A stretch of DNA of 45,107 nucleotides, taken from the IMG/VR virus record IMGVR_UViG_3300030061_001808, positions 1,117 to 46,223 of that record; one strand, given 5' to 3'. The DNA is from a virus. Under the pieces are notes generated by a model. The model was not told the origin of the DNA. It worked only from the letters and a program-made list of their open reading frames with translations, and did not search any database. Made by a program: the position numbers and the translations under genes. Of the stretch, positions 1 to 45,107 are shown in pieces; positions within the stretch are counted from its first letter, which is position 1; every line of letters starts with the position of its first letter.

Positions 1-119
1 CCTTTTGGCTGTGTGCGGATTATTATTGAATATGGAAATTGTATTGGTTTTTGTCCAGTATAAATACAATGTTCATTTCTAAAATCTAAGTGGGTTTTGT
101 AGCTCGTGTAATCTTTCAT
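1..119 (-). CDS. partial CDS, unknown product, runs off the left edge
   Basis: An open minus-strand frame begins with ATG at 119 and has no stop before the window edge, giving 39 codons. The visible start reads MKDYTSYKTHLDFRNEHC and is followed by a polar sequence with no recognisable motif. The frame is supported by context. A transcription terminator for the preceding leftward operon lies at 183-214, a TAnnTTTG-type box lies at 148-155 in the correct orientation, and the ATG follows an A/T-rich leader typical of this genome. Too little is visible to propose a function, and a chance frame cannot be excluded. Confidence 0.5.
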   Translation of the reverse strand, partial: MKDYTSYKTHLDFRNEHCIYTGQKPIQFPYSIIIRTQPK

Positions 120-147
120 AATAAAAAAATTTAAATTAATAATTAAG

Positions 148-155
148 CAAATTTA
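148..155 (-). promoter_or_regulatory. putative Bacteroidota -7 box TAAATTTG
   Basis: Read on the minus strand the bases are TAAATTTG, matching TAnnTTTG. It lies 28 nt before the ATG of the leftward edge gene and directly downstream of the terminator at 183-214. No convincing -33 element was found. Confidence 0.45.
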
Positions 156-182
156 GATTTAAACTGTGCAAAGTAATTGCAT

Positions 183-214
183 AAAAAAATGGTCCAGCTT
201 TTGAAAACTGGACC
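183..214 (-). terminator. rho-independent terminator of the leftward operon
   Basis: On the minus strand a 7-bp stem (GGTCCAG at 208-214 on that strand pairing with CTGGACC at 191-197) with a 10-nt loop is followed by A and a run of seven T (183-189 are A on the plus strand). It follows the last gene of the leftward operon by about 30 nt. Confidence 0.85.
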
Positions 215-243
215 AGATGATCTAAAGACGTGTTTTTTGGGTA

Positions 244-525
244 TTATATGGGTAACACTATTGCTTCAAGTAAGATTTTTTCTGCACATTCTGGACCTTC
301 AAAATATAATTCTGTGTCTTCATCTTGGTATATTTCGTATCCATTGTCTTGAATTTCTTGCTCTGCTTTTGCTACTTGTTCTTTATAGAATTGTCTTGCT
401 TCGTCTTCTGATTTAAAATATCGGCTATCAATATAATCCAATAAACCTTGATAGTGATGTACTGCGTATATAAACTCAATTTTTGTTTCATACGCTTTTT
501 TAAGTATAGCTTCGTGTTGTAACAT
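244..525 (-). CDS. hypothetical early protein, 93 aa
   Basis: Acidic, soluble, largely helical 93-residue protein. It starts MLQHEAILKKAYETKIEF and contains an E/Q/K-rich central segment (about residues 35-65) that could form a helix. There is no signal peptide, membrane segment or recognisable family motif. It is the last gene of the leftward operon, followed by a strong terminator and preceded by an 80-nt gap that contains a hairpin at 566-585. The position among several small unrelated genes transcribed away from the structural genes suggests an early, host-interacting accessory protein. That is inference from location only. Confidence 0.75.
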   Translation of the reverse strand: MLQHEAILKKAYETKIEFIYAVHHYQGLLDYIDSRYFKSEDEARQFYKEQVAKAEQEIQDNGYEIYQDEDTELYFEGPECAEKILLEAIVLPI

Positions 526-562
526 TATTTTTATTTTAGTTAATATTTGGTCTTCTACTGCG

Positions 563-585
563 AAAAGCCGACCAGTTGGTCAGCT
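563..585 (-). terminator. intergenic hairpin with short T run, possible attenuator
   Basis: On the minus strand an 8-bp stem containing one G-U wobble (578-585 with 566-573) closes a 4-nt loop and is followed by TTTT then CGC. The T run is short, so this could be a weak terminator or attenuator between the 77-aa and 93-aa genes. It lacks the CUGANGA and GAAA boxes of the ribozymes found further upstream in the same operon. Confidence 0.45.
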
Positions 586-608
586 AATCACAGAAACAAA
601 CACAAATA

Positions 609-842
609 TTAGCGGTATAAATCCTTTATTTCAAATACTTCAGTTGTCCCGAATTTTGCTTTAACTCTTTCAAGTTGTTCTTGTGCGTGTAGGTATTGTT
701 CCCAATGAAAGGGCAATACTTGATAATCTTTTTTATCGTCCAGCAAGTAATTCTTGAGAATTATTTTTTCTTGCTGCTTAATTATTTTTGTCCAAATATT
801 TATATTGTATTCCAGTTGTTCTAATTCGTTTTTAATATGCAT
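609..842 (-). CDS. hypothetical early protein, 77 aa
   Basis: A 77-residue, lysine- and glutamine-rich protein predicted to be mostly helical (two amphipathic stretches, about residues 3-32 and 45-64). The family is not recognised. It begins MHIKNELEQLEYNINIW and starts only 4 nt after the stop of the upstream 127-aa gene, so the two are translated from one message. There is no SD sequence, as is usual in this genome. Its helical, coiled-coil-like character would suit a small binding protein, but no specific function can be supported. Confidence 0.75.
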   Translation of the reverse strand: MHIKNELEQLEYNINIWTKIIKQQEKIILKNYLLDDKKDYQVLPFHWEQYLHAQEQLERVKAKFGTTEVFEIKDLYR

Positions 843-846
843 AATT

Positions 847-1230
847 TTAATATTTGTGAAAGTTTATATTTATTTCTTTTTCAATTAATCTCATCAAGTG
901 ACCAGCCATAAACAGAAAATAGTTTTCTATTATTTGGCTTTTCTTTTTTTCTGGAAATTTACCTTCAACAAGGCGTTCAGCTTGTTTAATTATTTGGTCT
1001 GGATATGCTTCACAAAAATTAAAAGCTAATCCACTTAAATAATCCGCAAGGCGTTCTTGTGTGTTTGGGTATCTTTTAAGGTTGTTTGGGTAGTTGATTT
1101 GTCTTTCTATGGTCTCGGCTAAATAGTGCAGCTTGTCGCTGTCGCTGAGGTGGTCCACGTCTTCGTTAATATCTGCAAGTATTTCATTTTTGAAATTTAA
1201 CTTGAATTTATTGGTGTTTGTTTTTAACAT
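847..1230 (-). CDS. hypothetical early protein, 127 aa
   Basis: The start is placed at the ATG at 1230 (MLKTNTNKFKLNFKN) rather than at an upstream in-frame ATG at 1332. The longer version would read through a conserved ribozyme-like element and overlap the neighbouring gene. The protein is helical and charged, with N-terminal K/N-rich and central D/E-rich stretches and a fairly hydrophobic C-terminal helix containing YFLFMAGHLMRLIEKE (about residues 102-120). No family was recognised. It is the first gene downstream of the hammerhead element at 1260-1316. If that RNA cleaves as predicted, this gene is translated from a message with a 35-nt leader. Confidence 0.75.
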   Translation of the reverse strand: MLKTNTNKFKLNFKNEILADINEDVDHLSDSDKLHYLAETIERQINYPNNLKRYPNTQERLADYLSGLAFNFCEAYPDQIIKQAERLVEGKFPEKKKSQIIENYFLFMAGHLMRLIEKEININFHKY

Positions 1231-1265
1231 TTTTTTAAATTTAATTAGTATTATTTTTAGTAATA
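1231..1265 (-). promoter_or_regulatory. 35-nt leader downstream of ribozyme copy A
   Basis: This is the segment between the predicted cleavage point (between 1266 and 1265) and the ATG at 1230. It is A/T-only except for isolated C, predicted unstructured. The first 30 nt (1236-1265) are identical to the corresponding part of copy B (1546-1575). Conservation of the leader as well as the ribozyme suggests a common duplicated cassette or selection on the translation start region. Confidence 0.6.
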
Positions 1266-1316
1266 GACAAGGAGAATATTCCCCTTGTTTCGCTGTTCTC
1301 AGCTCGTCAGTATTAC
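1260..1316 (-). ncRNA. type I hammerhead self-cleaving ribozyme, copy A
   Basis: Read 5' to 3' on the minus strand every part of a hammerhead is present in order. Stem I 5' strand GUAAUA (1316-1311) is followed by the CUGACGA box and stem II GCUG/CAGC closed by an AGAA loop. Then come GAAA, stem III starting CAAGG and ending CCUUG (with an inner G-U and AU-rich loop), U16.1-C17, and stem I 3' strand UAUUAC (1265-1260). G10.1-C11.1 and A15.1-U16.1 are correct, and the cleavage triplet is GUC, with cleavage predicted between 1266 and 1265. The UAA stop codon of the upstream gene (1313-1315) lies inside stem I, so a terminating ribosome should compete with folding. Stem III differs completely in sequence from copy B while staying paired. 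Confidence 0.93.
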
Positions 1317-1540
1317 AAGATTTCGTCTTCACATTCCCATTCTAACTTTCTCAGCATTTGTTCAAACGCTTTGATTAGTCCAACATCAAAAGCCCTCATA
1401 CCTTCGGCATCTGCTTCAAGTTGTTTTGATACTTCTTCAAAGTGTTCATTATTTTTAAAATACTCTTTTGCATCTTTTATTTCTTGTCTCAAGTATTCTT
1501 TTAAATGGGTTGTATATTCTAACGGGTTTTCTGTGTTCAT
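1313..1540 (-). CDS. hypothetical early protein, 75 aa, flanked by two ribozymes
   Basis: A 75-residue acidic, helical protein starting MNTENPLEYTTHLKEYL, with a long E/K/D-rich helix (about residues 10-45) and an acidic C-terminus (ECEDEIL). No motif was recognised. Its stop codon is embedded in stem I of hammerhead copy A, and its start codon lies 35 nt after the predicted cleavage point of copy B. The gene plus one ribozyme therefore forms a repeating unit. Cleavage at both sites would release a monocistronic message with a 5' hydroxyl end. Confidence 0.75.
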   Translation of the reverse strand: MNTENPLEYTTHLKEYLRQEIKDAKEYFKNNEHFEEVSKQLEADAEGMRAFDVGLIKAFEQMLRKLEWECEDEIL

Positions 1541-1575
1541 TTTAGTAAATTTAATTAGTATTATTTTTAGTAATA
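1541..1575 (-). promoter_or_regulatory. 35-nt leader downstream of ribozyme copy B
   Basis: The segment from the predicted cleavage point (between 1576 and 1575) to the ATG at 1540. It has exactly the same length as the copy A leader and is identical over the 30 nt nearest the ribozyme. Only the last five bases before the start codon differ. Confidence 0.6.
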
Positions 1576-1623
1576 GACGCGGAATAAATCCGCGTTTCGC
1601 TGTTCTCAGCTCGTCAGTATTAC
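1570..1623 (-). ncRNA. type I hammerhead self-cleaving ribozyme, copy B
   Basis: It has the same architecture as copy A on the minus strand. Stem I is GUAAUA (1623-1618) with UAUUAC (1575-1570), followed by the CUGACGA box, stem II GCUG-AGAA-CAGC, GAAA, and stem III CGCGGA/UCCGCG with a 5-nt loop (1577-1595 region). The cleavage triplet is GUC at the 3' side, with cleavage predicted between 1576 and 1575. The core and flanks are identical to copy A (33 nt on one side, 30 nt on the other), but stem III has a different sequence that still pairs perfectly. That pattern argues for selection on structure. The stop codon of the upstream gene (1620-1622) sits in stem I. Confidence 0.93.
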
Positions 1624-1886
1624 GCTATTTCAAACTCGCGGACGCTCTTTCTCTTGCCGCAAGGGGAGACGCTCACAAGCTCAGAAATGAAGCCGCTGCG
1701 GTCTCTATAAACTATTTCTTGACCTCCTAAGTTTTCAAACCATGCAATCGTATCATCTGAGGTAATACGTTCGTATGTTTCAAGGTCTATTTGTTCCTCC
1801 TTAATCTCTCCGTTGAGTTGCCACATTGGGAGGGGTCTATAATCCTCGTTAAGGTCGTAAGTTGCATAAATTAAGTTAATTTTCAT
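1620..1886 (-). CDS. hypothetical early protein, 88 aa
   Basis: The start is chosen at the ATG at 1886 (MKINLIYATYDLNEDYRPLP). The longer in-frame start at 1991 would overlap the upstream gene and read through an intergenic hairpin. The 88-residue product looks like a small alpha/beta protein. It has a beta-strand-like N-terminus, an acidic helix around residues 28-42, and a C-terminal part containing a basic patch (CGKRKSVREFEI). The family was not recognised. The stop codon lies inside stem I of hammerhead copy B. Confidence 0.75.
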   Translation of the reverse strand: MKINLIYATYDLNEDYRPLPMWQLNGEIKEEQIDLETYERITSDDTIAWFENLGGQEIVYRDRSGFISELVSVSPCGKRKSVREFEIA

Positions 1887-1901
1887 AAGATAAAAATTTG
1901 T

Positions 1902-1924
1902 GAGCGGGAGAATGTCCCCCGCTC
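1902..1924 (-). other. intergenic stem-loop related to ribozyme stem III
   Basis: A perfect 7-bp stem (GAGCGGG with CCCGCTC) has an inner extension whose apical part (GGA, short loop, TTCT) resembles the stem III apex of ribozyme copy A. The CUGANGA and GAAA boxes are absent, so it is not a hammerhead. It lies between the 118-aa and 88-aa genes and is followed on the minus strand by ACAAA and TTTTT. It could be a weak terminator, an RNA stabiliser or a ribozyme relic. Confidence 0.6.
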
Positions 1925-1938
1925 TGATTAGTATTAAA

Positions 1939-2295
1939 TTAGTAGTTGATTTGTTTTCTAAGGAATATCCAGTCCGATAATTTCCAATCATAAAGAAGGT
2001 TATTAGCTACCATGCGGACGGCTTCCCAGCTCATATCTGGTTTTTTGTCCTTGATACAGTCCAGAAGAATTTCATAATATACATTTGAAATGTTCCATTC
2101 TGCCTCTTCTTTCATCATTTTTTCGGAGGTTTGAAACCCTTTGGCTGTGTATGATTGGTCTTTGTAGGTTAATTTAATGCGTTCAAATTCGTTTAATACT
2201 TTTGTATTATACAAGAGAACGAAATCTGAAATAGACCCGCAAACGTAATTTTTGCGCTGCTTGTCTGTAACTGTGAAAAGAGGTTTTTTTACCAT
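1939..2295 (-). CDS. hypothetical early protein, 118 aa, first gene of leftward operon
   Basis: A 118-residue protein starting MVKKPLFTVTDKQRKNYVCG. It is mixed alpha/beta with a Trp-rich C-terminal third (MSWEAVRMVANNLLYDWKLS). No signal peptide, membrane segment or recognised motif is present. It is the promoter-proximal gene of the leftward operon and faces the 516-bp divergent intergenic region, so it is likely to be among the first genes expressed. The A/T-rich leader before its ATG resembles that of other genes in the window. The function is unknown. Confidence 0.78.
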   Translation of the reverse strand: MVKKPLFTVTDKQRKNYVCGSISDFVLLYNTKVLNEFERIKLTYKDQSYTAKGFQTSEKMMKEEAEWNISNVYYEILLDCIKDKKPDMSWEAVRMVANNLLYDWKLSDWIFLRKQINY

Positions 2296-2445
2296 GTTTT
2301 TATTTATTTAATTAATATTTGTATTTGCAATAGTACAAAAAATAAATTGAATAAATGCAATAAAAGTATAATAATTATATAAAAATAAGCTCATGTTGAT
2401 AAATAAATAAATAATGTTAATAACTATTTAATAATCAATTAATTA
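2296..2445. promoter_or_regulatory. AT-rich divergent upstream region
   Basis: About 150 bp of almost pure A/T between the first leftward gene and the GC-rich island. It should contain the promoter of the leftward operon. On the minus strand the best candidate is a TATTTTTTG stretch about 45 nt before the ATG, which has one extra base relative to TAnnTTTG. No gene is visible. Confidence 0.4.
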
Positions 2446-2757
2446 CGTGGATTTTGTCGGGCGGTTTTGTTTGTGTTCGGTCGTGTTCGCTCTGGGGTAA
2501 AGGGGAAGGGCTGAACGTGTGCAGCTCCCCAGACGGGGGAAGGAGGACGCGGAAGGGCGGGACGCGGTCCAGCATATGGACACCAAACAAGGACACCAAC
2601 AGCAACCACCAGACGACCAGCAGCAGACCAACAACAGACCAACGGGGTAAAAGTAAAAGCCAAAACAACCAGCCAAAAAAAAACAAATCACAACCCCCCA
2701 CCCCAAAAAAAAAGCGTTTTTCTGACGGCACGTGTGCGCGCATAACGTAGTAGTACC
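2446..2757. other. GC-rich, strand-asymmetric non-coding island
   Basis: About 310 bp whose base composition is unlike the rest of the window. It runs from G/T-rich (2446-2500) through G/A-rich with several G runs (2492-2560) to C/A-rich (2575-2715, ending in C and A homopolymer runs). Frames are open in several registers only because the AT-rich stop codons are missing; none has a plausible start or amino-acid composition. Local pairing is possible, for example CTGGGG at 2492 with CCCCAG near 2527, enclosing GCTG/CAGC. There is also a repeated ACGTGTGC (2515 and 2730) and a repeated GACGCGG. The island sits at the divergence of the two transcription arms. A replication origin, a packaging or terminus region, or a structured RNA are all possible. 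Confidence 0.6.
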
Positions 2758-2788
2758 CTCAACCTCTAATTATCTAACAAAAATTTAT

Positions 2789-2796
2789 TATCTTTA
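2789..2796 (+). promoter_or_regulatory. putative -7 box TATCTTTA
   Basis: One mismatch to TATCTTTG, in the same TTATTATCTTT context seen before other gene blocks. It ends 15 nt before the ATG of the 77-aa gene at 2812. Confidence 0.6.
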
Positions 2797-2811
2797 CAGA
2801 AAAAAGAAATC

Positions 2812-3045
2812 ATGGCATACGAAAAAAGAATATCACCAGGCAGTAATATGTCTGATATGGTAGACGGTCTATATGTAAAAGACGGTCGTTTAATAAATGC
2901 AAGACCTGACGGTATGAGTGGAATACAACAAGCGTCTATGTATAGATCACAAATGAAAAAACAATACAAGATAGATTGTATAGCTGACGGTATTGAAAGA
3001 GCTAAGATGAGAATGGACGGTGATAAAAATATTTACGAACTATAA
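2812..3045 (+). CDS. hypothetical protein, 77 aa
   Basis: A 77-residue soluble protein starting MAYEKRISPGSNMSDMVDGL. It is rich in Met, Asp and Gly, with short repeated DG turns (VDGLYVKDGRL, RPDGMSG, MDGDKN) and a basic middle helix (SQMKKQYKIDC). No family was recognised. It is a single-gene transcription unit, with its own promoter box 15 nt upstream and a strong terminator 30 nt downstream (3075-3107). It is the first rightward gene after the GC-rich island, so it is likely expressed separately and possibly early. Confidence 0.75.
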   Translation: MAYEKRISPGSNMSDMVDGLYVKDGRLINARPDGMSGIQQASMYRSQMKKQYKIDCIADGIERAKMRMDGDKNIYEL

Positions 3046-3074
3046 GACTTCCCCGTTGTTTTAGTTAGTGAAAG

Positions 3075-3107
3075 TAGGACGATCAAATAGATTGTCCTAT
3101 TTTTTTT
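3075..3107 (+). terminator. rho-independent terminator
   Basis: A 10-bp stem with one G-T wobble (3075-3084 with 3090-3099) and a 5-nt loop (3085-3089) is followed by eight T (3100-3107). It ends the 77-aa gene's transcript. Confidence 0.9.
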
Positions 3108-3347
3108 GGTTATATTCCGCTTTATTCCGTTTTAATTCCGTTTTTTTCCCAGATTAAAAGATTTAGTTAACTTAACTTAACTTACTGATTAAGAATATAT
3201 TATATAAAATCAATGACATAATTCCATATTAAAAGAGTAAAAGTCAAATAAAAAAAACATATTATATAAAATAAAAAAATATATAAAAGCCATAGTTAAC
3301 CACACAAAAGCGGAATCTCGTCATGCGTATGATTATATTTATTTTGT
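3108..3347. repeat. repeat-rich regulatory region before groEL
   Basis: This 240-bp gap holds several repeat families and no gene. ATTCCG occurs at 3114, 3124 and 3135 (spacing 10 and 11 bp, so on one face of the helix), with an inverted copy CGGAAT at 3311-3316. TTAAC is repeated in tandem three times at 3167-3181. A 14-bp direct repeat ATATTATATAAAAT is at 3197-3210 and 3259-3272. The layout suits binding sites for a regulator or a replication initiator. Which protein binds is not visible. Confidence 0.6.
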
Positions 3348-3355
3348 TATATTTG
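3348..3355 (+). promoter_or_regulatory. promoter box TATATTTG for groEL-groES
   Basis: Exact TAnnTTTG match 26 nt before the groEL ATG, followed by the AATTAAATTAAATT leader (3365-3378) that recurs before other genes. Confidence 0.7.
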
Positions 3356-3381
3356 CCATATTATAATTAAATTAAATTCAA

Positions 3382-4971
3382 ATGACTTACATTCCAAAGA
3401 CCTTGAGTTTTGATGATGAAGGTAGATCAAAATTAATCACAGGCATAACATCAATATCTAAAACAGTAAAGAGTACATTAGGACCATTAGGCAAAACAGT
3501 ATTGTTAGAATCTCCTGAGCATACATCAGGAATGACAATAACTAAAGATGGGGTTACAGTAGCTCGTTCTATATTTCTAAATGATCCTATTGAAAACCTT
3601 GCTGTTCAAATGATGAAGGGTGCAGCAGATAGAACTGCTAATTCAGCTGGTGATGGTACAACAACTGCTATAGTATTAACAGAAGCAATTGTCATGGCAG
3701 GTCAAGAGTTTATTAAACCTGAGCATAATACCACAGAGATTATTAGACATATAAATAAATTAACTCAAGATGTTATAGGTGGAGTAAAAAAGAAATCAAG
3801 AAAGATTACTAAAGATCGTTTATTAGATGTTGCTTGTATTTCTGCAAACAATGATAAGTCTATTGGTAATATAATAGCTGATGCTTATGACAAGGTTGGT
3901 ATAAACGGAATAGTAACTGTTGAAAGATCTAAAAGTTCTGCAACATATGCAGAGGTTACAAACGGATTAAAAATAGAAAGAGGTTATTCGTCAAACTTAT
4001 TTATTAATAATCAAAAGAAAGACGAGTGTATACTTGAAGATGTTAAGATTTTAGTATGTGATGCTTCTATAGAAAGTATATTGCAAATAGAAAATGTTTT
4101 AAAACCAGTTATTAATAACGGTGACAAGTTATTAATCATTGCTCCTTGTTCAACTAACGTGATTAATACATTAGCAGCTAACGTTGTTCGTAATGGATTA
4201 AAGTTTTGTAATATAGCCCCACCATCATTTGGATACAAGACCCATGAACTAATGCAAGATATAGCATTAGCAGTAGGAGCTAAATACTTTAGTGAAAAAA
4301 CTGGAGACGACTTAAGTCTTATAATGCCAAAAGATTTGGGTCATGCAGATAAAATAATATGTAACAATGAAAGCACCATTGTTATAAAAGAAGAAAATAC
4401 AACTGAAGAACTACAAATAAGAATTGACGAGTTAAAAGAAGCCAGAGATTCAGTAGAGAAAAATGTAGATAGAAAGTTTATTAATGAAAGGATTGCAAGT
4501 TTAGCTGGATCTATTGGCTGTATATATGTTGGTGGAAATAGTGATATAGAGCAAAAAGAAAAGTATGATAGGGTTGATGATTCAGTATGTGCAGTTAGAT
4601 CAGCTTTAGAAGAAGGTATAGTTGCTGGTGGAGGTATCTCATTATTTCGCGCATCTTTACTTTTAGACAAACACAAAAGTAAAGATGAAAATGCTGAGGT
4701 AGCTTCGTTAATTTTAAAGACAGCATTAAGGGCGCCAATAAAACAAATAATAGATAATGGCGGAAAAGATTGTGATAAAATAATTAATCATATATTTGAT
4801 AAGCCATACAATACAGGCTATGATTTAAAGAATGATTGTTTTGGCGATATGTTTAAGATGGGTGTAATAGATCCATTGAAAGTAACAAAGAACGCATTAA
4901 TAAATGCAGTTAGTGTTGCAACAACAATATTAAGCACTAATGCTATTGTAACGAACGTAAGAGCAGAATAA
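3382..4971 (+). CDS. groL: phage-encoded chaperonin GroEL (Cpn60)
   Basis: A 529-residue group I chaperonin that forms the ATP-driven folding chamber with GroES. Visible landmarks are LGPLGKTVLL (33-42), TKDG (54-57), the nucleotide motif GDGTTTA (90-96, catalytic Asp 91), Asp 400 in the segment matching the E. coli D398 region, AGGG (415-418) and GVIDP (494-498). All catalytic residues appear intact. It is slightly shorter than the usual 540-550 residues and lacks the C-terminal GGM repeat tail. It lies 1 nt before groES, reversed from the usual groES-groEL order. Known phage chaperonins help fold capsid or tail proteins; that this one acts on the unusually large fibre, muzzle or capsid proteins encoded here is inference. 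The A/T-rich leader and codon use match the other phage genes. Confidence 0.97.
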   Translation: MTYIPKTLSFDDEGRSKLITGITSISKTVKSTLGPLGKTVLLESPEHTSGMTITKDGVTVARSIFLNDPIENLAVQMMKGAADRTANSAGDGTTTAIVLTEAIVMAGQEFIKPEHNTTEIIRHINKLTQDVIGGVKKKSRKITKDRLLDVACISANNDKSIGNIIADAYDKVGINGIVTVERSKSSATYAEVTNGLKIERGYSSNLFINNQKKDECILEDVKILVCDASIESILQIENVLKPVINNGDKLLIIAPCSTNVINTLAANVVRNGLKFCNIAPPSFGYKTHELMQDIALAVGAKYFSEKTGDDLSLIMPKDLGHADKIICNNESTIVIKEENTTEELQIRIDELKEARDSVEKNVDRKFINERIASLAGSIGCIYVGGNSDIEQKEKYDRVDDSVCAVRSALEEGIVAGGGISLFRASLLLDKHKSKDENAEVASLILKTALRAPIKQIIDNGGKDCDKIINHIFDKPYNTGYDLKNDCFGDMFKMGVIDPLKVTKNALINAVSVATTILSTNAIVTNVRAE

Positions 4972-4972
4972 T

Positions 4973-5230
4973 ATGATAGCAATAGGAAAGAATGTTATAA
5001 TACAACCAATAGAAGAAGAGTTAAAAACACAGTCTGGGCTTTTACTAACTGCGGCTGATGTAGGAGAGTTTAGATATAAAAAAGGTAAAGTAATAAAAGA
5101 AGGAACAGATGTTCAAGCGATCAAAGCAAACGACATTATCTATTATGACAAGTCTGCTGGTTTCAGCCTTCTTATCCATAATACTTCTTACACTATTATT
5201 ACTGAGAGAGATATCGTTGTTGTTTTATAA
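4973..5230 (+). CDS. groS: phage-encoded co-chaperonin GroES (Cpn10)
   Basis: An 85-residue Cpn10, the lid of the GroEL chamber. The N-terminal strand GKNVIIQPIEEE (5-16) is followed by a mobile loop with the hydrophobic tripeptide LLL (SGLLLTA, 21-27). The barrel strands end with AIKANDIIYYD (50-60) and the C-terminal strand TERDIVVVL. It starts 1 nt after the groEL stop and shares its promoter. It is shorter than bacterial GroES (about 95), mainly in the roof-loop region, as in other phage co-chaperonins. Its C-terminal 37 residues align without gaps to the end of the protein encoded at 24039-24611. Confidence 0.93.
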   Translation: MIAIGKNVIIQPIEEELKTQSGLLLTAADVGEFRYKKGKVIKEGTDVQAIKANDIIYYDKSAGFSLLIHNTSYTIITERDIVVVL

Positions 5231-5252
5231 ACTCATTAAGTTTCTTTATAGA
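5223..5252. repeat. 30-bp direct repeat, left copy
   Basis: Matches 5319-5348 at 28 of 30 positions, 96 bp apart. This copy covers the groES stop codon region; the other lies inside the 3' end of the leftward regulator gene. Read on the minus strand it would encode SIKKLNEFIK, against SIKKMNEFIK in the gene, so it looks like a duplicated fragment of the regulator's C-terminus. Confidence 0.8.
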
Positions 5253-5323
5253 GAGGTGTAAATTTCACGATAAGTGTAATCACGAATATATGAAAAACCA
5301 GTATTACTCCCTCTCTTTTTTTA
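5250..5323 (+). terminator. structured terminator-like region after groES
   Basis: AGAGAGG (5250-5256) pairs with CCTCTCT (5310-5316), which is followed by a T run. The enclosed 53 nt can form further short pairs such as GTAAT with ATTAC. It separates the convergent groES and regulator genes. The overall cloverleaf impression is superficial, and no tRNA arms fit. Confidence 0.45.
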
Positions 5324-5732
5324 TAAACTCATTCATTTTCTTTATAGAATTTCTGTAAATCTTGTCAGTATAAGAAGCGTCTTTTCTAAATAAAGGATTA
5401 AGATGAGCTGTTTCAGATATTTCTTCTCCATTTAATTTACGATATATATTTCTTGCTATAGTTTTTCCTTTGTGAGACAACTCATATAATGTAGTATGCT
5501 TACCATATCCTTTTCTCCATACTTGTATATATCCGTTTGACAGCATAGTGTTAAACCTTTTCTCGTCCCAAGACATAAGCTCTTCAAATTCTTTAAATTT
5601 AGTTTTATTGAAGTAGTCTTCGCTGTATAAAAACAATAACATATCAATATCGGGAGTACCAATACCATACTTCGCCTTCACCCAATAGCGAATAACTCTC
5701 CAATATTTGAGATAATCGTGGGAATATTTCAT
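5304..5732 (-). CDS. winged-helix-type DNA-binding regulator candidate
   Basis: A 142-residue basic protein, the only leftward gene among the rightward block. The central part (about residues 28-90) has the order helix, helix, helix, beta-hairpin expected of a MarR-like winged helix. DIDMLLFLYSEDYF is the first helix, WDEKRFNTMLSNGYIQVWRK the recognition-helix region, and GKHTTLYELSHKGKTIARNIY the wing and following helix. The C-terminus is a lysine-rich helix. Its promoter region overlaps that of the divergent gene at 5768, an arrangement typical of autoregulation. I infer a phage transcription switch; the DNA target is unknown. Its 3' end is duplicated near groES (5223-5252). Confidence 0.75.
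   Translation of the reverse strand: MKYSHDYLKYWRVIRYWVKAKYGIGTPDIDMLLFLYSEDYFNKTKFKEFEELMSWDEKRFNTMLSNGYIQVWRKGYGKHTTLYELSHKGKTIARNIYRKLNGEEISETAHLNPLFRKDASYTDKIYRNSIKKMNEFIKKERE
5319..5348. repeat. 30-bp direct repeat, right copy
   Basis: The copy lying in the 3' coding end of the leftward regulator gene (see 5223-5252). 28 of 30 bases are identical. Confidence 0.8.
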
Positions 5733-5745
5733 TTAATTTAATTAT

Positions 5746-5753
5746 TATCTTTG
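5746..5753 (+). promoter_or_regulatory. promoter box TATCTTTG, overlapping divergent promoter
   Basis: Exact TATCTTTG in the TTATTATCTTTG context, 14 nt before the ATG at 5768. On the other strand TATTTTTA (5754-5761) could be the -7 box of the regulator, so both promoters would share this 35-bp gap. Confidence 0.7.
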
Positions 5754-5767
5754 TAAAAATACAAAAA

Positions 5768-5971
5768 ATGGAAATAGTAAAAGGGTCTCAAGAGTATTAT
5801 GATTATGTTATTCAGTATATGATACCTGATGGTGAAGATCTATATGAAATGTTTACACTTGAAGAAGATTTATTTGTAGACATGGTAGACTCAGACACAT
5901 CATATACGTTTACTGACGAACAAGTAGCGTTAAGTATGAAAGAACATGGTGATACTTTAATAATACCTTAA
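5768..5971 (+). CDS. hypothetical acidic protein, 67 aa
   Basis: A 67-residue very acidic protein (clusters such as DGEDLYEMFTLEEDLFVDMVD), starting MEIVKGSQEYYDYVIQYMIP, with no membrane segment and no recognised family. It is the first gene after the divergent promoter shared with the winged-helix regulator and lies 4 nt before the spanin-like pair. The high negative charge is typical of small phage proteins that mimic DNA or bind host proteins, but there is no direct evidence for either. Confidence 0.75.
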   Translation: MEIVKGSQEYYDYVIQYMIPDGEDLYEMFTLEEDLFVDMVDSDTSYTFTDEQVALSMKEHGDTLIIP

Positions 5972-5975
5972 ATAT

Positions 5976-6191
5976 ATGAAATCACCTATAGATTTTAAAG
6001 ATTTTGCTGCAAATCCAGTAACAGGCCTACTATTTTTTTGTTTAATAGCTATTGGTTATTTATATATAGACAATAAAACTACGTTAACTAATCAAATAAA
6101 AGCATTACAAGAAGAAGTAATAACATTAAGAAGTGACTATAAAAAACTAAATGATAAATTTATAGAAACACTACAAGAAATAAATGAATAG
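5976..6191 (+). CDS. i-spanin-like membrane coiled-coil protein
   Basis: A 71-residue protein with one N-terminal membrane segment (about 15-30, PVTGLLFFCLIAIGYLYI) followed by a heptad-patterned coiled coil (about 34-70). This is the architecture of inner-membrane spanin subunits (Rz type), which link to an outer-membrane lipoprotein to disrupt the outer membrane at lysis. The next gene overlaps it by 8 nt and encodes a lipoprotein, which supports the assignment. It lies 3.5 kb from the endolysin and holin, so it may be expressed separately. Other membrane coiled-coil proteins would look similar. Confidence 0.6.
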   Translation: MKSPIDFKDFAANPVTGLLFFCLIAIGYLYIDNKTTLTNQIKALQEEVITLRSDYKKLNDKFIETLQEINE

Positions 6192-6609
6192 GTTTGTATA
6201 TATATTATTAATTACAGTATTATCTTGTTCTCAACCAGAAACATTACCAGAACCAGAAGATTTTAATGTTATTAACGTAGATAGTTTGGCAGATGTTACA
6301 ATAAATAAAGTAAATAGTCAAAAAAAACAAAAAATCTTGCTGGAGCAAGATTTATGGAGGAAGAAAAGAGATATTAAAAAAATTGAAAAGAAATATACGG
6401 ACAGTATATACGAATTAAACAATTTAAAATTAATTACCTCAGACAGTATAGTTGTTGATTATAAGATAGTTGTAACTCAAGTAGTAGATTCTGTAAGAAT
6501 ATCTGTCTCAGATTCTTTATGTAAGGTTTGTTTAGCAAGACAAGAAAAAAAAGAAAACAGTTTAGTAAACAAAGCGTTTAGATGGTTACAAAAAAATATT
6601 GAAATTTAA
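6184..6609 (+). CDS. o-spanin-like lipoprotein with coiled coil
   Basis: A 141-residue protein with a short signal sequence MNRFVYILLITVLSCS whose LSC box puts the lipid-attached cysteine at residue 15. A proline- and glutamate-containing linker (SQPETLPEPED) and a charged coiled-coil region (about 48-85) follow. The mature protein would sit on the outer membrane facing the periplasm. The 8-nt overlap with the membrane coiled-coil gene upstream is the classical arrangement of two-component spanins. It is longer than typical Rz1 and has a Cys pair (SLCKVCLA) near the C-terminus that could dimerise it. Confidence 0.62.
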   Translation: MNRFVYILLITVLSCSQPETLPEPEDFNVINVDSLADVTINKVNSQKKQKILLEQDLWRKKRDIKKIEKKYTDSIYELNNLKLITSDSIVVDYKIVVTQVVDSVRISVSDSLCKVCLARQEKKENSLVNKAFRWLQKNIEI

Positions 6610-6610
6610 T

Positions 6611-6618
6611 TATCTTTG
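6611..6618 (+). promoter_or_regulatory. promoter box TATCTTTG before basic-protein cassette
   Basis: Exact TATCTTTG that begins 2 nt after the stop of the lipoprotein gene and ends 19 nt before the ATG at 6638. Confidence 0.7.
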
Positions 6619-6637
6619 TTTTAAATAAAGAATTACA

Positions 6638-6802
6638 ATGGCAAAAAAAGGTAGAACAAAAAGTAAAGGAAGTAAAATATGTGCAGCAGGTATAGCTTGG
6701 GCTAAAAGAACATTTGATACTTATCCAAGTGCATATGCTAATATGGCTGCAAGTAAGTATTGTAAAGACCCTAATTATGCAAAAGGTTCAAAAAAGAAAT
6801 AA
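6638..6802 (+). CDS. small basic protein, 54 aa
   Basis: A 54-residue protein, about a quarter Lys/Arg, starting MAKKGRTKSKGSKIC. It carries a conserved-looking core GIAWAKRTFDTYPSAYANMA followed by SKYC and a Lys-rich tail. From memory, similar short sequences occur in phages and some large eukaryotic DNA viruses; the function is unknown. It starts a run of tightly packed small basic genes, and the next ATG follows its stop directly. The charge suggests nucleic-acid binding, perhaps packaged in the virion; this is inference. Confidence 0.8.
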   Translation: MAKKGRTKSKGSKICAAGIAWAKRTFDTYPSAYANMAASKYCKDPNYAKGSKKK

Positions 6803-7036
6803 ATGGCAGGAGCTTTAAAAAAATGGAGAGACCAAAAATGGGTACGAATTGGTACTGATGGAAAAATTAAAGGACCATGCGGTACATCAAAAAATAAAAA
6901 AAAGCCAGACAGATGTCTGCCTTTGGCTAAAGCTCGTTCTTTGTCAAAAAGACAATTAGCTGCAACAGCAAGGAAAAAAAAGAAGTCAAACAAAACAGTA
7001 GTTAGTAATACTAAAGACGCAAAAGTAAGATCATAA
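6803..7036 (+). CDS. small basic protein resembling DUF5872-type viral proteins
   Basis: A 77-residue, strongly basic protein. It has the pattern W-x-KWVRIGTDGKIKGPCG (about 9-29), then a Lys-rich turn, CLPLAKARSLSKRQLAA (39-55) and a poly-Lys stretch. I recall this Trp/Cys/Gly pattern from small proteins of phages and giant viruses (I believe DUF5872; unverified). The two cysteines could bind metal or form a disulfide. It directly abuts its neighbours: its ATG follows the previous stop, and its own stop overlaps the next ATG by 1 nt. A DNA-condensing or virion role is plausible but unproven. Confidence 0.82.
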   Translation: MAGALKKWRDQKWVRIGTDGKIKGPCGTSKNKKKPDRCLPLAKARSLSKRQLAATARKKKKSNKTVVSNTKDAKVRS

Positions 7037-7332
7037 TGGCAACCAGAGGAAGAACTAAAAAAGGACAAATAAGAAGGACTACTGGTAAAGGCGGGAACTA
7101 TAGATCTACAAAGTCAGGAGCAGGAATGACTGAAAAAGGAGTAAAGGCATATAGAAGAGCCAACCCTGGTAGTAAATTAAAAACAGCGGTAACAGAAAAA
7201 AACCCTACGGGTAAAAGAGCATCAAGAAGAAAGTCATTCTGTGCAAGAATGAAAGGAATGAAGGGTCCATTAAAAGATAAAAAAGGAAGACCAACAAGAA
7301 AAGCTATGGCTTTGAGACGTTGGAGATGTTAA
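7036..7332 (+). CDS. small basic protein resembling DUF6321-type viral proteins
   Basis: A 98-residue protein, about one third Lys/Arg. The N-terminal half is Gly/Arg/Thr-rich. The C-terminal half has a sharply defined motif: GMTEKGVKAYRRANPGSKL (about 30-48), then SRRKSFCARMKGMKGPLKD (62-81) and ALRRWRC at the end. I associate this with DUF6321, found in phages and large algal viruses; this should be checked. Two cysteines frame the basic C-terminal module. Together with the two upstream proteins it forms a translationally coupled trio that I infer binds DNA or RNA. Confidence 0.85.
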   Translation: MATRGRTKKGQIRRTTGKGGNYRSTKSGAGMTEKGVKAYRRANPGSKLKTAVTEKNPTGKRASRRKSFCARMKGMKGPLKDKKGRPTRKAMALRRWRC

Positions 7333-7344
7333 TAAATTAATTAT

Positions 7345-7352
7345 TATATTTG
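7345..7352 (+). promoter_or_regulatory. promoter box TATATTTG, probably leaderless transcript
   Basis: Exact TAnnTTTG only 4 nt before the ATG at 7357. Transcription would start at or next to the start codon. Confidence 0.7.
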
Positions 7353-7356
7353 CACT

Positions 7357-7524
7357 ATGGGAAAAATGAATAAAAAAGATTACAACAGTATTAATTTCAA
7401 AAACAAAGATATTGATAGGTTGTCAGCAGGACAGAAAAAAATAGCTGGAATGACACCTCCTTTTAATAAAATAACAGGAAGTGATTTCAAAGCATTAAGA
7501 AATAAAAAAAATAAAAACGCATAA
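7357..7524 (+). CDS. small basic protein, 55 aa
   Basis: A 55-residue Lys- and Asn-rich protein (MGKMNKKDYNSINFKN at the start; FKALRNKKNKNA at the end) with a central GMTPPFNKITGSDF turn. The family was not recognised. It lies 4 nt behind a promoter box, so the message is probably leaderless, and 2 nt before the next gene. It is a member of the small basic cassette. Confidence 0.72.
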   Translation: MGKMNKKDYNSINFKNKDIDRLSAGQKKIAGMTPPFNKITGSDFKALRNKKNKNA

Positions 7525-7526
7525 CT

Positions 7527-7700
7527 ATGCCTACAGTAACTTACTCATGCCCCGACACAGGCAAAACAATGAAAAAACAATTTCCATATAATGCTATGGG
7601 TAAAGCGCAAGCAAGCTCATTTCAAAAAATGATGGGAGGAAAAATGAAGAACAACCCAGGAACTCACAGTGAGGTCAAGATGGGAGGAAAAATGTATTAA
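7527..7700 (+). CDS. small basic Met/Gly-rich protein, 57 aa
   Basis: A 57-residue protein starting MPTVTYSCPDTGKTMKKQFP. It contains two MGGKM repeats (about 36-40 and 52-56), one of them next to the C-terminus, and an FPYNAMGKAQA segment. The CPDTGK motif with a single Cys resembles half of a small metal-binding knuckle, but no partner cysteines are present. The family is unknown. Translation is probably coupled to the gene 2 nt upstream. Confidence 0.72.
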   Translation: MPTVTYSCPDTGKTMKKQFPYNAMGKAQASSFQKMMGGKMKNNPGTHSEVKMGGKMY

Positions 7701-7718
7701 CTATTAAATTTTATAATT

Positions 7719-7913
7719 ATGAAACAAGGATATAACGACAGACTTGACGAATCTTTAGGAGCAAGAAACGGAAAGAAGTCTCAGTCTATGAAAGACAGAA
7801 GAGATGAGTCAAAAGCAATGTCAAAAAAAATGTATGGTCATTCCTACGGAGCTGATAAGTCTATGTCTTATAGACACACATCTTCATGGAAGACTCATGA
7901 CCATTTAAAATAA
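7719..7913 (+). CDS. small basic protein, 64 aa
   Basis: A 64-residue protein with an arginine/aspartate-rich helix: MKQGYNDRLDESLGARNG, then KDRRDESKAM, then a Tyr/His/Ser-rich tail. I recall the RLDESLG and RRDES pattern from short proteins of many marine phages, without known function. Its stop overlaps the next ATG by 1 nt. It has its own A/T-rich leader and is part of the basic cassette. Confidence 0.75.
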   Translation: MKQGYNDRLDESLGARNGKKSQSMKDRRDESKAMSKKMYGHSYGADKSMSYRHTSSWKTHDHLK

Positions 7914-8119
7914 TGGCTGGTCGTACAAAAAAGAAAGGAGCTTTTCCAGAAATAAAAAAAAGCAACCAAGGTAAATTTACATCTTGGGCAAAACGTAATG
8001 GTTTTAGTGACGCTTGCAGCGCAGCTAACGCTGTAATGAAAAACACTAAAAAATATTCTGAGCCTGTTGTAAAGATGGCTAATTATGCTAAAAACTTTGG
8101 TTGTAAAACAAAAGCGTAA
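7913..8119 (+). CDS. small basic protein with FPEIKKSN...SAANAVMK motif, 68 aa
   Basis: A 68-residue basic protein with the signature GAFPEIKKSNQGKFTSWAKR (about 9-28), then GFSDACSAANAVMKN (30-44) and a Cys-Lys C-terminus. I recall related sequences in phages and some large DNA viruses, again of unknown role. It is coupled to the upstream gene by a TAATG overlap. The recurrence of Trp, single Cys and Lys clusters through this cassette suggests the proteins share a job, perhaps binding nucleic acid. Confidence 0.78.
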   Translation: MAGRTKKKGAFPEIKKSNQGKFTSWAKRNGFSDACSAANAVMKNTKKYSEPVVKMANYAKNFGCKTKA

Positions 8120-8138
8120 TCAACTAAAATTAAATTCA

Positions 8139-8408
8139 ATGGCAAAAAAATCAAAAGGCAAAAGAAAAGACTTGCTTAAAAAAGACCCTAAGCAAAAAGA
8201 AAATTTAACTTACGAAAATAAAATTAAGGCAGATAAAACAGTAACAGGTAGAACGGTTGCTCCACCTCCTGAAATTATTGAAGAGCTAAAAAATAGTATT
8301 AGGGCTTTAAGCGAAAAAGAAAAAGAAAAATCGCCTAAAAAAATATACAGTACAAGCAGGCCAAGGACTGCTTTTAATATGAGAAAAAGGCACGATCAAA
8401 CAAACTAA
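8139..8408 (+). CDS. small lysine-rich protein, 89 aa
   Basis: The start is chosen at 8139 (MAKKSKGKRKDLLKKDP) because the upstream in-frame ATG at 8085 overlaps the preceding gene and would add an unlikely 18 residues. The 89-residue product is Lys-rich throughout. It has a Pro-containing hinge (VAPPPEIIEEL, about 39-49), a charged helix and a basic tail (RPRTAFNMRKRHDQTN). The family was not recognised. It is a probable disordered nucleic-acid-binding protein of the basic cassette. Confidence 0.75.
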   Translation: MAKKSKGKRKDLLKKDPKQKENLTYENKIKADKTVTGRTVAPPPEIIEELKNSIRALSEKEKEKSPKKIYSTSRPRTAFNMRKRHDQTN

Positions 8409-8412
8409 AAAT

Positions 8413-8532
8413 ATGAAAGAAAAATTAATATCTTTGTATTGTTATTTACAATGCAGCTGGAATAGCTTTATGAGTTTTTTAACTATAGACGTAGAAAAGT
8501 GTCCTAACGATAAATGCTCATGCAAAATATAA
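8413..8532 (+). CDS. very small Cys-rich protein, 39 aa
   Basis: A 39-residue frame starting MKEKLISLYCYLQCSWNSF and ending with KCPNDKCSCKI. The five cysteines and the spacing C-P-x-x-K-C-x-C suggest a small metal-binding or disulfide-stabilised peptide. It starts 4 nt after the previous stop and overlaps the next gene by 13 nt, which fits this dense cassette. A TATCTTTG box lies inside its start region, so it may instead be a leader for the next unit. Evidence for translation is moderate. Confidence 0.5.
   Translation: MKEKLISLYCYLQCSWNSFMSFLTIDVEKCPNDKCSCKI
8429..8436 (+). promoter_or_regulatory. possible internal promoter box TATCTTTG
   Basis: Exact TATCTTTG within the 39-aa frame, 83 nt before the ATG at 8520. 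It could start a transcript for 8520 and the genes that follow, or be a chance match inside coding sequence. Confidence 0.4.
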
Positions 8533-8690
8533 ACAAGTCAAGAGGATTTGGAGATACTATTGCAAAAGTTACTAAAGCAACAGGACTTGACAAAGTAGCA
8601 AAAACTATGGCAAAAGCAGCTGGTAAATCAGACTGCGGCTGTGATAATAGAAGAGATACTCTAAATAGGGTGTTTCCATATAAAAGATAA
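8520..8690 (+). CDS. small protein with CGCD...LN..FPY motif, 56 aa
   Basis: A 56-residue protein. The N-terminal half is a Lys/Ala helix (DTIAKVTKATGLDKVAKTM), followed by a sharply defined end CGCDNRRDTLNRVFPYKR. I recall the CGCD-x-R-x3-LN-x2-FPY pattern at the C-terminus of many marine phage proteins, usually near lysis or fibre genes; its function is unknown. Two close cysteines could bind a metal. It overlaps the upstream 39-aa gene by 13 nt and precedes the structural repeat protein at 8720. Confidence 0.75.
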   Translation: MQNINKSRGFGDTIAKVTKATGLDKVAKTMAKAAGKSDCGCDNRRDTLNRVFPYKR

Positions 8691-8719
8691 AAGAGATTTT
8701 TAACCTCAAAATATAAAAA

Positions 8720-9451
8720 ATGGCATACCCAAAAATTACGGTCAATACAGGATTAGTATTAGACCTTTCAGTAAAAAGTGATATAGTAGATATCCCTTGG
8801 CCTGGCGCTCAAATAACAGGATCAGGAACTTTCTTAGACAGCGGAGCTAACACCGCAACAAATAATGACCAATTAATAGACGGTGGAGCAACTTTTACTT
8901 CAGCCACAGCTCCTTTTCCAGTAGTTGTTGGTGATAAAGTATATAACACAACAACACCAGGTAATGCATTGGTAACTGGAGTAGCTGCAACAACATTAGA
9001 CTTTGGTTCTAATATATTTCCAAATACTCCTGAAAATTATTTAATAACAAGACCAAATCATTTAATAGATACAACCGCAACATTTATAACTTCTGGAGTT
9101 AAGTCAGGAGATATTATATGGAATACATTAACTTTTGAAGCGGCATATGTAATAACAGTAAATAATGAGGTAGACCTTACACTAAGTGCTGATCTTTTTG
9201 GAACCAATGTAACGGCTAATGATAATTATACTATTTTTACTGGACAAGAAGGAGGATTAAAATCTTCAGAAGGTTGTCTTTTATATGTAGGAGATTCTGC
9301 TCAATCATCAGAAGACACAAGCGTTATGCCTGTCGGAAATTCTACAGGAGTTTTATTTAAAAAATTCCCAGCAGGAAACTATTTACCTGTTCAAATAAAA
9401 AGATTATTTGCTACTGGTTCTAATGCTGACGGTTATTTAGCTATCTGGTAA
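8720..9451 (+). CDS. structural protein with tandem beta-repeat module, 243 aa
   Basis: A Thr/Ala/Gly-rich beta protein. Residues about 46-110 and 111-173 are two copies of a module (pattern L-x-D-x-x-ATF, V-x-x-GD-x-x-x-NT, then LxLSADLF-like and YxI endings). The same module occurs three times in the protein at 33403 and once in that at 34450. The C-terminal part (VGNSTGVLFKKFPAGNYLPV, then FATGSNADGYLAIW) is a compact domain I recall from marine phage structural proteins. It is probably a virion decoration or fibre-associated protein. It lies 1 nt before the membrane coiled-coil gene. Confidence 0.8.
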   Translation: MAYPKITVNTGLVLDLSVKSDIVDIPWPGAQITGSGTFLDSGANTATNNDQLIDGGATFTSATAPFPVVVGDKVYNTTTPGNALVTGVAATTLDFGSNIFPNTPENYLITRPNHLIDTTATFITSGVKSGDIIWNTLTFEAAYVITVNNEVDLTLSADLFGTNVTANDNYTIFTGQEGGLKSSEGCLLYVGDSAQSSEDTSVMPVGNSTGVLFKKFPAGNYLPVQIKRLFATGSNADGYLAIW

Positions 9452-9452
9452 T

Positions 9453-9719
9453 ATGACTATTATCTCTGAAGATACAAAAGTTAGTTTAAGTCCTAAAAAC
9501 TTTATTACTATTATTGTATTAATCGTAAGTTTTGTAGGTATGTATTATACATTACAAGCAGACATTCAAGAAGCAAGAGAATTACCAGAGCCAACTCAGG
9601 TTCCTACTGAACAAATGATACAAATTCAAAAAGAGTTAACTTTTATTAAAACAGAAATGTTAGAAATGAAAGAAACTCTAAACAGATTAGACGATAGAAT
9701 TTATAGTTTAAAAAAGTAA
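9453..9719 (+). CDS. membrane coiled-coil protein in lysis cassette, 88 aa
   Basis: An 88-residue protein with one membrane segment (about 16-33, NFITIIVLIVSFVGMYYTL), a short Pro-rich linker and a long coiled coil (about 50-87). It is placed 1 nt after the structural gene and 3 nt before the endolysin, so it is probably a lysis protein. Candidates are an i-spanin-like subunit or a pinholin-like regulator. Its topology duplicates that of the protein at 5976, but the sequences are not obviously alike. Confidence 0.65.
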   Translation: MTIISEDTKVSLSPKNFITIIVLIVSFVGMYYTLQADIQEARELPEPTQVPTEQMIQIQKELTFIKTEMLEMKETLNRLDDRIYSLKK

Positions 9720-9722
9720 CTC

Positions 9723-10136
9723 ATGAGAACAATAAGAAAAATTATTGTTCACTGTTCTGCTACACCAAGAAACAAAGACTTTTCGGCTGAAGATATTAGA
9801 GACTGGCACGTAAAAGGAAATGGTTGGGACGATATAGGATACCACTATGTTATTAGACTTGATGGATCTATGGAGTACGGAAGAATGGTGGATAAATATG
9901 GAGCTCATGTTAGTGGGCATAATTATGATAGTATAGGTATTTGTTACATTGGAGGAATGGATAAAGAAATGACAGAATGGGAAGATACCAGAACCGAAAA
10001 ACAAAAAGAGTCTTTAATTATGTTGCTTAATACTTTAAAAAAGTTTCACCCAGAAGCAGTTGTATATGGACACAGGGATTTCTCAACAAAAGCTTGCCCA
10101 AGCTTTGATGCAAAAGAAGAATATAAAGAACTATGA
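9723..10136 (+). CDS. endolysin, N-acetylmuramoyl-L-alanine amidase (T7 lysozyme type)
   Basis: A 137-residue zinc amidase that cuts the bond between muramic acid and the stem peptide of peptidoglycan. Motifs are IIVHCSATP (7-15; His 10 is a zinc ligand), GYHYVI (39-44; Tyr 40 matches the T7 catalytic Tyr), and YGHRDFSTKACP (115-126; His 117 and Cys 125 are zinc ligands, Lys 123 is the T7 Lys128 equivalent). Length and layout match Amidase_2 family endolysins. No signal peptide is present, so a holin is needed; the next gene overlaps by 4 nt (ATGA) and encodes one. Confidence 0.95.
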   Translation: MRTIRKIIVHCSATPRNKDFSAEDIRDWHVKGNGWDDIGYHYVIRLDGSMEYGRMVDKYGAHVSGHNYDSIGICYIGGMDKEMTEWEDTRTEKQKESLIMLLNTLKKFHPEAVVYGHRDFSTKACPSFDAKEEYKEL

Positions 10137-10537
10137 ATATATGGAATAAAATTTTTGGATCAGCAGGAGTAGAAGTAGCTGACAAAGTAACGGGTATAGT
10201 AGACAAGTTTGTTCAAACTCCAGACGAAAAAGTAGCTTTTAAAAAAGAAATGTTAAGAATATTTCATGATGCTGCTAATGAAGAGCAGAGGAACGTAACA
10301 GAAAGGTGGAAAAGCGACATGACATCAGATAATATACTATCTAAATCTGTTAGACCAGCTGTTTTAATTTTCTTAATTTTTAGCACAATATTGCTTATTT
10401 TTATTGACTCAGGATTTATTACCTTTGTAGTTGATGACGAGTGGAAAGATTTATTAAAAGTTTTACTTGTTACAGTGGTTGCTGCATACTTTGGTGGTAG
10501 ATCATACGAAAAAGGAACAAAAATAAAAAATAAGTAA
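10133..10537 (+). CDS. holin of the three-helix (GTA/3TM) type
   Basis: A 134-residue protein with a charged N-terminal half and two clear hydrophobic segments in the C-terminal half (about 78-96, RPAVLIFLIFSTILLIFI, and 109-122, LLKVLLVTVVAAYFGG). It has a hallmark ending YFGGRSYEKG. This matches holins annotated as 3TM holin for gene-transfer-agent release; only two segments are obvious here. It would permeabilise the inner membrane to release the amidase. Overlap with the endolysin start-stop (ATGA) indicates translational coupling. Confidence 0.85.
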   Translation: MNIWNKIFGSAGVEVADKVTGIVDKFVQTPDEKVAFKKEMLRIFHDAANEEQRNVTERWKSDMTSDNILSKSVRPAVLIFLIFSTILLIFIDSGFITFVVDDEWKDLLKVLLVTVVAAYFGGRSYEKGTKIKNK

Positions 10538-10539
10538 AA

Positions 10540-11262
10540 ATGTCAAGAATTGTTAGTTATCCATTACAAAATGTAGTAGTAGGATCAGATAAGTGGATAG
10601 GTTCTGACATGGTCAATGACGGTCAAACTAAAAACTTTAGTGCTGATGCTGTTGCAATATTCTTAAACACCTTTAATAAAATAGAGGTAAATGCGTTAAA
10701 GTATAGATTTCAAAACTGGTTGGCAGGTCAAACAAGAGATCCAGGAACTATTTCTTTTTCAACATCTAATATAGGAAGCCCAGCTTTTAATTCCATAAGT
10801 GGCTTTATGCTGAGTAAATTTCAGTTAGCATCAATAATAGACGTATCATCTTATTATTCAGTACCATTAGTTGGGTCAAGCGTAGTAATATCACAAGCTG
10901 ATGATCCATCAAAGTTTGGTATATACACATGGAATAGTGTAACACAAGATGCGCAAGAGCCAAATTTTTATGATATTTCTGTAACCATACAGGCCAGCAC
11001 AGGAAGCTTAATTAATGATAAAGATTATTTCATATCTTTGCTCCAGTATGCGTCAAGCAGTACAGGAGACAAAAATTTTGTTTTTACACAAGACGTAGCT
11101 TCAGCTACTTGGGTGGTAACACATAATTTAAATAAGTATCCTTCTGTTAGTGTAGTTAACAGTTCAACAGAAATAGTATACGGAGATGTAGTGTATGATA
11201 GTTTGAATGAGGTAACAATAACTTTTAATGGCGCACACACAGGAAAAGCATTTTTTAACTAA
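10540..11262 (+). CDS. tail-fibre-like structural protein, 240 aa
   Basis: The N-terminal part (MSRIVSYPLQNVVVGSDKWI, then NFSADAVAIFLN, about 1-50) resembles attachment regions of phage fibre proteins. The middle is Ser/Tyr-rich beta structure. The C-terminal 55 residues form a recognisable fibre-tip-like domain (WVVTHNLNKYPSVSVVN, then GDVVYDSLNEVTITFNGA). A related HNLN domain ends the much larger fibre at 11694. It starts 2 nt after the holin stop. It is probably a small fibre or fibre-assembly protein. Confidence 0.75.
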   Translation: MSRIVSYPLQNVVVGSDKWIGSDMVNDGQTKNFSADAVAIFLNTFNKIEVNALKYRFQNWLAGQTRDPGTISFSTSNIGSPAFNSISGFMLSKFQLASIIDVSSYYSVPLVGSSVVISQADDPSKFGIYTWNSVTQDAQEPNFYDISVTIQASTGSLINDKDYFISLLQYASSSTGDKNFVFTQDVASATWVVTHNLNKYPSVSVVNSSTEIVYGDVVYDSLNEVTITFNGAHTGKAFFN

Positions 11263-11272
11263 AAAAAACAAA

Positions 11273-11668
11273 ATGAAAAAAATATTTTTAACATCAGTAT
11301 TAAGTTTAATGACAATTTTTGCTTCGGCACAATTTATGGTAACAAGCATGATAAGCGAGCCAGCAGACGGAGAAGAAATGAGTTTAGACAACTTAACTGA
11401 TAATATTGGAGTAATGTACTCTTTTGACAAGATTAGTGTAGGAATAATGATGAATGGAGAAGAGTATGATTTAGCAGCAAGATACTCTTTAGGAGAAAAG
11501 CTATTTGCATATGGCTTAATTACAACAGAAGAAGAAAATGTATCTTTGGGAGTTGGTTATTCTCTTAATGTATGGAATGAATTATACATAGAACCATCTT
11601 ACCTAATGGACTTAGAAAACGAAGATTATGAAGGAGAGCTAAAATTAAGCTTAACTTATAAATTATAA
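11273..11668 (+). CDS. secreted, beta-barrel-like protein with signal peptide, 131 aa
   Basis: The start is set at 11273, which gives a classical signal peptide (MKKIFLTSVLSLMTIFASAQ, cleavage after about residue 19); an upstream in-frame ATG would bury it. The mature part has alternating polar/apolar beta strands with aromatic residues (GVMYSFDKISVGIMM, LAARYSLGEKLFAYGLIT, VSLGVGYSLNVW, LYIEPSYLM) and ends LKLSLTYKL. These features resemble an outer-membrane barrel or a periplasmic beta protein of Bacteroidota. Secreted cell-envelope proteins are unusual in a virion gene block. It may block superinfection or alter the host surface, or be a host-derived gene. The function is not known. Confidence 0.7.
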   Translation: MKKIFLTSVLSLMTIFASAQFMVTSMISEPADGEEMSLDNLTDNIGVMYSFDKISVGIMMNGEEYDLAARYSLGEKLFAYGLITTEEENVSLGVGYSLNVWNELYIEPSYLMDLENEDYEGELKLSLTYKL

Positions 11669-11693
11669 ATTAAAATAAAAAAAGAAAAGAACA

Positions 11694-14099
11694 ATGCCTA
11701 TTAATTTTTTACAAAATGTATCGCTCAATAATACCGAGCTACAAAATTTTAAAGTAGAGAACTCATTAACCTTACCTTCGGGTTTATCTGGTGAAGGACA
11801 ATTAATATACAAATCTAATGATAATACTTTACATTATCATACAGGATCTAATAGCTGGAAAACAGTTGGGTCGGTTACATCAGTAGGTATATCAAGTAAT
11901 TATTTAACAATAGGAAGCACACCTGTAACTACAAGCGGTACTATATCTGTAAATATGCCAAACTCTGGCGTAAGTGCAGCATCATATACTAATGCAAGTA
12001 TTACCGTAAATGCACAAGGTATTGTAACAGCTGCTTCAAGCGGTACAGATAATGTTGGTGTTGCTACATTTACAAACACTAACGGAACGTTTGTTTCGGC
12101 AGGTACTCAAAACTCAGCAGCAACTGGCGCTGTTACTATGGGAACTATTGACTTATCGGCTTCAGGATCACCAAGTGCAACCACCTTCCTTAGAGGAGAT
12201 AATGTTTGGGCTACACCAGCAGGAGCATATACTTCATGGAGTTTAGAAGGAGACAATGCAACAACTGTAGATATAACAGATGGACTTAGAGTAGACTTTA
12301 CAGGCGGTACTGGAATTAGTACATCGGTAGCATCGGCAACTCCAAACACTTTAACTATTACAAACACAGGGGTTACATCTATTTCAGCTTCATCACCTAT
12401 AAGCGTAGATCAATCCACAGGAGCTGTTGCTATTAGTTATACAGGAGGAACGGGAACAATGTCTTCTTGGACAATTCAAGGAGATAGTGGAAGTTCAACC
12501 GTAGCAGATGGACAGACTGTAGATATTGCTGGTGGAACATATATAACAAGTGCAGAATCATCAAGAACTGTAACTTTAAATCACGATAATACATCAAGAA
12601 GTGATACTACAAGCACAGACACAGTAGGTTCTGGAGGAACATTTACAAAGGTTGACTCAATAACCACTAATGCTCAAGGTCACGTTACTGCTATTAATGT
12701 AGAAACCATAACAATGGGCTCTTTTGATAATTATGGTTCTTGGACTTTAGCTGGAGATGGAGGAGGTACAAGTCAAGCTATTACTTCTGGAAATACAGCT
12801 ACTTTCCTTGGAGGCACAGGTATAACAACAGCAGCAGGAGCAACTGATGATTTAACTATTACTAACTCATTACCATTTAATAGTATAACATTAGCAGGTT
12901 CTTCAGGAGGAAGTAATTCTACGATAGCAAATAATGGTACTATTACAATTACAGCAGGATCAAACATATCTGCAACAGGTGATGGTTCAGGTGGTGTAAC
13001 TGTAGCATATACTGGAGGTACAGGATCAATGAGTTCTTGGACTATAGCTGGAGACTCAGGAACATCTACTGTTTCTAACAGTCAAACAGCAACAATAGCT
13101 GGTTCTACAGGTATTGATACTGCTGAATCTGGACGTACCGTAACAGTAAGTCTTGATTTAGCTGAATTAACAACAATTACTTCGGCAGCAGCAACAAATG
13201 AACTAATAATAAATTCTGGAGGTAATAAAAAGATTGATATAGATGATATTCATTTAAATCAGTTTGGAGATGCAGAAGCAGATGTAGACTTTGGCGGAAA
13301 CAAACTATTAGATGTTGCAACAGGTACTTCTGGATCAGATGGTGTTAACTTAGGACAAGTTCAGTCATTAATAGCTGGAGTTGGTGTATTCCAAGGAGGT
13401 TATAACGCATCTACAAACTCTCCAGCAATAGCAGGAGCAAGTAACATTGCGGCTGATACAGGTGACTATTACGTTGTAACAACTGACGGAACTATTTCTT
13501 TTAATGGTTCAACTGTTGCAGTAGAGGTTGGAGATTTAATTTTTGCTAATGAATCAATTACAGCATCTTCTAATCCAGCAGCTACAAAATATACTATTGT
13601 AATACAAGACGCAAATATTGCAGGTGCAGGATCAACAGACGGAGGTACTGAAAAAGGTGTGGCTGGATTTGATAGTGGTAACTTTGATGTTACAGCTAAT
13701 GGTTGGGTAACTTTAGATGACACAGGGGTAAGTGCAGGTTCAGTAGGAGGTGTAACAAAATCTTTAAGCGCAACAGTTACTGCAAAAGGTTTACTTACTT
13801 CTTTAACAGAACAAACAATTGCAATACCAGCATCACAAATTACAGATTTCTGTTCAGCTGTAGCTTCTTGTATTAGTACAAACTATAACTTTAAAACTAC
13901 AATTACAGGAGCAGGCCCATTTACAATAAATCATAATTTAAACACAAGAGACGTTATGGTGTATGTTTATGATAACGCAAGTCCATATGAGCAAACTTTT
14001 GTAGAGGTTATTCATACTGATGCTGATAATGTTACTCTTAAAACAGCAGCATCTTTAGGGTCAGGTGTTCTTAGAGTTCTGGTAACTGAGGTACTTTAA
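11694..14099 (+). CDS. tail fibre protein, 801 aa
   Basis: A long, Thr/Ser/Gly-rich repetitive fibre. It starts MPINFLQNVSLNNTELQNF; the gene at 14177 also starts M-x-INFLQ, suggesting a shared anchoring peptide. The body is built from repeated units with a W-x-x-x-GDSG element, then a TVDIAGGT-like turn and a SGRTVT-like strand. The C-terminus is a compact HNLN domain (TINHNLNTRDVMVYVYD) like that ending the 240-aa protein at 10540. It likely trimerises and binds the host surface. It ends at a strong terminator (14111-14156). Confidence 0.9.
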   Translation: MPINFLQNVSLNNTELQNFKVENSLTLPSGLSGEGQLIYKSNDNTLHYHTGSNSWKTVGSVTSVGISSNYLTIGSTPVTTSGTISVNMPNSGVSAASYTNASITVNAQGIVTAASSGTDNVGVATFTNTNGTFVSAGTQNSAATGAVTMGTIDLSASGSPSATTFLRGDNVWATPAGAYTSWSLEGDNATTVDITDGLRVDFTGGTGISTSVASATPNTLTITNTGVTSISASSPISVDQSTGAVAISYTGGTGTMSSWTIQGDSGSSTVADGQTVDIAGGTYITSAESSRTVTLNHDNTSRSDTTSTDTVGSGGTFTKVDSITTNAQGHVTAINVETITMGSFDNYGSWTLAGDGGGTSQAITSGNTATFLGGTGITTAAGATDDLTITNSLPFNSITLAGSSGGSNSTIANNGTITITAGSNISATGDGSGGVTVAYTGGTGSMSSWTIAGDSGTSTVSNSQTATIAGSTGIDTAESGRTVTVSLDLAELTTITSAAATNELIINSGGNKKIDIDDIHLNQFGDAEADVDFGGNKLLDVATGTSGSDGVNLGQVQSLIAGVGVFQGGYNASTNSPAIAGASNIAADTGDYYVVTTDGTISFNGSTVAVEVGDLIFANESITASSNPAATKYTIVIQDANIAGAGSTDGGTEKGVAGFDSGNFDVTANGWVTLDDTGVSAGSVGGVTKSLSATVTAKGLLTSLTEQTIAIPASQITDFCSAVASCISTNYNFKTTITGAGPFTINHNLNTRDVMVYVYDNASPYEQTFVEVIHTDADNVTLKTAASLGSGVLRVLVTEVL

Positions 14100-14110
14100 T
14101 CACAATTACA

Positions 14111-14156
14111 TATACGAGTTATATTAAAAGAAATATCTTTTAATATAATTCGTATA
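14111..14156 (+). terminator. long stem-loop terminator overlapping the next promoter
   Basis: A 20-bp stem with a single G-T pair (14111-14130 with 14137-14156) has a 6-nt loop AAATAT. The last bases of the stem are also the TATA of the promoter box at 14153-14160. The stem is nearly all A/T and the following T run is only three bases (then G), so termination may be partial. Confidence 0.7.
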
Positions 14157-14160
14157 TTTG
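14153..14160 (+). promoter_or_regulatory. promoter box TATATTTG
   Basis: Exact TAnnTTTG 16 nt before the ATG at 14177. Its first four bases form the base of the preceding terminator stem. Confidence 0.7.
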
Positions 14161-14176
14161 TAAAAATCTATTTTTC

Positions 14177-15544
14177 ATGGCTATCAATTTTCTTCAATCT
14201 ACTGATTTTTCTGACGATGCAAAGTTACAATTTGGAAATAGTACGGATTTTGAAATTTATCATGATTCTTCAACAAACCAAAATAAAATAACTTCATTAC
14301 TTGGTAGGCAACTATTAATTAATACAGCAAGTTTTGTAGTAAACAACGCCGCAGATACTCAAAATATGATTATTGCTACTGATGGCGGAGCAGTATCTCT
14401 CTATTGTGCGGGAAATTTAAAACTTGCAACTACAAGTGTAGGGTCAACCATAACAGGTGGGCTTACTACAACGGCGTCATCAAGTCTTGCTGGAGCAAAT
14501 ATGTCGGCAGGTATTGCAATGGGTACTAATGCTATTACAGGAATGGCCGACCCATCATCTGCACAAGACGCTGCCACAAAATCATATGTTGACACGCAGA
14601 TTTCTGGGGTTCCACAAGGAACAGTGCAATCTGTAGCTACAGGAAGTGGATTAACTGGCGGTACAATAACATCTACAGGAACTTTATCAGTAGATTATAG
14701 TTCATCGGGATTAGTTGCCGACTGTCCTGGAGGTACAGGTTCAATAGATGAAAACGACTTTATTATGGTGGGTAAAGACTCATCAGGTTCAGGAGAAACA
14801 AGAACATATGAAATACAAGAAATAAATGCTCTTGCTCCTCAAGGAACAATGAGTAGTTGGTTGCTCACAGGAGATAGTGGGGGATCAGCAACTATAGATA
14901 ATGGAGAAACAGTAGACATTGCTGGAGGAACAAACATAACCACAGTGCGAAGCGGAAATACTGTTACTATAAATACCTCTGCTACAACAAATATTGGTAC
15001 TGTTACATCAATAGCAACTACATCTCCTATTACGGGAGGTACAATAACTGGTTCAGGAACTATAGCTTTAGACCAATCGGCTATAACAAGTTTGGCTAAT
15101 TTAGTTGAAACAGGAACGGTAACATCAGGAGTTTGGAATAGCAATACACAGTTAAACAAAACATCTTCAACATTTTTAGATTATCAAGGAGAGGTAGTTT
15201 ACTGGGCTTCAAGCACAGTAGTAAAGGGAAAAATATATGTTTATCAAGGTGGTGATTGGGTTTCCGCAGATGCAGACGCTGCATCAACAGCTTCAGGAAC
15301 TTTAGCTGTTGCGCTAAATAATGGAACTTCTTCTACGGTGGGTATGTTAACAAGAGGAACGGTTACTTTAACAGACTTAGGTAATGATGGTGATTTACTG
15401 TATCTTGACACAAATGCAGGTAACCTTACAACGGAACCCCCAAGTGGTTCAGGAGATATAGTAAGAATAGTTGGACAATTACTTGACAGCACTAATGGTC
15501 AAATATTTTTTAATCCAGACTATACATTTATAACACTTTCTTAA
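14177..15544 (+). CDS. tail fibre protein, 455 aa
   Basis: Starts MAINFLQSTDFSDDAKLQFG, matching the N-terminal anchor of the 801-aa fibre. Residues about 40-110 have the pattern of short fibre attachment domains (LLGRQLLINTASF, AGNLKLATT). One central copy of the GDSG / TVDIAGGTNITT repeat shared with the other two fibres follows. The C-terminal domain (about 330-455) has the order VYQGGDWVSADADAA, GMLTRGTVTL, DGDLLYLDTNAG, GDIVRIVGQLLDS. I recall it from many marine phage fibres, where it forms the tip. It probably binds a host receptor. Confidence 0.88.
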   Translation: MAINFLQSTDFSDDAKLQFGNSTDFEIYHDSSTNQNKITSLLGRQLLINTASFVVNNAADTQNMIIATDGGAVSLYCAGNLKLATTSVGSTITGGLTTTASSSLAGANMSAGIAMGTNAITGMADPSSAQDAATKSYVDTQISGVPQGTVQSVATGSGLTGGTITSTGTLSVDYSSSGLVADCPGGTGSIDENDFIMVGKDSSGSGETRTYEIQEINALAPQGTMSSWLLTGDSGGSATIDNGETVDIAGGTNITTVRSGNTVTINTSATTNIGTVTSIATTSPITGGTITGSGTIALDQSAITSLANLVETGTVTSGVWNSNTQLNKTSSTFLDYQGEVVYWASSTVVKGKIYVYQGGDWVSADADAASTASGTLAVALNNGTSSTVGMLTRGTVTLTDLGNDGDLLYLDTNAGNLTTEPPSGSGDIVRIVGQLLDSTNGQIFFNPDYTFITLS

Positions 15545-15545
15545 A

Positions 15546-16421
15546 ATGTCTATAGCAAGTGTTAATGGGACTACAGACGGGACTATACAAAATGTAAATA
15601 ACGTTTCATTTACTTCAATATCAAAATTAAATGGTCAAGAAAAAGGAAGCTCATTTAGTGTAGACTACTCTATTGATCTTAACGGATCAAGTCAATATGC
15701 TGCTTTAGGAACACAAACAAGCACTCTTTTAAATCCTACTACCACTCAATTTAACAACACAGGATATACATATTCAGCATGGATATATATAGATTCTTTT
15801 GACAATCATTCTCACCAAATTTTTTCTTTAGGAGTTAGCAATACATTAAACTATTACGGAATACAGATTATTATTGGAAAAAATGGCCAGATGGTTATTC
15901 ATGTAATGGGGTTAAATCAAGGTTTTACTGGATCAGGATCAAACAATCGTAATACTGGAAGAACACCAAACAGTACAATAGCGGCAGGACAGTGGTATCA
16001 TGTAGCTTTTGTTATGCCTAATTTAACAAGAAGTAATTGGGTTTTTTATAAAAATGGTGTTGCTCAAACTGGCCTGACTTATTCTGGTAATCAAAACGTA
16101 ACTTTAACATATAGTGGAAGTTCACAAATAGGTTGGTGGAATAGAGCTAACGGTCTTAGTGGTAACTACTGGCATGGTGAATTAAATAATTGTGCTATAT
16201 GGAATGATGATTTAAATCAATCTAATATAACAGCTATATATAATTCAGGCGCTCCTATAGACTTAAGTGCAAATTCTGGTAATTATAATCAGTCATCTAA
16301 TCTTTTAGGGTGGTGGAGATTTAATGAAGGAACAGGTACTTCTTACACAGATAGTTCAGGCAATGGCTTTACAGGTACAGGAGTTAATACGCCTACTTGG
16401 AGCACTAATGTTCCAACATAA
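15546..16421 (+). CDS. LamG-domain adhesin / fibre protein, 291 aa
   Basis: After a short N-terminal region (MSIASVNGTTDGTIQNV) residues about 38-285 form a concanavalin-like (LamG) jelly roll. The marks are YSIDLNGSSQYAALG, YTYSAWIYIDSFDN, AAGQWYHVAFVMPN, WVFYKNGVAQTG, NCAIWNDDLNQ, LLGWWRFNEGTGTSYTDSSG. Such domains bind carbohydrates, so this is probably a receptor-binding subunit for host surface polysaccharide. It starts 1 nt after the stop of the 455-aa fibre and shares its promoter. Confidence 0.88.
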   Translation: MSIASVNGTTDGTIQNVNNVSFTSISKLNGQEKGSSFSVDYSIDLNGSSQYAALGTQTSTLLNPTTTQFNNTGYTYSAWIYIDSFDNHSHQIFSLGVSNTLNYYGIQIIIGKNGQMVIHVMGLNQGFTGSGSNNRNTGRTPNSTIAAGQWYHVAFVMPNLTRSNWVFYKNGVAQTGLTYSGNQNVTLTYSGSSQIGWWNRANGLSGNYWHGELNNCAIWNDDLNQSNITAIYNSGAPIDLSANSGNYNQSSNLLGWWRFNEGTGTSYTDSSGNGFTGTGVNTPTWSTNVPT

Positions 16422-16441
16422 TTATATAAATAAATATTTAT

Positions 16442-16449
16442 TATCTTTG
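16442..16449 (+). promoter_or_regulatory. promoter box TATCTTTG
   Basis: Exact TATCTTTG 28 nt before the ATG at 16478. It starts the unit holding the 90-aa coiled coil, the giant fibre, the terminase and the portal. Confidence 0.7.
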
Positions 16450-16477
16450 TGTTTTATTAACCTTTAAATATAATTAA

Positions 16478-16750
16478 ATGAAAAAATTAACTAAAGACGA
16501 GTTAGCAAATTTACAGAACTTACAAAAAGATTTTAACACAGCTAAATTAGAGTTGGGAAACACTGTTTTACAGCAAAGTAAAATAATGGAATCAATAGAG
16601 ATTATAAAATCTAAATTTGGTGAGAAAGAAAAAGAGCTAATGGATAAATACGGAAAAGACGTAACAATCAATTTAGAAACAGGAGAAATTTCCGAAAAGG
16701 AAGAAGAAAGCAAAGAAGCTCCTGAATTAAAAAAAGTAGAAACTAAGTAA
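16478..16750 (+). CDS. coiled-coil protein, 90 aa, upstream of giant fibre
   Basis: A 90-residue soluble protein with a nearly continuous heptad pattern (about 5-55; MKKLTKDELANLQNLQKDFN at the start). A short beta segment VTINLETGEI and an acidic tail rich in Glu and Lys follow. No family with a known function was recognised. It lies 17 nt before the 2296-aa fibre gene and shares its promoter, so it may be a fibre assembly factor, a chaperone or a small virion protein. Confidence 0.78.
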   Translation: MKKLTKDELANLQNLQKDFNTAKLELGNTVLQQSKIMESIEIIKSKFGEKEKELMDKYGKDVTINLETGEISEKEEESKEAPELKKVETK

Positions 16751-16767
16751 ATTAAAAATGTCGCAAT

Positions 16768-19700
16768 ATGGCTAAAATAAAAAATACGACTGCTTATCCA
16801 ACGGTCACTCCTAATGCAAGTGATTTACTAATAGCAACGGACGTAAGTGATAACAATAAGACAGTAACTTTTTTAGTCAGCGACCTCCTTGCCGCAGGAA
16901 CTGTATTGCAAGATTTGCAATCAGTGCTTACAACGGGAGATACTGCCACTGAGGACATAAACCTTACTGGTACAATTGATTTAACTGGAACATTAGAGCT
17001 TGACGCAAGTACCCAACTAACCATCAATGGTGCGTTTGGTACTGCGGGTCAAGTTTTAGTTGTTAATGCAACAGCAACGGGTTTAGAATATTCATCAGCA
17101 TCTGGTATTCAAACATGGGACGAGACTGTGGCGCAAGGAAACACAGTTACAGGTAGAGTATTAAATGCTGATGACAGTAGTATGAATTTTACCAATACTG
17201 CTTTAACATTAGGATCTTTAACTGGTAGTGAATTTACTTCATTTTTATGGGCTGGTCCTGCCGCTATAAATAACAATTTAAATTTAGGAGACCCAACTGG
17301 AACTAATGCTTATGCGGTTAATTTTTATTCAAAACAGCAATTAACCGTAGATGGAACATTTGGAACAGCTGGTGAATTTTTAGCAGTAAATGCTGCTGCT
17401 GATGGGTTAGAATGGTCAGCCGCACCAACAAATACAACACCTACATTTCAAGAAGTTTTAACAGCAGGAAACGTAGCTCTTATGCAAGGGTTTAGCATGA
17501 CTGGTGACGGAACAGGAACAGGTGGTTCAAATATAAATCTTGATGATGAGTCAAGAATAATATCACAAGGAAATAACTCTTTTAGTGGAAACAATCAATT
17601 TCAAGGATTAGGCACAGGACAAACAGATTCAGCAATAACTATAGACGTAGGTAGTAGAATATATCTTGGTGATAACCTAACTGGTTCTTCAGGAACAGCG
17701 GGTCAAGTATTAGCTATAAATACAGCGGGTACTTCAATGGAATGGAGTTCTACTGCTGCTGGTACTCAAGACTTACAGTCAGTTTTAAATAACGGAGGTA
17801 CAGCAGATTCAGTAGGTACAAACCTTGCAAATATATATTTAACTGGTAACGGTGATGCCACTGCAAGCGCAACTAATGGTATTTTTACTATAGAAAATGG
17901 AACGCTATCTATTGAAGACACAGAGCTTTTGTTAGATGGAGACGTAGGAACAGCGGGACAGGTTTTAGTTTCTGGAGGGTCAAATGCAGGGCCATCATGG
18001 GCAGCTGCTGGAACGGGTTCAGGAACCGTAACATCAGTGGGTGTAACAGACAGCACTTATATAGATTTATCTGTAGGATCTTCTCCTACAGTTACTCCAA
18101 ACATAAGCGCTGCATTTATTACTGACGGAAGTGTAACATCTGGAGTAGCCACCGATTTTTATAATGCCACAGGTGCTTTTTCTGCACCATTAGGAGCAGA
18201 CTGGAATTTAAGTTTTTCAAAAACAGGAACTCCAGCATCATCATCTAATTTATCAAGTACAGGAGCAACTGGATACACGACAGCTACTGGGGTTGGAACA
18301 TCATCTTCACCAGGGTCAGGTTTACTTGTTAATATAACTGCTGTAGCAGGAGAGATTACAGTAATAGATGCATTAGGGGGCGCTCCTACAGGATACTCAG
18401 TAGGGGATATAATAACAGTAATACAAGGTGGGTCATCAAATAACGCTACTTTTCAAATAGCATCTGTAACAACAAACACAGTAGGGCTAACTAACTCAGA
18501 CGGAACAAGATCAAGTATAGTAAATATAGACGCAGGAACTAATATATCTATGACTGTAGATGCATCAAATGACTTAACATTATCATCAACATCGGGAGGT
18601 GGTTCTGTAAATTCAGTTGCAGTATCAAGTAATTACTTTACCATTGGTGGTTCGCCAGTAACAAGTTCAGGAACTATATCGGTAGATTTGCCAACTTCTG
18701 GAGTTGTAGCAGGGTCTTATACAGCAGCAAATGTTACAGTAACTGATAGAGGTATTGTAACAGCTATAAGTAATGGTTCTACAGTATATGAGTTAGGAGC
18801 TGGGCCAGGATTAACTAATTCAATAATATCACAAGGAAACGCTGGAACTAATTATACTACTGGAATATACCAAACTACATCAAACGGAAACGGAAGAGGA
18901 TTTACAGTAAACGTAGTGAGTGTAGGGGGTAATGGTGATATCACAGCGTTTAGCACAGTACAAAGTGGGTCAGGATATGTAGATTCAGAAGTTATAACAG
19001 TAACAGGAGGAGATGGTAATGCTACTTTTGCAGTTGGAACAGTTCCTGTTGCAAATCAAATAGTATTATCTGGAAATGGAACAGATGATGTTGTAACACT
19101 AACAGGAACAGGGGGTACTACTATAACAACAACAGCAAACGGAATTACTATAGATTCTGCAACAGCATCAGGCTTAACCTCGTTTGGAATAGCTACCAGC
19201 CCTGCAAGCACTGCGGGAACAGTAGATGTAACAAACAATACTATAACATTTACTGAACAAGTAAATACTATAGCTACTGTTGATTATAGATACATTGGGT
19301 TAGATATTAGCGGAACAAATGTATTAACTGCTGGGTTAACAGCCTCAACAACAGCCTTAAATGGGACAACTGTATCTCAGTCTTATTTAAGAGCAGACAA
19401 CACGTGGGCTATACCACCGAATACAGAATATAGCGTATTTACTGGTGCATCAAGCCTACCACTACCAAACGGAACAAATGGAACATCAGGATTGGTTCCT
19501 CAACCTTTAGCAGTAAGTAATGATTATAATAAGTTTTTAAAGGGAGATGGAACATGGGGTACTCCTTCAGGATCGGGAACATTAACAGGAGTTTCTGTAA
19601 CTGCTCCATTAACCGTAGACTCGGTAACAGACCCAGCTGTACCAGCATTAGATATAAATGATTTTACAGGGCCAGACACCGTTACTCCAGCAAATGGATC

Positions 19701-22700
19701 AAGAGGTACAGTTCCAACACCATTAGTAGCAGATGACGGTAAATTTTTAAGCACAGCAGGTTGGACAACAGCACCAGGGCAGGTGTATACATCAACAGAT
19801 CCTATTGATATAAACGCTACGACTAATGTAGTTTCCTTAAACTATAATGATAGCGCTAACAACTTAATAGAGACGGCACCAGCTCAAACCGCTATAGGCG
19901 TACAAAATAAACTGTTAATTACCGATAATTCAGCTACAAATAAAGACGTACAAACAATTACGTTAGACACCATTGGGTATGTTTCATTTAGTTCAGGTAC
20001 CCCACGAATAGAGATATCTGACAATACGACTACCGCAAATGTAAAGCTTGGAAAAGATTTTGTTAATCCACTTTCTGATCTTACCCCAAGTGTAATTAAA
20101 TATGTAGATTCAGCAGGTATAGACGTAACAGTAACAGCTCCAGTTTCTCCATCAATAGATCCAACTATTAACTTTGGATTAAGTGCTTTTGGAGGAGCTA
20201 CTTCTGTATTAGCAGGTTCAATTGGTGCGGTTCCTGCGCCAGCAGCAGGAGACCAACTAAAATATTTAAGAGCAAATGGTACATGGACAGTAAATGATTC
20301 TTACGCTGGTTGGAAAATGTCAGGAGATGCTGGTACATCAAACCAGGGGGTTCCAGATAATAGAGAAGTGTTATTTACGGGGGGAACAGGTATTTCAACA
20401 AACACAGGGAATGTGCAAATCCCAAATAAATTAATAATAGACTTAGATACTTTTACAGCACCAGATGTTCCTGGTAATCTACCAGGATTAAAAGGAGGTG
20501 TGCCAGCGCCTCAGGTAGCTGATGACGGAAAGTTTTTAAGTACAGCAGGTTGGACAACAATGGCTGGGGGTGGTACAGTAACATCAGTATCAGGCAATTT
20601 ACCTATAACAGTTGATAATTCAACTAACCCAGCAATACCAGCGGTATCTGTAAATACTTTTACAGGAGCAACAAATGCTCCTGCAAATGGAACAAAAGGT
20701 ATTGTGCCAGCACCATCAGCAGCTTCTCAAGATTATAATAAATTTTTAAAGGGTGACGGTACATGGTCAACAGTAACTACATCATTTAGTTTTGACATAT
20801 CTGATAATGTTCCAGCAACACAAACTATAACAGACGGAAATACAATAACATTTAGCGGAGGAACCGATATAACATCTGCTGTTTCGGCAACTGACACTGT
20901 AACATTTAGTCATGATGCTATTACAAGAACTGATCCTACAGCTGGAACAACTACACCAGGCTCAGGAGGAACATTTACATCTGTTTCAAGTATAACATCA
21001 TCAGCTCAAGGTCATATAACAGCGGTTCAGTTTGATACTGTAACAATGCCTACTTCTGATGATTATCAAAATTGGATATTTGCAGGAGATAGTGGTAATA
21101 ATCAAACAATAAGCTCAACCAATACATTAACACTAAACGGTACTGGAGGTATAACTGTTGTTGGAGGTTCCGTAGGTTCAGATCAAGCTAACGTAACATT
21201 AAATGCATTTACAGGAGCATCAAACGGTGTAAACGGAGTGGCAGGAGGTGTGCCTCAACCATTAGGTATAACACCAGCAACTGATTATGATAAGTTTTTA
21301 AAAGGTGACGGAACATGGGCTACGCCAGCAACAAGTTATTCTTGGAGTGCAGATGCTGATAATGCACAAGGAATAAGTATTAACAATGCAGGTCAAATAA
21401 AATGGGTAGGAGGTGTAGGAATGAAAACAACTATAGCTTCTGGATCACCAAACACTATAACCTCTGATTTAGATGTAAATAAACTTTCAACAAGCGTAGT
21501 TTCAGGGCTTGATTATTTAGCTGGAGAAGAAGTAACAACCAATACAACAGTTAAGTTTTTAATTAATGATTTACCATTTACAAACAACTCAGGTACTGTA
21601 ACAAGCGTAGGCATAAATGCTGATAATGGAGGCGGAACAGGTATTACAACTTCAGGAGGATTTACTTTTACTGGAGGAACAAATATTACGACATCTGTTA
21701 CAGGAAATACTGTTACTTTTAATGCTGCTGCTTATCCAACAGTAAATAACGGAACATTAACTATTAATACAGGTACAGGTATAAGTGGAGGACCTGCTAC
21801 ATTTACAGCTAATCAATCGGGAGGTACAACACTAACTATTACCAATTCGGGTGTAACTTCCATTACTGGAGGAACGGGAATAACAGTTAGTGCGTCTACG
21901 GGGGCTGTAGAAATAGCCGCTGATAATAATGGAACTGTTACTTCGGTTGGTTTAACAGGAAACACAGGAACAGGATCTGCAATAACCACAAGCGGAACTT
22001 TTGATATAGACGGTATTACTACTGCATCTGCTGGATCAACTACAAATCACTATAACGGAATAAATACAACCGCAAGCAACTTTGATTTAGATATTAAAGG
22101 ATTTGCTATTCCTGATGAAAATCAATATTGGTTCTATAGAGCAAATAATGGAACTGGTACATCAGCTATGGGATTAGAAAAAAGTATTGTTTATGGTTTT
22201 GATGATGCTTATAAGAGTTTAGCTGTCGCTAATGGAGAAGTTGGAAAGGAAGGATATACTTTAGTATTAGGAGCTTCTAAATCTTCAAGAGCATATATAT
22301 TTAATGCAGGAAATACAACATATAGATGGAGTAATGTAGATGCAGCAGGAACAACTGACTCATCAACAAACTCTATATTTATTGGTGCTTCTGCGGGTGC
22401 AGCAGCAGCAAGCAATTCAGATAATATAGGTATAGGTACAAATGCTTTATTAGCATCTACAAATGGTGCAAGCAATATAGCATTAGGAACAGACGCAGGT
22501 AAAGCTATACTTGCAGGTGCAAGAAATATTTTAATAGGTAAAAGCGCGGGTAAAGCAATAGCGGCTTCAAATGATAATATAGGTATAGGAGATGAAGCGT
22601 TACAAACAGCAAACAATGCTACAGCAATAAACAACGTTGCTATAGGTACAAGAGCATTACAAGCTTTAACTGTAGGGGCGGATAATGTAGCAATTGGATA

Positions 22701-23658
22701 TCAAGCGCTTGCAGACGGATTATCGGTACAAACAAAAAATACATTTATAGGTTATCAAGCTGGTGTTGAGGCTTTTGGTGGGGCAGACGTAGGAATGGGA
22801 TATCATGCATTGTATTATGGCTCTAACACCACTCCAAGTGCAGGTACTGATGAAGAAACAGCAAGAGTAGCTATCGGTCTAAGCGCTATGAAAGGAGGTT
22901 CTTCAGCAGCAGTTCAAGGTATTGGGAATGTAGCGGTAGGTGGACACGCGGGAGAGTTTAATTCTACATCAATTCTTGGTGGATCTGTTTATGTAGGTCA
23001 TTATGCAGGTAATAATGCAAATGCAACTAATGTAAACGGAAATGGTCAAGTAGCTATTGGTAAAAACGCCATGAAGTTTAACACACCAAGTTTATCTGTT
23101 GCAATAGGTTTTCAAGCAATGGAAGACGCAGCATCGTCAACTATTGGTGGAGATAATCATATTGCTATTGGTAGAAATGCTATGCGAAATGCAGCAGTAA
23201 CAGGAAATAATAATATAGCTATTGGAAGACAAGCATTAGAAAGCACTGCTAATGTTGTTAGTGATGTAATTGCAATAGGATATCAATCAAATGCTAAAGG
23301 TATGTGTACTATAGCTATAGGTTGTCAAGCTTCTGCTGGAGATGACGCTTCAAGCACAGATAGTATAGCTATTGGTAACGATGCTAACACAGCAGGAACT
23401 AAATCAATTTCTATAGGACGTAATTCTTCGACAACAGGAACGCACTCAATATCTTTAGGTGATAACGCACAAGTTATTGATAATTACAGTGTAGCAATTG
23501 GAGCAGGTGCATCAACTAATGCAGCAAATCAACTTGCTTTTGGTACAGCAGTTCAAAACTTAGGCTCTATTGTAACACAAACTATAACTCCAAATAAAAC
23601 TTGGGAGGTAAGAATAAATGGTGTTAACTATTTAATACCAATAGTAGCAGCACCGTAA
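16768..23658 (+). CDS. giant tail fibre / adhesin, 2296 aa, YadA-like head
   Basis: The largest gene of the window, low-complexity Thr/Ser/Gly/Ala. The N-terminus (MAKIKNTTAYPTVTPNASDL) resembles fibre anchors. Residues about 35-420 hold several GTAGQVL repeats. About 500-760 contain two copies of a GxGLLVN...GY-x-GD-I-x-V-x-GG repeat. About 880-1530 contain five or six copies of an FTG...G-x-VP-x-P...KFL-x-x-DGTW repeat. About 1360-1460 holds one GDSG unit shared with the other fibres. About 1870-2260 is a run of NIAIG / SIAIGN-type repeats of the YadA (Hep_Hag) head, a trimeric left-handed parallel beta-roll. No intramolecular chaperone domain is seen at the end. It probably forms a long trimeric fibre that binds the host. 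Confidence 0.9.
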   Translation: MAKIKNTTAYPTVTPNASDLLIATDVSDNNKTVTFLVSDLLAAGTVLQDLQSVLTTGDTATEDINLTGTIDLTGTLELDASTQLTINGAFGTAGQVLVVNATATGLEYSSASGIQTWDETVAQGNTVTGRVLNADDSSMNFTNTALTLGSLTGSEFTSFLWAGPAAINNNLNLGDPTGTNAYAVNFYSKQQLTVDGTFGTAGEFLAVNAAADGLEWSAAPTNTTPTFQEVLTAGNVALMQGFSMTGDGTGTGGSNINLDDESRIISQGNNSFSGNNQFQGLGTGQTDSAITIDVGSRIYLGDNLTGSSGTAGQVLAINTAGTSMEWSSTAAGTQDLQSVLNNGGTADSVGTNLANIYLTGNGDATASATNGIFTIENGTLSIEDTELLLDGDVGTAGQVLVSGGSNAGPSWAAAGTGSGTVTSVGVTDSTYIDLSVGSSPTVTPNISAAFITDGSVTSGVATDFYNATGAFSAPLGADWNLSFSKTGTPASSSNLSSTGATGYTTATGVGTSSSPGSGLLVNITAVAGEITVIDALGGAPTGYSVGDIITVIQGGSSNNATFQIASVTTNTVGLTNSDGTRSSIVNIDAGTNISMTVDASNDLTLSSTSGGGSVNSVAVSSNYFTIGGSPVTSSGTISVDLPTSGVVAGSYTAANVTVTDRGIVTAISNGSTVYELGAGPGLTNSIISQGNAGTNYTTGIYQTTSNGNGRGFTVNVVSVGGNGDITAFSTVQSGSGYVDSEVITVTGGDGNATFAVGTVPVANQIVLSGNGTDDVVTLTGTGGTTITTTANGITIDSATASGLTSFGIATSPASTAGTVDVTNNTITFTEQVNTIATVDYRYIGLDISGTNVLTAGLTASTTALNGTTVSQSYLRADNTWAIPPNTEYSVFTGASSLPLPNGTNGTSGLVPQPLAVSNDYNKFLKGDGTWGTPSGSGTLTGVSVTAPLTVDSVTDPAVPALDINDFTGPDTVTPANGSRGTVPTPLVADDGKFLSTAGWTTAPGQVYTSTDPIDINATTNVVSLNYNDSANNLIETAPAQTAIGVQNKLLITDNSATNKDVQTITLDTIGYVSFSSGTPRIEISDNTTTANVKLGKDFVNPLSDLTPSVIKYVDSAGIDVTVTAPVSPSIDPTINFGLSAFGGATSVLAGSIGAVPAPAAGDQLKYLRANGTWTVNDSYAGWKMSGDAGTSNQGVPDNREVLFTGGTGISTNTGNVQIPNKLIIDLDTFTAPDVPGNLPGLKGGVPAPQVADDGKFLSTAGWTTMAGGGTVTSVSGNLPITVDNSTNPAIPAVSVNTFTGATNAPANGTKGIVPAPSAASQDYNKFLKGDGTWSTVTTSFSFDISDNVPATQTITDGNTITFSGGTDITSAVSATDTVTFSHDAITRTDPTAGTTTPGSGGTFTSVSSITSSAQGHITAVQFDTVTMPTSDDYQNWIFAGDSGNNQTISSTNTLTLNGTGGITVVGGSVGSDQANVTLNAFTGASNGVNGVAGGVPQPLGITPATDYDKFLKGDGTWATPATSYSWSADADNAQGISINNAGQIKWVGGVGMKTTIASGSPNTITSDLDVNKLSTSVVSGLDYLAGEEVTTNTTVKFLINDLPFTNNSGTVTSVGINADNGGGTGITTSGGFTFTGGTNITTSVTGNTVTFNAAAYPTVNNGTLTINTGTGISGGPATFTANQSGGTTLTITNSGVTSITGGTGITVSASTGAVEIAADNNGTVTSVGLTGNTGTGSAITTSGTFDIDGITTASAGSTTNHYNGINTTASNFDLDIKGFAIPDENQYWFYRANNGTGTSAMGLEKSIVYGFDDAYKSLAVANGEVGKEGYTLVLGASKSSRAYIFNAGNTTYRWSNVDAAGTTDSSTNSIFIGASAGAAAASNSDNIGIGTNALLASTNGASNIALGTDAGKAILAGARNILIGKSAGKAIAASNDNIGIGDEALQTANNATAINNVAIGTRALQALTVGADNVAIGYQALADGLSVQTKNTFIGYQAGVEAFGGADVGMGYHALYYGSNTTPSAGTDEETARVAIGLSAMKGGSSAAVQGIGNVAVGGHAGEFNSTSILGGSVYVGHYAGNNANATNVNGNGQVAIGKNAMKFNTPSLSVAIGFQAMEDAASSTIGGDNHIAIGRNAMRNAAVTGNNNIAIGRQALESTANVVSDVIAIGYQSNAKGMCTIAIGCQASAGDDASSTDSIAIGNDANTAGTKSISIGRNSSTTGTHSISLGDNAQVIDNYSVAIGAGASTNAANQLAFGTAVQNLGSIVTQTITPNKTWEVRINGVNYLIPIVAAP

Positions 23659-23673
23659 ATTAAATTAAATTGA

Positions 23674-23808
23674 ATGAGAGTAGAATTAAATGAAGAATCT
23701 ATTAAACATATAAACCGCTTATTACAATCACTACCAATTAGTACATTATCTATAGTAGAAGAAATTACAGCGGAGATAAACAAAGGTTTAGTAGAAGATA
23801 AAAAATAA
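23674..23808 (+). CDS. small hypothetical protein, 44 aa
   Basis: A 44-residue frame starting MRVELNEESIKHINRLLQSL with a second amphipathic helix (SIVEEITAEINKGLVED). It is preceded by the recurrent leader AATTAAATTAAATTGA and lies 6 nt before the next gene, which supports translation. Two short helices could form a dimerising or adaptor peptide. No family was recognised. Confidence 0.65.
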   Translation: MRVELNEESIKHINRLLQSLPISTLSIVEEITAEINKGLVEDKK

Positions 23809-23814
23809 AATAAA

Positions 23815-24039
23815 ATGGATATAAGAAAGATTTCCATTGGATCTGACTATAAGTCAGGATCAATGCACTATATTGTAAATCAACCTGTTCTGGGTGGTGA
23901 GTATAAAATACACTTAATACAAGCAAACGAAAAATCGCAATCTTATAAATTGTGGGTAGAAAAAAATCAAGAAATATTTATTTGGAAAGAATTTTTATAT
24001 ACCTTGCCAATAACTTTAGAATATAATATAAATTTTTAA
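23815..24039 (+). CDS. conserved-looking hypothetical protein, 74 aa
   Basis: A 74-residue beta-rich protein, MDIRKISIGSDYKSGSMHYI at the start and WKEFLYTLPITLEYNINF at the end. I recall proteins of this pattern (invariant-looking GSDYK...MHY and WKEF...P...EYN) next to terminase genes in Bacteroidota phages, without known function. The stop overlaps the next ATG (TAATG), so it is translationally coupled to the GroES-like gene. It may be a head-assembly or packaging accessory. Confidence 0.78.
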   Translation: MDIRKISIGSDYKSGSMHYIVNQPVLGGEYKIHLIQANEKSQSYKLWVEKNQEIFIWKEFLYTLPITLEYNINF

Positions 24040-24611
24040 TGCAATCAATTGATTCCTTTATTGTAAAACCTTATAATGAAAGAAGATATGATAACATTAA
24101 GAAACTAAAAGATATAGATTTTATAACAAGCGTTTCTGAAGAAGATCATAAATCATCTAATCGTTTTGCTACTGTTATTTCTCTTCCTTTAAATTATAAA
24201 GGAGAAGTAAAGCCAGGAGACACATTAATAGTTCATCACAATGTTTTTAAATTTTATAATGACATGTATGGTCGTAGAAAAAGCGGAAAAAGTTATTTTA
24301 AGGAAAATTTATTTTTTGTAGAAAACGATCAGTTTTTTTTATATAAAAGAAACAATAAATGGAAGTCACATGGAAAATATTGTTTTGTAAAACCAATACC
24401 TGTTGAAGATTCAGTATTGTTAAAAAACACAAAGCATGAGCCATTACAAGGTATACTTAAATATTCAAATTTACAACTGGATAAGTTAGGTGTAAAAGAG
24501 GGAGATAAAATAATATTTAAACCAGAAAGTGAATATGAGTTTAATATTGATGGAGAATTATTATACAGAATGTTTACTAACAATATAACAACTATATTAG
24601 ATGGAAAGTAA
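24039..24611 (+). CDS. probable tandem GroES-fold (Cpn10-like) protein, 190 aa
   Basis: The protein appears to be two Cpn10-like barrels in a row. Domain 2 (about 110-188) starts KYCFVKPIPVED, like the Cpn10 first strand, and ends with 37 residues (GVKEGDKIIFKPESEYEF onward) that align without gaps to the last 37 residues of the phage's own GroES (AIKANDIIYYDKSAGF onward). Asp 6, Ile 8, aromatic 16, Ile 20, Ile 33 and Leu 37 coincide. Domain 1 repeats the order SFIVKPYNERRYDN, VISLPLNYKGEVKPGDTLIV, LFFVENDQFFLYK, with an insertion in the roof-loop region. No clear LLL-type mobile loop is seen, so it may not bind GroEL. It lies between a small gene and the terminase genes. Whether it acts as co-chaperonin or as structural component is unknown. 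Confidence 0.65.
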   Translation: MQSIDSFIVKPYNERRYDNIKKLKDIDFITSVSEEDHKSSNRFATVISLPLNYKGEVKPGDTLIVHHNVFKFYNDMYGRRKSGKSYFKENLFFVENDQFFLYKRNNKWKSHGKYCFVKPIPVEDSVLLKNTKHEPLQGILKYSNLQLDKLGVKEGDKIIFKPESEYEFNIDGELLYRMFTNNITTILDGK

Positions 24612-24879
24612 AGAGTTGAAAATAAAAATAATAGAAGCTGGTAAAAAGGCCGTTGCACAATTGATAAAAGTTGCAAAGGAAGATATAATAAAATATGATG
24701 CAGATGATGAGCTTGCTGCTGATAGATTAAAAAATGCAGCTGCAACTAAAAAACTTTGCATAATGGACGCTTTTGAAATATTAAGAAAAATTGAAGAAGA
24801 GAAAAATTTATTAGAAGGAAATATTGTAAACACAAATAATAATACACCTAAGGGATTTGCTGAATCAAGATCAAAATAA
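24601..24879 (+). CDS. small terminase subunit candidate, 92 aa
   Basis: A 92-residue, mainly helical protein starting MESKELKIKIIEAGKKAVAQ, with a conserved-looking centre DRLKNAAATKKLCIMDAFEI. It overlaps the upstream gene by 11 nt and the large terminase gene by 23 nt, so the three are translationally linked. Position directly before the large terminase, size and helical character fit a small terminase (DNA recognition) subunit, but no helix-turn-helix is certain. The assignment is by location. Confidence 0.55.
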   Translation: MESKELKIKIIEAGKKAVAQLIKVAKEDIIKYDADDELAADRLKNAAATKKLCIMDAFEILRKIEEEKNLLEGNIVNTNNNTPKGFAESRSK

Positions 24880-27103
24880 TTTATATAGAATATTAAAAAA
24901 TTATATTCCTAAATCTGTTGTAACCAACAAAAATAAAGCTCGTTCTTGGAAATATGGTTATGATGAAAAATATAAAGTTGTAATTATATCAAGAGACGGA
25001 ACGATAGGTGATATATATAACATAAGCAATGTGATTATTGCTCTACCCAAAAAACCTTTAAAGTTTGTAAACTCAAAAGAAAAAACAGAAGATCAGTTTT
25101 GGTCTCCAACTATATTACCAAAACAATTAAAAAGAATACAATCAATATTTCAATGGCACGCAACTCCGCCTAATTTTAAATCAGAGTGGGTTGACTATAT
25201 AGAAAAAGAGTTTGATAGAAGAGAACAGGGGCATTGGTTTTTAAACAATGGTTCTCCAACATATATAACTGGAACTCATTATATGTATTTACAATGGACA
25301 AAAATTGATGTTGGAAATCCTGATTTTAGAGAAGCTAATAGAATATTTTATATATATTGGGAAGCTTGCAAAGCAGATAAAAGAAGTTTCGGTATGTGTT
25401 ATTTAAAAATAAGACGTTCAGGATTTTCTTTTATGAGTTCTTGCGAAGGAGTAAATCAAGCAACAATAACAAGAGATGCTCGTATTGGTATATTATCAAA
25501 AACAGGAGCAGACGCAAAAAAAATGTTTACAGATAAGGTTGTGCCTATATCCAACAATTATCCTTTCTTTTTTAAACCTATACAAGACGGAATGGATAAG
25601 CCAAAAACAGAATTAGCATACAGAGTACCAGCATCAAAGATTACTAAAAAAAATATGTATGATACTGGAGATGAGGAACTTGACGGGCTTGATACTACTA
25701 TTGATTGGAAAAACACGTCTGACAACTCTTATGATGGTGAAAAGTTACAATACTTGTTACATGATGAAAGTGGTAAATGGGAAAGGCCTGAAAATATTTT
25801 AAATAATTGGCGAGTAACAAAAACTTGTTTAAGATTAGGTAGTAAGATTATTGGTAAATGTATGATGGGGTCTACATCAAATGCATTAGATAAAGGTGGT
25901 GCTAATTTTAAAAAGTTATACGAAGATTCAGACGCTTCAAAAAGAAATCAAAACGGACAAACAAAATCAGGTTTGTATAATTTATTTGTACCAATGGAAT
26001 GGAATTTTGAGGGGTATATAGATAGATACGGTATGCCTGTTTTGCATCAACCTAAAACACCTGTAATAGGAATAGATGGTGAAGACATAACAATGGGAGC
26101 AATAGATTATTGGGAAAACGAAGTAAGTTCTTTGAGTAATGATGCTGATGCATTAAATGAATTTTACAGGCAATTTCCAAGAACTGAGTCTCATGCATTT
26201 AGAGATGAAAGTAAACAGTCTTTATTTAATTTAACTAAAATATATCAACAAATAGATTATAATGATTCTTGTATATTAGATCATCATGTAACGCGTGGAT
26301 CTTTTCATTGGAGAGATGGTGTTAAAGATACTGAAGTAATATTTAGCCCAAATAAAAGTGGAAGATTTTTAGTAACTTGGACTCCTGAGAAAAGATTACA
26401 AAATAGACATATACTTAAGTTAGGAAAAAAATATCCTGGCAATGAGCATATTGGATCTTTTGGGTGTGATAGTTATGATATTTCTGGAGTAGTAGTTGGC
26501 AAGGGCTCTAATGGTGCATTGCATGGTTTAACTAAGTTTAATATGGATCATGCGCCATCAAATGAATTTTTTTTAGAATACATTGCAAGACCGCAAACAG
26601 CAGAAATATTTTTTGAAGAAGTATTAATGGCCTGCGTATTTTACGGTATGCCTATATTGTGTGAAAATAATAAACCAAGATTATTGTATCATTTTAAAAA
26701 TAGAGGTTATAGGGGTTATTGTATGAATAGACCTGACAAAAGATTTAATAAATTGTCAAAAACAGAAAAAGAATTAGGAGGTATACCAAACTCTTCTGAA
26801 GATGTAAAACAATCTCATGCTGCCGCAATAGAGTCGTATATAGAAAAACATATAGGGTTTGATTTTGAAGGAAGTTATAGAGATGCAGAAGTAATAGGAA
26901 CTATGTATTTTCAAAGAACTTTAGAAGACTGGGCAAAGTTTGATATTAATAATAGAACAAGGTTTGATGCCAGTATAAGTTCGGGTTTAGCTATAATGGC
27001 TAATCAAAAGCACTTGTATACACCTACTAAACAAAAATCAAAAATAAGTGTTAACTTTGCAAGATATAACAATAAAAGTTCCATAAGTCAAATAATAAGA
27101 TAA
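24857..27103 (+). CDS. large terminase subunit (DNA packaging ATPase/nuclease)
   Basis: A 748-residue packaging motor protein that drives DNA into the prohead and cuts concatemers. The ATPase half has a deviant Walker A-like loop KIRRSGFSFM (184-193, no GKT/S) and Walker B LQYLLHDES (298-305, Asp 303 and Glu 304). The nuclease half has FGCDSYD (first acid near 537), CENNKPR (about 602) and a third acid near SSEDVKQSHAAA. It is longer than most TerL (450-600), as in crAss-like and related phages. The start overlaps the small upstream gene by 23 nt, and the portal gene begins directly after the stop. Confidence 0.93.
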   Translation: MLNQDQNNLYRILKNYIPKSVVTNKNKARSWKYGYDEKYKVVIISRDGTIGDIYNISNVIIALPKKPLKFVNSKEKTEDQFWSPTILPKQLKRIQSIFQWHATPPNFKSEWVDYIEKEFDRREQGHWFLNNGSPTYITGTHYMYLQWTKIDVGNPDFREANRIFYIYWEACKADKRSFGMCYLKIRRSGFSFMSSCEGVNQATITRDARIGILSKTGADAKKMFTDKVVPISNNYPFFFKPIQDGMDKPKTELAYRVPASKITKKNMYDTGDEELDGLDTTIDWKNTSDNSYDGEKLQYLLHDESGKWERPENILNNWRVTKTCLRLGSKIIGKCMMGSTSNALDKGGANFKKLYEDSDASKRNQNGQTKSGLYNLFVPMEWNFEGYIDRYGMPVLHQPKTPVIGIDGEDITMGAIDYWENEVSSLSNDADALNEFYRQFPRTESHAFRDESKQSLFNLTKIYQQIDYNDSCILDHHVTRGSFHWRDGVKDTEVIFSPNKSGRFLVTWTPEKRLQNRHILKLGKKYPGNEHIGSFGCDSYDISGVVVGKGSNGALHGLTKFNMDHAPSNEFFLEYIARPQTAEIFFEEVLMACVFYGMPILCENNKPRLLYHFKNRGYRGYCMNRPDKRFNKLSKTEKELGGIPNSSEDVKQSHAAAIESYIEKHIGFDFEGSYRDAEVIGTMYFQRTLEDWAKFDINNRTRFDASISSGLAIMANQKHLYTPTKQKSKISVNFARYNNKSSISQIIR

Positions 27104-29545
27104 ATGAAAGGAGTAACTATAGATATAAAATCTACTGCTTTTCCTGACCAATTTGTTTCTGATTCAAAAAAGAAAACAAAAGAGTATGGATTACAAATAG
27201 GACAGGCAATTCAATACGAGTGGTTTAGAAAAGGAGGGTCATATAATTCATGTAGATTTTACGATCAATGGACTGAGTTCAACAGGCTTAGACTTTATGC
27301 AAGAGGAGAGCAATCAATAGCAAAATATAAAAATGAGTTAGCTGTAGACGGAGACTTAAGCTACTTAAATTTAGACTGGACACCTGTACCTGTAATACCT
27401 AAGTTTGTAGATATAGTTGTTAATGGTATGAGCGATCGTCTTTTTCATGTTAAGACTTATGCGCAAGATGCAATGTCATCAGAAAAAAGAGGAGAGTTTC
27501 AGCAAATGATAGAAACAAATGTTATAGCTAAACCTTTATTTCAGCAAATAGAAGAAGATTTTGGATTAGACGTGTTTCAGGTTGACCCACAGGAATTACC
27601 AGAAACTGATTTAGAGATGGAGCTGTATATGCAAATGAATTATAAGCCAGCTGTAGAAATTGCAAATGAATGTGCTATCAATACTATATTAGCAGAAAAT
27701 CATTATGAACAAACAAGAAAAAGATGTGACTTAGACTTAATGACTTTGGGTATTGGAGTTTGTAAACATAATTTTCAAAAAGGAGATGGAGTAAAAGTAG
27801 ATTATGTAGACCCAGCAAATGTGGTATATAGCTATACTGAGGATCCTCATTTTAAAGATTGTTTTTATTGGGGTGAAATCAAAACCATACCAATTGGTGA
27901 ATTATTAAAAATAAATCCTGATTTAACACAAGCAGATTTAGAAGAAATATCAAAATATAGTCAGGCTTGGTATCAATATTATAATGTTGCAGCTATGTAT
28001 GAAAACTCTATGTTCTATAGAGACACCTGTACCTTGTTATATTTTAATTATAAATCTACTAACAGTTTTGTATATAAGAAAAAAGAAACATCATCTGGTA
28101 ATTTTAAAACAGTAGAAAAAGATGATGAGTTTAATCCACCGCCAGAAATGATGGAAGAAGGAAAGTTTGAAAGAGTAGAAAAAAGAATTGATGTTTGGTA
28201 TGATGGTGTAATGGTTATGGGTACTAATATTTTACTGAAATGGGAGCTTGCAAAAAATATGGTAAGACCACAATCAGCAAGTCAATTTGCAATGCCTAAT
28301 TATGTAGCAGTAGCACCAAGAATGTATAAAGGAAATATAGAGTCTTTAGTTAGGAGAATGATCCCTTTTACTGATTTAATTCAAATGACTCATTTAAAAT
28401 TACAACAAGTAATAACAAAAGTTGTACCAGACGGTGTATTTATAGATGCTGATGGGTTAAGTGAGGTAGATTTAGGAACTGGAAATGCTTATGATCCTTC
28501 TGATGCTTTAAGATTATATTTCCAAACTGGTAGTGTTGTTGGAAGAAGCTATACTCAAGATGGTGAATTTAATAATGCTCGTGTTCCAATTCAACAGTTA
28601 ACATCTAATAGTGGCGCTAATAAAATGCAAATGCTTATAGGTAATTATAATCATTATATGAATATGATTAGACAAGTTACAGGTTTAAACGAAGCAAGAG
28701 ATGGTAGTACGCCTGATCCAAACTCTTTAGTAGGAGTACAAAAACTTGCAGCATTAAATTCTAATACAGCAACAAGACATATCTTAGACGGTAGTTTATA
28801 TTTAACACAAACATTAGCTGAAGCATTATCTATTAGAACAGCAGATGTATTAGAGTATTCTGATTTTGCTGATGAGTTTGCTATGCAAATAGGCAAATAC
28901 AACTTGGGAATATTAGATGATATTAAGAATTTATATTTATATGACTTTGGAATATTTGTAGAGGTTGCTCCTGACGAAGAAGAAAAAGCAAGATTAGAGG
29001 CAAATATACAAATGGCACTATCAAAAGGTGGTATAGATTTAGAAGACGCTATAGATATTAGAGAAATAAAAAATATCAAGATGGCTAATCAATTGCTAAA
29101 AGTTAAAAGAAAAGCAAAGCAAAGACAAGATCAAGAGAAGAAAGCTCAGGAAATGCAGATGCAACAACAAAATAATATGCAAGCTCAACAAGCCGCTGCA
29201 CAAATAGCAATGCAAAAAATACAAATGGAAACTCAGTCAAAAATGCAAGTAAAGCAAGCTGAGATAGGTTTTGAAATAGAAAAGATGAAAAATGAAGCTG
29301 CATTAAAAGAACAATTAATGCAAACTGAATTTGAATACGCTATGGAAATAAAAGGATTAGAACAATCTCAAATAGATATGCGTGAACAAAATCGTGAAAA
29401 AGCAAAAGACAGAAGAATAAGCCAGCAGTCATCTGAACAATCAAAGCTTATTAGTCAAAGAAAAAACAATTTACCTCCAATAAATTTTGAGTCTAATGAA
29501 GATAGTTTAGACGGGTTTGATCTTGCTGAGTTCAACCCAAGATAA
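27104..29545 (+). CDS. portal protein, 813 aa
   Basis: The dodecameric ring at the DNA-entry vertex, docking terminase and the tail. The N-terminal half has the typical mixture of FYDQWTEFNRLRLYARGEQS, YLNLDWTPVPVIPKFVDIVV (about 85-107) and NVVYSYTEDPHFKDCFYWGE. The stem/wing region is followed by a Gln/Met/Lys-rich coiled coil (about 665-790), which in long portals forms the internal barrel. The length (about 800) matches crAss-like portals. It begins 1 nt after the terminase stop and ends the long unit begun at 16442. Confidence 0.9.
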   Translation: MKGVTIDIKSTAFPDQFVSDSKKKTKEYGLQIGQAIQYEWFRKGGSYNSCRFYDQWTEFNRLRLYARGEQSIAKYKNELAVDGDLSYLNLDWTPVPVIPKFVDIVVNGMSDRLFHVKTYAQDAMSSEKRGEFQQMIETNVIAKPLFQQIEEDFGLDVFQVDPQELPETDLEMELYMQMNYKPAVEIANECAINTILAENHYEQTRKRCDLDLMTLGIGVCKHNFQKGDGVKVDYVDPANVVYSYTEDPHFKDCFYWGEIKTIPIGELLKINPDLTQADLEEISKYSQAWYQYYNVAAMYENSMFYRDTCTLLYFNYKSTNSFVYKKKETSSGNFKTVEKDDEFNPPPEMMEEGKFERVEKRIDVWYDGVMVMGTNILLKWELAKNMVRPQSASQFAMPNYVAVAPRMYKGNIESLVRRMIPFTDLIQMTHLKLQQVITKVVPDGVFIDADGLSEVDLGTGNAYDPSDALRLYFQTGSVVGRSYTQDGEFNNARVPIQQLTSNSGANKMQMLIGNYNHYMNMIRQVTGLNEARDGSTPDPNSLVGVQKLAALNSNTATRHILDGSLYLTQTLAEALSIRTADVLEYSDFADEFAMQIGKYNLGILDDIKNLYLYDFGIFVEVAPDEEEKARLEANIQMALSKGGIDLEDAIDIREIKNIKMANQLLKVKRKAKQRQDQEKKAQEMQMQQQNNMQAQQAAAQIAMQKIQMETQSKMQVKQAEIGFEIEKMKNEAALKEQLMQTEFEYAMEIKGLEQSQIDMREQNREKAKDRRISQQSSEQSKLISQRKNNLPPINFESNEDSLDGFDLAEFNPR

Positions 29546-29571
29546 GCTTAAATATTTTATTGGATTATTAT

Positions 29572-29579
29572 TAACTTTG
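29572..29579 (+). promoter_or_regulatory. promoter box TAACTTTG before capsid genes
   Basis: TAnnTTTG match 20 nt before the ATG at 29600, followed by the recurrent leader AAATTAAATTAAATAAA. Confidence 0.65.
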
Positions 29580-29599
29580 TATAAATTAAATTAAATAAA

Positions 29600-30724
29600 A
29601 TGGAAATTAAAGTAAGAGAAGTTACAAAAGAAGAGAAGTCAACCGCAGAGGTTGAGCAAGCTCTTTTAGAAAAACATGAGGATAAGTATGAAGATACTGA
29701 AACTCAAACTAAAACAGAAGAAAAAACAACGGAAGCTCCAGTAGCTGAAGAAACAAAAGAAGAAGTAAAAGAAGAAACTCCCTCGTCAGAGTTAAATGAC
29801 GAAGACGTTCTTTCATATATTAAAAATAGGTATGATAAAGATATCTCTTCAGTAGATGATTTGTTTGCGCAAACAAAAGACAATGATGAATTACCTGAAG
29901 ATGTTTCGGCATACCTTAATTTTAAAAAGGAAACTGGACGTGGTATTGAAGACTTTTATAGATTACAAAAGGATTATGATACCATGGACGATGAACTACT
30001 ATTAGCTGATTATTACGCACAAACAGAAGATGGTTTGGACGCAATAGATATTCAAGACCTTATTGATGATAAATTTTCATATGATGAAGAGTTAGAAGAT
30101 GAAAGGGCAATAAAGAAAATCAAATTAGCTAAAAAAAGAGAACTTGCGAAAGCAAAAAAGTATTTCAATGAACAAAAGGGTAAATATAAAGTTCCTCTTG
30201 AGTCAAGTGGGAATGGGTTATCTGACAAGGACAAAGAAGATTTTAATGCTTATAAAAGTTATTTAGAAGAATCTAAAACTGCGCAGGAAGAAAATCGTAA
30301 AAGGTATGATTGGTTTCTTAAGAAAACCGATGAGGTTTTTAGCAATGAGTTCAAAGGTTTTGAGTTCAGTGTAGGAGAAAAAAGTTTTACTTATAAGCCA
30401 GGCGATGCAACTGAATTAAAAAACGTTCAGTCTGATGTCAATAATTTTGTAAATAAATTTATGGACAAAAATGGATTAATGAGTGACGCTGAAGGATATC
30501 ACAAGTCTTTAGCAATAGCAATGAATCCAGAAAAATTCGCTCAGTTTTTTTACGATCAAGGTGTATCTAATGCTGTTGACAATGTAACTAAAAAATCAAA
30601 AAACATTGATATGGATATTAGAACTGCTTCTCAAGGTGTATCAAAAGATGGTTTAAAAATTAGAGCTGTTGGAGATACAAGCAGTGGTAGAGGATTAAAA
30701 ATTAGAAGTATAAAAAAAGTATAA
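29600..30724 (+). CDS. capsid scaffold / assembly protein candidate, 374 aa
   Basis: A very charged, helical protein (MEIKVREVTKEEKSTAEVEQ at the start). It has an acidic Glu/Thr-rich N-terminal third, central Lys/Asp/Glu helices (about 85-260) and a basic C-terminus with two copies of GLKIR (DGLKIRAVGD and RGLKIRSIKK). Charged helical composition, position between the portal and the major capsid gene, and a basic C-terminal end that could bind capsid shell are typical of phage scaffolds. No protease motif is seen in it. Confidence 0.72.
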   Translation: MEIKVREVTKEEKSTAEVEQALLEKHEDKYEDTETQTKTEEKTTEAPVAEETKEEVKEETPSSELNDEDVLSYIKNRYDKDISSVDDLFAQTKDNDELPEDVSAYLNFKKETGRGIEDFYRLQKDYDTMDDELLLADYYAQTEDGLDAIDIQDLIDDKFSYDEELEDERAIKKIKLAKKRELAKAKKYFNEQKGKYKVPLESSGNGLSDKDKEDFNAYKSYLEESKTAQEENRKRYDWFLKKTDEVFSNEFKGFEFSVGEKSFTYKPGDATELKNVQSDVNNFVNKFMDKNGLMSDAEGYHKSLAIAMNPEKFAQFFYDQGVSNAVDNVTKKSKNIDMDIRTASQGVSKDGLKIRAVGDTSSGRGLKIRSIKKV

Positions 30725-30747
30725 ATATTAAAAAAAATAAATAAATT

Positions 30748-32211
30748 ATGTCAGTACAAGCAGCCCCAGGATTTGATTTGCAGCCAAGTGCTCAACAACA
30801 AGTCCTATCAACAAACTACATAACTAACTTTGATTTCTTAAATCAGTATCTACCTGATACTTATGAAAAGGAATTTGAGCGTTATGGAAATAGAACAATT
30901 GCATCTTTCCTAAGAATGGTAGGTGCTGAAATGCCAACTAACTCAGATATGATTAAGTGGGCAGAACAAGGAAGATTACATACAAAGTATACAAACGTAA
31001 CGTCAAATATTGCTGCAATTAACTCGTTAGCAATTTTAACTATTAACGATGTATTTGATCCTTTATTAGTAACAGGTCAAACTTCAGCAGCATTAAGAGC
31101 TGGACAAACTATTATGTTATCTGATAATACTCCAGGTTCAACTTTAACAAATAAAGGAGTTATTGTAACGCCTCCAGGTGGAACTACAGCTGGTAACGTT
31201 AACTTAACAAGTAGCCAAATAGAAGTAGCATACTACGAATTAACTCAGTCAATGGGTGCGGGAGTAGCGTGTACTTTATTTGTATACGGTTCTGAATTTG
31301 CAAAAGGAACTAATGGTATGGTTGGATCTTTAGAGTCAGATGATTTCTTCTTTTCTAATAAGCCAATTATTTTAAAAGACAAATACTCTGTATCTGGATC
31401 AGACATGGCTCAAATCGGTTGGGTAGAAATACAAACTGAAAATGGAGCAAACGGATACCTATGGTATTTAAAATCAGAGCATGAAACAAGATTACGTTTT
31501 GAGGATTACATGGAAACTGCAATGATTGAAGCTGTTCCTGCAATCACTAACTCGCAAGCTGAGGCACAATTAAGTAGTGCTACTCCTGCTGCGGGCGTTA
31601 TCAACGCTGGTTCTGAAGGTATCTTCTATGTAGTAAACGATAGAGGTAATGTATGGGGAGGAGGAAACCCAACTACTTTAGCAGGTTTTGACTCTGTTAT
31701 CCAAAGATTAGATAAGCAAGGAGCTATTGAAGAAAATGTAATTTTCGTAAATAGAAACTTCTCATTTGATATTGACGATATGTTAGCAGCACAAAACTCT
31801 TACGGAGCAGGTGGTACTTCATACGGTCTTTTTGATAATGACAAAGACATGGCTTTAAATTTAGGTTTCACAGGATTCCGTAGAGGATATGACTTCTACA
31901 AGTCTGACTGGAAATACCTAAACGATCCTACAATGAGAGGTGGTTTAACAGCTGGTGCAGTAAACGGACTTTTAGTTCCTGCTGGATCAACTTCTGTATA
32001 TGACCAAATCTTAGGTAAGAACGCAAAAAGACCATTCTTACACGTTAGATATAGAGCTTCAGAAACAGAAGACAGACGTTACAAAACTTGGATTACTGGT
32101 TCTGCTGGTGGTGCAAGAACATCTGATCTTGATGCAATGGAGGTTAACTTCTTATCTGAAAGAGCAGTATGTACTTTAGGTGCAAACAATTTCTTCTTAT
32201 TCCAAGCATAA
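30748..32211 (+). CDS. major capsid protein (crAss-like type), 487 aa
   Basis: Forms the icosahedral shell, presumed HK97 fold. The segment YLPDTYEKEFERYGNRTIAS (about 31-50), followed by FLRMVGAEMPTNSDMIKWAE and GRLH, matches what I recall of crAss-like capsid proteins. The middle and the C-terminal part (RYRASETEDRRYKTWITGSA) are beta-rich. Codon choice is shifted toward C-ending codons (TTC, TAC, AAC) compared with neighbours, as expected for the most highly translated gene. A prominent RNA structure follows the stop. Confidence 0.92.
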   Translation: MSVQAAPGFDLQPSAQQQVLSTNYITNFDFLNQYLPDTYEKEFERYGNRTIASFLRMVGAEMPTNSDMIKWAEQGRLHTKYTNVTSNIAAINSLAILTINDVFDPLLVTGQTSAALRAGQTIMLSDNTPGSTLTNKGVIVTPPGGTTAGNVNLTSSQIEVAYYELTQSMGAGVACTLFVYGSEFAKGTNGMVGSLESDDFFFSNKPIILKDKYSVSGSDMAQIGWVEIQTENGANGYLWYLKSEHETRLRFEDYMETAMIEAVPAITNSQAEAQLSSATPAAGVINAGSEGIFYVVNDRGNVWGGGNPTTLAGFDSVIQRLDKQGAIEENVIFVNRNFSFDIDDMLAAQNSYGAGGTSYGLFDNDKDMALNLGFTGFRRGYDFYKSDWKYLNDPTMRGGLTAGAVNGLLVPAGSTSVYDQILGKNAKRPFLHVRYRASETEDRRYKTWITGSAGGARTSDLDAMEVNFLSERAVCTLGANNFFLFQA

Positions 32212-32230
32212 GGATTAAGTAGTAAACTTT

Positions 32231-32283
32231 AAAAGGGGGGCGAAAGTCATGCATGTAAACGCCCTATTAGTAGCCCTCCTTTT
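32231..32283 (+). terminator. structured element / terminator after the capsid gene
   Basis: AAAAGGGGGG (32231-32240) can pair with CCCTCCTTTT (32274-32283). GGGCG (32238-32242) can instead pair with CGCCC (32260-32264), with an ATGCAT palindrome in the loop. The alternatives compete for the same G run. A short T run follows. It probably terminates or attenuates transcription, or protects the capsid mRNA 3' end. Confidence 0.65.
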
Positions 32284-32316
32284 ATTTAAATTATAATTAA
32301 ATTAAAATAAAATAAA

Positions 32317-33072
32317 ATGAAAAACGTAGAAAAATATACGACTAAGACGTATAGGCTATTAAATGGAAGAGCTCCCTTATCTTACACCATTCCATCAAGA
32401 AACAGTAGCCGATCTCCATTATTATGGTTTGATGAAGATAAAGGTGTAAACAGACCCTTAAGATATGCAAGAAATCAAAAATCTCCTTTTGAAGACGAGC
32501 AAGATGGAAATGCAATATTAGAACCTGTAGTTTTTGAAGACGGTATGTTAACTGTTGACAGGAGTAATCAGGTATTACAAAAGTTTTTATACTACCACCC
32601 ACAAAACGGAAATGTTTTTGAAGAAGTAAATAGAGAGGTAGATGCTGCTCAAGAATTAGAGGAGGCGAGAATGGAATTAGATGCTCAAGTATTAGCCATG
32701 GAATTACCTATGGAAAAAATGATTACAGTTTGTAGAGTTTTTATTGGTAATGCTGTTGACAGAATGTCAACTCCTGAAATAAAAAGAGACCTTCTTATGT
32801 TTGCAAAAACAAGGCCAGAAGAATTAATTGATATTATAAACGATCCTATGTTAGAATTACAGGATACAATAATGAAATTCTTTGACAACAACCTTCTTAA
32901 GTTTAGCAAAGGAAGTAAAGAGGTTTGGTACAATTTAAAAAGTAATAAAAAGAAAATGTTAAATGTACCGCACAACACAGATCCATATTACATAATTGGA
33001 AGCTACTTGCAATCTGATGATGGTATTGAAATGTTTAAGATATTAAAAAAGGCTTTAAATAAAGACAAATAG
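32317..33072 (+). CDS. head-region protein of unknown role, 251 aa
   Basis: Starts MKNVEKYTTKTYRLLNGRAP, then a beta-like N-terminal half (PLSYTIPSRNSSRSPLLWFD; ILEPVVFEDGMLTVDRSN) and a helical C-terminal half with a long acidic helix (about 108-130). I recall similar proteins directly after the capsid gene in Bacteroidota phages, with no assigned role. It sits behind the capsid terminator-like structure and has an A/T-rich leader with the recurrent AATTAAATTAAA pattern. It may be a head completion or internal head protein; this is inference. Confidence 0.78.
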   Translation: MKNVEKYTTKTYRLLNGRAPLSYTIPSRNSSRSPLLWFDEDKGVNRPLRYARNQKSPFEDEQDGNAILEPVVFEDGMLTVDRSNQVLQKFLYYHPQNGNVFEEVNREVDAAQELEEARMELDAQVLAMELPMEKMITVCRVFIGNAVDRMSTPEIKRDLLMFAKTRPEELIDIINDPMLELQDTIMKFFDNNLLKFSKGSKEVWYNLKSNKKKMLNVPHNTDPYYIIGSYLQSDDGIEMFKILKKALNKDK

Positions 33073-33078
33073 ATTAAC

Positions 33079-33086
33079 TATCTTTG
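33079..33086 (+). promoter_or_regulatory. promoter box TATCTTTG
   Basis: Exact TATCTTTG 33 nt before the ATG at 33120, in the gap after the 251-aa gene. Confidence 0.65.
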
Positions 33087-33119
33087 TTCTTTATTAACCC
33101 ATTAAAACCTTTTTATAAA

Positions 33120-33398
33120 ATGGAAAAATTTCTTAAAATAACTAATGCACCTCAGACAAGTCAGTTGATTAGTCTAAGTCGTGTAAAAACAGTAACAACA
33201 GGAAGTGCTACGGCTACTACTGTTGTATTAAAATATTCAGACGGAACAGCTACTACGGTAACTACTGCAAATCAAGTAGACTTTAATGTTTATGATGCAC
33301 TTATAGATGCGATGGAGCAGGCATTAGCAACAAGCTGGCAAAAATCTCAGTTTCCAGTTGCTTTACCATTAGCACCTACAGGAATAGCAAACGCTTAA
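33120..33398 (+). CDS. small structural protein, 92 aa
   Basis: The start is set at 33120 (MEKFLKITNAPQTSQLISLS); an earlier in-frame ATG at 33084 lies inside the promoter box. The 92-residue protein has beta strands (TTVVLKYSDGTATTVT, about 39-54) and a C-terminal helix (VYDALIDAMEQALATSW). Its plan, an FLKI start, a beta-hairpin and an A/D-rich helix, resembles the N- and C-terminal parts of the next gene's product. The two may be paralogues. It is probably a small head decoration protein. Confidence 0.75.
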   Translation: MEKFLKITNAPQTSQLISLSRVKTVTTGSATATTVVLKYSDGTATTVTTANQVDFNVYDALIDAMEQALATSWQKSQFPVALPLAPTGIANA

Positions 33399-33402
33399 GC
33401 AT

Positions 33403-34362
33403 ATGAGAGCGAAATATTTAGAAATACCAATAAACACAGTTGTAGCTTCGGGTGCAATTGAGTTAGTGGTAGGAACAACCGCTTCAGCGGGTATAGCCGC
33501 AGGTACTGCTACAAGTGACAGTCAAGATAAGCTTGTTGATTCTGGTGCTACTTTTGTTGCTGACGGTGTTGTTGTAGGTGATATTGCATACAATGTTACT
33601 GATGGTACTCAAGCTGCTATTACAGCTGTAAATGCTAACGGAACAGAAGTAAGTTTTGCTTCTGACTTATTCCCTGCTGGTACTGAAACTTATGCTATTC
33701 GTAAGGAAAAGCAATTAAATGCGGTAGGATCAACATTTACAACTCGTAAAGTTAGAGTTGGAGATATTGTAAAGAATACAACTGCAACTACACAAACTAC
33801 TGTAGCTGCTTTAATTAACGAAACATCATTAACATTGACTGCTGATATATTTAACAGCTCAACTTTGTTTAATGATAATTTTACAATTGAAGCTCCTGCA
33901 ACAGAAGTTTATGATAATGGTAAAACATTTTTAACTACTATGAATATTGGAGATGTATATGAGAATACAACTCAAAACTTTAGTGAAGTGGTAGTTAGTG
34001 TTATAGATGACTTTAGATTCAAATGTAGTTCTACAGTTGGATCTATAGGAGACGCTTTTAATGTTTTTGACTCAACAGTATCTTCTACTTATTTGATCCA
34101 AATGGACCAGATAGTTTTAGCTGATAGAGTTGGTAATGAGCAAACTAAAATTATTTTAAACACTAATGTTACTCCTACGTTAACAATAGACCATTCAGAT
34201 CAAGGATCAGGACGTGCTGTTGCTATTGCAATACAAGATGCTATGAAGAGAGGATATGTTGGTGTAAATATGCCAGACCCACCTGGACCATCTACTGCAA
34301 GAGTACAAATGCCTATATTTGAAGGCTCTGTTATAACAGTAGAAAGTTTAGCGCTGTCTTAA
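33403..34362 (+). CDS. structural protein with three inserted beta-repeat modules, 319 aa
   Basis: The ends (MRAKYLEIPINTVVASGAIE; IDHSDQGSGRAVAIAIQDAM and the Pro-rich end) look like one small structural protein split by an insertion. The insertion (about 40-225) consists of three tandem modules starting KLVDSGATF, QLNAVGSTF and EVYDNGKTF, each followed by V-x-x-GD and an LTLTADIF-like strand. The same module occurs twice in the protein at 8720 and once at 34450. It is a likely capsid decoration protein exposing the modules. It lies 4 nt after the previous gene and ends in a strong terminator. Confidence 0.78.
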   Translation: MRAKYLEIPINTVVASGAIELVVGTTASAGIAAGTATSDSQDKLVDSGATFVADGVVVGDIAYNVTDGTQAAITAVNANGTEVSFASDLFPAGTETYAIRKEKQLNAVGSTFTTRKVRVGDIVKNTTATTQTTVAALINETSLTLTADIFNSSTLFNDNFTIEAPATEVYDNGKTFLTTMNIGDVYENTTQNFSEVVVSVIDDFRFKCSSTVGSIGDAFNVFDSTVSSTYLIQMDQIVLADRVGNEQTKIILNTNVTPTLTIDHSDQGSGRAVAIAIQDAMKRGYVGVNMPDPPGPSTARVQMPIFEGSVITVESLALS

Positions 34363-34382
34363 TAGTTTTATTAATAATTCTT

Positions 34383-34416
34383 AAGAGGTCACAAAAAAAG
34401 TGACCTCTTTTTTTTT
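34383..34416 (+). terminator. rho-independent terminator
   Basis: A perfect 10-bp stem (34383-34392 with 34400-34409), a 7-nt A loop and seven T (34410-34416). It ends the head gene unit just before the tail unit promoter. Confidence 0.93.
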
Positions 34417-34418
34417 GC

Positions 34419-34426
34419 TATATTTG
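34419..34426 (+). promoter_or_regulatory. promoter box TATATTTG for the tail module
   Basis: Exact TAnnTTTG that begins 3 nt after the terminator T run and lies 23 nt before the ATG at 34450. Confidence 0.72.
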
Positions 34427-34449
34427 TAGATAATTAAAAAGTATTTACT

Positions 34450-35406
34450 ATGCCCATGATAGACAATGTTAGGAATACGGTATTAGCAATTATAAATAAA
34501 AATAATTACGGATATCTTTCTCCACAAGATTTCAATCTGTACGCCCAACAAGCTCAGATGGATATGTTTGAGGATTATTTTTATCAATACAATCAGTATA
34601 TAAATCGTGAGAACATGAGGCAATCAGGAACTGGATATGCTGATATTGTAAAAGGTTTAGAAGAAGTAATAGATTCATTTTCTGAAGAAGTATTTTTAGC
34701 AAAAGCAACAACTTTTGACGAAAACACTTTCAGTTTACCTGCGGATTATTATTTAGTAAATAAATTATTTTACTATCCAACTCTTATTACATCAGGTGTT
34801 ACTACTGGGGCAGGGGGTACGTCATTAGTTGACGCAAATGCAACCCCTCCTTTTTCTAATGGAACAGTAACCCCACAATATCCGCCAAAACAAAGTATAG
34901 CAATAAATAAAACTGATTTAAAACAGGCGTATGTAGCAGCCACTTTAAATGCAACAACTTTAAACTTAAGTGATAATATATTTGCAATAAATCAACAGTA
35001 CGCCATTTATGATGGTAAAAATGTAACAGAGGTTGAAAGAGTAAGTCAAAAGAAAATATTTTATTTACAAAGCTCTACACTAACCTCCCCTACAACTCAG
35101 TTTCCAGCTTATGTTTTAGGAGGAAATACCGTTTCTATTTACCCTACACAAATAGTTAATGCAGGGGATATAAAGGCACAGTACATAAGATACCCAAAAC
35201 CTCCAATGTGGACATATACTATGGCAGGTAGTGCACCGTTATACAACCCTTCTTTATCAGGACATCAAGACTTTGAATTACCATTATCAGACGAACCTGG
35301 TTTAATTGCAAAGATTTGTCAATATGTAGGTATTGAGATAAGAGAAGCAGATGTTTATCAGTTCGGTCAAAACGAAGAAGTTCAAGATAACCAAATACAA
35401 GTTTAA
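34450..35406 (+). CDS. ring / head-tail connector protein, 318 aa
   Basis: Starts MPMIDNVRNTVLAIINKNNY with a helical N-terminal half (LSPQDFNLYAQQAQMDMFED) typical of connector proteins; a second ATG two codons in is possible. Residues about 124-195 are an inserted beta module (TSLVDANATPPF, then LNATTLNLSDNIFAINQQYAIYDG, shortened here) of the kind found at 8720 and 33403. The C-terminal part (ISIYPTQI-like strand, QYIRYPKPPMWTY) resembles crAss-like ring and T7-type tubular proteins. It opens the tail unit and is followed 2 nt later by another ring protein. Confidence 0.78.
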   Translation: MPMIDNVRNTVLAIINKNNYGYLSPQDFNLYAQQAQMDMFEDYFYQYNQYINRENMRQSGTGYADIVKGLEEVIDSFSEEVFLAKATTFDENTFSLPADYYLVNKLFYYPTLITSGVTTGAGGTSLVDANATPPFSNGTVTPQYPPKQSIAINKTDLKQAYVAATLNATTLNLSDNIFAINQQYAIYDGKNVTEVERVSQKKIFYLQSSTLTSPTTQFPAYVLGGNTVSIYPTQIVNAGDIKAQYIRYPKPPMWTYTMAGSAPLYNPSLSGHQDFELPLSDEPGLIAKICQYVGIEIREADVYQFGQNEEVQDNQIQV

Positions 35407-35408
35407 CA

Positions 35409-36329
35409 ATGGCATATATTACAGATTATTTATATTATGAAAACAATGGTAATACACCATTAGATAAAAACTGGGGTTCATATCAGTATGTATCTTTAGA
35501 GGATATAGTTAGTAATTTTATGTTAATGTATCAAGGTAATAATGAAATATTAAATAACATAGAAAGATATCAAGTAATTTTTCATGCAAAGCGTGGTATT
35601 CAAGAGTTGAATTACGATGCAATGAAAGAAGTTAAAATCTTACAACTAACTTTAGACGGGCAGATTAGATTTGTATTACCTCCAGATTATATTAATTACG
35701 TTAGAATATCTTTATATGAGGCAGGTGTTTTATATCCTCTAACGGAAAATATTCAGACCATGTGGAGTGATGCTTATTTACAAGATAATAATGCTAAAAT
35801 TTTATTTGATTTAGAAGGTAATGTTTTAAAACCAGAAAACTCACAGGTTGATTTATCCAGACAAGATGGTGGTATGCAGAGATTATATTTAGGACCAGGG
35901 CCATACAATAATCAAATGGGTTATTGCATAGACGGGTGTTGGTACTTTGATTATGCTGTTGGCTCTCGTTTTGGATTAAATACAGAAACAGCAAATATAA
36001 ACCCAACCTTTACAATAAACAAAAGCACAGGTGCAATATATTTTAATTCATCAATGTCAGGAAAATCAGTGGTATTAGAGTATGTTTCAGATGGCATGAT
36101 GAATGGTGATGATTCTAAAATTAGCGTAAACAAAATGTTTGAAGAATATCTGTATGCATACATACGTTTTTCTTTGCTTAATAGTAAAATAGGAGTTCAA
36201 GAATATATAGTTAATAGAGCAAGAAAAGATAAATCTTCATTATTAAGAAATGCAAAGTTAAGATTAAGTAATATTCACCCAGGAAGACTGCTGATGAACT
36301 TGAGAGGTCAGGACAAATGGATAAAGTAA
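35409..36329 (+). CDS. ring / tail tubular protein (crAss-like), 306 aa
   Basis: Contains the pattern I recall from crAss-like ring proteins: RYQVIFHAKRGIQELNYDAM (about 48-68), then LQLTLDGQIRFVLPPDYINY (77-97), VRISLYEAG, and LQDNNAKILFDLEGNVL (126-142). The C-terminal half has a helical end (MFEEYLYAYIRFSLLNSK). It forms part of the ring stack that connects portal and tail. It lies 2 nt after the previous gene and 1 nt before the muzzle gene, so it is in one translational unit. Confidence 0.85.
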   Translation: MAYITDYLYYENNGNTPLDKNWGSYQYVSLEDIVSNFMLMYQGNNEILNNIERYQVIFHAKRGIQELNYDAMKEVKILQLTLDGQIRFVLPPDYINYVRISLYEAGVLYPLTENIQTMWSDAYLQDNNAKILFDLEGNVLKPENSQVDLSRQDGGMQRLYLGPGPYNNQMGYCIDGCWYFDYAVGSRFGLNTETANINPTFTINKSTGAIYFNSSMSGKSVVLEYVSDGMMNGDDSKISVNKMFEEYLYAYIRFSLLNSKIGVQEYIVNRARKDKSSLLRNAKLRLSNIHPGRLLMNLRGQDKWIK

Positions 36330-36330
36330 T

Positions 36331-39300
36331 ATGGATATTAATAGCACTTTTGTAAAGGGAAGAATGAATAAAAGCGTTGATGAACGCTTAATACCACCAG
36401 GAGAATATGTTGATGCTTTAAATGTTAGGCTTGGATCTACTGAAAGCACTGAGATTGGTGCAGTAGAAAATTCTAAGGGTAATACAAAACTTACAACTTT
36501 ACAAATAAACAGTACAGATTTATCTTCACAAGCTACCTGTATAGGTTCATATGCTGATGGAATAAACGAAACATTATATTGGTTTGTTCATGATCCAAAT
36601 TTTATACCTTCACCTTCAGGAATAGCTGATTTAGTAGTTTCTTATAACACATCTATAAACGCAATTACATATCACTTAGTAAGTTTTGATGTTTTAAAAT
36701 TTGATCCTAAGTTTTTAATTACAGGTGTAAATAAAATAGAAGATTTATTATTTTTTACAGATGATTTAAACCCGCCCAGAGTAATAAATGTTAAAAGAGA
36801 TTATGGACCAAACAATACATTTACAGAAGAACAAATTAGTGTTATTGTAAAGCCGCCAGGATTTAGAGATAACGAGTTTGGTGCACCAGAAATAAGTCTT
36901 TTTAATTCTAATGCTATAGAAAATTCTTTTATAGAAGAAGTGTTTATAAGCTTTGCATATCGCTTTAAATATTTAGATAACAAATATAGCGCTACTTCTT
37001 TGTTTACTACTGCGGCATTTGAGCCAGGAAACTTTCAGTTAAATTACAGCACGTTTGAGAATGATGGAATGATAAATGAATTTAATTCTATAAACGTAAA
37101 GGTTAGTACGGGTAATTCAGAAGTTGTTGGTATAGAAGTATTATACAAAGCAAGTAACAGCACCTCTATTTTCTTAATAGAAAAGTTAAATAAAAGTTTA
37201 TTAGGCATACCAAATGACTCATCTTATAACTATCCAATAAGTGCTCAAAAAATTTATACTTTATTAGGACAAGATGAGTTGTTACGACAATACGATAATG
37301 TTCCTTTGATAGCAAAGTCACAAACCATACAAGGAAACAGATTGATATATGGTAACTATGAAGACGGAAGAGATATAACTACAGTAAACGGAACGCCCAT
37401 ACCAGTTAACTTTGTCTCTGAACCTAAAAGTGTTGATATTCAGGGAACAATATTAAAAACCCCTCAACAAACAAGTAATTCAACTTTAACTACATATAAT
37501 ATAGCAGGAGCTCCCCAACCATTTACAGGAAATGATGTTATATTTAGTTTTTTATTAGAAAGTGGGCTCAACCCTTGGAACCAAACAGGAAATATTATTC
37601 CTGCTGGAACAGTTTTTTCTACTACATATTCTTTTGCCGCAAGATTTTTAAATGGAGATGTATCAGACCCTGATTTCCCAACTGGATTTTTACCATTTGG
37701 TGGGGCCTCATTTGATATAAATATAAATTTTACTACAGGCGTAGCGTACAGCAGTATAGCAGCATTGATGGCTGGACCAGAATTTCAAAACTCTATTGGT
37801 TTAACAAACTTTTTACCTATTTCACAATCAGCGAATGGTAGTTCACTTACTGACAGGTTTAATGCTTTAATGATAAATCAAGCTCCTTCTATTGCTCAGG
37901 GATATGCTGATAATTTTACTTTTGACTTATCTTCTATAACAAGCCCAGCTATATCAGAGTCAATGGCTATACAGACAATAAACACCCCTACCTCTCAAGG
38001 GTATGTATTAACACCTATTGCTTGCAGATTTACTTCTACTACAGGAGTTCAGGCTTTTGCTTATTTTAAAGGTGTAGCTTCTACATCAGTTATTTCTACA
38101 GGTAGTACAACAAATAACAACTCATTACATTCAAACAGAGATTATGATGTTGCTATAGTATATATGGACGAGTATGGAAGAGCAACACCAGCCATATCAT
38201 CTGTTAACAGTGCTACGCATTTTCCTGCTGAAAAAAGCATAAGCAAAAACACTATACAAGTAGATATTAATAGTGAACCACCTGTGTGGGCTACAAGATA
38301 TAAGTTTGTTTTAAAACCTAACTTTACTAATTACAACATAATATATGTAACAAGGTTTTATGCAGACAGACAAGACCCTAATATATTTTGGCTTAAGTTA
38401 GAAGGAGACGATCAAAACTTGATTTCGGCAGGGCAAAGATTAATATGTAAAGCAGACTCAAACGGCCCTTTAAATCAATTAGCTATTGAAACTGTTATAG
38501 ACGTACAGTCTTACGGGGGTGGTGAGTTAGGCCCATCAGGAACTACATCATTAGCAGGATTATATTTTAGTATAAATCCTGATAAAATAACTTTAAAAAT
38601 ATCACCAAACAGTACAATTCATTATTTAAGAGTTGCTGACAAGTCTATTACTAAGACGTCTCCTTGTGGTACGGGTATATTTGCAGACCCAAACAGAACG
38701 GTTTCGTATCCTGTTTTTAACGCTAATTATGATACTCCTGGATACTACGACCTACCTGCGGGATCAGTTATTAGATTTAAATTTCAAATATGGAGAACGG
38801 GTTATGGTGGGATAGGAGCTGGAGACAGAGGTAAAAGTGTAAACTGGAAATGGGAACAAGAATTTACAACAAATCAATCGTGGGCGTCTTTTTATGATTG
38901 GTGGGAAGGAAACAATATAGGTAATTTAGTCGGAGGAACAAGCTCTACAGGTGAACAAGGTTTAGTTGGGAGCTATGACGACACAAACTATACCACAATT
39001 GGCAGTATACCAGCTCCTTGTTTAAATGAATATGTGTTTACATGGACATCTCAAACAGGAACAGGATCTCCAGTTGTTGTTTTAGATAATGCAAACCTTG
39101 TGTTGGTTCATGCAGTACCAAGAGGAGGGCCATCAGTAGACATGAGACCATCTAATGTTAATGTTAGAATATTTGTTAATAGACAAAACGATTTGCAAGT
39201 ATTTGAAACAGAACCAGATACAGCAGACCCTAATTTGTTTTATGATTCTTCAGAAATGTATAAGACAGGGTTTGATATAAATGGAGATAAAGTACATCTG

Positions 39301-41166
39301 GGTAATGTTCAAGATCAAGTGCTTCAAAGTTTAACTCCAGCTATAGTTGACCTACCGTTTTATAATTGTTTTGCTTTTGGTAATGGAGTAGAAAGCTATC
39401 AGATTTTAGATTTAGCAGTAGAAAAAAAGCTTAATCTTGGTGAAAGAACGACAGCCCAAACAAATACTGAAATAAAAAGAGCAGATAGGTTTTCTGGATT
39501 AACATACAGTGGTATATTCAGTGGCCCAAACAATGTTAATAATTTAAATGAATTTAATTTAGGCTTAGTTAATTATAAAGATTTAGAAATTTCTTTTGGT
39601 CCTATTATGAAATTACATAGTAGAGAAACGGATATATTAGTTTTGCAAGAGGACAGAATATCTTACGTTTTAACAAACAAAGATTTAATATCAGATGCCG
39701 TAGGAGGTGGAGCTATTGTTTCAACACCTACAGTTTTAGGTAAACAAGTAGCAAGAATAGAAGAATATGGTATAAGTTTTAATCCAGAAAGTTTTACAAG
39801 CTGGGGAAAAGATATTTATTTTACTGACACAAAAAGAAGTTCCATAATAAAACTTGGAGGAGGAGCAATGAACGCAGATCAATTGGAGGTTGTTTCTGAC
39901 TATGGCATGAGGTCTTTTTTTAGAGACCAGTTTACAAATCAATTAACTACGCAAAAAATTGGTGGTTACGATCCTTACATGGACGAGTATGTTTTATCTT
40001 CCAATAACAACCCTGTTCCAGTTCAAGATGATATAATACCTTGTGGTAATACAATTTCTGTAGCAGATACTTTAGTAGAATTTGAAAGGTCTTTTAATTT
40101 AGGACCTGTAACAAATTTAACCACAGTAAGTTGGGCTCTAAATTCTACTGGTTCTAAAATAGATATAGAAGGAGTCTGGAATGGTATAACTGTAATTAGC
40201 GAAACTGATAGAGTAACTAATGGTACAGTTACTTTTCCAAAGAACTTTCCGTACCCAACAACATTTAATTTAAAAATAACCCCAAAAGAAAAATCATCTT
40301 TTACTTTTACAGTAAACTGCCCTGTACGTGTTAATTCTTCTGTAGTAAGAATTGTATTAAGTTCTCCAGAAGATGCAAGCAAAACAATTCATAATCAATT
40401 TCAATGGATAAAGCCAGGCACTATAAATGGCCCTACATACTTTAGCCCATTAGATATAGAACAGGTGATATTACAAAACACGTCAAGCACTCAAGGCTGT
40501 ACTTTTTTAGATAACAAAACAGGTGTTCAGTCTTTAGAAATGATACCTTACACAGGCGTTAATTTAAACTTAGGAAGTAGGGAGTTTGGTTCTGACGACA
40601 TGAATTTTGATCCAAACTTAAATAAGTTTTATATGTTTGTTTCAAACACTACCTTGTTAAATCCAGGAGATTGGAATTTGTCTTTATTACAGGGGCAAAG
40701 CAAAACAACACCTGTATTAAATCCACAAACTGGGCTTTTTACAGCACAAGAAAGTTTAGGTGGGTATAATGCAAATGATTCATTAATTTTAGTAACAGAC
40801 TTAAGAACACCAACTCGCGCTGCTTTTGCTTATTCAACTATATCAGAAGTTGATGCTTGTGCATTTACTGGTATGCCTTGTAATGTTTTTGCAACTAACT
40901 CTGTACCTGTGCAGTCAAGAACTGCTGCTTGTGCATTAGACCCATCAAATTTACCTTTAGGACAAACAATGGTAAATAGAGGTCACGCTGGCCCTAACCC
41001 TGGTAGCGCAAGAGTGGGAGACCCTTGTTACCAAACAGCATCATGCGGTAACGGTCCAGCAGATATGTTGCCTGGATTCTATAGACTATCAGGATCTCCA
41101 GCAAGAGTAATTGAAATAGGTTCTGGTGCTTATGCGGGAATATGTATAAATAAATTTAATTGTTAA
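36331..41166 (+). CDS. muzzle / tail stabilisation protein (crAss-like), 1611 aa
   Basis: The N-terminus (GRMNKSVDERLIPPGEYVDA, then LNVRLG and GAVENSKGNT, about 10-54) is the signature of crAss-like stabilisation/muzzle proteins. Residues about 1090-1220 have the order DILVLQEDRISYVL, GKQVARIEEYGISFNPESFT, DIYFTDTKRSSIIKL, DYGMRSFFRD, GGYDPYMDEYVLSS, as in that family. The last 100 residues are Cys-rich and end GICINKFNC. The part that in crAss-like proteins follows the C-terminal domain appears here as the separate gene at 41344. It is a distal tail component that caps the DNA channel and anchors fibres. Confidence 0.88.
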   Translation: MDINSTFVKGRMNKSVDERLIPPGEYVDALNVRLGSTESTEIGAVENSKGNTKLTTLQINSTDLSSQATCIGSYADGINETLYWFVHDPNFIPSPSGIADLVVSYNTSINAITYHLVSFDVLKFDPKFLITGVNKIEDLLFFTDDLNPPRVINVKRDYGPNNTFTEEQISVIVKPPGFRDNEFGAPEISLFNSNAIENSFIEEVFISFAYRFKYLDNKYSATSLFTTAAFEPGNFQLNYSTFENDGMINEFNSINVKVSTGNSEVVGIEVLYKASNSTSIFLIEKLNKSLLGIPNDSSYNYPISAQKIYTLLGQDELLRQYDNVPLIAKSQTIQGNRLIYGNYEDGRDITTVNGTPIPVNFVSEPKSVDIQGTILKTPQQTSNSTLTTYNIAGAPQPFTGNDVIFSFLLESGLNPWNQTGNIIPAGTVFSTTYSFAARFLNGDVSDPDFPTGFLPFGGASFDININFTTGVAYSSIAALMAGPEFQNSIGLTNFLPISQSANGSSLTDRFNALMINQAPSIAQGYADNFTFDLSSITSPAISESMAIQTINTPTSQGYVLTPIACRFTSTTGVQAFAYFKGVASTSVISTGSTTNNNSLHSNRDYDVAIVYMDEYGRATPAISSVNSATHFPAEKSISKNTIQVDINSEPPVWATRYKFVLKPNFTNYNIIYVTRFYADRQDPNIFWLKLEGDDQNLISAGQRLICKADSNGPLNQLAIETVIDVQSYGGGELGPSGTTSLAGLYFSINPDKITLKISPNSTIHYLRVADKSITKTSPCGTGIFADPNRTVSYPVFNANYDTPGYYDLPAGSVIRFKFQIWRTGYGGIGAGDRGKSVNWKWEQEFTTNQSWASFYDWWEGNNIGNLVGGTSSTGEQGLVGSYDDTNYTTIGSIPAPCLNEYVFTWTSQTGTGSPVVVLDNANLVLVHAVPRGGPSVDMRPSNVNVRIFVNRQNDLQVFETEPDTADPNLFYDSSEMYKTGFDINGDKVHLGNVQDQVLQSLTPAIVDLPFYNCFAFGNGVESYQILDLAVEKKLNLGERTTAQTNTEIKRADRFSGLTYSGIFSGPNNVNNLNEFNLGLVNYKDLEISFGPIMKLHSRETDILVLQEDRISYVLTNKDLISDAVGGGAIVSTPTVLGKQVARIEEYGISFNPESFTSWGKDIYFTDTKRSSIIKLGGGAMNADQLEVVSDYGMRSFFRDQFTNQLTTQKIGGYDPYMDEYVLSSNNNPVPVQDDIIPCGNTISVADTLVEFERSFNLGPVTNLTTVSWALNSTGSKIDIEGVWNGITVISETDRVTNGTVTFPKNFPYPTTFNLKITPKEKSSFTFTVNCPVRVNSSVVRIVLSSPEDASKTIHNQFQWIKPGTINGPTYFSPLDIEQVILQNTSSTQGCTFLDNKTGVQSLEMIPYTGVNLNLGSREFGSDDMNFDPNLNKFYMFVSNTTLLNPGDWNLSLLQGQSKTTPVLNPQTGLFTAQESLGGYNANDSLILVTDLRTPTRAAFAYSTISEVDACAFTGMPCNVFATNSVPVQSRTAACALDPSNLPLGQTMVNRGHAGPNPGSARVGDPCYQTASCGNGPADMLPGFYRLSGSPARVIEIGSGAYAGICINKFNC

Positions 41167-41167
41167 T

Positions 41168-41338
41168 ATGGCAACTTTAGTTACAAATTTTTATTTTGAT
41201 GGATTAAACTGGTGTTTAGCAAACGCAGTATATACGGATAATAGATTGGACACCTACGCTCCAGTAGGCTGGTATAAATTTAATGATAAGGTAAGATATT
41301 TTAATGGCGTGGCTTTAGGGCCTTGCGTAAATTGTTAA
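41168..41338 (+). CDS. small Cys-containing protein, 56 aa, between muzzle genes
   Basis: A 56-residue protein, MATLVTNFYFDGLNWCLANA, then AVYTDNRLDTYAPVGWYKF and ending LGPCVNC. The order AVYTD, APxGWY, RYFNG, LGPC is a motif I recall from C-terminal regions of fibre-like and surface proteins of Bacteroidota and their phages. It starts 1 nt after the muzzle stop and ends 5 nt before the next gene. It is probably a small virion subunit or a detached domain of the muzzle protein. Confidence 0.78.
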   Translation: MATLVTNFYFDGLNWCLANAVYTDNRLDTYAPVGWYKFNDKVRYFNGVALGPCVNC

Positions 41339-41343
41339 GAGAT

Positions 41344-42111
41344 ATGGCAGACAACATGACAGTAACATATAGTGACGGAGTAAAAGGTTGGCCTTCAAGG
41401 TTTTCTTATATACCTGAGTTTCTTACAGGTTTAAATACATACCTTTATTCGTTTGACGGAGGTAATCTTTACCGTCATAATACAAATCCATTAAGAAATA
41501 ATTATTACGGTGTTCAGGAAAAGTCTACCATTACTGGTGTTTTTAATGACAGACCATTAGAGATAAAGCTATTTAAAACCATGTCTTTTGAAAGTGATGC
41601 TGCATGGAGTTGTGTAGAATTAAAAACAGATTTAAGTTCAGGAAGTATGTTGTTTTCTGACTTTGAACAAAAGGAAGGAGAGTGGTTTTCTTATATAAGA
41701 GAAAATGAAAAAACGGTAGATTTTAAATTAAGATCGGCTCATGGTATAGGAAATCTTACATCAACAATAGGGCTTGGTCCTAACTTAGAATTATTAACTT
41801 TTAGCAATGATTTAGGAAATATTATTAGCGGAGGAGATACTATTTATTTTACTACCGTACAAGGTCCAAAAGCGATTGGAGTTGTATCGGTTATAGATAA
41901 GGTTAATAAACAAATTACTCTTGATTATTCAGCTTACGGTGTTCCAGCAATAGTTCCAGGAGATTTTATATATTATTATAAAAACGTAGTAGCAGAATCA
42001 ACAGGCGCAAGAGGGTATTTTATGGAGTTTACTTTAGAGCTTCCTATAACTGAAACTCAACCTGTTGAATTGTTTTCGGTGAGTGGTAGTGTTATGAAAA
42101 GTTTTCCATAG
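41344..42111 (+). CDS. muzzle C-terminal domain as separate protein, 255 aa
   Basis: The start is chosen at 41344 (MADNMTVTYSDGVKGWPSRF); the earlier in-frame ATG at 41323 overlaps the 56-aa gene. The sequence TYSDGVKGWPSRFSYIPEFL, then GLNTYLYSFDGGNLYRHNTN, NYYGVQEKSTITGVFNDRPL and FKTMSFESDAAWS matches the C-terminal domain I recall within crAss-like stabilisation/muzzle proteins. The domain is encoded separately here. Residues about 150-220 contain a beta module with GDTIYF and GDFIYYYKN. It is a probable tail tip component that works with the 1611-aa protein. Confidence 0.82.
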   Translation: MADNMTVTYSDGVKGWPSRFSYIPEFLTGLNTYLYSFDGGNLYRHNTNPLRNNYYGVQEKSTITGVFNDRPLEIKLFKTMSFESDAAWSCVELKTDLSSGSMLFSDFEQKEGEWFSYIRENEKTVDFKLRSAHGIGNLTSTIGLGPNLELLTFSNDLGNIISGGDTIYFTTVQGPKAIGVVSVIDKVNKQITLDYSAYGVPAIVPGDFIYYYKNVVAESTGARGYFMEFTLELPITETQPVELFSVSGSVMKSFP

Positions 42112-42117
42112 TTTTAT

Positions 42118-42125
42118 TATCTTTG
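42118..42125 (+). promoter_or_regulatory. promoter box TATCTTTG, probably leaderless transcript
   Basis: Exact TATCTTTG only 5 nt before the ATG at 42131, so transcription should start at the start codon. Confidence 0.72.
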
Positions 42126-42130
42126 CATAG

Positions 42131-42532
42131 ATGGCTTTAAATATTAAACCGCTTGGTGATAATGATTATGATGATATCTTATGTAAGTGGTGGAAAGATT
42201 GGAGGTGGACAGCTCCAGCAAAAGATTTTTTGCCCGACAGAGGTTATATGGTTTATTATAATGATGAACCAATATGTGCAGGATATATGTATGTAACTAA
42301 CTCTAATGTAGTTCTGTTGGAGTGGATTATATCCAGTTTTAAATTTAAGAACAAAGACATAAGAAAAGAAGCTTTATATATGTTGGTAGAAACAATAACA
42401 TCTTTGGCAAGAGCATTAGATAAAAAATATGTATATTCATTGTTAAAAAACCAACCACTTATTAATTTATATAAAGAGTTAGGATTTGTAGAAGGAGGAA
42501 ACAATGGTCAAGAAATGATTAAAAAATTATAA
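42131..42532 (+). CDS. GNAT-fold protein, T7 gp13-position, 133 aa
   Basis: A 133-residue protein with a GNAT-like order: N-terminal WWKDWRWTAPAKDFLP, strands YMVYYNDEPICAGYMYVT and VVLLEWIIS, helix KEALYMLVETITSLARALDK, strand KYVYSLLKN and the end LYKELGFVEGG. The classical R-x-x-G-x-A acetyl-CoA loop is not evident, so it may be inactive and structural. T7 and relatives carry a similar-size gp13 at the same place, between tail genes and gp14. By analogy it is a virion assembly factor. It has its own promoter and starts the ejection unit. Confidence 0.78.
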   Translation: MALNIKPLGDNDYDDILCKWWKDWRWTAPAKDFLPDRGYMVYYNDEPICAGYMYVTNSNVVLLEWIISSFKFKNKDIRKEALYMLVETITSLARALDKKYVYSLLKNQPLINLYKELGFVEGGNNGQEMIKKL

Positions 42533-42533
42533 T

Positions 42534-43511
42534 ATGGGAGTAGCAACATCAATAGCTGTAGGTTCTGCAATTGTAGGAGCTGGTTTAAGTTTTAACCAAG
42601 CTGCTAACGCTCGTAGAGCACAAAGAAAAGCAGACGCAGATGCTGCAAGATATTTAGCAGATGCAAGAAAAAAAGCAGAAAAAGATTATTTTGCAGGACT
42701 AAATGTTCCTTTGGATTCTTTTGAAGCAGAATTAGAAAACAATTTACAAACAACAACTACTGCAATAGAAGCGTTACAAGAAGGTGATGCAAGAGCATTA
42801 GCAGCAGGTGTTGGTAAGGTAGGAGCACAGGCTCAACAAAATGCAGAAGATGTAAGAATTGATATGGGTGAACAAATGTTTGCTTTAGATAAAATGAAGG
42901 CTGAAAATCGTGATGATATCAATCAACAGTTAATAGCTATGGACGCTGCTGCTGCTCAAGACGCATCAAAACGTGCAGCAGATGCAGATGCTCAAGTAGC
43001 AGCTGCAAATACAGCAGGAATAAATTCATTAACTTCAGGCTTAATGACGGGGCTTCAAGCATCACCTCTTTATGGTAAGTCAAAAGCAGATAGAGAATTA
43101 ATGAAAGCTTTAGATAAAAAAGGAATAACGATGGCTGAATATGTTGCAAATCCAGATAAGTTTCCAAACATATTAGGAAGGCAGCAAACCCCTGTTGTAC
43201 CTCCTGTAGCTCCTGACGGAAGTTTAAGACAATCTACTGGGGTTATGAGTCCATTAGCGAAAAGAGGGGGACAGGGGCCTATGAACCAGATTCCAAATGC
43301 TTTTTCAAATTTTAATCTCCAGTTACCACAAAGAAGAGGTTTTATGACACAGGATCAAATAAATAAATCTCAACAAAATGCTTTTGATTTACAAGGGTAT
43401 ATGGGTAGAGACATATCTCGTCTTTACGACCCTTTAGATTTTAATCAAAGACTAAATAAGTTTGGTATTAATTCAGACTACGATTATTTGAGTTTTTTAA
43501 AAAATAGATAA
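42534..43511 (+). CDS. internal virion protein, T7 gp14-like, 325 aa
   Basis: Starts MGVATSIAVGSAIVGAGLSF (a hydrophobic segment) followed by ANARRAQRKADADAARYL and a long Ala/Asp/Lys-rich helical stretch (to about 200). This resembles T7 gp14-type ejection proteins that insert into the outer membrane. The second half is Pro/Gly/Gln-rich and ends with NKFGINSDYDYLSFLKNR. It starts 1 nt after the GNAT-fold gene and overlaps the next gene by 1 nt (TAATG), consistent with an ejectosome operon. Confidence 0.8.
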   Translation: MGVATSIAVGSAIVGAGLSFNQAANARRAQRKADADAARYLADARKKAEKDYFAGLNVPLDSFEAELENNLQTTTTAIEALQEGDARALAAGVGKVGAQAQQNAEDVRIDMGEQMFALDKMKAENRDDINQQLIAMDAAAAQDASKRAADADAQVAAANTAGINSLTSGLMTGLQASPLYGKSKADRELMKALDKKGITMAEYVANPDKFPNILGRQQTPVVPPVAPDGSLRQSTGVMSPLAKRGGQGPMNQIPNAFSNFNLQLPQRRGFMTQDQINKSQQNAFDLQGYMGRDISRLYDPLDFNQRLNKFGINSDYDYLSFLKNR

Positions 43512-45107
43512 TGGCAAAACAAAACATAAACTTTAATACCTATGTAGAAAAAGATTTAAGTAAATCTACTATTGACTGGGGTGCTGTATCAAAAAACTTA
43601 ACAGATAATCTTGTAAAATTTGACGCTGATAGAAAAGCTAAGAAAGCAGAAATAGAAAAACAAACTATTGCTGACGGTGCTATACTAACAGAATTAGAAT
43701 CATATGATAATACAGAGCTGGGTAGTTTAGCTTTAGGTATGTCAAATCAATCCGCAGAATTTTTAAGAGTACAAAACGATTTATTTAAAAGAGGGTTGAT
43801 TTCTCAAACTGATTTTATGCAGGCAAAACAAAGAGTGTTAGCAGATTGGAAACAATTTTCTAATGTATCTAAACAATGGAATGATGATTATAAATCTTAT
43901 GTAGAGAGGGCTAATAACGGAGAGGCCAGCTCATTAGAGCTTTGGTTAAACGATCAAAACGTAGCTTTTGGAAATCTTGAAAACATGAAAGGCTTTGTAA
44001 ATCCTAATACTGGAAGACTTTCTTTAGCAGAAATAGATCCAGAAACTGGCGAGGTTTCTACTGACCCAGGCAAACACGTTTCAATGAACACAATTAATAA
44101 TAGATTTAAAGCAAAATTTGATGCTATTAATACTACTGAAATAGTTAAGGGAAGTGTTGATGCTTTAGGTGTTATTTTAAGAGAAACTCTGGGAGACAAC
44201 CAAGAAGTATATGGAGCAAAGGGTTGGGGTACAATGAAAGACAATGCTGACTTTCAAGAAAGAATGATGGATCAAGCTAAAACCATAACAGCTAATACAA
44301 ATAATATAGCGGTTATTGGTGGTCAACTTAATGGAGGTAAGTTTACTTATAACGAAGAAGATTTGAAAAACGATCCAGACATGATTGTTATGAAGCTTGT
44401 AAATGGTAGACCAACAATAGATACTGAAGCGTCTAATTATGCAGATACAAAGAAAAGAGTTGAAAAAGAATTGTTTGGTCAAATGATGATGCAATTAGAT
44501 GAAGAGTATACTGTTGAAAAAGGTTACGAGATATCCACTGACTTAGCTGAAGAGAGGGTAAGAGGTGATATTGAATCAAAACAATATAGAGATGAACTTG
44601 CGGGTGCTGAACTACGAATTAAACAAAGAAAAATAACATTAGATGAAGAGGTGGCTGCTGGTAATATGACTGCACAAAAAGCTGCAACAGAATTAGCTCG
44701 TGATAATTACGATTTAAATGTATTAAAATATGAAACTAATGATGGTTTAGTGAATGCTCAGATAGATAAAATTTATGCCGATATAAATTTAGGTAAAGAT
44801 AAATTAAAATTAGCTGAATTAACAGGAGATAGAAATTATAAGATTGCATTGATGAATGAAACTTATAAGTCTAAATTATTAAAAGAAAAAGAAAAAGAAG
44901 GAGTAGTTCCTTATACATATCCTGATCCAAATAAAGCATCTATGTTTGGAGGAGTTGAGCAGACAGGAAAAGATTTTATAGAAAGTGAGGTAGGTGCTGA
45001 TATAAATCTAAACTCTTTCTGGTGGAGTAGTGAAAACACAGAAGAATTAAGCGGTACCGTAGGTAAGTATATCAAAGGTATGTTAGATGATAACGTTTAT
45101 AATCAAT
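43511..45107 (+). CDS. large internal virion / ejection protein, partial at right edge
   Basis: The frame is open from ATG 43511 to the window end (532 codons, no stop). It starts MAKQNINFNTYVEKDLSKST and is helical with many Lys, Glu, Asp and Asn, for example FDADRKAKKAEIEKQTIADG. There are recurrent long helices (about 360-470) and no signal peptide. Position after the gp14-like protein, size and helical content fit T7 gp15/gp16-type ejection proteins. No lytic transglycosylase motif is visible in the part shown. It overlaps the upstream gene by 1 nt. Confidence 0.82.
   Translation, partial: MAKQNINFNTYVEKDLSKSTIDWGAVSKNLTDNLVKFDADRKAKKAEIEKQTIADGAILTELESYDNTELGSLALGMSNQSAEFLRVQNDLFKRGLISQTDFMQAKQRVLADWKQFSNVSKQWNDDYKSYVERANNGEASSLELWLNDQNVAFGNLENMKGFVNPNTGRLSLAEIDPETGEVSTDPGKHVSMNTINNRFKAKFDAINTTEIVKGSVDALGVILRETLGDNQEVYGAKGWGTMKDNADFQERMMDQAKTITANTNNIAVIGGQLNGGKFTYNEEDLKNDPDMIVMKLVNGRPTIDTEASNYADTKKRVEKELFGQMMMQLDEEYTVEKGYEISTDLAEERVRGDIESKQYRDELAGAELRIKQRKITLDEEVAAGNMTAQKAATELARDNYDLNVLKYETNDGLVNAQIDKIYADINLGKDKLKLAELTGDRNYKIALMNETYKSKLLKEKEKEGVVPYTYPDPNKASMFGGVEQTGKDFIESEVGADINLNSFWWSSENTEELSGTVGKYIKGMLDDNVYNQ

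Follow-up and report, generated by a model that had tools for sequence, protein, structure and literature searches.

Two near-identical type I hammerhead ribozymes occupy consecutive gene junctions on the minus strand of a phage genome. They lie in what is likely to be one early operon, whose polycistronic transcript they probably split, by self-cleavage, into gene-length mRNAs. From their structure, both are very probably active. The window, that is, the whole stretch of DNA analysed here (45,107 nt), comprises positions 1117-46223 of a virus record 63,777 bases long, the remainder of which was also searched, by pattern and by covariance model. The virus is a marine phage of Bacteroidota, with Flavobacteriia as its probable host group. 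The putative operon consists of six minus-strand genes, running from F (start at 2295) to A (end at 244), all of unknown function, with the two ribozymes in the order F-E-HHR1-D-HHR2-C-B-A, and it diverges from a set of rightward genes that includes groEL. The features are as follows, in the order of the minus-strand transcript, with groEL last:

1939 to 2295, minus strand: gene F, 118 aa, first gene of the operon
1620 to 1886, minus strand: gene E, 88 aa, with its stop codon TAA (1622-1620) within stem I of copy 1
1570 to 1623, minus strand: type I hammerhead copy 1 (the 5' copy in the transcript), E/D junction, predicted cut 1576/1575
1541 to 1575, minus strand: leader of the gene D mRNA after the predicted cut, 35 nt, A/U-rich, 5'-OH expected from the cleavage site
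1313 to 1540, minus strand: gene D, 75 aa, with a ribozyme on either side
1260 to 1316, minus strand: type I hammerhead copy 2, D/C junction, predicted cut 1266/1265
1231 to 1265, minus strand: leader of the gene C mRNA after the predicted cut, 35 nt, A/U-rich, 5'-OH expected from the cleavage site
847 to 1230, minus strand: gene C, 127 aa, with its ATG at 1230, 35 nt past the predicted copy 2 cut
609 to 842, minus strand: gene B, 77 aa
244 to 525, minus strand: gene A, 93 aa, last gene of the operon
190 to 215, minus strand: terminator-like hairpin with TTTTTTT after it, where the operon probably ends
3382 to 4971, rightward: phage-encoded GroEL chaperonin

The other junctions of the operon are devoid of ribozymes. 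Folding found no structure at the C/B junction, and the F/E and B/A junctions carry plain hairpins. That at F/E (1924-1902, minus strand) is GC-rich, has no ribozyme core and is kept in the relative L204. That at B/A (600-533, minus strand) is long and imperfect (-33 kcal/mol, z -8.8) and is predicted in L204 and in another relative, L211, too; it has no matching Rfam family and is possibly another processed junction element. A noncoding stretch between the divergent operons (2624-2820) retains 74-81% identity in the distant relatives L205, L206, L208 and L211, and could be a promoter, an origin or an RNA element.

Both ribozymes contain every hammerhead part in order. In copy 2, stem I (GUAAUA/UAUUAC) is formed by 1316-1311 and 1265-1260, CUGACGA occupies 1310-1304, stem II (GCUG/CAGC, 1303-1300/1295-1292) is closed by an AGAA loop, GAA lies at 1291-1289, and a stem III of 9 bp (1288-1280/1275-1267) leads to C17 at 1266. 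In copy 1, the corresponding segments are 1623-1618/1575-1570 for stem I, 1617-1611 for the core, 1610-1607/1602-1599 for stem II and 1598-1596 for GAA, with a stem III of 7 bp (1595-1589/1583-1577) and C17 at 1576. The catalytic core (CUGACGA, GAAA and U16.1-C17) is complete in both copies. Pairs 10.1-11.1 (G-C), 15.1-16.1 (A-U) and 1.1-2.1 are formed in both, and the three stems are recovered by the minimum-energy fold, by a descriptor and by a covariance model. The topology is that of type I, stem I being open and stems II and III loop-closed. Folded by itself, each element has the hammerhead as its minimum-energy structure (-17.8 and -17.9 kcal/mol; z -4.5 and -3.7). As regards a contact between loop II and stem I, just a preference for A adjoining stem I was observed, and no contact pattern was defined.

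A first-pass annotation, made from the letters of the sequence, had reported two complete type I hammerheads at these minus-strand positions; folding, the covariance model and a shuffled-window control confirm them, and its cuts, 1266|1265 and 1576|1575, agree with ours. It had also taken the two stem IIIs, different in sequence and fully paired between identical flanks, as direct evidence of covariation. The flanks and the core are indeed identical, but because the stem IIIs measure 9 and 7 bp, their difference is not column-by-column covariation. Similarly, the elements had been described as running exactly from one stop codon to just before the next start; each does sit at its junction, but with a 4-nt overlap on the stop and with 29 nt left between its end and the ATG.

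The assignment was examined with a covariance model, R1, built from ten unrelated phage hammerheads that lie on other contigs and have a different stem II. Its alignment was made of rows with stem III of equal length; MAFFT run on mixed stem III lengths misaligned that stem. In a search of the whole 45-kb window, R1 returned exactly two matches, both of them the ribozymes (copy 1, 31.7 bits, E 1e-7; copy 2, 28.8 bits, E 9e-7), and the three-stem descriptor gave zero type I matches in 400 shuffled windows. When viral-contig sites were picked by core and stem II alone, stems I and III were found to form in 75/109 and 108/125 of the distinct sites listed, against expectations of 1.5 and 0.9 with shuffled flanks. 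A scan of bacterial genomes yielded mostly chance cores, with both other stems present at 6 of the 95 distinct sites listed. The phage-wide counts of compensatory pairs indicate strong covariation and are supportive only, because they are drawn from sequences already chosen for pairing.

The Rfam type I model, which had been named as a check on the annotation, gave a divided answer. No Rfam family matched the window at gathering cut-offs, and a scan of 2.8 kb at E<=10 listed no hammerhead; short stretches searched alone did give matches. RF00163 (Hammerhead_1) aligns correctly with copy 1 over its full length, with all three stems and the core, but the score of 20.2 bits (E 0.0052 in the short search) lies below the gathering score of 34 bits, and the consensus stem II and loop of the family differ from those of copy 1. 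With RF03152 (RAGATH-1-hammerhead), both copies match model positions 26-77, leaving the first 25 positions unmatched, and score 29.2 bits (copy 2) and 22.2 bits (copy 1), far under the gathering score of 56.3. Since eleven other loci with descriptor-positive phage hammerheads gave no gathering-score match either, the miss reflects the cut-off and not membership.

Comparison with relatives shows that the stems change in sequence with their pairing kept. At the orthologous junctions, identified by flanking DNA, a stem III A-U pair has become C-G in L204, and stem II has passed from GCUG/CAGC to GUCC/GGAC in L211; with the stem II variants of the elemo phages (see below) and the shuffled-flank test, these amount to compensatory change in the hammerhead stems. 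Both window copies, and the ribozymes at the orthologous L204 and L211 junctions, retain the entire catalytic core. Such a core would be superfluous in a plain hairpin, and it is very improbable that the elements are nothing but stable 3' hairpins, terminator-like or serving as exonuclease stops, that resemble hammerheads, even though plain hairpins do occur at other junctions of the operon and stems II and III far exceed the rest of the elements in stability. The presence of type I hammerheads at consecutive gene junctions, as first annotated, is thus upheld by an independent covariance model, by folding, by compensatory changes at orthologous junctions and by other phages.

Of the two products of hammerhead cleavage, the upstream one ends in a 2',3'-cyclic phosphate and the downstream one begins with a 5'-hydroxyl, and, as members of this family, the two window elements would be expected to cleave themselves and to leave the same ends. 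In the mechanism that we favour, the polycistronic transcript would be made and each ribozyme would fold just past the stop codon of the preceding gene, with its cut 44-47 nt beyond that stop and 35 nt short of the next ATG. Stems II and III would stay with the upstream mRNA as a folded 3' end carrying the cyclic phosphate, and the downstream mRNA would start with a short unstructured leader bearing a 5'-OH. Gene-sized mRNAs with protected 3' ends would result, the stability and translation of which could be set separately, and neither terminators nor host RNases would be needed at the ribozyme junctions. Such an arrangement would presumably be of benefit to the phage.

Against transcript processing stand the junctions devoid of ribozymes (C/B, F/E and B/A), the relative L205, in which none was detected, and a folding prediction: with 60 nt of flanking sequence on each element, the probability of stem I drops to 0.13 for copy 2 and 0.00 for copy 1. 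Low values in a flanked context are typical of phage type I copies (median 0.06 over at least 216 of them) and arise because the upstream coding sequence competes for pairing; the thermodynamic folding model ignores tertiary contacts and ribosomes. Because ribosomes on the upstream gene would remove this competition, one may speculate that cleavage depends on translation. A different role has been considered on the same grounds, namely that the cut mainly lowers or times expression, the 5'-OH downstream mRNA, deprived of upstream ribosomes, being less translated or differently decayed. The ribozyme would then be an attenuator, perhaps gated by ribosomes, as the position of the stop codon inside or at stem I in most of the type I copies listed might suggest, together with the fact that folding fails when the upstream coding sequence can pair and succeeds when it is excluded. 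However, the leader of about 33 nt that precedes the next ATG in most lineages listed seems well fitted to continued translation of the downstream gene, and we regard attenuation as unlikely in comparison with processing into separate mRNAs.

Ribozymes and genes are gained and lost together. The closest relative, L204 (93% identical), is without gene D and without one ribozyme, and window positions 1-1316 and 1538-3400 align to L204 stretches that have 86 nt in common, this overlap coinciding exactly with the repeat. Because gene D is missing from L204 together with one ribozyme, gene and ribozyme act as a cassette. The CGCGG stem III of copy 1 is also found in the sole ribozyme of L204 and in the L211 ribozyme that precedes gene C. 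Most simply, gene D would have come in together with copy 2, its own 3' ribozyme, the alternative being a deletion in L204; no homologue of gene D was found in viral contigs. A similar presence or absence of a ribozyme-bounded gene distinguishes L027/L051 from L064/L012 in another phage family. Both cases, with the 86-nt overlap at the repeat, would fit ribozymes that serve mainly as recombination seams, repeats by which small genes move as cassettes, with self-cleavage being incidental or selfish. Yet just 9 of the 61 indels detected near arrays have their breakpoint at a ribozyme, which does not establish an enrichment, and recombination alone would not demand that stem sequences vary with pairing kept. 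We consider this explanation improbable and retain transcript processing.

The search for the element in relatives, also proposed in the first-pass annotation, was fruitful: besides the orthologous copies in L204 and L211, the same arrangement occurs in many phages. All copies detected in GroEL-bearing relatives lie on the strand opposite GroEL, within the same early operon, and between a quarter and a third of the fetched relatives' loci have hammerheads upstream of GroEL on the opposite strand. No ribozyme was detected in relative L205 (88% GroEL identity), and the stretches of relatives fetched around the portal gene end short of the early region. The relative of record G020 (L536 and L537) has eight type I covariance-model matches, the highest number found in one relative.

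The phage had been called crAss-like, a label that is not supported, because its terminase and portal matches lie with elemo phages, Panino, Pervagoviridae and Pachyviridae. For both proteins, the closest among the matches listed is the uncultured podovirus genome MW202828.1 (73% and 69%), followed by Flavobacterium elemo phages, Maribacter phage Panino, and Cellulophaga and Tenacibaculum phages. The matches that were looked up belong to Elemovirus, Pervagoviridae or Pachyviridae, or are unassigned, two terminase matches listed only as 'uncultured' being left out; none of the terminase and portal matches listed is named as a member of Crassvirales.

The nearest cultured relatives are the Flavobacterium elemo phages, in which the same elements are present. 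In elemoA (NC_055852.1), a type III hammerhead lies in the leader of the early operon and a type I inside it; in Cellulophaga phage phi19:3 (NC_021789.1), a type I copy lies between gp051, whose stop it overlaps, and gp050. In the elemoA record, the predicted type I cut falls within 17346-17291 and the predicted type III cut just after 19132, on the minus strand. Both resemble the window in strand logic and junction position, and their type I copies are matched by R1 with E 5.7e-13 and 2.3e-10, respectively; elemoA differs in its extra leader type III and in one A.A mismatch in the type I stem III. The annotated plus-strand CDS gp68 of elemoA (L526:5276-5383) runs antisense over its type I ribozyme and is probably a spurious gene call. 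Among the elemo phages, for which 68 records are deposited and which share a single host, Flavobacterium sp. BAL314, stem II exists in two paired forms, GACU/AGUC (as in elemoA_7-9A) and GGUU/AACC (as in elemoB_14-3B), which are compensatory. The type I stem II of elemoD_13-5B (L529) and elemoF_6-3D (L532) reads GACU/AACC, with two mismatches; it is apparently an intermediate or recombinant of the two paired forms, and these phages are apparently natural weak mutants. With paired and doubly mismatched variants at hand, RNA sequencing can put the role of the ribozyme to the test, no engineered mutants being needed.

The position of these elements relative to genes follows a sharp rule. In a sample of at least 85 non-redundant arrays, with at least 108 type I copies, the 5' end of the ribozyme coincides with the upstream stop codon (median distance -1 nt), and 30 nt separate the cut from the next ATG. 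An abutting stop together with an ATG no more than 100 nt from the cut was found for 81% of the 108 non-redundant type I copies listed, versus 5.8% of random positions, and a second sample, picked by another stem II sequence, shows the same placement. With one value per lineage, as defined by translated similarity (at least 69 type I and at least 21 type III lineages), the distance from stop to ribozyme is 0 nt for type I and 36 nt for type III among the lineages listed (Mann-Whitney p 2e-5), and that from cut to ATG 33 and 67 nt, respectively (p 0.002). The distance from stop to cut is similar in both topologies, since it amounts to 49 and 43 nt in the lineages listed (p 0.57); in the window copies it is 44 and 47 nt, with 35 nt from cut to ATG. 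Relative to the cut, the ribozyme body is upstream in type I and downstream in type III. In 13/13 of the non-redundant mixed arrays listed, type III comes before type I, an order to be taken as a lead only, because these 13 arrays collapse to 4 coarse lineages. L027, L051, L021 and L074 have type III and type II in one operon, and L027 and L051 have type I as well.

One might tentatively go further and see in hammerhead topology a positional code, a generalization that we consider possible though doubtful. Type III would be placed in leaders or close before starts and type I on stops, the cut falling about 45 nt past the stop in both; the folded ribozyme would stay with the downstream mRNA, at its 5' end, in type III, and with the upstream mRNA, at its 3' end, in type I. 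A gene would move with its own ribozyme as a cassette, and both ends of its mRNA would be ribozyme-defined.

The text of Perreault et al. 2011 (PMC3088659), as far as it is covered here, describes clustered prophage hammerheads that flank single genes or short gene blocks and proposes that they cut long phage transcripts into gene-length mRNAs. According to the same text, three clusters cleaved in vitro, and that of A. tumefaciens also in E. coli. Because transcript processing was proposed there for such clusters, the window elements can be seen as further members of the clustered phage hammerheads. They share with those prophages the presence of several hammerheads flanking genes in a phage genome; unlike them, going by the part of the paper considered, they belong to a phage of Bacteroidota and are near-identical copies at consecutive junctions. 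That text, figures aside, states no rule on the spacing from stop codons or on the order of types. A 2017 review (PMC6155905) counts the role of hammerheads in prokaryotes among the open questions, and a 2023 paper (PMC10085705) reports enrichment near phage genes and other ribozymes, the reason being unknown. In the related literature, covered in part and figures aside, we found no earlier report of the spacing and topology rule, the elemo stem II variants or the cassette behaviour. Tandem copies acting as gene separators, put forward in the first-pass annotation as a notable system, are the best explanation of the present data, but the idea is that of Perreault et al. 2011. What is added here is that the copies are genuine, that a sharp placement rule holds across phages and makes a quantitative prediction of the positions at which phage transcripts are cut, and that cultured relatives are available for testing the role of these ribozymes.
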